Below are positions 1 through 38,432 of a DNA stretch of 38,432 nt, piece by piece. The notes beneath the pieces were generated by a model, which saw only the letters and a list, made by a program, of their open reading frames with translations, did not search any database and had not been told where the DNA came from. The stretch is from positions 1 to 38,432 of the forward strand of contig DASVDQ010000046.1 in NCBI GenBank assembly GCA_036381035.1, written 5' to 3'. Numbering within the stretch: position 1 is the first letter of the stretch; each line of letters starts with the position of its first letter. A program made the position numbers and the translations under genes. Source of the stretch: Trueperaceae bacterium. GTDB taxonomy: Bacteria; Deinococcota; Deinococci; Deinococcales; Trueperaceae.

Positions 1-2
1 CC

Positions 3-80
3 AGCCTGCGGGCAGCCGTGCAGTACGCCCGTGCGCGTGGGGGACAGCGCTCTACGGAGGGTCTAACGACCGCAAGGTGA
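3..80 (+). CDS. 3' end of an unidentified gene (partial)
   Basis: An open frame runs from the left edge of the window and stops at TGA 78-80. This overlaps the GTG start of the guanylate kinase gene at 77 in a GTGA arrangement, typical of translationally coupled genes. The 25 visible residues begin SLRAAVQYARARGG and read like the end of a helical protein, with G or C in nearly all third codon positions. Too little is present to name a family. A second frame that stops at 64-66 is possible but lacks the overlap. Confidence 0.4.
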   Translation, partial: SLRAAVQYARARGGQRSTEGLTTAR

Positions 81-784
81 CTCCAGAGGACACCGAAGGG
101 AACCAGGCCGCCCCCGACGGGGGCGCCGAGCGCCGTGGGGGCACGGACTGCAGGGGTACCACCGGGGCGGGCGGGCGCCAGCGGGGGATCCTGTTCGTGA
201 TGACGGGCGCCTCGGGCGTCGGCAAGGACTCGATAAGGCGCGTCGCGCTGCCGCAGCTCGGCGACATCTTCTACTCGGTCTCCGCGACCACCAGGGCCCA
301 GCGCCCCGGCGAGGTGGACGGCCAGAACTACCGCTTCCTCACGCGCGAGCGCTTCGACGAGCTGCTCGCGGCCGACGGTCTGCTCGAGCACGCCGAGTAC
401 GTGGGCGACTACTACGGCACGCCCGCCGCGCCCGTCGAGGAGGCGCTGTCGCAGGGCCGCGACGTGCTCCTCGAGCTGGAGCTGGTGGGCGCCCGCAAGG
501 TGAAGGCGCGGATCCCCGAGGCCGTGATGGTGTTCATCGCGCCGCCCTCGATGAGCGAGCTCGAGCGTCGCCTGCGCGGACGCGGCACCGACTCGGAGGA
601 GAAGATCCAGAAGCGCCTGGCGCGGGCCCGCGAGGAGATCAAGGCCATGCGCGAGTTCGACTACGTCGTCGTGAACGACGACCTCTACAGCGCCGCGCTC
701 GACTTCGTCAGCATCATCAGGGCCGAGCGCGCGCGGGCGCACCGCGTCACCGAGGCCGACATCGAGCGCACGCTGTCCGGCTGA
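77..784 (+). CDS. gmk: Guanylate kinase
   Basis: Phosphorylates GMP to GDP with ATP in the cytoplasm, a step in purine nucleotide synthesis. The P-loop is GASGVGKDS at about residues 43-51. It is followed by the GMP-binding stretch SVSATTRAQRPGEVDGQNY, then the lid region with RLRGRGTDSEEKIQKRL, and FDYVVVNDDL near the C terminus; all are standard for Gmk. The 235 residues exceed the usual 200-210 because of a roughly 35-residue hydrophilic N terminus, so an internal ATG at 200 is an alternative start. GTG 77 is chosen because it overlaps the upstream stop, and GGAGG lies at 57-61. The KD pair in the P-loop also occurs in ribose-1,5-bisphosphokinase PhnN, but the GMP-binding motif favours Gmk. 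The 3' end is echoed by short repeats after the stop. Confidence 0.95.
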   Translation: MTPEDTEGNQAAPDGGAERRGGTDCRGTTGAGGRQRGILFVMTGASGVGKDSIRRVALPQLGDIFYSVSATTRAQRPGEVDGQNYRFLTRERFDELLAADGLLEHAEYVGDYYGTPAAPVEEALSQGRDVLLELELVGARKVKARIPEAVMVFIAPPSMSELERRLRGRGTDSEEKIQKRLARAREEIKAMREFDYVVVNDDLYSAALDFVSIIRAERARAHRVTEADIERTLSG

Positions 785-875
785 GGCGAAGACCCAGGGC
801 CCTGGCCGGCTGAGGCTGGGACCGAGCGCACGCTGGTCGGCCGAGCCTGGGACCGAGCGCAAGCTGGCCGGCTGA
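763..875 (+). repeat. Degenerate 30-bp tandem repeat running out of the gmk 3' end
   Basis: The block at 763-785 that ends gmk (CGAGCGCACGCTGTCCGG followed by CTGAG) recurs closely at 823-845 and 853-875, and partly at about 793-815. The spacing is 30 bases throughout. The copies lie after the gmk stop at 784 and differ by a few substitutions. This looks like an old local tandem duplication; no protein-coding role is seen. Confidence 0.7.
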
Positions 876-999
876 GGAGCGCTTGCTCCGGCCCGTCCCG
901 ACTCGGCTTCGGTCGACTCCTCCAGCGACCTGCGGGCTGGGTCGTGCGCCGGCTGCAGGGTCGGCGCGGCGCCCGGAGCACGGGACGGGGCCGGCCCTG

Positions 1000-1008
1000 T
1001 GCTAGGAT
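1000..1008 (+). promoter_or_regulatory. Extended -10 promoter for rpoZ
   Basis: TGC followed by TAGGAT gives an extended -10 box (TGNTANNNT) 24 bases upstream of the rpoZ start. No clear -35 hexamer is visible. The predicted transcript would start near 1015 and carry a short leader with the Shine-Dalgarno sequence AAGGAGG at 1020-1026. Confidence 0.6.
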
Positions 1009-1032
1009 CCTCGGGTTGCAAGGAGGCCCTAC

Positions 1033-1338
1033 GTGGCTCAGGAAGGTTACGACAAGCTGCTCGCGCTGACCGACTCCCGCTACCGGCTGTCGATCATCGT
1101 GGCGAAGCGCGCCGCGCAGCTCAAGTTCGGCGTGCCCACGGTCCTCGAGCCGGACGACGTCCCGAAGAACGAGAACACCGTGTCCCTCGCCATGAAGGAG
1201 CTCACCATCTCCGACGAGATCAGGTGGTCCGACGACGACTCGCTGCCCTCGCTCGACGACGTGCGCCGCACCGTCGAGCCGGTGAGGGTGGAGACGCCGC
1301 AGACGTTCTCGAGCCCGTTCGACGACGACGAGGACTGA
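1033..1338 (+). CDS. rpoZ: DNA-directed RNA polymerase omega subunit
   Basis: Small subunit that clamps the C-terminal tail of beta-prime and helps assemble core RNA polymerase. The diagnostic segment SRYRLSIIVAKRAAQL is at about residues 15-30, followed by a second conserved stretch, ENTVSLAMKELT. The length (101 residues) is normal, and the tail is very acidic, as in many omega proteins. The GTG start is preceded by AAGGAGG at good spacing. It lies downstream of gmk in the same direction, the same order as the E. coli gmk-rpoZ pair, but it has its own apparent promoter and a following hairpin. Confidence 0.95.
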   Translation: MAQEGYDKLLALTDSRYRLSIIVAKRAAQLKFGVPTVLEPDDVPKNENTVSLAMKELTISDEIRWSDDDSLPSLDDVRRTVEPVRVETPQTFSSPFDDDED

Positions 1339-1357
1339 GCGTCCTTCCCGAGAGGCG

Positions 1358-1383
1358 GCGCCCGGGGCCGAGGCTCCGGGCGC
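1358..1383 (+). terminator. Hairpin terminator after rpoZ
   Basis: GCGCCCGG (1358-1365) pairs with CCGGGCGC (1376-1383) around a 10-base loop, 20 bases after the rpoZ stop. It is followed by the mildly T-rich TTCGTTCGGG. This suits an intrinsic terminator in a high-GC genome, although the U tract is weak. Confidence 0.55.
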
Positions 1384-1557
1384 TTCGTTCGGGCTCGCGG
1401 TCGCGTCGCGCCGGCCGGCTTGCGGCCGCCCCTCGCTGACCCCTCGCCTCATAGGGACCGCCGGAACGACGACTCGTCGCCGGAGGCCGGCGCCGTGTGG
1501 CCGTACCGAGGGCGCGTGGTGCAAGGAGAACGGGCACCGCCCGATGAGGCTTCACGC

Positions 1558-1566
1558 TGATATACT
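1558..1566 (+). promoter_or_regulatory. Extended -10 promoter giving a leaderless argR mRNA
   Basis: TGATATACT matches the extended -10 consensus and ends 8 bases before the ATG at 1575, so transcription should begin at or beside the start codon. There is no Shine-Dalgarno sequence in that gap. The same bases form a weak dyad (TATAC/GCATA, 1561-1571) that could be an ARG-box-like operator for autoregulation; that part is inference. Confidence 0.65.
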
Positions 1567-1574
1567 GCATAAAC

Positions 1575-2033
1575 ATGCCGAGCAAGGAGTACAGGCAGCG
1601 CCTGATCGCTGAGCTCGTCGAGAACGAGTTCCTCTCCACCCAGGCGCAGATCGCCGAGAGGCTCGCCGAGCGCGGCATAAGGGTCACGCAGGCCACGGTC
1701 AGCCGCGACGTCACCGAGCTGCGGCTCGTGCGCGTGCCCGCGGGCAAGGGCCAGCACCGCTACCGCGTCACGCCGCTCACCGGGCAGGAGGACGTGGAGG
1801 GCGAGCTGAGGCAGCGCTTCAAGCTGTTCGTGCGCGACCTCGACCGCGGCGAGAACGTCATCGCCGTCAAGACCGACGAGGGGCACGCCTCGGGGGTCGC
1901 CTACGTGATCGACAAGCTCGAGCGCGACGACATCGTCGGCACGCTGGCGGGACAGGACACGATCCTCGTCGTCGCCCGCTCCGCCGCGGCCGCCCAGGCG
2001 CTCCTCGACGAGTTCGAGCGCCTCCTGGAGTAG
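1575..2033 (+). CDS. argR: Arginine repressor ArgR
   Basis: Arginine-responsive transcription factor; family members form hexamers that bind ARG boxes and repress arginine synthesis genes or activate catabolism. The N-terminal winged helix covers about residues 1-70, with the recognition element QATVSRDVTELRLVRV. The C-terminal oligomerisation and arginine-binding domain contains EGHASGVAYVIDKL and GTLAGQDTILVV. The latter corresponds to GTIAGDDT in E. coli, so the first aspartate is glutamine here. The length of 152 residues is normal. No arginine gene is adjacent, so targets cannot be read from context. Transcription appears leaderless. Confidence 0.95.
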   Translation: MPSKEYRQRLIAELVENEFLSTQAQIAERLAERGIRVTQATVSRDVTELRLVRVPAGKGQHRYRVTPLTGQEDVEGELRQRFKLFVRDLDRGENVIAVKTDEGHASGVAYVIDKLERDDIVGTLAGQDTILVVARSAAAAQALLDEFERLLE

Positions 2034-2101
2034 CCGGGCGGGGGGTCGCGTCGGGCCCTCGCGGCGCCCGCTCACGGCTTCCGGGACCGTCTCCGAGCCC
2101 G

Positions 2102-2110
2102 TGCTAGCCT
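2102..2110 (+). promoter_or_regulatory. Extended -10 promoter for the TPR protein gene
   Basis: TGC followed by TAGCCT forms an extended -10 box. The predicted start near 2117 gives a leader of about 20 bases containing GTGGAGG ahead of ATG 2137. This argues against starting the gene at GTG 2101, which lies inside the promoter. Confidence 0.6.
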
Positions 2111-2136
2111 CTGTGGCGACCCAAGTGGAGGCGAGC

Positions 2137-4536
2137 ATGTTCCCAGGCCACACCCACGCACACGACGAGACCCCGGCGCCACCGCGAGCGACGCGGCCCG
2201 GCGCGCGCTTCCTCGCCCCGTTCGTCGCCGCGCTCGCCCTGCTCGGTGCCGCCTTCGCGCAGCCACCCACGGTCCTGGTCCACCAGTTCGACAGCCAGGA
2301 CCTCCTGCTCGGCGCCGCGCTGGCGTCCGAGGTGGCGGACGCGCTCGAGGAGAGCGCGGTCGTGATCGGGCCGGAGGTGGCGCCCACGGCGGTGCCGCCC
2401 GTTGTCGTCGAGGGCGGCTTCATCAACCCGGTGCGGGTCATAGAGCCCACCGTGATGTTCGGCCCCGCCGGCGCCGACCTGCTGCAGGGCTCCACGGGCG
2501 TGGACGTAGCTGTCACCGGTTACGTCGAGGAGCGAGACGAGCGCCTGAGCCTGTTCGTCGCCGTCGCGCAGGACGGCCGCCTGCGCACCGGCGAGCTGAC
2601 GGCCGACCCCGAGCACCCCGAGCGCCTGGTGCAGCTCGCGGCCGCGTTCGTCGGGGGCGTGCTGGACGAGCTCGACCCCGACGGCGCGCCGCACTACGCG
2701 CGCTCCGCCTCGCCCCCTACTCTCACCGGCGGTTTCGAGGGCCCTTACGGGGACTACGTCCGCGCGATCGCGCTCGCCGGGGCCGCCATGCAGGACGAGG
2801 CGCTGGCCTCCCTGCGCGAGGCCGCGGGCGCCGAGGGCGTGCCCGAGCGCGCCGCGCGCGTCCTGGACGACCTCGAGGCCGTCATCGAGGCGAGCGGCGA
2901 GCCGCCCGCCGACGCCACGTCGGCCGCCCGCCGCGCCCTGTTCTCGATGCAGCGGGCGACGCCGGACATCGCGCTCTCGCGCGCCGCCTTCGCCACGATG
3001 GCCGAGGCCACGGGGCTGCCCTCGGCCAGCGCCTGGGAGGCGGCGCTCGCCGCCAGCGTGAACGACCGCGCCGGCGCCGAGGAGGCCTACGACCGCGCCG
3101 CCTACGACTACGGCGTGGTGGCGCGCCACTCCTTCCTGCTCTCCCGCGGCGAGGAGGGCGACCCGGCGGCCGTCGCCGCGCTCGTCGCCGACCCCGAGGG
3201 CTCCAGCAGCGCGGCGCTGCTGGCGGCTGCGCTCGCCGCCGAGTTCGCCGGCGACGTGGACGGCCAGGTGGCGGCGCTGCAGGCGCTGAACCGCTCGTCG
3301 CCGTTCCTCGCCTACCCGCTGGAGGCGCTCTCGTACGTCTACTTCGACAGGGGCGACGGTCGCGCGGCCGCCGAGGCGCTGGCCGTCGCGGTCGAGCTCC
3401 AGCCCGAGTCCGACCTGTACTGGACGAACCTCGGCTGGGCCTACTACCTGGTCGGCCAGCTCGAGCTCTCGGAGGAGGCGTCGCTGCGCGCGCTCGAGCT
3501 CGACGGCACCCAGTCGGTGGCGGCCTACAACCTCGGTCTCGTGCGCGTCGTCACCGGCAGGCTGGGCGAGGCGATGGCCCCCTACCAGCAGGCGCTGCGC
3601 TTCGACCCCGAGGTGAACGACGAGGCGATCCAGGACCTGCAGAACGCTCTCGCGCTCTACCCCGACGAGCCCGGCGTCGACTACGCCCTCGGGCTCCTGC
3701 TCGAGGCCGACGGCCGTCGCCAGGAGGCGCGCGACGCCTACAGGCGCTTCCTCGAGCGCGCCGGGGAGGGCCAGGCCGACCTCGTCGCCGACGCCGAGGC
3801 CCGCCTGGTGGAGCTGGACAAGCCGCTGCCGCCCATGGAGATCGCCGGCGGGGCGCGGCTCACCCTGGGGGCGCAGGGCCCCGAGGCGACGCCGTTCCAC
3901 CCCGGCGACGAGGTCCACCCGACCTTCGAGCTCAGCACGCCCGGCGACGAGCTGCCCACGCGCGTGCAGGTCCGGGCCGAGCTGCGTCGCCAGGGCGAGG
4001 AGGGCGACCCGCTGGTCGCCAGCGAGGCCGCGGTCGAGGTGCCGCCGGGCGCGGTCGGCTTCGTGGTCGACGGCGTGGCGCTGGCGCTGCCGCAGGACCT
4101 CGCCGAGGGGACGTACCAGATCGAGGTGTCGGCCGTGGGCGGGGAGGGCCAGGTCGCGGAGACCAGCGTCGAGCTCGAGGTCGCGGGCGAGCCGCAGGCG
4201 CTGCGCCAGCTCATCGGCCGGAACCTCACGATGACCGACCTCAGGTCGGGACAGCCGCTCTACTCGGTGAGCGACCTGTCCAGGGCCGGCCAGCTAGTCG
4301 AGGTGCTCGTCGCCGAGCTGCGCTACGCCGCGGACGCCGCCGAGGAGGCGCTGCCCACGGTGGAGACGGGGCGCTTCCAGGGCATGTCGGGCGGCGAGCT
4401 GTTCAGGAGCTCGACGGCGGAGGACGTGGAGGCCTTCCTCGCCTACGTGCTGGCCAGCGGGTCGCGCGACGCGCGCTTCGCGTTCGTGGACGCCTACGCG
4501 CAGTGGGCGCTGGACGGCGCTCCCGAGACGCCCTAG
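2137..4536 (+). CDS. Secreted tetratricopeptide-repeat protein
   Basis: Predicted 799-residue exported protein of unknown function. It has an N-terminal basic stretch, a hydrophobic core (about residues 24-41) and a likely signal peptidase site AFA/Q. The first mature region (about 45-190) has alternating beta and alpha character and no recognised family. The middle (about 385-545) contains TPR units such as the one beginning ESDLYWTNLGWAYYL, then SVAAYNLGLVRVVTGRLGEA and PGVDYALGLLLEADGRRQEA. A beta-rich Ig-like segment follows (about 570-690) and then a helical tail. Such proteins usually serve as scaffolds for complexes in the cell envelope. ATG 2137 is chosen because a Shine-Dalgarno sequence precedes it and the upstream in-frame GTG overlaps the promoter. 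It stands alone, convergent with the next gene. Confidence 0.8.
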   Translation: MFPGHTHAHDETPAPPRATRPGARFLAPFVAALALLGAAFAQPPTVLVHQFDSQDLLLGAALASEVADALEESAVVIGPEVAPTAVPPVVVEGGFINPVRVIEPTVMFGPAGADLLQGSTGVDVAVTGYVEERDERLSLFVAVAQDGRLRTGELTADPEHPERLVQLAAAFVGGVLDELDPDGAPHYARSASPPTLTGGFEGPYGDYVRAIALAGAAMQDEALASLREAAGAEGVPERAARVLDDLEAVIEASGEPPADATSAARRALFSMQRATPDIALSRAAFATMAEATGLPSASAWEAALAASVNDRAGAEEAYDRAAYDYGVVARHSFLLSRGEEGDPAAVAALVADPEGSSSAALLAAALAAEFAGDVDGQVAALQALNRSSPFLAYPLEALSYVYFDRGDGRAAAEALAVAVELQPESDLYWTNLGWAYYLVGQLELSEEASLRALELDGTQSVAAYNLGLVRVVTGRLGEAMAPYQQALRFDPEVNDEAIQDLQNALALYPDEPGVDYALGLLLEADGRRQEARDAYRRFLERAGEGQADLVADAEARLVELDKPLPPMEIAGGARLTLGAQGPEATPFHPGDEVHPTFELSTPGDELPTRVQVRAELRRQGEEGDPLVASEAAVEVPPGAVGFVVDGVALALPQDLAEGTYQIEVSAVGGEGQVAETSVELEVAGEPQALRQLIGRNLTMTDLRSGQPLYSVSDLSRAGQLVEVLVAELRYAADAAEEALPTVETGRFQGMSGGELFRSSTAEDVEAFLAYVLASGSRDARFAFVDAYAQWALDGAPETP

Positions 4537-4618
4537 GGGGCCGGCCGGTCCGGGGAGTGGGCGTCGGCCGCCGGCGGTCGACAGGACGGGCGGCGAGCGG
4601 GCGGGCCGCCCCGTCGCC

Positions 4619-6031
4619 CTAGCCGACCAGGCGCCCCAGCACCCGCGCGCTGGCCAGGAAGGTGCCGGCCGAGGCGCCGAGGGTCGCGAGCACGAACACC
4701 AGCAGCACGCGGGCGGCGCGGTTCGTCCACCAGCCCCTCAGCGTCGTGACGTCGCGCCGCAGGCGCTCGAAGTCGCCGACGTTCGGCTTGCGCAGCCACA
4801 GCTCCACGCCGGCCGCGACGAACCCGGCGCCGAGCAGGGGGTTCAGCGTCGTGAACGGCGCCGCCACGGCCGTGGCCGCGATCGTCAGCGGGTGGGCCAG
4901 GGCGGCCAGGGCGCCGAGGCCCGCGAGCGTGGCGGTGACGATCGTCCAGTCGGTGAGCAGGCGCAGGCCCTCCGCGGGGCTGCGCAGGAACCCGATCGCG
5001 AAGCCGGCCAAGACCAGCACGAGGACCGCCCAGGGGACCACCCTGGTGGCCCGGCTGGGCGGCGGCGTCCTCTCGAGCTCGCGCAGGCGAGCGCGCAGCG
5101 CCTCGCGCGACCTGGGCGCCGTCGTCGCGGGGGCTGTGGCCGCGGCGGCGCCGCCGCCGGCGGGGTCGTCCGCGGCCCGCGCCTCGGCGCCGGGGGCGGC
5201 TGGTGAACCTTCGGGGGAAGCCCCGTCCTGCCCCGGGCCGGCGCCTGGAGAGGCACCTCCGTCGTCGCCCACCACCTCCGCGCCCGCCGCCACCAGCGCA
5301 GCGGTGATGCCCTTGAGGTGGCCCGCGCCCACGACCGCCAGCACGTGCCGGTGCCGCGGGGCGCCGTCGCTCCCCACGGCGAGGAGCAGCTTGGCTGCCA
5401 TGTACTCGTCGCGCTCGGCGATGAGGGGGCCGTAGAGGTCGGCGCGGCTCTGGGCGAACTCGGCGAACGTCGCCTCGAGGACGTCGCCCTCCTTGAGCCT
5501 CTCGATCTCCTCCTCGCCCACCTTCTCGCTGGTGAACGCCGAGGCGAGGATGCCGGCGACGAGGGTCAGCCGGCGCCACCAGCCCACGCCGCCGTAGAGC
5601 CGCCTCAGCGTGACACCGATGTCGCGGTCGATGAGCAGCAGCGGCAGGCCGCGCTCCCTGGCGCCCGTCACCGCGGCGCGCATCTCGGCCCCCGGCTCGA
5701 TGCCGAACTGGTCGGCGAGGCGCTGCTGGAAGGCGCCGAGGGCCAGGTTCACGGCCAGCACGCCGGCCTTGCCCTCGCGCAGCACCTGCATGAGGTCGGT
5801 CTTGGCGTGCGCCTGCGAGTCGGTGATCGCGGCCAGGCGGCCGGCGTCGAGCTCGATGGCCACGGCGTCGTGGTCGCCCGTGGCGACGAGGCGCTCCACC
5901 GCCATGGCCGACGCCTTCGAGACGTGGGCCGTCCCCAGGAGCGTCACGCGCGCGCCGCCCACCGACAGCACCGCCGTGGGCTGCTCGGCCGCGGACGATC
6001 GTGCGACGGGCGCGACGGGGGGCTCGGTCAT
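4619..6031 (-). CDS. TraB/PrgY family membrane protein
   Basis: Member of the TraB family (enterococcal PrgY/TraB pheromone shutdown proteins and related membrane proteins of bacteria, archaea and eukaryotes), whose biochemical activity is unsettled and may be peptidase-like. The conserved GTAHVS motif is at residues 33-38, followed by VAIELDAGRL, the NLALGAFQQRLADQFG segment, LLIDRDIGVTLRRL, and VVGAGHLKGI near 237. Residues 250-310 are a low-complexity Ala/Gly/Pro-rich linker. The C terminus (about 330-470) has several membrane helices and an amphipathic segment between them. Its length of 470 is above the family's usual 390-410 because of the linker. The start ATG is 30 bases from the divergent kinase gene. 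Confidence 0.85.
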   Translation of the reverse strand: MTEPPVAPVARSSAAEQPTAVLSVGGARVTLLGTAHVSKASAMAVERLVATGDHDAVAIELDAGRLAAITDSQAHAKTDLMQVLREGKAGVLAVNLALGAFQQRLADQFGIEPGAEMRAAVTGARERGLPLLLIDRDIGVTLRRLYGGVGWWRRLTLVAGILASAFTSEKVGEEEIERLKEGDVLEATFAEFAQSRADLYGPLIAERDEYMAAKLLLAVGSDGAPRHRHVLAVVGAGHLKGITAALVAAGAEVVGDDGGASPGAGPGQDGASPEGSPAAPGAEARAADDPAGGGAAAATAPATTAPRSREALRARLRELERTPPPSRATRVVPWAVLVLVLAGFAIGFLRSPAEGLRLLTDWTIVTATLAGLGALAALAHPLTIAATAVAAPFTTLNPLLGAGFVAAGVELWLRKPNVGDFERLRRDVTTLRGWWTNRAARVLLVFVLATLGASAGTFLASARVLGRLVG

Positions 6032-6037
6032 GCGCGG

Positions 6038-6043
6038 AGTGTA
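6038..6043 (-). promoter_or_regulatory. -10 box for leaderless traB-like mRNA
   Basis: On the minus strand TACACT is followed by six bases and then the ATG at 6031, so the transcript should start at about the start codon. No Shine-Dalgarno sequence is present. It sits six bases from the opposing -10 box at 6050-6055. Confidence 0.6.
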
Positions 6044-6049
6044 CCTGCA

Positions 6050-6055
6050 TAGAAT
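6050..6055 (+). promoter_or_regulatory. -10 box for leaderless histidine kinase mRNA
   Basis: TAGAAT is followed by six bases and the ATG at 6062, the spacing expected of a leaderless start. It points away from the -10 box at 6038-6043, and the two are separated by only six base pairs. Confidence 0.6.
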
Positions 6056-6061
6056 CGCCGC

Positions 6062-7915
6062 ATGACCCGACCGCTAGGACAGTCGGGCCGCACCGGCGTG
6101 GACAGGGTGGGCGGCCTCTACGAGCAGGTGCGGCTGGCCCGCCTGTGGCTGCCGCTGTCGATCGTCGGCGTGGTGCTGGTGCACCAGCTCCTGATCGTGC
6201 CCCTGCTGCCGCCGTCCGGCCAGTTCTGGGCGCAGCTCCTCTTCTACTCGATCCTCGGACCGCTCGCCACGTACGTGACGCTGAACTGGATCGCCGGCGA
6301 GGCGCGCGAGAAGGAGAGGGCGCAGCTCGAGCTGGCCGAGCTCTACCGCGAGCTGCAGGCCAGCCACGAGCTGCTCGGCTCGATCCAGGGCGTCACCGAG
6401 CGCTTCGCCGCCTCGCCGAGCCTCGAGGCGACCGTGCGGGCCGCGGCCGAGGGCATCGCCGGCGTGACGGGCGCCACCGGCGTGGCCGTCGTGCTCGGGC
6501 CGGAGGGCCTCGGCGTCACGCACGGGCTGGGGCTCGACGACGAGTTCGAGCGCGACGCCCTGAGCCGCGACCAGGAGGCGCGCCGCCGGGCGCGCGAGGG
6601 CGACGTCGGCGTGCGCGTCGACCAGGTGCCGCGTGCGGGCGGCGGGCCGCGCTACGCCCTGACGGCGCCGCTGGTGTGGGGCGGGGAGCCCGAGGGCTCG
6701 GTCACGGCGTACCTGCCCGGCCCGCCTGACGAGCGGGCGCTCGAGTCGTTCTCGATCGTCGCCACGCAGTTCTCGGCCGCCGCCGAGGCCACGCGCCTGC
6801 GCACCCGCGACGTGATGACGCTCGTTGAGGTGGACCGGTCTATCCGCGCCGAGGGGAACCTCGGCCGGCTCCTGAAGAGCGTGCTCACGCAGATGCTGGG
6901 CTTCGTGTCGGCGCCGGTGGGCGGCATCTTCCTCTCCGACGGGGAGGGCCTGCTGCGCCTCGCCGCCACGGTCGGCCGCGACCCGGGACCCGGCGCGCGC
7001 GCCTGGCGGGTGGGCGAGGGGTTCGTGGGGGGCGTGGCGGCGAGGCGGGAGCCGCGCATCGTCGACAGCCTCGCCGAGAACGGGGCGAACGAGTACGGCC
7101 CGCTCCTCGAGGGAGCGCGCAGCGCCCTGGCCGCCCCGCTGCTCGCCGGCGACGAGCTCCTGGGCGTGCTCGTGCTGGCGCACCCGGAGGAGGGCCGCTT
7201 CGACAGGTCGGTGCTGCCGTTCATCGGGCTCGTGGCCGGCCAGGTGTCGCTGGCCATACGCAACGCCAACGCCTACCTGCAGTCCGAGGAGCTGGCGATC
7301 TCGGAGGAGCGCTCGCGCATCGCGCGGGAGATCCACGACGGCGTCGCGCAGATGCTCGCCTTCGCGGCCCTCAAGCTCGACCTGGTGGAGCGCCTGATGA
7401 CCAGGGACCCGGCGAAGGCCGCGGCCGAGCTGGAGCAGGCCAAGGAGACCGTGCGCGAGTCGATAAGGGAGGTGCGCCGCTCGATCTTCGCGCTGCGGCC
7501 CGTCGACCTCGAGCGCTTCGGCTTCGCCGAGACCGTGCGGCGCTACGCCATCGACTTCGGCCAGCAGAACGACGTGCGCGTGACCGTCTCCTTCGGGCCC
7601 CTGCCCGAGCTGTCGCTGAAGTCGGAGGCCGTGCTGTTCCGCATCTTCCAGGAGGCGATGCACAACGTCGCCAAGCACGCCAAGGCGCAGAACGTCGAGG
7701 TGCGCCTCGGCACCACCGAGGACGGCATGGCGTTCGTGGCGGTGCGCGACGACGGCGTGGGGTTCGACGTGGACCAGGTGTCGGACCGCGTCACCAGCGC
7801 CGGCGGGCTGGGCATCAAGCAGATGCGCGAGCGCGTCGAGGCGCGGGGCGGCCGGCTCGAGATCGACGCGGCCCCCCGCCGCGGCACCGAGCTCTACGCC
7901 GCGGTGCCGGTGTGA
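6062..7915 (+). CDS. Membrane-anchored sensor histidine kinase with two GAF domains (NarL/DesK class)
   Basis: Signal-transducing kinase of 617 residues. Two N-terminal membrane helices (about 30-50 and 56-80) form a short anchor without a large external domain. A coiled linker leads to a divergent GAF-like domain (about 110-245) and a clearer GAF domain (about 260-400, SAPVGGIFLSDGEGLLRLAA onward). The HisKA_3 dimerisation helix follows, with phospho-acceptor His425 in SRIAREIHDGVAQM. The ATPase domain carries DDGVGFDV and GGLGIKQMRERVEARGG. This class usually signals to a NarL-type response regulator, but none is present in the window, so the partner is unknown. The GAF domains suggest an intracellular ligand or redox cue; which one cannot be read from sequence. 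Confidence 0.93.
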   Translation: MTRPLGQSGRTGVDRVGGLYEQVRLARLWLPLSIVGVVLVHQLLIVPLLPPSGQFWAQLLFYSILGPLATYVTLNWIAGEAREKERAQLELAELYRELQASHELLGSIQGVTERFAASPSLEATVRAAAEGIAGVTGATGVAVVLGPEGLGVTHGLGLDDEFERDALSRDQEARRRAREGDVGVRVDQVPRAGGGPRYALTAPLVWGGEPEGSVTAYLPGPPDERALESFSIVATQFSAAAEATRLRTRDVMTLVEVDRSIRAEGNLGRLLKSVLTQMLGFVSAPVGGIFLSDGEGLLRLAATVGRDPGPGARAWRVGEGFVGGVAARREPRIVDSLAENGANEYGPLLEGARSALAAPLLAGDELLGVLVLAHPEEGRFDRSVLPFIGLVAGQVSLAIRNANAYLQSEELAISEERSRIAREIHDGVAQMLAFAALKLDLVERLMTRDPAKAAAELEQAKETVRESIREVRRSIFALRPVDLERFGFAETVRRYAIDFGQQNDVRVTVSFGPLPELSLKSEAVLFRIFQEAMHNVAKHAKAQNVEVRLGTTEDGMAFVAVRDDGVGFDVDQVSDRVTSAGGLGIKQMRERVEARGGRLEIDAAPRRGTELYAAVPV

Positions 7916-7943
7916 GGGACGAGCCGCGCCTCCGGCAAGAGAA

Positions 7944-7967
7944 GAGCCCGGCGTACGCGCCGGGCTC
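7944..7967. terminator. Bidirectional hairpin terminator between the histidine kinase gene and rpmE
   Basis: A perfect 10-bp stem, GAGCCCGGCG (7944-7953) with CGCCGGGCTC (7958-7967), closes a TACG tetraloop. It lies in the gap between the 3' ends of two convergent genes. Leftward transcripts would meet TTCTCTTG after the hairpin, rightward ones CGCGTCCTCT, so both sides are weakly U-rich. Confidence 0.8.
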
Positions 7968-8006
7968 CGCGTCCTCTAACGGCGCGCCCCTGGCGGGCGC
8001 CGCCGC

Positions 8007-8228
8007 CTACCTCTTGCCCTGGCGGCGGTAGCTGTCGCCGAAGCGCTTCTGGAACTTCTCGACGCGGCCCTCGGTGTCGATGAAGCGCTGCTCGCCCGTG
8101 TAGAACGGGTGGTTGCCCGACCAGACGTCGACGTGCAGCTCGGGCTTCACGCTGTAGGTCTCCATGACGACCTGGCCGTCGCAGATGACCTTGGTCTTGA
8201 CCATCTTCGGGTGGATGCCTTGCTTCAT
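8007..8228 (-). CDS. rpmE: 50S ribosomal protein L31, zinc-free type
   Basis: Component of the large ribosomal subunit near the central protuberance, bridging to the small subunit. The 73 residues begin MKQGIHPKMV and contain HVDVWSGNHPFYTG and DTEGRVEKFQKRFGDSYRR, typical of L31. In zinc-binding L31 four cysteines hold the metal. Here only Cys16 remains, and the CxxC of the second pair is replaced by Trp36 and Asn39, so this is a C-minus (zinc-independent) form. A GGGAG Shine-Dalgarno sequence precedes the ATG. The promoter lies about 100 bases upstream, leaving an unusually long GC-rich leader. Confidence 0.96.
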   Translation of the reverse strand: MKQGIHPKMVKTKVICDGQVVMETYSVKPELHVDVWSGNHPFYTGEQRFIDTEGRVEKFQKRFGDSYRRQGKR

Positions 8229-8331
8229 GCTCGCGCTCCCTCTCGCGCCCCGCCTCAGCGCGTGGGGCGTCGTGTGCGTCGTCGGGGTGCCCGCCGAGCG
8301 GGCGGCACGGGCCGGTCCCGGCGGAGCGGCC
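8229..8331 (-). promoter_or_regulatory. Structured leader of rpmE, possible L31 autoregulatory element
   Basis: Between the predicted transcript start (about 8331) and the rpmE ATG lie about 100 bases with two hairpins, GCCCGC/GCGGGC around a TCG loop and CGCCCC/GGGGCG around a 12-base loop just before the Shine-Dalgarno sequence. Known L31 leader RNAs of other phyla occupy the same position and mediate autogenous control. Equivalence here is inferred from position and structure only. Confidence 0.35.
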
Positions 8332-8337
8332 CGCGAG

Positions 8338-8346
8338 ATGTTAGCA
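8338..8346 (-). promoter_or_regulatory. Extended -10 promoter for rpmE
   Basis: On the minus strand TGC followed by TAACAT gives an extended -10 box. It lies between the sufE stop and rpmE, so rpmE can be transcribed independently of sufE. Confidence 0.55.
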
Positions 8347-8447
8347 CAAGGACGCGCGCAGGTTCGTGGCGCGCCCCCGGCGCCCGCCCTCGTGAGCCAG
8401 CGTGGGCGCCCCGCCCGCGGCCCGGTCCACGCCGCGGCGCTCCCGCC

Positions 8448-8879
8448 TCAGGCGGCCGACTTCTCCCGCACCTGCCGCTTCACGCGCGTGACGATGGCGC
8501 TCATGCCGCGCAGGCGGAGGGGCGAGATCAGCTCGGAGAGGCCCATCCGCGTGTAGAAGTCCTCCGGGGTGGCCAGCACCTCGGGCGCGGTGGCGCCGCT
8601 GAGCCCCGCGTGCACCACGGAGGCGAAGCCGCGCGTCGTGGGGGCCTCCTCGGGCGCGTCGAAGTGGAGGGCGACGCGGCCGTCGTCGCCCACCTCCGCG
8701 CGGAGGAACAGCGGCGTCTGGCACTCGTGCACCTGCTCGAGCTCGCCCAGTCCCTCGGGCGGCGGCGGGAGCTTCCTGGCGTACTCGAGGAGGAGCGGCA
8801 GGCGCAGCGTCTTCGGCGCCGACGCGAACTCCTCGATGACGCGCGCCAGGGACTCGGGGTAGGCGGCCGTCTCGTTCAC
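8448..8879 (-). CDS. sufE: SufE-type sulfur acceptor protein
   Basis: Accepts persulfide sulfur from a cysteine desulfurase such as SufS and passes it on for iron-sulfur cluster assembly. The 143 residues show the SufE fold signature: KTLRLPLLLEYARKLPPPPE at the N terminus, the acceptor Cys53 in VHECQTPLFL, and the C-terminal GLSELISPLRLRGMSAIVTR. Other suf genes are not adjacent. The GTG start follows a -10 box by six bases with no Shine-Dalgarno sequence, so the mRNA is probably leaderless. The stop codon lies in the loop of a small GCCGCC/GGCGG hairpin. Confidence 0.92.
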   Translation of the reverse strand: MNETAAYPESLARVIEEFASAPKTLRLPLLLEYARKLPPPPEGLGELEQVHECQTPLFLRAEVGDDGRVALHFDAPEEAPTTRGFASVVHAGLSGATAPEVLATPEDFYTRMGLSELISPLRLRGMSAIVTRVKRQVREKSAA

Positions 8880-8885
8880 GGGCCC

Positions 8886-8891
8886 AGGCTA
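8886..8891 (-). promoter_or_regulatory. -10 box for leaderless sufE mRNA
   Basis: TAGCCT on the minus strand is followed by GGGCCC and the GTG start at 8879. The six-base gap and absent Shine-Dalgarno sequence indicate leaderless transcription. Confidence 0.6.
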
Positions 8892-8928
8892 ACGCCTGCG
8901 TCACGGCCGAGCCGTCGCGCCGGCCGGT

Positions 8929-8934
8929 TATCCT
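8929..8934 (+). promoter_or_regulatory. -10 box for leaderless aroA operon mRNA
   Basis: TATCCT is followed by six bases and GTG 8941. The whole intergenic space between the divergent sufE and aroA starts is 61 bases, so both promoters must share it. Confidence 0.55.
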
Positions 8935-8940
8935 CGCCTG

Positions 8941-10236
8941 GTGGCGCTGAAGCTACCCACCAAGCTGCGCGTCGCGCCGCAGGGGCGCCTCACCGGCAGC
9001 CTCGACGTGCCCGGCTCGAAGAGCCTCACGAACCGCGCCCTGCCGCTGGCCGCCCTCGCCGTGGGCACGACCACGATCACGGGGGCCCTCGTCGCCGAGG
9101 ACTCCGCGGTCATGCTGCGCGCGCTCCAGCAGCTCGGCGTGAGCCTCGACGCCATGGGCGAGACCGTCGTCGTGCGCGGCGCGGGCGGGCCGCTCCCGGC
9201 GCGGAGCGCGACGCTCGACGTCAGGCTCTCCGGCACCGCCCTGCGCTTCCTCACCGCGGTGCTGGCCGCGGGGCGGGGCGAGTACGTCCTCGACGGCAAC
9301 GCCCGCATGAGGGAGCGGCCCATAGGCGACCTCCTCGACGCGCTGAGGCAGCTCGGCGCCGCCGCGGAGAGCGCGGGCGGTCGTCCGCCCGTGACCCTGC
9401 GCGCCGACGGCCTCAGCGGCGGGAGCGTGACGGTGAGGGGAGGCGTGAGCTCCCAGTTCCTCTCCGGCCTGCTCATGGCCGCGCCGCTGGCCGAGGGCCC
9501 GCTGACGATCGCCGTGGAGGGCGAGCTGCTCTCGCGGCCGTTCGTCGACATGACGCTGGACGTCATGGCGCACTTCGGCGTCGCGGTGCGGCGCGACGGC
9601 TACCGGCGCTTCGAGGTGACGCCAGGCACCTACCGCGCCCGCGACTACCGCGTCGAGGGCGACGCGATGGCCGCCGGCTACTTCTGGGCCGCGGCCGCCG
9701 TCACCGGCGGCAGCGTGCGCGTGCGCAACCTGGGTGACGGCACCCTCCAGGGCGACGCCCGCCTCGCCGGCGTGCTGGCCGAGATGGGCTGCGACGTCGC
9801 CTGGGCGCGGGACTCCGTGACGGTCGCCGGCCCGCGGCGCCTGCGGGGCGGCGAGTTCGACCTCAACGACATGCCGGACCAGGCCCAGACGCTCGCCGTC
9901 GTGGGGCTCTTCGCCGACTCGCCCGTGCACGTGGCGAACGTCGGCAACCTGCGCGTCAAGGAGACCGACCGCCTGCACGCCATGGCCGTCGAGCTGACGA
10001 GGCTCGGCGCCAGGGTCGAGGAGGGCGACGACAGCCTCACGGTCTGGCCGCTGGCCTCGGAGCCGACGACGCCCGTGGAGCTCGAGACCTACGGCGACCA
10101 CCGCATGGCCATGGCGCTGGCCGTGGCCGGGGCGCGCCTGCCCAACGTCGTGATAAAGGACCCCGCCTGCGTGAACAAGACCTACCCGCGCTTCTTCGAC
10201 GACTTCCTCGGCCTGCTCGGGGCCGGTCTATCATGA
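8941..10236 (+). CDS. aroA: 3-phosphoshikimate 1-carboxyvinyltransferase (EPSP synthase)
   Basis: Transfers the enolpyruvyl group of PEP to shikimate-3-phosphate in the shikimate pathway. The 431 residues contain GSKSLTNRALPLAALA (substrate-binding KS), SGTALRFLTAVLA, GNARMRERPIGDLLDALRQLG, VSSQFLSGLLMAAPLA, NLRVKETDRLHAMA and the C-terminal YGDHRMAMALAVAG. The segment that reads NAGTAMRPL in E. coli is RLSGTALRFL here, so Phe replaces Pro101, a position known to influence glyphosate sensitivity; the phenotype cannot be inferred. It heads an operon, with its stop overlapping the cmk start (ATGA). The aroA-cmk adjacency is common in bacteria. Confidence 0.97.
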   Translation: MALKLPTKLRVAPQGRLTGSLDVPGSKSLTNRALPLAALAVGTTTITGALVAEDSAVMLRALQQLGVSLDAMGETVVVRGAGGPLPARSATLDVRLSGTALRFLTAVLAAGRGEYVLDGNARMRERPIGDLLDALRQLGAAAESAGGRPPVTLRADGLSGGSVTVRGGVSSQFLSGLLMAAPLAEGPLTIAVEGELLSRPFVDMTLDVMAHFGVAVRRDGYRRFEVTPGTYRARDYRVEGDAMAAGYFWAAAAVTGGSVRVRNLGDGTLQGDARLAGVLAEMGCDVAWARDSVTVAGPRRLRGGEFDLNDMPDQAQTLAVVGLFADSPVHVANVGNLRVKETDRLHAMAVELTRLGARVEEGDDSLTVWPLASEPTTPVELETYGDHRMAMALAVAGARLPNVVIKDPACVNKTYPRFFDDFLGLLGAGLS

Positions 10237-10913
10237 CCGCCGTGGACGCCGGGACCAGGCCGATCATCACCCTCGACGGTCCCGCCGCCTCCGGCAAGTC
10301 CAGCGCCGCGAAGGCCGTGGCGGCGCGCCTCGGCATCGCCTACGTCTCCAGCGGCCTGCTCTACCGCGCCGCCACGCACATGGCCCTCGCCGAGGGCGTG
10401 CCCCTCGGCGACGAGCGGGCCCTCCTCGAGATGCTCGCGCGCCACGACGTCAGGCTGTGGCCGGACGCCCAGCGCGACCGCCTCACCGTCGACGGCGAGG
10501 AGGTCGCGCACCTTCTGCACACCGACGACATCGACGCCCGCGTCTCCGAGGTCGCCCGCCTGCCCGGCATCCGCGCCTGGGTCACCGAGCGCCTCCGCGA
10601 GCTGGAGGGGCCCTTCGTCATCGACGGACGCGACATGGGCACGGCCGTCTTCCCCGACGCGCGCTGGAAGTTCTACCTGACGGCCTCGCCCGAGGTCAGG
10701 GCCCGGCGCCGGGTGGGCGAGCGCGCCAGCGACCTCGGCGCCGTCGCCGAGGCGATACGCCTGCGCGACGAGCGGGACGCCAAGCAGTCGGCACCCGCCC
10801 CCGACGCCATCCACCTCGACACCGGCCCGCTGACGCTCGAGGCCGTGGCCGACTTCGTCTACTTCAAGGTCATGTCCCGCTGGCCGGAGCAGCTCACCGC
10901 GGCCACCGCCTGA
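10233..10913 (+). CDS. cmk: Cytidylate kinase
   Basis: Phosphorylates CMP and dCMP with ATP. The P-loop DGPAASGKSSAAK lies at about residues 14-26, followed by the conserved YVSSGLLYRAAT, VIDGRDMGTAVFPDARWKFY and RRRVGER lid segments. The 226 residues match the usual length. The ATG overlaps the aroA stop by four bases and the TGA overlaps the nadK ATG by one base, so the three genes are very likely translated as a coupled set. No separate promoter is needed. Confidence 0.97.
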   Translation: MTAVDAGTRPIITLDGPAASGKSSAAKAVAARLGIAYVSSGLLYRAATHMALAEGVPLGDERALLEMLARHDVRLWPDAQRDRLTVDGEEVAHLLHTDDIDARVSEVARLPGIRAWVTERLRELEGPFVIDGRDMGTAVFPDARWKFYLTASPEVRARRRVGERASDLGAVAEAIRLRDERDAKQSAPAPDAIHLDTGPLTLEAVADFVYFKVMSRWPEQLTAATA

Positions 10914-11812
10914 TGGACGGGCCCGTCCGCGCCGCGGACCGGCGCTTCGACGTCCCCGCGGCGCGACTGACGGGCGTCGTCGTCACCAGCACGAAGCACA
11001 AGCCGGCCGCCCACCCGCTGGCGCGCGAGGTCGCCGAGCGGTTCGAGCGCCTGGGCGTGAGCGTGACTCTCGACGTGGCCGGCGAGGCGCCCCTGCTCGC
11101 CGCGCTCGAGCTGGCGCAGCTCGTCGTGTCGGTCGGTGGCGACGGCACGCTCCTCAACGCCGCGCGGCGCACCGTCGGCAGCGGCGTGCCCGTCATGGGC
11201 GTGAACCTCGGCAAGCTGGGGTTCCTCGCCGAGTTCGGCGCGGAGCAGGCGCTGGCGTACGCGTCGGGCAAGCTCGAGCCCGACTGGCCCGTGCAGGACA
11301 AGACGATGCTGCAGGTGCGCATCGCGGGCCGGCCCGGCGTGCACCACGCCCTCAACGACGTCATGCTCTCGCAGGGCGTCATGACGCGCCTCGTGCGCGT
11401 GCGCATGCGCGTGGACGGCGAGCACGCCACCGAGTACCGCGCCGACGGCGTCGTCGTGAGCACGCCTGTGGGCTCCACCGCCTACTCGCTCTCGCTCGGC
11501 GGGCCGATCATCGACCACGGCCTGCACGCGCTCGTCGTCACGCCCGTCGCGCCCCACTCGTTCACGAACCGCCCGATCGTCCTGCCGGGGCACAGCGTCA
11601 TCGGCCTCGAGGTCCTCTCGCGCACCGACGAGATCGCCCTGGTCATCGACGGCCAGGAGCCCGTGCCCGTCGACGTGGGCGACGAGGTCCTCGTCACCGC
11701 CGCGCCGAAGGGCCTCACGCTCCTCTCCACGGGCGAGCGCAGCGCCTTCGACGTGCTGCGCCTGAAGCTCGGCTGGGGCGCGGGCCCCGCCCCTGTCGCC
11801 GAGGAGGTCTAG
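10913..11812 (+). CDS. nadK: NAD kinase
   Basis: Makes NADP from NAD and ATP. The family signature VSVGGDGTLLNAAR, the NLGKLGFLAEF segment, HHALNDVMLSQG and the nucleotide-binding TEYRADGVVVSTPVGSTAYS with SLGGPIID are all present. The 299 residues are normal. An open frame extends upstream through cmk, but ATG 10913 within TGATG after the cmk stop is the natural start. It sits between cmk and a glycosyltransferase-like gene; recN, a frequent neighbour of nadK elsewhere, is absent. Confidence 0.97.
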   Translation: MDGPVRAADRRFDVPAARLTGVVVTSTKHKPAAHPLAREVAERFERLGVSVTLDVAGEAPLLAALELAQLVVSVGGDGTLLNAARRTVGSGVPVMGVNLGKLGFLAEFGAEQALAYASGKLEPDWPVQDKTMLQVRIAGRPGVHHALNDVMLSQGVMTRLVRVRMRVDGEHATEYRADGVVVSTPVGSTAYSLSLGGPIIDHGLHALVVTPVAPHSFTNRPIVLPGHSVIGLEVLSRTDEIALVIDGQEPVPVDVGDEVLVTAAPKGLTLLSTGERSAFDVLRLKLGWGAGPAPVAEEV

Positions 11813-11821
11813 CCGACGCGG

Positions 11822-12970
11822 GTGATCGACCTGCTCGTCGTGTGCAACGGCAAGGGCGAGGACTACGTGGCCGCCCGCGTGCTGGAGCGCCTGCGCGCTC
11901 GCGCGCGCGGCCTGCGGGTCGCCGCGTTCCCGCTCGTGGGCGTGGGCGAGCGGCTGGCGGCGGACGAGGTGGAGGTCGTGGGACCGCGGCGCACCCTGCC
12001 CTCCGGCGGCCTCACGCTGCACTCGCTCGGGTCCCTGTGGCGCGACCTGCGCGCCGGCCTCGTGGACCTGACGCTGGCGCAGGTGCGCTACCTGCGCGGG
12101 CTGCGCCCGCGCGCCGTGCTCGTCGTCGGGGACGTCTACGCCCAGGCGCTGGCCGCCCTCGTGCCGGCCCCGCGCCGGGTGCTGCAGACGCTCGTGTCGG
12201 TGCACCACGGCGGCGGCGAGGGCGTGGGCCTGCGGTGGTTCATGGAGGGCTTCAGGGCGCCGGAGCTGGCGCTGCTGAGGCGCGCCGAGAGGGTCTACGC
12301 CCGGGACCCCGCCACGGCCGCGTGGCTCTCGCGCGTCGGCGTGAGGGCCGTCTGCCTCGGCAACCCGATGATGGACGGCCTCGAGGCGCCGCCGCTGGTG
12401 CCGCGCGGCGCGCTCGAGGTGCCCGTGGTGGCGCTCCTGCCCGGCGCCCGCGGCCAGGCGGCGGCGAGCCTCGACCTCATGCGCCTGGCCCTCGAGCTCG
12501 CGAGGCCCGCGCTGGGGCTCGTCGCCTGGGCGGGGGAGTCCCTGCCGCGCCGGCCCGAGGGCTGGGTCGAGGAGGACGCTCCGTTCGGCGTGGCCGCCGC
12601 CTGGCGCCGCGGTGGGAGGCGCCTGTGGGTGGCGCCGGGCCGCTTCGCCGCGGTGCTGGCGTCGGCCGACGCGGCGATCGGCACCGCCGGCACCGCCAAC
12701 GAGCAGGCAGTGGGCCTCGGCCTGCCGGTGGTGACGTTCCCCGTGCCGCCGTTCCACTCCGAGGCGTTCATGCGCAACCAGAAGAGGCTCCTCGAGGGCG
12801 GGCTGCTCACCTGCGAGGCGTCGCCGGAGCGCGTCGCCGCGACGCTCGAGCTGGCGCTAGCGGACGAGGCCGTGCGCGAGCGGGCCAGGCGGGCGGGAGA
12901 GGAGCGCATGGGCGGACCCGGCGCCAGCGACGCGATCGCGCGCGAGCTGGCAGCGTGGCTGGCGGGGTAG
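11822..12970 (+). CDS. Lipid-A-disaccharide synthase-related protein
   Basis: A 382-residue protein resembling the LpxB-related family often annotated as lipid-A-disaccharide synthase-related, a GT-B type glycosyltransferase relative of unknown substrate. Recognisable parts are the N-terminal LLVVCNGKGEDYVAARVLERL, the middle PRAVLVVGDVYAQALAALV and VCLGNPMMDGLE, and the C-terminal AAIGTAGTANEQAVGLGLPVVTF with a nucleotide-sugar-binding look. Deinococcota are not known to make lipid A, so true LpxB activity is unlikely. The GTG follows nadK by nine bases, with GGAGGT inside the last codons of nadK serving as Shine-Dalgarno sequence, which places it in the aroA-cmk-nadK operon. Confidence 0.75.
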   Translation: MIDLLVVCNGKGEDYVAARVLERLRARARGLRVAAFPLVGVGERLAADEVEVVGPRRTLPSGGLTLHSLGSLWRDLRAGLVDLTLAQVRYLRGLRPRAVLVVGDVYAQALAALVPAPRRVLQTLVSVHHGGGEGVGLRWFMEGFRAPELALLRRAERVYARDPATAAWLSRVGVRAVCLGNPMMDGLEAPPLVPRGALEVPVVALLPGARGQAAASLDLMRLALELARPALGLVAWAGESLPRRPEGWVEEDAPFGVAAAWRRGGRRLWVAPGRFAAVLASADAAIGTAGTANEQAVGLGLPVVTFPVPPFHSEAFMRNQKRLLEGGLLTCEASPERVAATLELALADEAVRERARRAGEERMGGPGASDAIARELAAWLAG

Positions 12971-13061
12971 GGGTCGGCGCGTCCGCGGCGGGACGCGCGT
13001 GCCGGCTGGCGGGCTCCGGCGCGGGCCTCTCGGCCGCCGGCGGCGTCCGCGGCCGGCGCGC

Positions 13062-14114
13062 TCAGTCGGCGGCGACGGCGGCGCCCGGAGGCGCGGCGCG
13101 CTCGGCCGGCTCGGCCAGCAGCTCGGTCAGCCGCGACACGCAGCGGTGGTGCTTCTTCGCGTAGGCGCCCTCCCGGTACGAGGCGTCGAAGACGTCGACG
13201 ACCTCGCCCTCGCCCGAGACCCGCAGCAGCAGGTCGCGCTCGTAGAGCTGGTCGACGAAGTGGACGAACCGCAGCGCCTCGTCCTGGGTGCGCAGGGTGC
13301 GGGCGCCGTGCACGTACACGGTCCCGACCTGCGCCAGCAGGCCGGCGTACCGGCTCGGGTGGACGGCCCCCAGCAGCGCCAGCAGCTCCTCCCACGTCAG
13401 CGACAGGCGCGGCGCGGGCGAGGGCTCGGTGAGCTCGAGCTCGCGCAGGCGCGCCTCGCTCAGCCACTCTCCGCCGGAGCGCCGCGCGCGGTAGTCGGGC
13501 CCGTCGACCGGCACGACCTCGAAGCCGGCGGCCAGCGACTGGATCTCGCGCTTGAAGTCGTCGGCGTTGAAGCGCCCGCGCCCCTGCGCCTCCGGCGGGG
13601 TGTTCGAGGTCGTCACCACCGCCGTGCCGCCGGCGAGGAGCGCCTGCAGGAACGACTTCACGATGAGCGTGTTGCCGGGGTCGTCGAGCTCGAACTCGTC
13701 GATGCACAGCAGGCGCGTGCCGGCGAACTCCTCCGCGGCGCGTCGCGTGCCCATGGCGCCCACGAGGTAGACGAGCTGCTGGAAGCCGAGGTAGCGCTTG
13801 GCGTCGGTGGCCGCCTCGGCGTAGGCGGCGGCCAGCAGGTGGGTCTTGCCGACGCCGAAGCCGCCGTCGAGGTAGAGGCCGGCGCCGGGACGCCTGCCGC
13901 GGCGCGGCCAGGGGAGCAGCCGCCGGTCCCGCTGGCGCCGGGCGTCGCGGTCGCGCACGAACTCGCGCACGCGGGCGCGCGCGGCCTCCTGGGTGGGGTG
14001 CTGAGGCAGGTAGCTCTCGAACGTGGCGCCGGCGAAGCGCGCCGGCGGCGTCAGGTCCCTCGTGGTGGGAGGCGCGGGCGGCTGCAGGTCGCTCGGGGAG
14101 ACGAGGCGCGGCAC
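13062..14114 (-). CDS. zapE: AFG1/ZapE family ATPase
   Basis: Single-domain P-loop ATPase of the AFG1 (LACE1)/ZapE family; members act in cell-division control in E. coli and mitochondrial protein quality control in eukaryotes. Walker A is GGFGVGKTHL, Walker B LLCIDEFELDDPGN, and the sensor region AVVTTSNTPPE; the C-terminal half includes DYRARRSGGEWL, near the place where the family normally has a conserved Tyr-Arg. The start is placed at GTG 14114 (350 residues). It follows an extended -10 box by seven bases, whereas the longer frame to 14219 would run through that promoter and into the divergent riboswitch. The gene symbol is by family resemblance; its function in this lineage is not known. 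Confidence 0.85.
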   Translation of the reverse strand: MPRLVSPSDLQPPAPPTTRDLTPPARFAGATFESYLPQHPTQEAARARVREFVRDRDARRQRDRRLLPWPRRGRRPGAGLYLDGGFGVGKTHLLAAAYAEAATDAKRYLGFQQLVYLVGAMGTRRAAEEFAGTRLLCIDEFELDDPGNTLIVKSFLQALLAGGTAVVTTSNTPPEAQGRGRFNADDFKREIQSLAAGFEVVPVDGPDYRARRSGGEWLSEARLRELELTEPSPAPRLSLTWEELLALLGAVHPSRYAGLLAQVGTVYVHGARTLRTQDEALRFVHFVDQLYERDLLLRVSGEGEVVDVFDASYREGAYAKKHHRCVSRLTELLAEPAERAAPPGAAVAAD

Positions 14115-14121
14115 CTGGGCG

Positions 14122-14130
14122 AGACTAGCA
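14122..14130 (-). promoter_or_regulatory. Extended -10 promoter for leaderless zapE-like mRNA
   Basis: On the minus strand TGC followed by TAGTCT ends seven bases before the GTG at 14114. The expected -35 zone (about 14145-14150) falls inside the spacer of the opposing riboswitch promoter and shows no good hexamer. Confidence 0.65.
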
Positions 14131-14137
14131 CCGGCGT

Positions 14138-14166
14138 TTGACACCCCGAGCGGCCGAGCGTACAGT
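14138..14166 (+). promoter_or_regulatory. Consensus sigma-70 type promoter of the cobalamin riboswitch operon
   Basis: TTGACA at 14138-14143 and TACAGT at 14161-14166 are separated by exactly 17 bases. This is the best two-box promoter in the window. The predicted transcription start, about seven bases later, falls at 14173, the first base of the riboswitch P1 helix. Confidence 0.8.
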
Positions 14167-14172
14167 TCTCGT

Positions 14173-14269
14173 TGGTCGCGCCGCGGGGAAGCCGGTGGGA
14201 ATCCGGCACTGTCCCGCAACGGTGACGGGAGACGAGCGCTCCCGAAGTCCGATCGCCGCGCCGCGACCA
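14173..14269 (+). ncRNA. Cobalamin (B12) riboswitch aptamer
   Basis: The conserved core of the cobalamin riboswitch is plain: GGGGAAGCCGGTGGGAATCC, then CACTGTCCCGCAACGGTGA containing the B12 box, and finally AAGTCCGATCGCCGCG. P1 closes the element by pairing TGGTCGCG (14173-14180) with CGCGACCA (14262-14269), eight pairs. Binding of coenzyme B12 normally lowers expression of the downstream transport genes. Directly downstream is btuF, so the control makes sense. Confidence 0.95.
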
Positions 14270-14296
14270 GACTGCACCCCTTGCGCGGACGAGGAA

Positions 14297-14329
14297 GGGC
14301 AGGCCTAGGCCGGCGTCAGCCGGCGGCCC
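14297..14329 (+). promoter_or_regulatory. Probable expression platform of the riboswitch
   Basis: Between the aptamer and the btuF Shine-Dalgarno sequence is a hairpin with stem GCCGGC/GCCGGC (14309-14314 and 14319-14324) around GTCA. It can be extended outward by GGGC (14297-14300) with GCCC (14326-14329). There is no following T run, so it may act on translation or with Rho rather than as an intrinsic terminator. Confidence 0.45.
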
Positions 14330-14366
14330 CGAACCCAACCGAACCACGCAGGCACGAGGAGTCGTC

Positions 14367-15239
14367 ATGAGCTCTCGCCTGTACACGTTCGTCGCGGCGC
14401 TGCTGCTGTCACTGCAGCTGGCGCTAGCGCAGACCGCCGTCGTGGACGACCTCGGTCGCGAGGTGGCGCTCGACGCGCCGCCCGCCCGCGTCGTCTCGAT
14501 GCTCCCCAGCCACACCGAGAGCGTGTGCGCCCTGGGAGCCTGCGACCTGCTCGTCGGGATCGACAACAACACCGACCTGGAGGGCCTGGGCGACCTGCCG
14601 CGCCTCGGCGACCCCTTCGCCCCCGACGTCGAGGCCATCGTGGCCCTCGAGCCCGACCTGGTGCTCGTCGACGAGTACAGCGGCATGCACGCGAGCCTCG
14701 AGGAGCTGGGCATCCCCACCTACGCCGGCTCGCCCCAGACGGTGGAGGAGACCTACGCGTTCCTCGCCACGCTGGGGCGGCTGCTCGGGCGCGAGGACGA
14801 GGCGGCGGAGCTCGTCGAGAGCGTGCAGGGCGAGCTCGCGGAGGTGGGCGAGGCGCTCCGGGGCGTCGACCGGCCCACCGTGTTCGTGGAGGTCGACCCC
14901 ACGCCGTACAGCGCCGGGCCGGGCTCGTACCTCGACGAGCTGCTGACGCTGGCCGGGGGCGAGAACGTCGTGCCGGCGTCGCTCGGGCCGTTCCCGCAGG
15001 TCGACCCCGAGTTCGTCGTGCTCGAGGACCCGGAGGTCGTGCTACTGCTCGACGCGCCGTTCGGCGTCACCGCGGCTCAGGTAGGCGAGCGTCCCGGCTG
15101 GGGCGACCTGAGCGCCGTGACGGGCGGACGCGTCTACGAGCTCACCGACGAGCAGGCCGACGCCCTCAGCCGCCCGGGTCCGCGCCTCGGCGAGGCCGTG
15201 AGGCTGCTGGCCCGCCTGCTGCACCCGGAGCTGTTCTGA
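14367..15239 (+). CDS. btuF: Cobalamin ABC transporter, substrate-binding protein
   Basis: Captures vitamin B12 outside the membrane and delivers it to the permease. Residues 1-21 form a signal peptide ending LALA/Q. The mature protein starts with VVDDLGREVALDAPPARVVSM, the standard opening of type III (BtuF/FhuD-like) binding proteins, followed by LPSHTESVCALGACDLLVGI and EPDLVLVDEYSG. The 290 residues are typical. GAGGAG lies eight bases before the ATG. The B12 riboswitch directly upstream supports cobalamin rather than siderophore as ligand. The btuC frame starts at or just after its stop. Confidence 0.93.
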   Translation: MSSRLYTFVAALLLSLQLALAQTAVVDDLGREVALDAPPARVVSMLPSHTESVCALGACDLLVGIDNNTDLEGLGDLPRLGDPFAPDVEAIVALEPDLVLVDEYSGMHASLEELGIPTYAGSPQTVEETYAFLATLGRLLGREDEAAELVESVQGELAEVGEALRGVDRPTVFVEVDPTPYSAGPGSYLDELLTLAGGENVVPASLGPFPQVDPEFVVLEDPEVVLLLDAPFGVTAAQVGERPGWGDLSAVTGGRVYELTDEQADALSRPGPRLGEAVRLLARLLHPELF

Positions 15240-16309
15240 CCGAGGCGTCCACGACCGCCGCCGACGCCGGGGCGGGCCGGCGGACGGGCCGCGCCCTCGT
15301 GCTGCCCGCCTCGCTGGCCGCCCTGGCGGCGGTGCTGCTGCTGGCCGGCGCCGTCGGCAGCGCCGACCTGGAGCCGCGTCACCTCGTGACGGCCGTCGCC
15401 AAGAGCCTGCGCGGCGAGGACCTCGCGCCCCTCGAGACGATCGCCTGGCGCATCCGCCTGCCGCGCGTGCTGCTGGCGGGCCTCACCGGCGCCGGGCTGT
15501 CGCTGGCCGGCGCGCTCTTCCAGGGCGTGTTCCGCAACCCTCTCGCCGACCCTTACCTGATCGGCACGGCCAGCGGCGCGGGCTTCGGCGCCGTGCTCGT
15601 CTTCACGCTCGCCGCCTCGTTCCCCCCGCTGGCGGCCGTCGGCGCCCCCGTGGTCGCCTTCCTGTTCGCGCTGCTCACGGTCCTGCTCGTGACCATGCTC
15701 GCCAGCGACGTCGGCGGCGTGCCCACGGTGCGGCTGATCCTCGCCGGCGTGGTCGTCGGCGCCGTGTTCACCGCCGCCACGTCGTTCCTGCTCGTCGCCG
15801 CCCGCGAGCAGAGCGCGGGCATCCTCAGCCGGCTCCTGGGCGGGTTCGGCTTCGCGAGCTGGGGCAGCGTGGCGGCCCTGGCGGTCTTCACGCTCCCCGC
15901 CCTGCTCGTGGCTCGCGCCCTGGCCCGGGCCCTCGACCTGTTCCAGCTCGGCGAGCGCGGGGCCGCTCTCCTCGGCCTGCCCGTCGAGGCCGTGAAGCTG
16001 CTCCTGCTGGCCCTCGCCACGCTGGTCACGGCCGCCGCCGTGAGCGTGGCCGGCATCATCGGCTTCGTGGGGCTGATGGTGCCGCACGCGGCGCGGCTGG
16101 CGACGGGCCCGGCGCACGCCCGCCTGCTGCCGCTGGCGGTCGTGTGGGGCGCGGCGTTCATGGTGCTGGCCGACCTGCTGGCCCGCACGCTTATCGCGCC
16201 CGTGGAGGTGCCCGTCGGCATCGTCACGGCCCTCACCGGCGGACCGTTCTTCCTGTGGCTGCTGAGGCGGTCGCGGCGCGGCGGCGGCGCGGCGGGGGCG
16301 GGGGCGTGA
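15236..16309 (+). CDS. btuC: Cobalamin ABC transporter permease (FecCD/BtuC family)
   Basis: Membrane channel of the B12 importer, about nine to ten membrane helices. Family motifs are RIRLPRVLLAGLTGAGLSLA, GVFRNPLADPYLIGTASGAG, and near the C terminus VAGIIGFVGLMVPHAARL followed by EVPVGIVTALTGGPFFLWLL. No ATG, GTG or TTG exists between the btuF stop and residue 21 of this frame. The start is therefore placed at CTG 15236, overlapping the btuF stop as CTGA. The alternative is GTG 15299, which would give a 337-residue product starting directly in the first helix. The C terminus overlaps btuD as GTGA. Confidence 0.88.
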   Translation: MTEASTTAADAGAGRRTGRALVLPASLAALAAVLLLAGAVGSADLEPRHLVTAVAKSLRGEDLAPLETIAWRIRLPRVLLAGLTGAGLSLAGALFQGVFRNPLADPYLIGTASGAGFGAVLVFTLAASFPPLAAVGAPVVAFLFALLTVLLVTMLASDVGGVPTVRLILAGVVVGAVFTAATSFLLVAAREQSAGILSRLLGGFGFASWGSVAALAVFTLPALLVARALARALDLFQLGERGAALLGLPVEAVKLLLLALATLVTAAAVSVAGIIGFVGLMVPHAARLATGPAHARLLPLAVVWGAAFMVLADLLARTLIAPVEVPVGIVTALTGGPFFLWLLRRSRRGGGAAGAGA

Positions 16310-17148
16310 ACGCGTCGCCGGCCGCCGGCCGGCCGGCGGCCCCGCGCCCCGGGAGTCTGCGGGCCGGCGCGCTCGAGGCCGAGCGGGTCGTCGCCGGCTA
16401 CCCCGTGCCGCCCGGCCAGGCGCGTCGCCCGGCGCTCGCCGGCGTGAGCCTGCGCCTGTCGCCCGGCGAGTTCGTGGGCCTCATAGGGCCCAACGGCTCG
16501 GGGAAGACGACGCTGCTGCGCCTGCTGACGCGCCAGCTCGCCCCCGACTCGGGCAGCGTGCTGCTGGGCGGGCGTCCGCTGGCCTCGTTCGGCCGCTTCG
16601 AGCTCGCCAGGCACGTCGCCGTCGTGGCGCAGGAGCCGGAGGTGCCGGTGGGCTTCACCGTGCGCGAGACGGTGGCGATGGGCAGGGCGCCGCACGTGGG
16701 CCTGTTGGGCTCGTCCGGTCCCGAGGACGACCGCGCCGTCGAAGCCGCCCTCGCCTCCACGGGCACGCTGGCGTTGGCCGAGCGCCGCATCGAGTCGCTC
16801 TCCGGCGGGGAGCGGCAGCGCGCGGTGTTCGCCCGCGCCGTCGCGCAGCGGCCCGACTTCCTGCTCCTCGACGAGCCGACGAACCACCTCGACCTGCGCT
16901 ACCAGGTCGAGCTCCTCGCGCTCGCCCGCGAGCAGGCGGCAGCCGGCGTGGGCGTGCTCGCCGTGCTGCACGACCTGAACCTCGCGGCTCGCGCCTGCGA
17001 CAGGCTCGTGCTGCTGTCGAACGGGAGGGTGGCGGCGGAGGGTCCGCCGGCCGAGGTGCTGAGGCCCGAGCTGCTGGCCGCCATCTACCGGGCCGACATC
17101 GCGGTGCTGTCCTCCGAGGACGGGCCCGTGATCGTGCCGCGGTTCTGA
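16306..17148 (+). CDS. btuD: Cobalamin ABC transporter ATP-binding protein
   Basis: ATPase that powers B12 import, 280 residues. Walker A GPNGSGKTT, Q-loop region VAVVAQEPEVPVG, signature LSGGERQRAVFARA, Walker B FLLLDEPTNHLDLRYQ and the switch histidine in VLHDLNLAARACDRL are all present, in the FepC/BtuD/HemV pattern. The N terminus carries about 25 extra Pro/Ala/Arg residues. GTG 16306 overlaps the btuC stop by four bases. It is the last gene of the riboswitch-controlled operon; no corrinoid salvage or synthesis gene follows. Confidence 0.93.
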   Translation: MNASPAAGRPAAPRPGSLRAGALEAERVVAGYPVPPGQARRPALAGVSLRLSPGEFVGLIGPNGSGKTTLLRLLTRQLAPDSGSVLLGGRPLASFGRFELARHVAVVAQEPEVPVGFTVRETVAMGRAPHVGLLGSSGPEDDRAVEAALASTGTLALAERRIESLSGGERQRAVFARAVAQRPDFLLLDEPTNHLDLRYQVELLALAREQAAAGVGVLAVLHDLNLAARACDRLVLLSNGRVAAEGPPAEVLRPELLAAIYRADIAVLSSEDGPVIVPRF

Positions 17149-17155
17149 TGGACGC

Positions 17156-17173
17156 GGCCCGCGTGCGCGGGCC
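17156..17173 (+). terminator. Hairpin after the btuFCD operon
   Basis: GGCCCGC (17156-17162) and GCGGGCC (17167-17173) form a perfect seven-pair stem around GTGC, eight bases after the btuD stop, in the 77-base space before the convergent glycosyltransferase gene. There is no T tract, so the call rests on position and stem strength. Confidence 0.45.
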
Positions 17174-17225
17174 CCTGCTCGCTCCGCGCGGCGCCCTCCG
17201 CCCCGGGCCTGCGCCGGGGAGCCTC

Positions 17226-18371
17226 CTAGAACCTGCTCGGCGGGTCGAAGCGGCGGTGCACCCTGACCGCCAGCTCGTAGAACCCGACGAGGGCCGCGGT
17301 GGCGGCGCGCCAGGAGTGGCGCTCCATGTCGCGCCGCGCCCGCTCGCCCAGGCGGCGCCGCAGCTCGCGGTCGCCGAGGAGCCGCCTCACCTGGCGGGTC
17401 AGGTCGCCGAGGTCGAGCGGCGTGAACAGCAGGCCGTTGACCTCGTGCTCGATGACGTCCGGGATGCCGCCGGCCCGCGCGCCCACGGCCGGCACGCCGC
17501 TCGCCATCGCCTCCATGGCCACGAAGCCGAGGGTCTCGGTGTCGGAAGGGAACACGAAGACGTCGGCGCTGGCGTAGGCCGCGGCCAGCTCGGTGCCGGC
17601 CATGTAGCCGGTGAAGACGGTGTTCGTGCCGGCGAACCTCTGCCGCAGCTCGGCCTCGGCCGGGCCGGAGCCGATGAGCGCCAGGCGCACGCCGGGGATC
17701 TGCGTGACCGGCGCGTAGAGCCAGTCGATGCGCTTCTCGAACGACAGCCGGCTGACGCACACCAGCAGGGGCGCGTCTGGGTGGCCGCCGGTGAGGCGCT
17801 CGCGCATCTCGCGCGTGGCCCGCTCCGGCCTGAAGAGGTCGGTGTCCACGGCCTTCGGCCACAGGCGCACGCGCTCGATCCCGAGGCCCCGCGCCGACTC
17901 CATCATCGGCCGGCTCGTCACGAGGTTCACGTGGGCCTGGTTGTGCACGTCGCGCAGGAAGCGCGCGCCCGGGCGGCTGAGCATGGGGAGCTTGAGGTGC
18001 CTGGCGTACTGCGTGAGGTCGGTGTGGTAGCTGGCCAGCAGCGGCAGGTTGCGCTGCTTCGCTATGGCCGTGCCCCACAGGCCGAGCACGACCGGGTTCA
18101 CGACGTGGACGATGTCGGGCTCGAAGCGGTCCAGCTCGCGGCCCAGGCGCGGGCGCGGCAGGCCGAGGAACAGCTCGGGGTACCAGGGCTTGAACGACAG
18201 CGCGGGCACCGCGACGACGCGGTGCCCGGCGTAGGTCTCGGGCGGCTCGTGGGGCGCGAAGACGAGGGCCTCGTGGCCGAGGACGGCCAGCTGCTCGAGC
18301 GTGCGCGCCAGCCGCGTGACGATGCCGTCGATCTTCGGCAGGAACGTCTCGGTGAAGAACGCTACGCGCAC
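17226..18371 (-). CDS. sqdX: Sulfoquinovosyltransferase-like GT4 glycosyltransferase
   Basis: A 381-residue GT-B retaining glycosyltransferase (family GT4). It resembles plant SQD2 and cyanobacterial SqdX, which move sulfoquinovose from UDP-sulfoquinovose to diacylglycerol to make the sulfolipid SQDG. Shared segments include FTETFLPKIDGIVTRLARTL, PDIVHVVNPVVLGLWG, ASYHTDL, VRLWPKAVDTDLFRP, VCVSRLSFEKRIDWL, NTVFTGYMAGTELAAAYASA and the EX7E motif in DTETLGFVAMEAMASGVPAV. Taken alone, mannosyl or glucosyl transfer to lipid would also be possible. The gene 36 bases upstream encodes UDP-sulfoquinovose synthase, which makes the SqdX assignment likely. The start is GTG with a weak GAGG upstream. 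Confidence 0.82.
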   Translation of the reverse strand: MRVAFFTETFLPKIDGIVTRLARTLEQLAVLGHEALVFAPHEPPETYAGHRVVAVPALSFKPWYPELFLGLPRPRLGRELDRFEPDIVHVVNPVVLGLWGTAIAKQRNLPLLASYHTDLTQYARHLKLPMLSRPGARFLRDVHNQAHVNLVTSRPMMESARGLGIERVRLWPKAVDTDLFRPERATREMRERLTGGHPDAPLLVCVSRLSFEKRIDWLYAPVTQIPGVRLALIGSGPAEAELRQRFAGTNTVFTGYMAGTELAAAYASADVFVFPSDTETLGFVAMEAMASGVPAVGARAGGIPDVIEHEVNGLLFTPLDLGDLTRQVRRLLGDRELRRRLGERARRDMERHSWRAATAALVGFYELAVRVHRRFDPPSRF

Positions 18372-18407
18372 GCCTCGCGCCCTCGGGCCGCCGGCCCCCT
18401 CCGGACG

Positions 18408-19628
18408 TCAGCCGGCGGTGACGGTCTCGCGGCGCTGCGCGAGCTTCGGGTCCCCCGGCCGGTTGTCGCGCGTCCAGGTGCTCGTGCAGGGGATCTTGTC
18501 GAGGTCGGCGCGGTCGGCGTAACGCCTGGCGACCTCGGCGACCTCCACGAGCAGGCCTTCGGCCAGCGTCGTGGGTTCCAGGCCCAGGTCGAGGAACGTG
18601 TCGTTGCTCGCGTGGAGGTCGTTCTCGGCGTCCTCCTTGCGCGGGTTCGGCACGTAGGCCAGCTCCGCGCCGGTGATCCTGCTGATGAGCTGCGCCAGGT
18701 CGCGGACGCGGTGCGTCTCGGTCATCTGGTTGATGATCTTCACGCGGTCGCCCCGCTGCGGCGGGTTCTCGAGCGCGAGCTGGACGCACTTCACGGTGTC
18801 GCGGATGTGTATGAACGCGCGCGTCTGGCCGCCGGTGCCGTGCACGGTGAGCGGGTAGCCCACCGCCGCCTGCATGAGGAAGCGGTTGAGGACGGTGCCG
18901 TAGTCGCCGTCGTAGTCGAAGCGGTTGATGAGCCGCTCGTCGAGGCTCGACTCGGGCGTGTTCGTGCCCCACACGATGCCCTGGTGCAGGTCGGTGATGC
19001 GCAGGCGGTCGTTCTTCGCGTAGTAGGCGAAGAGGACCTGGTCGAGGCACTTCGTCATGTGGTAGACGCTGCCGGGGTTCGGGGGGTAGAGGAACTGCTG
19101 CTCGACCTCGCCGCCGTCGTCGGTGCGCACGATGACGTCGAGGTACCCCTCGGGGATCTTCATGCCGGCCGTGCCGTAGCCGTAGACGCCCATCGTGCCG
19201 AGGTGGACGACGTGGACGTCGAGGCCCGACTCCACGACCGCCGCCAGCAGGTTGTGCGTGGCGTTGACGTTGTTGTCGACGGTGTAGCGCTTGTGCCAGC
19301 TCGACTTCATCGAGTACGGCGCGGCGCGCTGCTCGGCGAAGTGGACGACGGCGTCCGGCCGCTCGGTCCTGATCAGCTCGAGCAGGCGCGCGTAGTCCTG
19401 CGCCACGTCCACGCGCACGAAGCGCATGGTCCTGCCGGTCAGCTCGCGCCACGCCGCGAGGCGCTCGCCCATCGGCCGGATCGGGGTCAGGCTCCCCGCC
19501 TCGAGCTCGTTGTCGATGTTGCGGCGGGAGAGGTTGTCGAGGATCACGACGTCGTGACCGAGGTTGCTGAGGTGCAGGCTGGTCGGCCAGCCGCAGAAGC
19601 CGTCACCTCCGAGTACGAAGACCTTCAT
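18408..19628 (-). CDS. sqdB: UDP-sulfoquinovose synthase
   Basis: NAD-dependent short-chain dehydrogenase/reductase that converts UDP-glucose and sulfite to UDP-sulfoquinovose, the head-group donor of sulfolipid. The protein (406 residues) opens with VFVLGGDGFCGWPTSLHLS, the characteristic SqdB/SQD1 NAD-binding sequence. It continues with DNLSRRNID, HFAEQRAAPYSM, HLGTMGVYGYG, the catalytic Tyr-Lys pair in VYHMTKCLDQ, DLHQGIVWGTNTPE, and HGTGGQTRAFIHIRDTVKC. These features separate it from UDP-glucose epimerases. CTGGAGGAACTG directly precedes the ATG. It is the middle gene of a leftward set of three. I see no sulfite-supplying gene nearby. Confidence 0.93.
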   Translation of the reverse strand: MKVFVLGGDGFCGWPTSLHLSNLGHDVVILDNLSRRNIDNELEAGSLTPIRPMGERLAAWRELTGRTMRFVRVDVAQDYARLLELIRTERPDAVVHFAEQRAAPYSMKSSWHKRYTVDNNVNATHNLLAAVVESGLDVHVVHLGTMGVYGYGTAGMKIPEGYLDVIVRTDDGGEVEQQFLYPPNPGSVYHMTKCLDQVLFAYYAKNDRLRITDLHQGIVWGTNTPESSLDERLINRFDYDGDYGTVLNRFLMQAAVGYPLTVHGTGGQTRAFIHIRDTVKCVQLALENPPQRGDRVKIINQMTETHRVRDLAQLISRITGAELAYVPNPRKEDAENDLHASNDTFLDLGLEPTTLAEGLLVEVAEVARRYADRADLDKIPCTSTWTRDNRPGDPKLAQRRETVTAG

Positions 19629-19698
19629 CAGTTCCTCCAGGCGCGGTCCGGCGCTTCGCCGGAGGCTGGCCCGCCGGGGCCGGCCCGCCGCGAACGCC

Positions 19699-20949
19699 TC
19701 ATTCCGGTCGAGCGGAGAGCGCGCGCAGCAGGAGCCGCCAGCGGCGCCTCACGATGCTGCGACGGTAGCCTACCGCGCCGGCGCGCCAGTCCGCAGGCGC
19801 GACCCAGGACCACAGGACCGCGGTGGCGATGAGCCAGGGGTGCAGCAGCGCCCAGGCGAGCGCCGTGAGCCCGCCGAGGTAGGGGCGTCCCAGCTGCCGC
19901 GCGCCCACGGTCATGCCGACGACCATGGCGGCGGTCTGCGTCGCGTAGCAGCCCAGCACGACGGGCGCCAGCTCCGGTGCGAGCGGCAGGGCGAGGACGG
20001 AGGCGACGACCGCGAGGCTCTCGAACCCGAGCACGACGAGCCCGAGGAGGAACGCCGGCCGGTAGTGGACGGCGTGCCGGTAGCGGGAGACCCAGCGGCT
20101 GCGCTGCCTCAGGAAGCGGAGCGGTCCGCCGGCGCTGGCGGTGACGGCCCTGGCGTCCGGCTCGTCCGCGAACACGACCCGCGCGCCGGGCAGGGCGCCG
20201 AGGCGCTGGGCCAGGAGGTCCTCGTCGCCCGACGGCGCCCTGGCCGAGGCGCCGAAGCCGCCGGCCGCCTCCAGCGCGCTGCGGAGGTAGGCCTGGTTGT
20301 TGGCCGACGAGGCGAAGGCGTGGCCGTGGCGCAGCAGGGAGCGCGAGACCAGCATCAGCGAGAACCAGTCCGCGGCCTCGAAGAGCCGCCAGAACGGCGT
20401 GCGGCGCGTGAGCTCACCGGGCGGCAGCGTCTCGACGAAGCCGCACACCATGACGACGCCAGGCGTGAACCGGCGCACCAGCGCGCTGACCCACCCGGGC
20501 GAGAAGCCGCAGTCGGCGTCGGTGGTCGCGATGACCTCCCCGCGCGAGGCGGCCACGCCGGCCATGACGGCGTTCACCTTCGGCGCGTAGCGGCGGCTCG
20601 GCTCCCTCACGCGCACGAGGCGGAAGCGCGGGTCCTCGGCGGCGAAGCGCTCGACGACCGCGGCGGTGCCGTCGGTCGAGCGGTCGTCGACGATCACGAA
20701 CTCGATGGGCCCGGGGTAGTCCAGGCGGGCCAGGCTCGCGAGCGTGCGCGGCAGACGCGCCTCCTCGTCGTGGGCTGGTACGACCACGGACACGGACGGG
20801 GTGGGGGAGGAGAGGCGCCAGCGCGGGTCGGCCGAGGCGCGGCGCCCGCGCGGCTCGTCGGGCCGGAACATGCCCCAGATCACCCACGCCTGGGCCGCGA
20901 CCAGCGGCACGGCCAGGAGCAGGAGCGCTGCTGCGAGGACCTGGGCCAT
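19699..20949 (-). CDS. Membrane family-2 glycosyltransferase
   Basis: A 416-residue GT2 enzyme with an N-terminal membrane helix (about 1-28) and three C-terminal helices. The cytoplasmic domain has SVSVVVPAHDEEARLPRTL, FVIVDDRSTDGT, the DXD-like TTDADCGFSPGWV, the acceptor-side GDEDLLAQRL and the QXXRW motif in QRSRWVSRY. This is the pattern of processive or lipid-linked GT2 enzymes. Acceptor and sugar are unknown. It is the first gene of the run leading into sqdB and sqdX, so a role in envelope glycolipids is plausible. ATG 20949 is chosen because a longer frame (to 21123) would cross the promoter and the divergent helicase gene. Confidence 0.85.
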   Translation of the reverse strand: MAQVLAAALLLLAVPLVAAQAWVIWGMFRPDEPRGRRASADPRWRLSSPTPSVSVVVPAHDEEARLPRTLASLARLDYPGPIEFVIVDDRSTDGTAAVVERFAAEDPRFRLVRVREPSRRYAPKVNAVMAGVAASRGEVIATTDADCGFSPGWVSALVRRFTPGVVMVCGFVETLPPGELTRRTPFWRLFEAADWFSLMLVSRSLLRHGHAFASSANNQAYLRSALEAAGGFGASARAPSGDEDLLAQRLGALPGARVVFADEPDARAVTASAGGPLRFLRQRSRWVSRYRHAVHYRPAFLLGLVVLGFESLAVVASVLALPLAPELAPVVLGCYATQTAAMVVGMTVGARQLGRPYLGGLTALAWALLHPWLIATAVLWSWVAPADWRAGAVGYRRSIVRRRWRLLLRALSARPE

Positions 20950-20983
20950 GGGGCGACCGGCTCCGGGAGCCTCGGTCGCCACG

Positions 20984-20992
20984 AGTGTAACA
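20984..20992 (-). promoter_or_regulatory. Extended -10 promoter of the sulfolipid gene cluster
   Basis: On the minus strand TGT followed by TACACT makes an extended -10 box. Transcription would start near 20978 and give a leader of about 30 bases before ATG 20949, with GGAG in it. It lies back-to-back with the helicase promoter. Confidence 0.5.
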
Positions 20993-21010
20993 GGGCCGGG
21001 AGCGGCGCGG

Positions 21011-21016
21011 TACGCT
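21011..21016 (+). promoter_or_regulatory. -10 box for the helicase gene
   Basis: TACGCT is followed by nine bases and GTG 21026, with no Shine-Dalgarno sequence, consistent with a leaderless or nearly leaderless transcript. Confidence 0.45.
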
Positions 21017-21025
21017 CGCCGCGTC

Positions 21026-23386
21026 GTGAGCGATGACGTGCTGGAGCCGGCGCCCCCCGCCGGCGGGGCGCCGGACGCGACGGCCGCGCCGGGGGCCGTG
21101 ACCAGCTTCCACGCGCTCCTCACCTCGCTGCCCGACTACGAGGGCCAGGTCGCGGCCTACACCTTCTTCCCGCCGCGACGCGGCGCCGTGGAGGAGGGCT
21201 ACGCCGGACCGTACGCGCCCGAGCTGCGGCGGCTCGGCGTCGTCCCCTACGGACATCAGGCGGCGGCGCTGCGGGCCCTGGGCTCCGGCGAGGACGTCGT
21301 CGTCGCCACCCCCACGGCGTCGGGCAAGTCGCTGGTCTTCCAGGTGCCGCTCGCCGCCGCCGTGTCGCGGGGCGGCACCGGCGTGGTGCTCTACCCCACG
21401 AAGGCGCTGGCCCACGACCAGCTCGGCCGGCTGAGGGCCCTCTACGCGTCACTGCGTGGGCCCGGCGCCCCCGAGCCGGAGGCGGCGATCGCCACCTACG
21501 ACGGCGACACCGCCACCGAGCGCCGCGCGACCGTGAGGGAGGGCGTCCGCGTGGCGCTCACGAACCCCGACATGCTGCACTACGGCGTCCTGCCCTACCA
21601 CGAGCGCTGGGCCGCCTTCCTCGGCTCCCTCGAGCTCGTCGTGCTCGACGAGCTGCACGCCTACCGCGGCGTGCTGGGCACGCACGTGGCGAACGTGGTG
21701 CGCCGGCTGCTGCGGCTCGCCGCGCGCTACGGCGCGAGCCCGCGCGTGGTGTGCGCCAGCGCCACCGTGGGCAACCCGGGCGAGCACGCCGCGCGCCTCA
21801 CCGGCCGGTCGTTCACCGTCGTCGACGCCGACGACGCGCCGGCGGCGGCCCGCGAGTTCGTGGTCTGGAAGCCGCCCTCCACCCAGGACGGCCGCCGGCG
21901 TAGCGCCAACTCCGAGGCGGCGCGGCTCGCCGCTGCGTTCGCCGCGCGCGGCGTGAAGAGCATCTTCTTCTGCAACTCCCGCAAGGCCGCCGAGCTGGTG
22001 CGGCGCTACGCCGCCCAGCAGCTGCCGCCCGAGCTGGAGAGGCGCGTCGGCTCGTACCGCGCCGGCTACACGGCCGAGGACCGCCGGGCGCTGGAGCAGG
22101 CGTTCCGCGCCGGCGAGGTGACCGTCCTCACCGCCACCAGCGCGCTGGAGCTGGGCATGGACGTGGGCGGCGTCGACGCCGTCGTGATGGTCGGCTACCC
22201 CGGCTCGAAGATGGCGCTGTGGCAGCGCGCCGGACGCGCCGGGCGGGGCGGCCGGCGGTCGCTGGCCCTGCTGATCCCCGCCGCCGACCCGCTCGACGAG
22301 TACTACCTCACCCACCCTGACCGGCTCGTCGAGGGGCCGGTCGAGAACGCCGTCGCCGACCCCCACAACCGCGTCGTGCACCCGCTGCACGTCGCCTGCG
22401 CGGCCGCGGAGGCGCCGGTGCGGGAGGGCGAGGAGCTGCTGGCGCCTTGGCTCGACCTGGCCGACGTGCCCGGCCTGCACGAGACGCCCCGTGGCTGGGT
22501 GCACCGGGGGCGCTACCCGCACCGGCGCGTGAGCCTGCGCGGCACCGGCGGCAGGCTGATCAGGCTTAAGGACGGGGCGGGGAAGACGCTGGGCGTGAGC
22601 GACCTCGGCGCCGCGCTGCGCGAGCTGCACCCCGGTGCCGTCTACCTGCACCAGGGCGAGACGTACCTCGTCGCGAGCCTCGACCTGGAGCGCGGCATCG
22701 CCAGGCTGCTGCCGCACATCGAGGACTACTACACGCAGCCGCGCAGCGAGACCGACATCGAGGTGCTGCGCGTCGTGGCGCGCGGGCGCGGCGCGGTCCC
22801 CGCCGTCGGCGCCGAGGTCGGCTGGCTGCCCCCTGGCGTCGCCCTCGGCGACGTGCGGGTCACGCACACGGTCACCAGCTACGTGCGCAAGCGCTACTTC
22901 TCCGAGGCCGTGATCGAGGAGAGGCCGCTCGACCTGCCGGAGACGAGCTACGTCACGCAGGCCGTCTGGTTCGACGCCGAGGGGCTGGCCGAACCGCCCG
23001 CCGCCGCCGACATGCCCTCGGCCCTGCACGCGCTCGAGCACACGCTGATCCAGCTCCTGCCGGCCTTCGTGCTGTGCGAGCGCGCCGACGTGGGCGGCGT
23101 CTCCTACCCCGTCTACCCGGCCACGGGCGGTCCCCTCGTCTTCGTCTACGACGGCTACCCCGGCGGCGTCGGCTACGCCTGGGCCGGCGCCCACGCCTTC
23201 GCCGACTGGCTGCAGGCCGCGCGCGACCTGCTCCGCGCCTGCGACTGCAAGGACGGCTGCCCCCGCTGCGTGCTCTCCCCGAAGTGCGGGAACGGCAACC
23301 AGTACCTCGACAAGGGGGCGGCGCGCGTCCTCGCCGACGCGCTGCTCGGCCGCCTCGGCGGCGCGTCCGCGGCGCTCACGGCCTGA
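21026..23386 (+). CDS. mrfA: MrfA-like superfamily 2 DNA helicase with zinc-binding tail
   Basis: ATP-dependent helicase of 786 residues related to Bacillus MrfA (YprA) and yeast Hrq1; in Bacillus MrfA acts in repair of mitomycin C damage. Motifs in order are VPYGHQAAALRALGSGEDVV (Q-motif region), ATPTASGKS (Walker A), LYPTKALAHDQ, DEXH box DELH in VVLDELHAYRG, ASATVGN, the second RecA-like domain with SALELGMDVGG and WQRAGRAGRGG, then the DUF1998-type C terminus. The latter ends with four cysteines, Cys739, Cys741, Cys745 and Cys748, in CDCKDGCPRC, the metal-binding pattern that defines the MrfA group. The start is GTG 21026; the frame continues upstream across the divergent promoter and was trimmed. 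Confidence 0.9.
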   Translation: MSDDVLEPAPPAGGAPDATAAPGAVTSFHALLTSLPDYEGQVAAYTFFPPRRGAVEEGYAGPYAPELRRLGVVPYGHQAAALRALGSGEDVVVATPTASGKSLVFQVPLAAAVSRGGTGVVLYPTKALAHDQLGRLRALYASLRGPGAPEPEAAIATYDGDTATERRATVREGVRVALTNPDMLHYGVLPYHERWAAFLGSLELVVLDELHAYRGVLGTHVANVVRRLLRLAARYGASPRVVCASATVGNPGEHAARLTGRSFTVVDADDAPAAAREFVVWKPPSTQDGRRRSANSEAARLAAAFAARGVKSIFFCNSRKAAELVRRYAAQQLPPELERRVGSYRAGYTAEDRRALEQAFRAGEVTVLTATSALELGMDVGGVDAVVMVGYPGSKMALWQRAGRAGRGGRRSLALLIPAADPLDEYYLTHPDRLVEGPVENAVADPHNRVVHPLHVACAAAEAPVREGEELLAPWLDLADVPGLHETPRGWVHRGRYPHRRVSLRGTGGRLIRLKDGAGKTLGVSDLGAALRELHPGAVYLHQGETYLVASLDLERGIARLLPHIEDYYTQPRSETDIEVLRVVARGRGAVPAVGAEVGWLPPGVALGDVRVTHTVTSYVRKRYFSEAVIEERPLDLPETSYVTQAVWFDAEGLAEPPAAADMPSALHALEHTLIQLLPAFVLCERADVGGVSYPVYPATGGPLVFVYDGYPGGVGYAWAGAHAFADWLQAARDLLRACDCKDGCPRCVLSPKCGNGNQYLDKGAARVLADALLGRLGGASAALTA

Positions 23387-23484
23387 GCTCGCGGCGCGTG
23401 GGGGGCGCCACCGCCTCGCTCCGCGCCGGGCGCGCCAGCGCCGCAGGCCCGGGCTCCCGGCGCGTCCACCGGCGCTCGGGGCCG

Positions 23485-23493
23485 TGCTAGTCT
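23485..23493 (+). promoter_or_regulatory. Extended -10 promoter for a leaderless mRNA
   Basis: TGC followed by TAGTCT ends eight bases before GTG 23502. It is the same nine-base box as the one in front of the zapE-like gene. It fixes the start at 23502 and excludes the in-frame GTG at 23484. Confidence 0.65.
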
Positions 23494-23501
23494 CCCGTTC
23501 C

Positions 23502-24395
23502 GTGCGCGTAGGCTTCGTCACGCAGCTCCTCTGGGACCGCTACGGGCCGTTCTGGAGGGACCTCGTCGCCGGCTGCGGCGCGGAGCCGCTGTTCCCCGAG
23601 GCCGGGGCCGTGCGCGAGGCGCTGGCCGCCCTCCCGGCGGACGCCGCGCCCTCGGCGTCGTTCCGCCTCGCCCTGGCCCAGGCGCTGGCGCTCGACGAGG
23701 CCGACCTGCTCGTCCTCCCGCGCCTCAACCCCGACGCGCCCAGCGAGCGCGGCGCCGCCCGCGACCGCTGGATCGCCGACCTGCCCGGCGCGCTGGTCGC
23801 GGCCCTGCCCAGCGGGGCGCGCTACGTGCCCGTGGCCGCCTACCCCGACCCGGCCGTCGAGTCGGACGCGGTCACGCTCCTCACCGAGCTGGTCCGCGGC
23901 GCCGCCGAGGTGGGCCGCGTGTGGGCGCGCTTCCGGGTCAGGGCGCAGCACCTGGCGGAGGGACGCGCCGAGGCGCACAGGGCGCCAGGCGCCGACCGCG
24001 CCGCCGCCCGGTCGTTCGCGCACGGCGACGCCGTCGTCTACCTGGCGCAGCCGTGGGTCATGACGCCGGAGGTCGCCCGCCGGCTGCGGGAGCGCGACGA
24101 GCGCGTCGTCACGCAGCTCGCCGTCGACCCGGCCAAGGCGCGCGAGGAGGGCTGGCGCTTCGACGAGAAGCTCGTGCACACGGACGCCGAGGTGCTGGGC
24201 GCCGCGCGGCTGCTGTCGCGACGCGCCGGCGCCTCCGAGGTGCGCCTCATCGTCGACGAGGGCTCCGACAGCGACGCCTGGCTGGCGCGCCGGCTCGAGC
24301 AGGTGGTGCGCCGACCCTTCGCGGCGCAGCCCTGGCCGGAGGCCCTGGGCGTGGAGGACCCGTTCGACGCCCTGCACGCGCTGCCGGTAGACTGA
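23502..24395 (+). CDS. Uncharacterised protein, possibly related to the DUF2229/HgdB-like group
   Basis: A 297-residue cytoplasmic protein that I cannot name with confidence. The opening VGFVTQLLWDRYGPFWRDLV and the following GAEPLFPE recall the N terminus of proteins related to 2-hydroxyacyl-CoA dehydratase subunits and activase-associated DUF2229 proteins. However, the conserved cysteines of those enzymes are missing; only one Cys (near residue 25) is seen. Further on are ADLLVLPRLNPDAPSERGAA, VVYLAQPWVMTPEVA and a C-terminal SEVRLIVDEGSDSDAWLARR. Alternating beta-alpha character suggests Rossmann-like domains. It follows the helicase gene by 115 bases but has its own promoter. Confidence 0.7.
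   Translation: MRVGFVTQLLWDRYGPFWRDLVAGCGAEPLFPEAGAVREALAALPADAAPSASFRLALAQALALDEADLLVLPRLNPDAPSERGAARDRWIADLPGALVAALPSGARYVPVAAYPDPAVESDAVTLLTELVRGAAEVGRVWARFRVRAQHLAEGRAEAHRAPGADRAAARSFAHGDAVVYLAQPWVMTPEVARRLRERDERVVTQLAVDPAKAREEGWRFDEKLVHTDAEVLGAARLLSRRAGASEVRLIVDEGSDSDAWLARRLEQVVRRPFAAQPWPEALGVEDPFDALHALPVD
24388..24393 (+). promoter_or_regulatory. -10 box inside the upstream gene for a leaderless mRNA
   Basis: TAGACT overlaps the last codons and stop of the upstream gene and is followed by seven bases and GTG 24401. The gap contains no Shine-Dalgarno sequence. Confidence 0.5.
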
Positions 24396-24400
24396 CCCGC

Positions 24401-24718
24401 GTGCACGTCCTGGTGACGGTCCTCGGGCTGGCGACCGCCGCCGTGAACGTCTTCGGCGCCTGGGCCGTGAGCCGGCGCCGCCCCCTCGTCTCCCGCCTGT
24501 TCATGCTCGCCGCGGCCGTCGTGACGGTGGCGTCAGTGGCCTACGCGTTCTCGTTCCGCGGCGCGTTCTGGCTGCTGCTCGCCGGCGCGGCGCTGACGTT
24601 CCTGTCCTCGCTCCTCAACGCGCGCCTCGTGCTCGGCGTCGTGGTGTGGCAGAACCACCTGGCGCGCGGTCTCGCGCTGGGCGGCCTCCTGGCCCTGGCG
24701 TGGTGGGCCCTGCCCTGA
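24401..24718 (+). CDS. Small four-helix membrane protein of unknown function
   Basis: Predicted 105-residue integral membrane protein. Hydrophobic helices are at about residues 3-23, 31-50, 53-70 and 86-103, with short basic connectors (SRRRPLVSR). No conserved catalytic motif is seen. The frame is open upstream within the previous gene, but GTG 24401 fits the promoter and begins just before the first helix. It follows the preceding gene by five bases. Confidence 0.7.
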   Translation: MHVLVTVLGLATAAVNVFGAWAVSRRRPLVSRLFMLAAAVVTVASVAYAFSFRGAFWLLLAGAALTFLSSLLNARLVLGVVVWQNHLARGLALGGLLALAWWALP

Positions 24719-24809
24719 GGCGCGCTCGGCGGCCACCGCGGCGGGCCCGACCGTGTACTCGTCCGGCGCCACGGTCTCATCGGCGCCCCCCTCGCCCTAC
24801 GCCTTGCCC

Positions 24810-24815
24810 TAGCCT
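24810..24815 (+). promoter_or_regulatory. -10 box for a leaderless SLH-like gene mRNA
   Basis: TAGCCT is followed by six bases and ATG 24822, again without a Shine-Dalgarno sequence. Confidence 0.6.
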
Positions 24816-24821
24816 TGGCGC

Positions 24822-25301
24822 ATGAGGACAGCGCTCGCCCTCCTGCTCGCCGCCTGGCTGAGCGCGGCCCGGGCCCAGGGAGGACCCGCCTTCGCCGACG
24901 TGCCGCCGTGCCACTGGGCCGCCGAGGCCGTGCAGCGCCTGGCCGGCACCGGCATCTTCATCGGGTTCCCGCCCGACGACGCCTACCTGAGCACGAACGC
25001 CCTGCGGCAGGTGTTCGAGGGCCTGCGCTGCGGCGACCCCGCCTGGAGCCTGCGCTTCATCGACGGCGGTCCCGAGGCGCTCCGCGAGCCCGGCCTGCCC
25101 GACCTGGAGGGGTTCGAGCTCGAGGTGCAGCCGGCCTTCATCGAGGCGGGCCGCGCCCGGCTCGCGTTCGCGCTCACCGCGGTGATAGACGGCCGGACCG
25201 AGGTGCGCGAGGGCGTCGTCGACGTGCGCCGCACGGACGCGGGCTGGCAGGTCGCCTACGCCGACCTGGCCGCCCTGGACCTGCCGATCTTCCCGCGCTG
25301 A
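24822..25301 (+). CDS. Secreted protein with one SLH-like domain
   Basis: A 159-residue exported protein. A signal peptide (about residues 1-18) ends SAARA. The mature N terminus FADVPPCHWAAEAVQRL followed by GIFIGFPPD has the form of a surface-layer homology domain (about 25-70), which usually binds cell-wall polymer. Two cysteines (in PPCHW and LRCGD) could form a disulfide. The remaining 80 residues are predicted beta strands ending LDLPIFPR, without a known family. A single SLH unit is fewer than the usual three, so it may instead bind an SLH partner or another envelope component. The last codons are echoed downstream of the stop. Confidence 0.75.
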   Translation: MRTALALLLAAWLSAARAQGGPAFADVPPCHWAAEAVQRLAGTGIFIGFPPDDAYLSTNALRQVFEGLRCGDPAWSLRFIDGGPEALREPGLPDLEGFELEVQPAFIEAGRARLAFALTAVIDGRTEVREGVVDVRRTDAGWQVAYADLAALDLPIFPR

Positions 25302-25349
25302 AGCGGCGCCGGCTCGACCTGGAGCGGCCGGTCTTCCCGCGTCGAGCGG
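25275..25349 (+). repeat. Imperfect duplication of the SLH-like gene 3' end
   Basis: The segment CTGGACCTG...ATCTTCCCGCGCTGAAGCGG (25275-25306) reappears as CTCGACCTGGAGCGGCCG followed by GTCTTCCCGCGTCGAGCGG (25313-25349), with a six-base insertion and a few substitutions. In translation LDLPIFPR is mirrored by LDLERPVFPR in another frame, beyond the stop. Confidence 0.6.
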
Positions 25350-25457
25350 ACGCGAGCGCGCGGTGAGGCAGCAGGTCCCCAGGCCCTGAGCCTCGCGCGC
25401 CGAGCGTCCGCCGGTTCGCTCGGCCCGGCGCCCGGCCGCACCGGCCGGGCCGCTGAG

Positions 25458-25463
25458 TAGCAT
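25458..25463 (+). promoter_or_regulatory. Candidate -10 box for the SARP-like regulator
   Basis: TAGCAT lies nine bases before ATG 25473. The gap GCGGAGACC includes a weak GGAG, so a very short leader or a leaderless transcript is possible. The preceding 150 bases (from 25302) hold the 3' echo repeat and no gene. Confidence 0.45.
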
Positions 25464-25472
25464 GCGGAGACC

Positions 25473-28400
25473 ATGGCCGCCACGCGAGTCCAGCTGCTGG
25501 GGCCACCGCGGGTGCTGCTCGGCTCCCGAAGCGTCGCCTTCGAGGCGGACAAGCGCTACCAGTGCCTCGGCTACCTGGCCTGGAAGGGCGATTGGGTGAG
25601 CCGCGACGAGCTGGCGTTCCTCTTCTGGCCCGATGTCGACACCGCCAGGTCCCGGCACAGCCTGCGGCAGCTCGTCAGGCGGGTCCGCGGGTTGCCGTGG
25701 GCGCCCGCCCTCGAGCCCGAGCGCGACCGCCTCCGCTGGCGCACGCGGACGGACGTGGGCGACCTGGTGCGGTACCTGGAGGAGCGCGACTACCAGAGCC
25801 TGCTCACGGCCTACCGCGGCGACCTGCTCGAGGGCATGGCGAGCGGCGACGGCGGCGAGTTCACCTCCTGGCTGGAGCAGGAGCGCGAGCACCTGCGGAC
25901 GGCCTGGCGTCGCGCCCTGTTCGGTCACGCCCGCGAGCTCGAGGCGGCGGTGAGGCTCGACCGGGCCGTCGGCGTCATGGAGGTGCTGCTGGCCCGTGAC
26001 CCGCTGGACGAGGACGCCGTCCGCGCGCTGCTGCGGCTCGGCCTGCGCCTGCGGGACCGCCGCGGGGTGATGGACGCGTACGGCGCCTTCGCCGAGCGGC
26101 TGAGGGCGGAGCTCGACCTCGCTCCCACGGCGGAGACCCAGCGCCTGGCCGAGGCGCTGCGGGCGGCGGGTCCCCCAGCCCCTCGCCCGCGGCCGTCGAC
26201 GGCGGAGACCGGGGGGACCGACCGCCCCTCCCTGCCGCGCGCCTTGACCAGCTTCGTCGGCAGGGAGGCGGAGCTGGCCGAGGTCACTCGGCTCCTCGCC
26301 CGGCCGGAGTGCAGGCTGGTCACGCTGACGGGTTTCGGCGGCGCGGGGAAGACCCGCCTGGCACTGCGCGTCGCCGAGTCCCTCGGTCAGCACTACCCAG
26401 ACGGCGTGGCGTTCGTCGACCTCACCGCGCTCGAGCGCGCGGAAGCCGTGCCCGCCGCCATCGCGGGCAGCCTGCGGCTCGCTCTCGAGGGCCGCGCCGA
26501 GCCGCTGGCGGAGCTGGCTCGGAGCTTGGGGGACGGACGTCTGCTGGTGGTGCTCGACGCCTTCGAGCACGTCGTCGTAGGCGCCGCGCTCGTGGCTGAC
26601 CTGTTGGAGGCCTGCCCCGGCCTCGACCTGCTCGTCACCTCGAGGGTGCGGCTCGGGCTAGGGGCGGAGTGGGTACTGCCGCTCGGCGGGCTGAGCTTCC
26701 CGCCGGACCTCGATGTCGGCCTCGCGGACGCGCTCGTCTCCGACGCCGTGCGGCTGCTGGTGGAACGCGCCCGCCGTATGCGGCCCGGCTTCGCGCTGAG
26801 CGAGGCGGACGTGGCGGACGCCCTGAGGCTATGTCGGCTCGTGGACGGTTCGCCCCTCGCCCTGGAGATGGCCGCGGTGTGGCTGCGGGCCCTCACCCTG
26901 ACCGAGGTCGTGAGCGAGATCGGGAAGGACATCGATTTCCTGCGGGACGCCGAGGGGTCCGACCGCCAGCGGAGCCTGCGCGCGGTCTTCGAGCACTCGT
27001 GGAGGCTGTTGGGGCCCGCCGAGAGGCGGGCCCTCCGCGCGCTCTCCGTGTTCCGGGGCGGCTTCTCGAGGGAGGCGTCAGCGGTGGTCGCCGGCGCGCC
27101 CACCGCCGTGCTGGCCGCCCTGATCGACAAGTCGCTCGTGCGCATGACGCCCGACGGGCGCTACGACCTCCACCCGTTGGTGCGCCGGTACGCGCTGGCG
27201 AAGCTGGCGGAGGCGCCGGGAGGGACAGAGGAGGCGGAGTGCCGCCACGCCGAGTACTACGGCCGGCTGCTCGCGCGGCTCGAGGCGGAGGCGGGCTCCC
27301 CGTCCCACGCTACGGCGCTCCGCGTCTTCGAGAAGGAGCTCGAGAACGTGCGCGCCGCTTGGCGCTTCTTCTGCCGTAGGCCGAGACATGGCGAGCTGAG
27401 GCGGCTCACCTGGCTCCTGCGGCTGTTGTTCGACGGCACGAGGCGCTACCGCGAGGGCGCGCAGCTCATGGAGCTAGCGCTCGACGAGCTGGGAGCGGAC
27501 GAGGCGCACGCGCCCCTCGTGGGGACCGTGCAGACCAACCAGGCCTGGCTGTACTACCGCATGGGGATGCACCGGGATGCCGCCGCGCTGGCCGACAGCG
27601 GGCTCGGCAAGCTCGCGGCGCGGCGCGACCGACGGGAGGCCAGGACGGGCCTCAACGTCCTCGGTGCGATAGCGTTCGCGCGCGGGGACCACGCCGCGGC
27701 GAAGGCCCGCTGGTCCGAGGCGTTGAGCCTCTCCGCAGGCTCGCCGAGGGCGAGGGCTGCCTTCCTCAACAACGTGGCCTTGGCGGAGGAGGGCCTCGGC
27801 GAGTACCGGGAGGCCAGGGAGCACCTGGAGGCCGCGCTGGACCTCAACCGGCGCCTCGGGGACAGGGCGCGCATCGCCAACAACCTCAACGCGTTGGCCG
27901 AGCTCCTGCTCGAGCTCGGCGACGCGCGCGCGGCCGCCGAGACCTTCGACGCGGCCCTCGAGACCGCGGAGGAGTTCGACCACAGGCAGGCGCTACCCCA
28001 CGTGCTCCACGGTCTCGGCAGGGCACATGACCTGCTGGGCCATCCGCGCCGGGCCTGGCGCTACAGCGACCGCGCCGTGACGCTGTTCCGGCAGGGTGAC
28101 GAGCGCCCCGCGCTGGGCCTGGCCCTGAGCGACCGTGGGCGAGCGGCGATCGGCATCGGCGACCTGGAGGCGGCCGGGGCCAGCATCGGCGAGGGCCTGG
28201 AGCTGGCCGTCGCCGGCGAGAGCGCGCCTGACATGCTCGCGGGTCTGGCGGCGGCGGCCGAGCTGCACCTGGCCCTGGCGCGGCCCGCCGAGGCGGTACC
28301 GCTCCTCGGCGTCGTGGCCTCGCACCCGAACGCCAGGCGCTCCGACCGGGAGCTGGCCCAGCGCCTGTTGAGTGAGCTGGGGGCCGGCGCCCCCTCTGGC

Positions 28401-28487
28401 TCGGGGCTCGACCCGGCCCCCGACCTGAGGCGCCGCGCGCTCGAGCAGTCGCGACGCGTGCGGCGCCTCGGCGCGGCGGCTAGTTGA
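25473..28487 (+). CDS. SARP/AfsR-like transcriptional regulator with NTPase and TPR domains
   Basis: Large (1004-residue) cytoplasmic regulator of the STAND type. Residues 4-75 look like an OmpR-type winged helix of the SARP group (VQLLGPPRVLLGSRSVAFEA, then WVSRDELAFLFWPDVDTARS). A bacterial transcriptional activation domain follows (about 95-235). FVGREAELAEVTRLL introduces an NB-ARC-like ATPase with Walker A GFGGAGKTRL (Lys293) and a Walker B-like LLVVLDAFEHV. After a winged-helix-like region (about 490-600) come many TPR units (about 640-980, for example RARAAFLNNVALAEEGLGEY). Such proteins activate neighbouring genes upon ligand or nucleotide binding. Its stop overlaps the opposite subtilase gene by eight bases. 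Targets are unknown. Confidence 0.88.
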   Translation: MAATRVQLLGPPRVLLGSRSVAFEADKRYQCLGYLAWKGDWVSRDELAFLFWPDVDTARSRHSLRQLVRRVRGLPWAPALEPERDRLRWRTRTDVGDLVRYLEERDYQSLLTAYRGDLLEGMASGDGGEFTSWLEQEREHLRTAWRRALFGHARELEAAVRLDRAVGVMEVLLARDPLDEDAVRALLRLGLRLRDRRGVMDAYGAFAERLRAELDLAPTAETQRLAEALRAAGPPAPRPRPSTAETGGTDRPSLPRALTSFVGREAELAEVTRLLARPECRLVTLTGFGGAGKTRLALRVAESLGQHYPDGVAFVDLTALERAEAVPAAIAGSLRLALEGRAEPLAELARSLGDGRLLVVLDAFEHVVVGAALVADLLEACPGLDLLVTSRVRLGLGAEWVLPLGGLSFPPDLDVGLADALVSDAVRLLVERARRMRPGFALSEADVADALRLCRLVDGSPLALEMAAVWLRALTLTEVVSEIGKDIDFLRDAEGSDRQRSLRAVFEHSWRLLGPAERRALRALSVFRGGFSREASAVVAGAPTAVLAALIDKSLVRMTPDGRYDLHPLVRRYALAKLAEAPGGTEEAECRHAEYYGRLLARLEAEAGSPSHATALRVFEKELENVRAAWRFFCRRPRHGELRRLTWLLRLLFDGTRRYREGAQLMELALDELGADEAHAPLVGTVQTNQAWLYYRMGMHRDAAALADSGLGKLAARRDRREARTGLNVLGAIAFARGDHAAAKARWSEALSLSAGSPRARAAFLNNVALAEEGLGEYREAREHLEAALDLNRRLGDRARIANNLNALAELLLELGDARAAAETFDAALETAEEFDHRQALPHVLHGLGRAHDLLGHPRRAWRYSDRAVTLFRQGDERPALGLALSDRGRAAIGIGDLEAAGASIGEGLELAVAGESAPDMLAGLAAAAELHLALARPAEAVPLLGVVASHPNARRSDRELAQRLLSELGAGAPSGSGLDPAPDLRRRALEQSRRVRRLGAAAS

Positions 28488-30924
28488 CGATCGTCGTCGT
28501 CAGGATCACGAAGTCCGAGCCGGTGTTGTCCTCGTCGTCGGTGACGCTCAGACGCAGTTGGATGGAGTGGAAGCCCTCGCCGAGCTCGCCGAAGTCGAAC
28601 GTCCCCGAAGGGGACCAGTCGAGGTCCGCGCCGCTCCCCACGGCCACGGGCTCGCCGCCGTCCAGGCTCGCGCTCCACTCGAAGCTCAGTGGCGTGTCGC
28701 CCTCGGGATCGGTCGCCGTGCCCACCAGGGCGAGGTCTCCCGACAGTGGGATGTCCGCTCCGTTCTCCGGGCTGGTGATGCGCACGAAGGGCGGGAGGTT
28801 AGCCGGCGGGTCCACGACGTCGACCGTCACGCTGTCGACGCCGCTCGCTCCCTGCGGGTCGGTCCCGGTCACGGTGATCGTGCGGGTCCCGCTGTCGTCG
28901 AGGGACACCTCCAGCTCGCAGCCGGTCTGCGGGAAGGGGTCGCTCGGGAAGCTGCTCGTCCAGGTGAGGGCCGCGCAGGGGAGCTCCCCGCCGGGCTCGT
29001 TGAGGTCGTCGGCGCTGGCGCGGATGACGACCGCGGCGGTGCGGAAGATCTCGGCGCCTTCCACGGGCTTGGTGATGGCCACGGTCGGCGGGGCGTTCAC
29101 GACCACGAGCGTGAAGCTCACGCTCGAGGTCGCCCCGCCCTCGTCCTCGGCGGTCACCACGATCGTGCGGCTGCCCACTGAGTCGAAGACGTGCTGGACG
29201 GCGGTGCCGGTCCCCAGGAGGCCGTCGGCTTCGGACCGCCACTCGATGGTGCAGCAGCCGTTCCCGTCCTCCAGGTCGTTCGCCGTGGCGCTCAGGTTCA
29301 CCGGTAGGTTCAGGCCGCGCTCCACGGTGCCTCCGTCGTCCACGCCGAAGACCTCGAGGCGTGGCGGCACGTTGCCGAGCGCCGTCAGCACCGCCCCCAG
29401 CGCGTTCACGTAGCGCTTCACGTTCGGGTCCGGGCTATCGTGCGCCGTCTGCATGAGGATCTCCTCGACGCCGTCGGCGCCCAAGGAGGGGTCGGCGGCC
29501 CAGATCAGCGCCGCGACCCCGGCCACGAAGGGTGACGAGTAGCTGGTGCCGTTCCTCGCCCTGGCTTGGTTGCCCGGCGCAGCCGGGTTGGGACCGAGCC
29601 AGAGCGTGTAGGGAGCGAAGATGTCCACCTGCTCGTCGCCGTAGTTCGACTTGGGGTGCCTGGTCTTCGCGTTGCCGCGGATGCCGCCGACGCAGATGAC
29701 GCCGGCGTTCTCGCACGGCGTGTGCCAGGCCCTCTCCCAGCCGAGGCACGCGCCGAGCACGCAGCGCTCGGCGTCGACGTCCTCGCCCGAGTTGCCCGCC
29801 GACGCGAACAGGAGCATGCCCGTGGTGCGGAAGAGCGCCGTCGCCGCCTCGAACGGCAGTACGCTCCACGCCAGGTAGTCGGGCACCGGCGCACCGCAGC
29901 TCATGTTGGCGATGTCGGCGCCGAAGGCCTTGGCCTCGCCGAGGGCGACGATGAGGGTGAACATGTCGCAGAACGTGAAGACGAGGATGGGGTGGGCCAC
30001 CGGGCCCGCCGGCCCCGAGCTGCCGTAGCCGTTGTCCGGCAGGGCGAAGGCCGCGCTCGCCACGTTGGTGCCGTGCCAAGGGCACGAGTTCCCGCCGGCG
30101 CAGTCGACCAGGTTCTCTGTGCCGATGGGGTTGAACAGGGGCACGTTGGGGATGGCCTGCCAGCCGGCCGGGAAGTCCTCGTCGGGCTCGAACCCCATGT
30201 CGAGGACGGCGATGCCCACCTCCTCGTCGAGCCTGCCCGCGAACTCGAGCGCTCGCCACGCCTCGGCCACGCCGATCTCGAGCACGCTGGTGAACGAGCC
30301 GCCGGTGGCGTTGTGCGAGGGCCAGGTGAACGCGTTGGGGTCGTAGGCCACGCCGGCCACCGTCTTGTCGGCGCTGGGAGCCTCGACGGAGGACCTGTCC
30401 GAGAACTCCGCGCCGCTGCCCAGCCAGTTGATGCCGAGCTGCAGGCCGTTCGCGGCCTCCCGGGCGCCCGCCGCGAGCAGGTCGAGGCCGGCCTCGCTCG
30501 ACACCCGATGGTCGCCCGTCGCGTTGGGGTCTAGGGTGCGCAGGTCCTCGGCGAGCAGGGACGGGTCGGCCGCCGAGGCGTCGACACGCACCAGGTACTG
30601 CGGTGCCAGGCCGCTCATGCCGTGTTCGCTCGGGTCGAACGAGAGGAGCACCTCGCCGTGCCAGCGAGCCAGGAAGGCGTCGAGCTCCGCCGGGTCGGCC
30701 GTGGAGAGCCACAGCTCGTTCTCCACGAAGCTCGCTCGCGTATCCGCCGGCCCGGTCACGGTCGCGATGGGACGCGTCTCGCCCTCGTCGAAGCCCGGCA
30801 GCTCGGCCAAGGGCGGTGCCAGGCTGGGGTCCACCGACAGGCTCGGGGGCGCCAGCGGTGGCGTCTGCGGGCCGCACGCGCTCAGAGCGGACAGCGCCAG
30901 GCACATGCTCAGGACCTTCTTCAC
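28480..30924 (-). CDS. Secreted subtilisin-like (S8) serine protease lipoprotein with Ig-like domains
   Basis: An 814-residue surface protease. The N terminus VKKVLSMCLALSALSAC is a lipoprotein signal peptide with lipobox LSAC, so the mature protein should be membrane-anchored through Cys17. A proregion (about 20-190) precedes the S8 domain. The triad is Asp242 (AVLDMGFEP), His284 (CPWHGTNVASAA) and Ser461 (NGTSYSSPFVAGVAALI), with oxyanion Asn378 (FASAGNSGED); all are intact. Several cysteine pairs in the catalytic domain suggest disulfides. Three Ig/PKD-like domains follow (about 525-610, 615-710, 715-814), two introduced by NAPPTVAIT and NLPPFVRIT. GTG 30924 is chosen because AAGGAG precedes it; the frame is open further upstream. 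Confidence 0.92.
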   Translation of the reverse strand: MKKVLSMCLALSALSACGPQTPPLAPPSLSVDPSLAPPLAELPGFDEGETRPIATVTGPADTRASFVENELWLSTADPAELDAFLARWHGEVLLSFDPSEHGMSGLAPQYLVRVDASAADPSLLAEDLRTLDPNATGDHRVSSEAGLDLLAAGAREAANGLQLGINWLGSGAEFSDRSSVEAPSADKTVAGVAYDPNAFTWPSHNATGGSFTSVLEIGVAEAWRALEFAGRLDEEVGIAVLDMGFEPDEDFPAGWQAIPNVPLFNPIGTENLVDCAGGNSCPWHGTNVASAAFALPDNGYGSSGPAGPVAHPILVFTFCDMFTLIVALGEAKAFGADIANMSCGAPVPDYLAWSVLPFEAATALFRTTGMLLFASAGNSGEDVDAERCVLGACLGWERAWHTPCENAGVICVGGIRGNAKTRHPKSNYGDEQVDIFAPYTLWLGPNPAAPGNQARARNGTSYSSPFVAGVAALIWAADPSLGADGVEEILMQTAHDSPDPNVKRYVNALGAVLTALGNVPPRLEVFGVDDGGTVERGLNLPVNLSATANDLEDGNGCCTIEWRSEADGLLGTGTAVQHVFDSVGSRTIVVTAEDEGGATSSVSFTLVVVNAPPTVAITKPVEGAEIFRTAAVVIRASADDLNEPGGELPCAALTWTSSFPSDPFPQTGCELEVSLDDSGTRTITVTGTDPQGASGVDSVTVDVVDPPANLPPFVRITSPENGADIPLSGDLALVGTATDPEGDTPLSFEWSASLDGGEPVAVGSGADLDWSPSGTFDFGELGEGFHSIQLRLSVTDDEDNTGSDFVILTTTIVN

Positions 30925-31027
30925 GAGGTGCTCCTTCCGCCCGTGGCTTCCCGCGGCCGGGACCTCTGGTGCCGGCGGCGCGGCCGCCCCGCGTCGGCGG
31001 TGGCCGCGCTGGGGACGCCCGGGAACG

Positions 31028-32698
31028 CTAAGGGGGAGGGGGCGGCGCACAGGTGACGGTCGCGTACTCCACCCGGGCCGACGCGAGCTCCCCGGCCGCG
31101 ACCTGCTGCGTCTGCGTCGTCGGCGAGGGCAGGTGGATCCGGCAGCTGGGCTCGCCGAACTTGCCCGTCGTGACGGACTGGGCGACGATCTCGTAGCTGC
31201 CGGGCTCGAGCTCGGTGAACGTGGTGCTCTGCTGCACGGCCACCGCCCCGATCCCGGGCCCGCTGAGCGTGACCTTCGCCTCGACCGGGGAGTCGATGGT
31301 GATGGCGAGCTTGCCGTCCACCGGGCGGTACTCGATCGCCGCGGAGACCACCTTCCCGGCCGCTACCTGCAGCTCCGACGCGAAGACGTCCTGGTGGTAG
31401 GTGAAGCCGTCGACCACGACGCCGTACGCCTCCAGCCGGTAGGCGCCGGGGGCCAGGTTGTTGATCGTCGCGCTGCCCGTCAACGCATGCCCCGCGACCG
31501 TGGCCACGACCTGCGAGTCGTCGGGGAGGCCCGCTACCTCGACCCGCACGCTCCCGGTCACGGCCTCGAACAGCACCGCGGCGAGGGCGGTCTCGCCCGC
31601 CGCGACCTCGCCGCCGAAGGTGCTGGACGCCGTCCCGTACGTGAACCCGACCTCGTTGCCCGTGACGTCGGCGGCGGTCACCACGTCGGCAGGCTCATCG
31701 AACGCGTATGCGCCCGGCTCGAGGTACGGGAGGACCTTCGAGGCGTCGATGGTGAACGCCCTGCCGTGCGGCCCGAGCAGGTCGATGCCGGCCGCCGTCC
31801 CGCTCGGCAGACCGTTGACGACGAACTCGATCGCCCCGGTGACGGCCGTGTACGTCACCGCGGCCGACGCCGACTCGCCCGCGGCCACGGCCACCACCTG
31901 CTCCGCGGGCTGCGCGGCGAAGCCGTAGAGGTCCGACCGTGCCTCTGTCGCGTACACGCTGTAGTCGCCGGGCTGGAGCCCGTTGAACGTCGTCGATGCG
32001 GTCGCGGCGTCGCTGAAACCGTCCGGCCCCGTCACGCTCACGGACGCCGGGGCAGCGGGCCCGAGGCCGTCGACCGTGAGGACCAGGCTGCCGAGCGACG
32101 CGCCCTCCGCGAGGTACTCCACCGTCACGGACGCCGTCTCGTCGGCCGTGACCGTCACAGCCTGTGTGCTTCGCCCCGGCACGTAGACCTCGCCCGCCGC
32201 GCTCACCTCGGCGGCGGACACCGTGTAGTCGCCCGGGACGAGGTGCTCGAGGGCCGCGCTCCCCGTCGCGGCGGCCTCGAAGCCTTGCGGCCCGGTGACC
32301 GTGACGGCCGCGGATGCGTCGCCGGGCAGGCCGGTGACGGTCAGCTCGAGGGCGCCGCTGGCCGCCTCCACGTAGCGCACCGCCACGGCGGCGGTCGCTC
32401 CCGCCGCGACGACCACGCTCTGCTGGACGACCTCGGCCAGGTACAGGGCCTCCGCCGACACCGCGTCGGACCTGACCGCGTAGGCGCCCGGCGACAGGCC
32501 CGTCAGCGTGCCGCTGCCCGTCAACGCCTCGTGGAAGCCTGCCGGACCGCTGACCGTGACGGCGGCGTCGAGGGAAGCGGGCAGGCCGCTCACCGCGATG
32601 TCCATGGCGCCGAGCGACGCCGTGCCCCGGCAGGCGCCGAGCATGAGGACCAGGCCGGCCGAACACCAGAACGCCGGCGACAGCCTCGCGAGTCGCAC
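31028..32698 (-). CDS. Lipoprotein built of six beta-rich repeats
   Basis: A 556-residue surface lipoprotein with signal peptide and lipobox LGAC (Cys23). The rest is six repeats of about 85-95 residues. Each begins with a strand such as GALELTVTGLPGDASAAVTV, then T/SGPxGF, a turn with GLxPGDY, and ends with a VVVAAGxTAAVxVxY strand. Starts of the repeats are near residues 31, 115, 205, 295, 385 and 465. The pattern is like Ig or carboxypeptidase-regulatory-like (PEGA-type) folds, which act as spacers or adhesive modules. The tail is APPPPP. GTG 32698 follows GGAGGTAGAGG. It lies just upstream of the subtilase gene in the same direction, so the two surface proteins may be co-expressed. Confidence 0.82.
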   Translation of the reverse strand: MRLARLSPAFWCSAGLVLMLGACRGTASLGAMDIAVSGLPASLDAAVTVSGPAGFHEALTGSGTLTGLSPGAYAVRSDAVSAEALYLAEVVQQSVVVAAGATAAVAVRYVEAASGALELTVTGLPGDASAAVTVTGPQGFEAAATGSAALEHLVPGDYTVSAAEVSAAGEVYVPGRSTQAVTVTADETASVTVEYLAEGASLGSLVLTVDGLGPAAPASVSVTGPDGFSDAATASTTFNGLQPGDYSVYATEARSDLYGFAAQPAEQVVAVAAGESASAAVTYTAVTGAIEFVVNGLPSGTAAGIDLLGPHGRAFTIDASKVLPYLEPGAYAFDEPADVVTAADVTGNEVGFTYGTASSTFGGEVAAGETALAAVLFEAVTGSVRVEVAGLPDDSQVVATVAGHALTGSATINNLAPGAYRLEAYGVVVDGFTYHQDVFASELQVAAGKVVSAAIEYRPVDGKLAITIDSPVEAKVTLSGPGIGAVAVQQSTTFTELEPGSYEIVAQSVTTGKFGEPSCRIHLPSPTTQTQQVAAGELASARVEYATVTCAPPPPP

Positions 32699-32718
32699 TA
32701 CCTCTACCTCCGGGGGTC

Positions 32719-32724
32719 AGCCTA
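32719..32724 (-). promoter_or_regulatory. Candidate -10 box for the repeat lipoprotein gene
   Basis: TAGGCT on the minus strand, followed by a leader of about 15 bases with a strong Shine-Dalgarno sequence before GTG 32698. There is no clear -35. Confidence 0.4.
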
Positions 32725-32776
32725 AGGAGGGGTGCGTGTCGCGACCGTGTCGCCTCGAGGAGGCGCCCGGTGCGTC

Positions 32777-33973
32777 CTAGAAGGCGTTCAGGCCCGTGAT
32801 GTGCCTGCCCAGCACGAGGGTGTGGACGGTGTCCGTCCCCTCGTAGGTGGCGACGGTCTCGAGGTTGAGCATGTGCCTTATCGCTGCGTACTCGGTGGTG
32901 ATGCCGTTGCCGCCGAGCAGGTCTCGGGCGGCGCGCGCCACGGCCAGCGCCGAGCGGCAGTTCTCGCGCTTGGCCAGCGACACGCGCGTGGGGTGGTCCT
33001 GCCCCTCCTCCTTGAGCCTGCCCAGGCGGTAGGCGAGGAGGCTGCCCTTCGTGATCTCGGCGAGCATGTCGGCGAGGCGCTCCTGGACGATCTGCTTGCT
33101 GGCCAGCGGGTCGCCGAAGACCACGCGGTCGGCGGTGTAGGCGACGGCCTCGTCGAAGCAGGCCTGCGCGGCGCCCAGCACGCCGAAGGCGATGCCGAAG
33201 CGGGCCTGGTTGAGGCAGGACAGCGGTCCCCGCAGGCCCTCGACCGCCAGCCGGTTCGCCGCCGGGACAGCGACCTCGTCGAGGTAGAGCTCCGACGTCA
33301 CCGAGGCGCGCATCGACGCCTTCGTCTTGATGTCGACGGCGCTGAACCCCTCCCTGTCGGTCTCGACGACGAAGCCGAGCACCTCGCCGGACCCCTCGTC
33401 GCGCGCCCACACGATCGCGACGTCGGCGCGCGATCCGGAGGTGATCCAGCGCTTCACGCCCGTGATCACGTACTCGTCGCCGACGCGCCGGCAGCGGGTG
33501 CGCATCGAGCCGGGGTCGGAGCCGGCGTCGGGCTCGGTGAGGCCGAAGCAGCCGACGGCCTCGCCGGAGGCCAGGCGCGGCAGCCACTCGTCCTTGAGCT
33601 CCTCGCTGGCCCAGCGGTGGATGGGGTACATGACCAGAGAGGACTGCACGCTGACGAAGGACCGCATGCCGGAGTCGACGTACTCGACCTCGCGGCAGAC
33701 CAGGCCGTAGGCGCTGTAGCTGGCCTCTGCCCCGCCGTAGCGCTCGGGGAGGGTGACGCCCAGCGCGCCGATCTCGCCGAAGCGCCTGGGCAGGTCCTCG
33801 GGGAACACCCCCTGCAGCCACCACTCGCCCACGTGGGGCAGCAGCTCGGCGCGCACGTACTCGCGCACCGAGTCGCGGATCATGCGCTCCTCGCCGTCGT
33901 AGAGGGCGTCGACGTCGTAGAAGTCCTTCAGCGACGGCGCCGCCGCGCCGGTCTTCACGCTCACGGTGGTCAT
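32777..33973 (-). CDS. gcdH: Acyl-CoA dehydrogenase, glutaryl-CoA dehydrogenase-like
   Basis: FAD-dependent acyl-CoA dehydrogenase, 398 residues. Its segments match glutaryl-CoA dehydrogenase, which oxidises and decarboxylates glutaryl-CoA to crotonyl-CoA in lysine and tryptophan breakdown: VDSGMRSFVSVQSSLVMYPI with Arg103 at the position of the substrate-carboxylate arginine, GCFGLTEPDAGSDPGSMRTR, RWITSGSRADVAIVWARD, LLGGNGITTEYAAIRHM, and the catalytic base Glu378 in TYEGTDTVHTLVLGRHITGL. Other short-chain acyl-CoA dehydrogenases lack that arginine. No lysine degradation partner gene is nearby. GGGAG precedes the ATG. It follows a winged-helix gene by 23 bases and probably shares its transcript. 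Confidence 0.9.
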   Translation of the reverse strand: MTTVSVKTGAAAPSLKDFYDVDALYDGEERMIRDSVREYVRAELLPHVGEWWLQGVFPEDLPRRFGEIGALGVTLPERYGGAEASYSAYGLVCREVEYVDSGMRSFVSVQSSLVMYPIHRWASEELKDEWLPRLASGEAVGCFGLTEPDAGSDPGSMRTRCRRVGDEYVITGVKRWITSGSRADVAIVWARDEGSGEVLGFVVETDREGFSAVDIKTKASMRASVTSELYLDEVAVPAANRLAVEGLRGPLSCLNQARFGIAFGVLGAAQACFDEAVAYTADRVVFGDPLASKQIVQERLADMLAEITKGSLLAYRLGRLKEEGQDHPTRVSLAKRENCRSALAVARAARDLLGGNGITTEYAAIRHMLNLETVATYEGTDTVHTLVLGRHITGLNAF

Positions 33974-33996
33974 GTCGGCTCCCGCGGGGCTGGGCG

Positions 33997-34239
33997 CTAC
34001 GTCTCCCCGAACAGCTTCTTCAGCGCGTCCTCCTTGGACGTGCGCTTGGCCGGATGATACCTATCGCCCTCCAGGGTGATCCGGCCCGCCTCGAGGAGCG
34101 TGGCCAACGAGGCCTCGATCGTGTCGATGGCCAGCTCCTCGAAGTGGTGCTCGTCGATGTAGCGCTGGACCTCGCGCACCGTGGCGCCCTTCGCGCCGCT
34201 GGACGCGATGGCCTCGAGCACCCAGGAGTCGACCGTCAT
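33997..34239 (-). CDS. Small winged-helix-like protein
   Basis: An 80-residue basic protein. The first 60 residues (VLEAIASSGAKGATVREVQR, then TIEASLATLLEAGRITLEGD, then RYHP) have the layout of a winged helix: three helices and a two-strand wing. The tail KRTSKEDALKKLFGE is charged and helical. No family name can be given. It may be a DNA-binding regulator of the downstream acyl-CoA dehydrogenase gene, but the position is the only evidence. It is preceded by a -10 box and no Shine-Dalgarno sequence. Confidence 0.75.
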   Translation of the reverse strand: MTVDSWVLEAIASSGAKGATVREVQRYIDEHHFEELAIDTIEASLATLLEAGRITLEGDRYHPAKRTSKEDALKKLFGET

Positions 34240-34244
34240 GCGCC

Positions 34245-34250
34245 ATGTTA
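34245..34250 (-). promoter_or_regulatory. -10 box for a leaderless winged-helix gene mRNA
   Basis: TAACAT on the minus strand is followed by five bases and ATG 34239, with no Shine-Dalgarno sequence. Confidence 0.5.
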
Positions 34251-34281
34251 CGCCGCGACGCGGCGCGCCGGGCGTGACCGG

Positions 34282-34298
34282 CGGCCCCGGTGGGGCCG
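34282..34298 (-). terminator. Hairpin after the iron-sulfur protein gene
   Basis: CGGCCCC and GGGGCCG form a seven-pair stem around a three-base loop, 17 bases after the stop of the leftward iron-sulfur gene. There is no U tract. It is likely the end of the tatA-tatC-aroG-ferredoxin transcript. Confidence 0.4.
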
Positions 34299-34314
34299 GG
34301 CCGCGACGTCCTCC

Positions 34315-35322
34315 TCAGCGGTGGTAGGCGCCGGGGTGCCCGCTGTCCTCCGCGGAGGCGTAGGCGACCTGTTCGCCGGCGCGCACCTCGCCCCAGGTGA
34401 CCTCGTCGTCCATGCTGACGACCTTCACGGGACAGGCCGGCACGCAGGCGTCGCAGCCCAGGCAGCGCTCCGGGTCGAGCAGGAGCTTGCCGCCCTCGGG
34501 GGTCAGCTCGCGGCGCAGCGCGTCGGTGGGGCAGGCCTTGGTGCAGAGCGGGCAGAGTATGCAGCCGTCGGCGACGCGGGGCAGGCGGAAGGGGACGAGC
34601 GTCTCCGGCGGGGGGTCGGCGGCGCGCAGCGCCGCGACGAGGCGCGAGCGCTCGCGCGGCATGTCCTTCAGGCCTGGCTCGGCGTCGGGCGCCGGCAGGA
34701 CGCGTTCGAGCGGCGCCAGGGCGTCGGCGGCCACCTGGCCGGCCTCGCGCAGCCCGCCCCTGAGGAGGGCGCGGCGGCTGAGGCGCTCGCCGGGCCCCAC
34801 CTGGTCGAGGCGGTCCACCCGCCTGACCTCGACCTCGAGGCCGCGCCCCAGCGCCGTCGCGAGCCGGCGGGCCTCGGCGGCGGTGTCCTCGACCGCGGTG
34901 GGCACGCTGGGCCCGCCGATGCGGCAGTTGGCGCAGTCGCCGCGGCCGAGGACGACCCGGCCGCCTTGGTCCGCCAGGTGCAGCATGTCCGTGGGCGAGA
35001 GCTTGGCCAGGCACTGCACGCTCTGGGCGCTGCCCTCGACCCGCGAGCAGCGCGCGGGCGCGGCGGCGGCCAGGCTCGAGCGCTGCTCCAGCGCCTCCGA
35101 AGGGCAGGCCCTCACGCACAGGCCGCAGCCGGTGCAGTCGACGGGGTCGATCTCGACGCGCAGCGCGAACACCCGCACGGCATCGTGGGGGCAGGCGTCG
35201 ACGCATTCCCGGCAGGCGATGTTCGAGGCCCGGGTGACGACGAGGCAGCGCTCGGCCGTGTACTGAGGCGTGACGTCGACCGCGCGGAGGACGAAGCCCA
35301 GGAGGTCGTCGAGGCCGGGCAG
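34315..35322 (-). CDS. Multicluster [4Fe-4S] ferredoxin-like protein, probable CTG start
   Basis: Electron-transfer type protein of about 335 residues with at least three complete [4Fe-4S] motifs: DCTGCGLCVRACP, DGCILCPLCTKACP and RCLGCDACVPACP. There is also a middle cysteine region (QCLAKL and DCANCRIGG). The first GTG or ATG in frame is at 35178, but the frame continues upstream with ERCLVVTRA and then ACRECVDACPHDAV, another cluster-binding motif. The true start must be further upstream. No ATG, GTG or TTG is available there. CTG 35322, eight bases after the aroG stop and nine bases after GAGGT, is the best candidate. Partner enzymes are not seen in the window; similar proteins accompany molybdopterin oxidoreductases elsewhere, which is only an analogy. 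Confidence 0.8.
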   Translation of the reverse strand: MPGLDDLLGFVLRAVDVTPQYTAERCLVVTRASNIACRECVDACPHDAVRVFALRVEIDPVDCTGCGLCVRACPSEALEQRSSLAAAAPARCSRVEGSAQSVQCLAKLSPTDMLHLADQGGRVVLGRGDCANCRIGGPSVPTAVEDTAAEARRLATALGRGLEVEVRRVDRLDQVGPGERLSRRALLRGGLREAGQVAADALAPLERVLPAPDAEPGLKDMPRERSRLVAALRAADPPPETLVPFRLPRVADGCILCPLCTKACPTDALRRELTPEGGKLLLDPERCLGCDACVPACPVKVVSMDDEVTWGEVRAGEQVAYASAEDSGHPGAYHR

Positions 35323-35329
35323 GGGGCGC

Positions 35330-36442
35330 CTACCTCTCCGCCGCGAACCCGGAGAGCTCGAGCCGCTGGGCCGAGAGCGACTCGTGGTACGCCACGGCCT
35401 CCAGGTAGTCGTCGAACGCCCGCAGGTCCACCTGCTGCTTCTGGTCTGAGAGGGCCACGGACGGGTTCGGGTGCACCTCGATCATCACGCCGTCGGCGCC
35501 GACGGCGAGGCCGGCCTTGGTGAGCGCGACGAGCAGGTCGCGCCTGCCGCCGGAGTGAGTGACGTCGACGATCACCGGCAGGTGCGACTCGAGCTTCGCC
35601 AGGGCGACCGCGGACACGTCGAGCGTGTTGCGCGTGTAGCGCTCGAACGTCCTGATGCCGCGCTCGCAGAGGATGACGTTCGGGTTGCCCTCGGACAGCA
35701 GGTACTCCGCGGCCATCAGCCACTCCTCGACGGTCGCCGAGAGGCCGCGCTTCAGGAGCACGGGCTTGCTGCTCCGACCGACGGCCTTGAGCAGCGGGAA
35801 GTTCTGCATGTTGCGGGCGCCGACCTGCAGGACGTCGACGTGCTCCTCGAACAGCGGCAGGTCGCGGCCGCTGACGATCTCTGAGACGAAGTAGAGACCG
35901 TGGGCGTCGCAGGCCTCGCGGCCGAGGGCGAGACCCTCCTCGCCGAGGCCCTGGAAGCTGTACGGGTCGGTGCGCGGCTTGTAGGCGCCGCCGCGGAACA
36001 GGCGCACGCCGCGCGAGGCCACGTGGGCGGCGGTCGCGAACACCTGCTCGCGCGACTCGATCGCGCAGGGCCCGGCGATGAGCACGGGCGGGCGACCGGT
36101 GCCGACCTCCACGTCGCCGACCCGCACGACCGTGTCGTCGGGGTGCTGGTCGCGCGACATCAGGTACTGACGCCTCTCGCGCCGCTCGGAGAGCTGCATG
36201 CTGGCCTGGAACACCTGCTTGAACAGCGACTTGACGGTGGCGTCGTCGAAGGGACCGCGGTTCGCGGCGACGAGCGCGTCGAGCATCTCCTGCTCCCTGA
36301 CCGGGTCGTACTGGGACGCGCCGGCCGCGGTCTGCAGCGCGCCGATCTCGGCGGCGACCCTGGCCCTCTCGGAGAGGAGCTCGAGGATGCGGAGGTTCAG
36401 CTCGTCAATGCGCGCCCGAAGGCTCCGTACGCTCTCTGGCAT
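35330..36442 (-). CDS. aroG: Chorismate mutase/DAHP synthase bifunctional protein (AroA(G) type)
   Basis: Condenses PEP and erythrose-4-phosphate to DAHP, the first step of aromatic amino-acid synthesis. Residues 1-90 are an AroQ-type chorismate mutase domain (VRSLRARIDELNLRILELLS), as in the Bacillus enzyme where it confers feedback control. The rest is a type I-beta DAHP synthase: PVLIAGPCAIESREQVF, FRGGAYKPRTDPYSFQGLG, VGARNMQNFPLLKAVG, KPVLLKRG, CERGIRTFE, PVIVDVTHSGGRRD and GADGVMIEVHPNPSVALSD. The 370 residues are a normal length for the fusion. The start ATG 36442 lies 38 bases inside the end of tatC, with its own -10 box five bases upstream. Confidence 0.96.
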   Translation of the reverse strand: MPESVRSLRARIDELNLRILELLSERARVAAEIGALQTAAGASQYDPVREQEMLDALVAANRGPFDDATVKSLFKQVFQASMQLSERRERRQYLMSRDQHPDDTVVRVGDVEVGTGRPPVLIAGPCAIESREQVFATAAHVASRGVRLFRGGAYKPRTDPYSFQGLGEEGLALGREACDAHGLYFVSEIVSGRDLPLFEEHVDVLQVGARNMQNFPLLKAVGRSSKPVLLKRGLSATVEEWLMAAEYLLSEGNPNVILCERGIRTFERYTRNTLDVSAVALAKLESHLPVIVDVTHSGGRRDLLVALTKAGLAVGADGVMIEVHPNPSVALSDQKQQVDLRAFDDYLEAVAYHESLSAQRLELSGFAAER

Positions 36443-37139
36443 CCCTGATACTACGCTCGCTGAGCCGGACCACGACGACGGTCAGCTCGAAGAGGACGAT
36501 GAGGGGCACGGCGACGAGCGCGAGGTTGAACGGGTCCCCGGTGGGCGTGATGACGATGGCCAGGGCCGTGCCGCCCACGATCGCCCAGCGCCGGCTCGCC
36601 ACGAGCCGCTTCCTTGTCAGGATCCCCATGCGGGCGAGCAGGAAGCCGAGCACGGGCATCTCGAACATCACGCCGAACATGCCCATGAGCATGAGGATCG
36701 TCGAGATGTACCTGCCGATCGAGAGCAGGCCGACGGCCTCGCCGCCGAGGAACCCGAGCAGGAACGGGACGGTGAAGGGCAGGACGACGTAGTAGGCGAA
36801 CGCCGCCCCGGCCGCGAACGCCAAGGCGGAGAAGAGGATGAAGGGGACGGCGTAGCGCCGCTCCTCGGCGTAGAGGCCCGGCGCCACGAAGCCCCACACC
36901 TGGCCGACGATGACGGGCGAGGCGAGCACGAGGCCGAAGAACGAAGCGATCTGCATCGACACCGTGAACGGCTCGAGGACGCTGAAGTAGTTCAGCGTCA
37001 TCGCGGCCGGCAGCGGCGCCTTGAGCCACTCGAGGATGGTGAAGCGGAACGCGAAAGCCACGGCCGAGGCGACCACCCAGGCCGCGAACGCGACGAAGAG
37101 GCGCTTGCGCAGCTCCTCGAGGTGCTCGAAGATCGTCAC
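36405..37139 (-). CDS. tatC: Sec-independent protein translocase TatC
   Basis: Core membrane receptor of the twin-arginine translocase, which exports folded proteins. The N terminus MTIFEHLEELRKRLF has the family HLEELRKR motif. The six-helix body includes FFGLVLASPVIVGQVWGFVAPGLY, MLMGMFGVMFEMPVLGF and the conserved TPTGDPFNLALVAVPLIVLFE. The 244 residues are typical. GTG 37139 lies 31 bases after tatA. No tatB is seen, so the machine may be a two-component TatAC type. The last 38 bases overlap the aroG coding region. Confidence 0.96.
   Translation of the reverse strand: MTIFEHLEELRKRLFVAFAAWVVASAVAFAFRFTILEWLKAPLPAAMTLNYFSVLEPFTVSMQIASFFGLVLASPVIVGQVWGFVAPGLYAEERRYAVPFILFSALAFAAGAAFAYYVVLPFTVPFLLGFLGGEAVGLLSIGRYISTILMLMGMFGVMFEMPVLGFLLARMGILTRKRLVASRRWAIVGGTALAIVITPTGDPFNLALVAVPLIVLFELTVVVVRLSERSIRDARERTEPSGAH
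36448..36453 (-). promoter_or_regulatory. -10 box inside tatC for aroG
   Basis: TAGTAT on the minus strand is followed by five bases (CAGGG) and the aroG ATG at 36442. It would allow aroG to be transcribed, apparently leaderless, independently of the tat genes. Confidence 0.5.
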
Positions 37140-37170
37140 GCCTCAGCCCCCGGCTCGTGCGGGAACGTCT

Positions 37171-37458
37171 TCAGGCGCGCTCGCCGTTGGTGGCGGCCTC
37201 CACCGGCTGGGGCTGGCCCTGCGGGGCGGGCGGCGCCGGCGGGTTCGTCGCGGCGGCGGACACGGCCGCGCCCTTGGCGCCCTGCTCGTCGTCCTCGATG
37301 TCCTTGCGCATGTCGCGCAGGCCCTTGCGGAACTCGCGGACGGACTGGCCCAGGCCCTTGGCCATCTCCGGCAGGCGGCGGGGCCCGAACACGAGCAGCA
37401 CGATCACGAGGAGGATGAGGATCTCGGGCAGGCCGATGGAGCCGAACAGTCTTGGCAT
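37171..37458 (-). CDS. tatA: Twin-arginine translocase subunit TatA
   Basis: Small pore-forming Tat subunit, 95 residues. The N-terminal helix GLPEILILLVIVLLVFG is followed by the family hinge GPRRLPEMAKGLGQSVREFR, an amphipathic helix and a disordered Ala/Pro/Gln-rich tail. The GLPE and FG positions fit TatA. ATG 37458 is chosen because GGAGGAGCACTG precedes it; an open frame upstream to 37623 is not used. It heads the run tatA-tatC-aroG-iron-sulfur protein. Confidence 0.95.
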   Translation of the reverse strand: MPRLFGSIGLPEILILLVIVLLVFGPRRLPEMAKGLGQSVREFRKGLRDMRKDIEDDEQGAKGAAVSAAATNPPAPPAPQGQPQPVEAATNGERA

Positions 37459-37477
37459 CAGTGCTCCTCCGGAGCCG

Positions 37478-37486
37478 ATGCTAGCA
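37478..37486 (-). promoter_or_regulatory. Extended -10 promoter for tatA
   Basis: On the minus strand TGC followed by TAGCAT is an extended -10 box, 19 bases before the start codon, with the Shine-Dalgarno sequence between. Confidence 0.6.
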
Positions 37487-37609
37487 GGACGCGGCCCGCG
37501 GGTGGTCTCGCGGCGAGCCTCGGCGAGCGCCGCGGGCCGTCCGCGGGCGGTGCGGGCGAGGGGTCCCGGACGGGCCGTCGACTGGTCGTTATCGCCGTCC
37601 TGGACGGCC

Positions 37610-37639
37610 TTGACTCGGAGCAAGGACGCATGCTAGCTT
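37610..37639 (+). promoter_or_regulatory. Strong promoter of the tRNA-tuf operon
   Basis: TTGACT (37610-37615) and TAGCTT (37634-37639) are separated by 18 bases, and TGC precedes the -10 box, giving both a near-consensus -35 and an extended -10. Transcription would begin near 37646, about 20 bases before the first tRNA. Confidence 0.75.
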
Positions 37640-37664
37640 GACAATTCGGGTCTGCGGCTCGGCT

Positions 37665-37740
37665 GCCACCCTAGCTCAATCGGTAGAGCATCCGACTTGT
37701 AATCGGAAGGTTGTCGGTTCGACTCCGATGGGTGGCTCCA
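37665..37740 (+). tRNA. tRNA-Thr (anticodon TGT)
   Basis: 76 bases including encoded CCA. The acceptor stem GCCACCC pairs with GGGTGGC, the D arm is AGCTCAATCGGTAGAGCA, the anticodon loop CTTGTAA carries TGT, and the T arm has GGTTCGACTCC. It reads ACA and, by wobble, other Thr codons. First of four tRNAs ahead of tuf. Confidence 0.96.
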
Positions 37741-37834
37741 CGCCAGGCTCGTCTTCGCGAGGAGGGCGCGGCCCCGAGAGAGGGGCGGCGCTCGTCGGGG
37801 AGCGAAGCCCCGGCGGCGGCCTAGCGCGGGGCAT

Positions 37835-37920
37835 GGGTAGGTGCCCGAGTGGTTAAAGGGGACGGACTGTAAATCCGTTGGCTTATGCCTACGCTGGTTC
37901 GAATCCAGCCCTGCCCACCA
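37835..37920 (+). tRNA. tRNA-Tyr (anticodon GTA)
   Basis: 86 bases with encoded CCA. Acceptor GGGTAGG pairs with CCTGCCC (one G-U). It has the long class II variable arm expected of bacterial tRNA-Tyr. The anticodon loop CTGTAAA carries GTA, and the T arm contains GGTTCGAATCC. Confidence 0.95.
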
Positions 37921-37988
37921 CACGCACGGCCGGCGCCGCAGGCCGACGGGAGCGTCCCGACCCCAGGGGCAGCGGGGCGCTCCGCCGC

Positions 37989-38064
<76 letters not shown>

Positions 38065-38111
38065 GCCGCTCCACTACGCGCCGCCGGCCGCGCCGGTCCG
38101 CGCGCGGGCGG

Positions 38112-38186
<75 letters not shown>

Positions 38187-38206
38187 AAGCGGTCACGGCG
38201 CAGTCG

Positions 38207-38236
38207 GCCGCCCCCAGTTCGGACCACGGGGGCGGC
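38207..38236 (+). other. Hairpin between tRNA-Thr and tuf
   Basis: GCCGCCCCC (38207-38215) pairs perfectly with GGGGGCGGC (38228-38236) around a 12-base loop. It lies 20 bases after the last tRNA and 55 before tuf, without a T tract. It could protect the 5' end of the processed tuf mRNA, mark a processing site, or partly terminate transcription. Confidence 0.5.
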
Positions 38237-38291
38237 TCCTGCCGCCGCGAGGTGAACGGCCCGCCCGGGCCTTCGAGAAGGAGAGACCGGT

Positions 38292-38432
38292 ATGGCTAAG
38301 GGTGTTTTCGAGCGTACGAAGCCGCATGTGAACGTGGGGACGATCGGTCATGTTGATCATGGGAAGACGACGTTGACGGCGGCGATCACGTTCGCGGCGG
38401 CGGCGGCTGATCCGAGTGTGGTGACGCAGTCT
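38292..38432 (+). CDS. tuf: Elongation factor Tu (partial, 5' end)
   Basis: The GTPase that brings aminoacyl-tRNA to the ribosome. The 47 visible residues [20 protein letters not shown] and then [13 protein letters not shown] include the G1 P-loop GHVDHGKT. The gene is cut by the right edge. AAGGAGAG lies eight bases ahead of the ATG. Codon use differs sharply from all neighbouring genes: GGT, GCT, GTT, CGT, CAT and GAT replace the C-ending codons favoured elsewhere, and TTG appears for Leu. The four upstream tRNAs are probably co-transcribed with it. Confidence 0.97.

Follow-up and report, generated by a model that had tools for sequence, protein, structure and literature searches.

The window (the whole stretch of 38,432 nucleotides that was analysed) contains two divergent genes whose start codons are separated by 30 bp (Table 1). 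The protein encoded on the minus strand matches the TraB family in Pfam (PF01963, E 5.2e-23) and in NCBIfam (TIGR00261 traB, E 1.4e-75), and the plus-strand gene encodes a sensor histidine kinase. These identities, proposed in the initial annotation of the locus, agree with the Pfam and NCBIfam matches. According to the same matches, neither of the two proteins is a DNA-binding regulator. The kinase gene is flanked by traB and, on its other side, by the gene of the ribosomal protein L31; neither neighbour is a response regulator. Between the convergent kinase and L31 genes, a perfect 10-bp hairpin (GAGCCCGGCG-TACG-CGCCGGGCTC, 7944-7967) without a T run was noticed by eye, and is possibly a terminator common to both genes.

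Table 1. Coordinates of the traB and kinase genes and of the elements located in and around the gap between them.
Feature	Position	Strand	Basis
TraB/PrgY/gumN family protein gene, 470 aa	4619..6031	-	profile matches
Sensor histidine kinase gene, GAF-HisKA_3-HATPase_c, 617 aa	6062..7915	+	profile matches
Gap between the two start codons, 30 bp, with both -10 elements inside, 6 bp apart	6032..6061	.	sequence
-10 element TACACT of the putative traB promoter; six bases, then ATG at 6031	6038..6043	-	sequence; relatives
-10 element TAGAAT of the putative kinase promoter; six bases, then ATG at 6062	6050..6055	+	sequence; relatives
Predicted traB transcription start, A of ATG (leaderless)	6031	-	inferred from TANNNT-N6-ATG geometry
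Predicted kinase transcription start, A of ATG (leaderless)	6062	+	inferred from TANNNT-N6-ATG geometry
-35 position of the putative kinase promoter at a 17-bp spacer, GTCATG, 2/6 to TTGACA; over the traB start codon	6027..6032	+	
-35 position of the putative traB promoter at a 17-bp spacer, GTCATG, 2/6 to TTGACA; over the kinase start codon	6061..6066	-	

The sequence CCTGCA forms the 6 bp that separate the box TACACT (minus strand, 6043-6038) from the box TAGAAT (plus strand, 6050-6055). On both strands the distance from the box to the ATG is of exactly six bases, and the arrangement TANNNT-N6-ATG is thus present twice. The letters and positions of the gap and of its two boxes had been given exactly in the initial annotation. 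After shuffling of the 30-bp gap with its composition kept, both boxes were recovered at their exact places in 19 of 1,000,000 shuffles, and within the offsets 11-14 in 277 of 1,000,000. No Shine-Dalgarno sequence is apparent by eye in either of the six-base stretches between box and ATG. The best -35 match for either promoter is of 2/6 with a spacer of 17 bp and of 3/6 with a spacer of 19 bp, and a sigma-70 scan that requires a -35 hexamer detected neither promoter-like nor terminator-like sites between positions 3000 and 10000. An exact 9-bp inverted repeat, GGTCATGCG/CGCATGACC (6026-6034 / 6059-6067), was the sole candidate operator considered; it was rejected, as most of it is made up of the ATGACC with which each gene begins, and a comparison by eye shows other kinase starts in the relatives.

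Leaderless genes are marked by the motif TANNNT about 12 bp upstream of the start, a signal described for the Actinobacteria and for the Deinococcus-Thermus, where the value given for it is 39.4% over five genomes (PMC3160421). The same signal was searched in 30 stretches of the present assembly, representing 665,265 bases or about a fifth of its 3.43 Mb, in which 547 genes were called with our own codon-score script and no annotation. TANNNT occurs at offset 12 before 49 of 538 starts of longest ORFs versus 1 of 8,895 internal in-frame start codons, and before 49 of 540 starts when those chosen by codon score are used. A leaderless promoter is recognized by a TANNNT motif about 12 bp before the start and by an enrichment of this motif at that offset across the genome, and both features were found here. 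In the 63 sampled genes with a box at offset 12, no position from -37 to -29 carries more than 0.07 bit; these promoters therefore show no -35 element, and the empty sigma-70 scan says little since the leaderless-type genes of this genome lack the signal that it requires. The strongest upstream preference in these 63 genes is a G at -14 (67%, 0.26 bit), present in the traB promoter and absent from the kinase promoter. The boxes of traB and of the kinase gene appear to belong to the TANNNT-N6-ATG leaderless promoter type of the phylum, a point that the initial annotation had missed.

The -10 element of a promoter ends at position -7. Six further bases lead to +1, and both predicted starts therefore fall on the A of the ATG, 31 bp from each other. 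The kinase start selected by codon score is 6098 rather than 6062, which would mean a leader of 36 bases. With the predicted starts, the spacer and the -35 position of each promoter overlie the -10 element and the start codon of the opposite one, and the core elements from -35 to +1 share DNA, as is the case in overlapping divergent promoters. The geometry bears out the description of two opposed promoters, each with its upstream region inside the other gene. The footprint of the RNA polymerase extends roughly from -55 to +20. The footprints on the two promoters would coincide almost fully, and double occupancy is therefore very unlikely.

Divergent pairs with leaderless-type boxes are found elsewhere in the same genome. 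Among the 67 divergent pairs of the sample, 12 carry a box in front of each gene, 32 in front of a single gene and 23 have none; leaderless pairs are therefore not the rule. In the 12 two-box pairs, the boxes are separated by 6 (traB/kinase), 8, 24, 25, 31, 32, 37, 46, 50, 51, 190 and 221 bp. The traB/kinase pair is the tightest of this graded series, and its overlap at 6 bp seems to lie at the short end of a distribution of spacings. A second divergent pair of the window (8879 on the minus strand, 8941 on the plus strand) has the boxes TAGCCT and TATCCT, 37 bp apart; its genes are a SufE/CsdE-like one, whose weak NCBIfam match does not reach the cut-off, and aroA. Another tight pair, on contig C150 of the same genome (G000; 33815 on the minus strand, 33850 on the plus strand), has leaderless-type boxes 8 bp apart.

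The conservation of the two boxes was analysed in relatives, from 61 genomes searched for the kinase and from 39 genomes of the family, Trueperaceae, searched for TraB (37 with a match). Including the present one, 24 genomes of the family have traB and the kinase gene as divergent neighbours. The 23 others all belong to this single family and are not independent of each other (seven from genus g11, five from g7, five from g6, four from g16 and two from g14). With a box defined as TANNNT followed by a start codon 5-8 bases later, boxes were detected on both sides in 23/23 of these genomes, including G018, whose traB is cut off by the end of the contig, and G024, where the boxes are 589 bp apart. 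When the gap of each relative was shuffled, both boxes occurred in at most 9 of 20,000 shuffles. The traB-side box reads TACACT or TAGACT in 21 of the 23 relatives, and the start codon that follows it opens the traB frame in 22/22 (the 23rd, G018, being broken inside traB). On the kinase side, the box leads to a start codon of the kinase frame in 19/23; in the other four, all from genus g7, it leads to that of a short out-of-frame ORF. In the listed relatives, tblastn aligns the kinase only from residues 6-22 onwards, so that the N-terminus of the kinase is poorly conserved.

The spacing of the boxes is free. In the 23 relatives it is of 23, 26, 31, 31, 35, 35, 35, 38, 39, 48, 48, 58, 64, 66, 69, 72, 80, 83, 91, 146, 161, 173 and 589 bp, hence a range of 23-589 bp and a median of 58 bp versus 6 bp here, the latter value coming from one assembly, with all of the 39 family genomes searched belonging to other genera. 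The boxes nearest to their own gene starts were used in this count: in G024 another candidate box lies on the minus strand, with which the spacing would be 530 bp, and L003 has an additional plus-strand candidate near the traB start. The genomes G002, G004 and G016 were left out, their matches being 559-1,166 bp apart, with in addition an intervening ORF in G002. If core promoters are assumed to extend to -36, the spacing leaves room for both core promoters in 14 of the 23 relatives (at least 47 bp) and implies a partial overlap in the nine others (less than 47 bp); these nine leave room for a weak preference for closeness of the boxes. The overlap is not the conserved feature, because the spacing ranges from 23 to 589 bp. 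Moreover, of the 30 TraB loci examined, 11 were flagged as lacking a kinase in the flank, and eight of these carry the TraB box; the eight include the broken contig of G018, G004 with a kinase about 1.2 kb away and G021 with a box 15 bases before a TTG. The TraB box is therefore independent of the kinase. Judging from these comparisons, what is conserved is each of the two putative promoters, and their spacing and overlap vary.

Several known systems are comparable with the traB/kinase gap. The leaderless genes of the Deinococcus-Thermus described in PMC3160421 have in common with it the TANNNT motif about 12 bp upstream, the high-GC genome and the low information of the three middle bases. 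On that description a single promoter of the pair is no different; the difference is that two of them stand here back to back in 30 bp. The prokaryotic bidirectional promoters of PMC12825309 also have divergent starts so close that a bound polymerase should exclude a second one. However, they are defined by one shared -10 element, with starts on either side of it or within it and commonly 10, 18 or 23 bp apart, whereas in the present gap each direction has its own -10 element, the two being separated by 6 bp, and the predicted starts are 31 bp apart. In the promoters Pr and Pc of pLS20 (PMC4207663), divergent core promoters likewise overlap in the DNA, but this system has the regulator Rco, operators and DNA looping, and no such regulator is encoded by the traB/kinase pair. 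The divergent genes lysG and lysE of Mycobacterium tuberculosis (PMC5648196) have overlapping promoters as well, and a leaderless transcript arises from a second lysE promoter; they differ by a gap of 108 bp and by the fact that one of the genes encodes a regulator of the LysR type whose binding site has been tested. The divergent promoters of Escherichia coli are also the topic of PMC4469952.

We consider it highly probable that the gap consists of two separate leaderless promoters with near-independent expression, at most mild mutual interference and no dedicated switch. At each of them, the polymerase would start at the start codon that lies six bases after TANNNT and would give an mRNA without 5' leader. 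It would probably bind in one direction at a time, and both promoters are probably weak because neither has a consensus -35. Five bidirectional promoters of E. coli were tested in PMC12825309. Their basal activity was too weak to make polymerases compete, and losing one direction brought the other no substantial gain; repression of the opposite direction arose when one direction was substantially activated. Near-independence of traB and of the kinase gene is expected from the weakness of the promoters together with these basal-level results, and interference would occur only if one side were strongly activated.

The initial annotation had proposed that the polymerase cannot occupy both promoters and that the gap is an in-built either-or switch. 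The exclusion itself is plausible, since starts predicted 31 bp apart make joint occupancy very unlikely; the switch does not find support. A true switch, in which polymerase competition would give reciprocal expression of traB and of the kinase, perhaps through a one-sided activator, could draw on the almost complete coincidence of the footprints, on the repression that strong activation of one direction could cause at the E. coli bidirectional promoters (PMC12825309) and on the overlapping divergent promoters of the pLS20 conjugation switch (PMC4207663). Against it are the free spacing of 23-589 bp in the 23 relatives, the nature of the two proteins, neither of which is a DNA-binding regulator in Pfam or NCBIfam, the lack of any -35 match above 2/6 at a 17-bp spacer in either promoter, the absence of basal competition at the E. 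coli promoters described in PMC12825309, and the fact that the only candidate operator considered, GGTCATGCG/CGCATGACC, is largely the two ATGACC starts. Such a switch is in our estimation very improbable.

It is no more credible, and if anything slightly less so, that one box alone acts as a promoter in vivo, with the other gene being transcribed from elsewhere (for example from inside the opposite gene) or starting at a downstream start codon. The codon-score start of the kinase at 6098 and its poorly conserved N-terminus are in the direction of this explanation, but the N6 distance is exact on both sides and both boxes are present in 23/23 relatives. Finally, TANNNT is a short motif and the -35-based sigma-70 scan is empty in 3000-10000, as would be expected if the two matches had arisen by chance without promoter function. 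The shuffles (19/1,000,000), the enrichment at gene starts (49/538 vs 1/8,895) and the conservation in the relatives make this last explanation exceedingly improbable. The reading retained is that of two near-independent leaderless promoters, and the traB/kinase pair looks ordinary for the phylum.

Under this reading, leaderless promoters reduced to a -10 element would let two divergent genes pack into 30 bp. The family also provides a graded series of spacings (6 to 589 bp), usable for measuring where polymerase competition begins. A further idea, rather improbable in our view, is that compaction in this lineage made one exclusive unit out of two autonomous leaderless promoters. Each start codon would lie in the -35 region of the other promoter, and inducing the kinase promoter would transiently shut off traB, or the reverse, with no regulator bound in the gap. 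If this were true, the relatives with a spacing of 23 to 589 bp would serve as a natural experiment on how polymerases compete.

Some of the relatives have additional small ORFs upstream of the kinase gene. In genus g7, the kinase-side box precedes an out-of-frame ORF of 17-23 codons (L003 1412-1465, L004 1391-1462, L005 1403-1462 and L007 1371-1424, with the kinase on the plus strand). In L003, L004 and L005, the stop codon of this short ORF overlaps an ATG or a GTG in the kinase frame (ATGA, GTGA), an overlap that suggests translational coupling. L014 has, between traB and the kinase gene, an ORF of 89 aa (1202-1471, in the orientation with the kinase forward) with its own leaderless-type box and an ATGA overlap with the kinase frame; it has no match in NCBIfam. 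As a speculation, the short ORFs of genus g7 may be remnants of an 89-aa ORF of the L014 type. Several relatives without an adjacent traB have, before the kinase gene, an ORF whose end resembles by eye that of the L014 ORF, with a SEFRP-like stretch.
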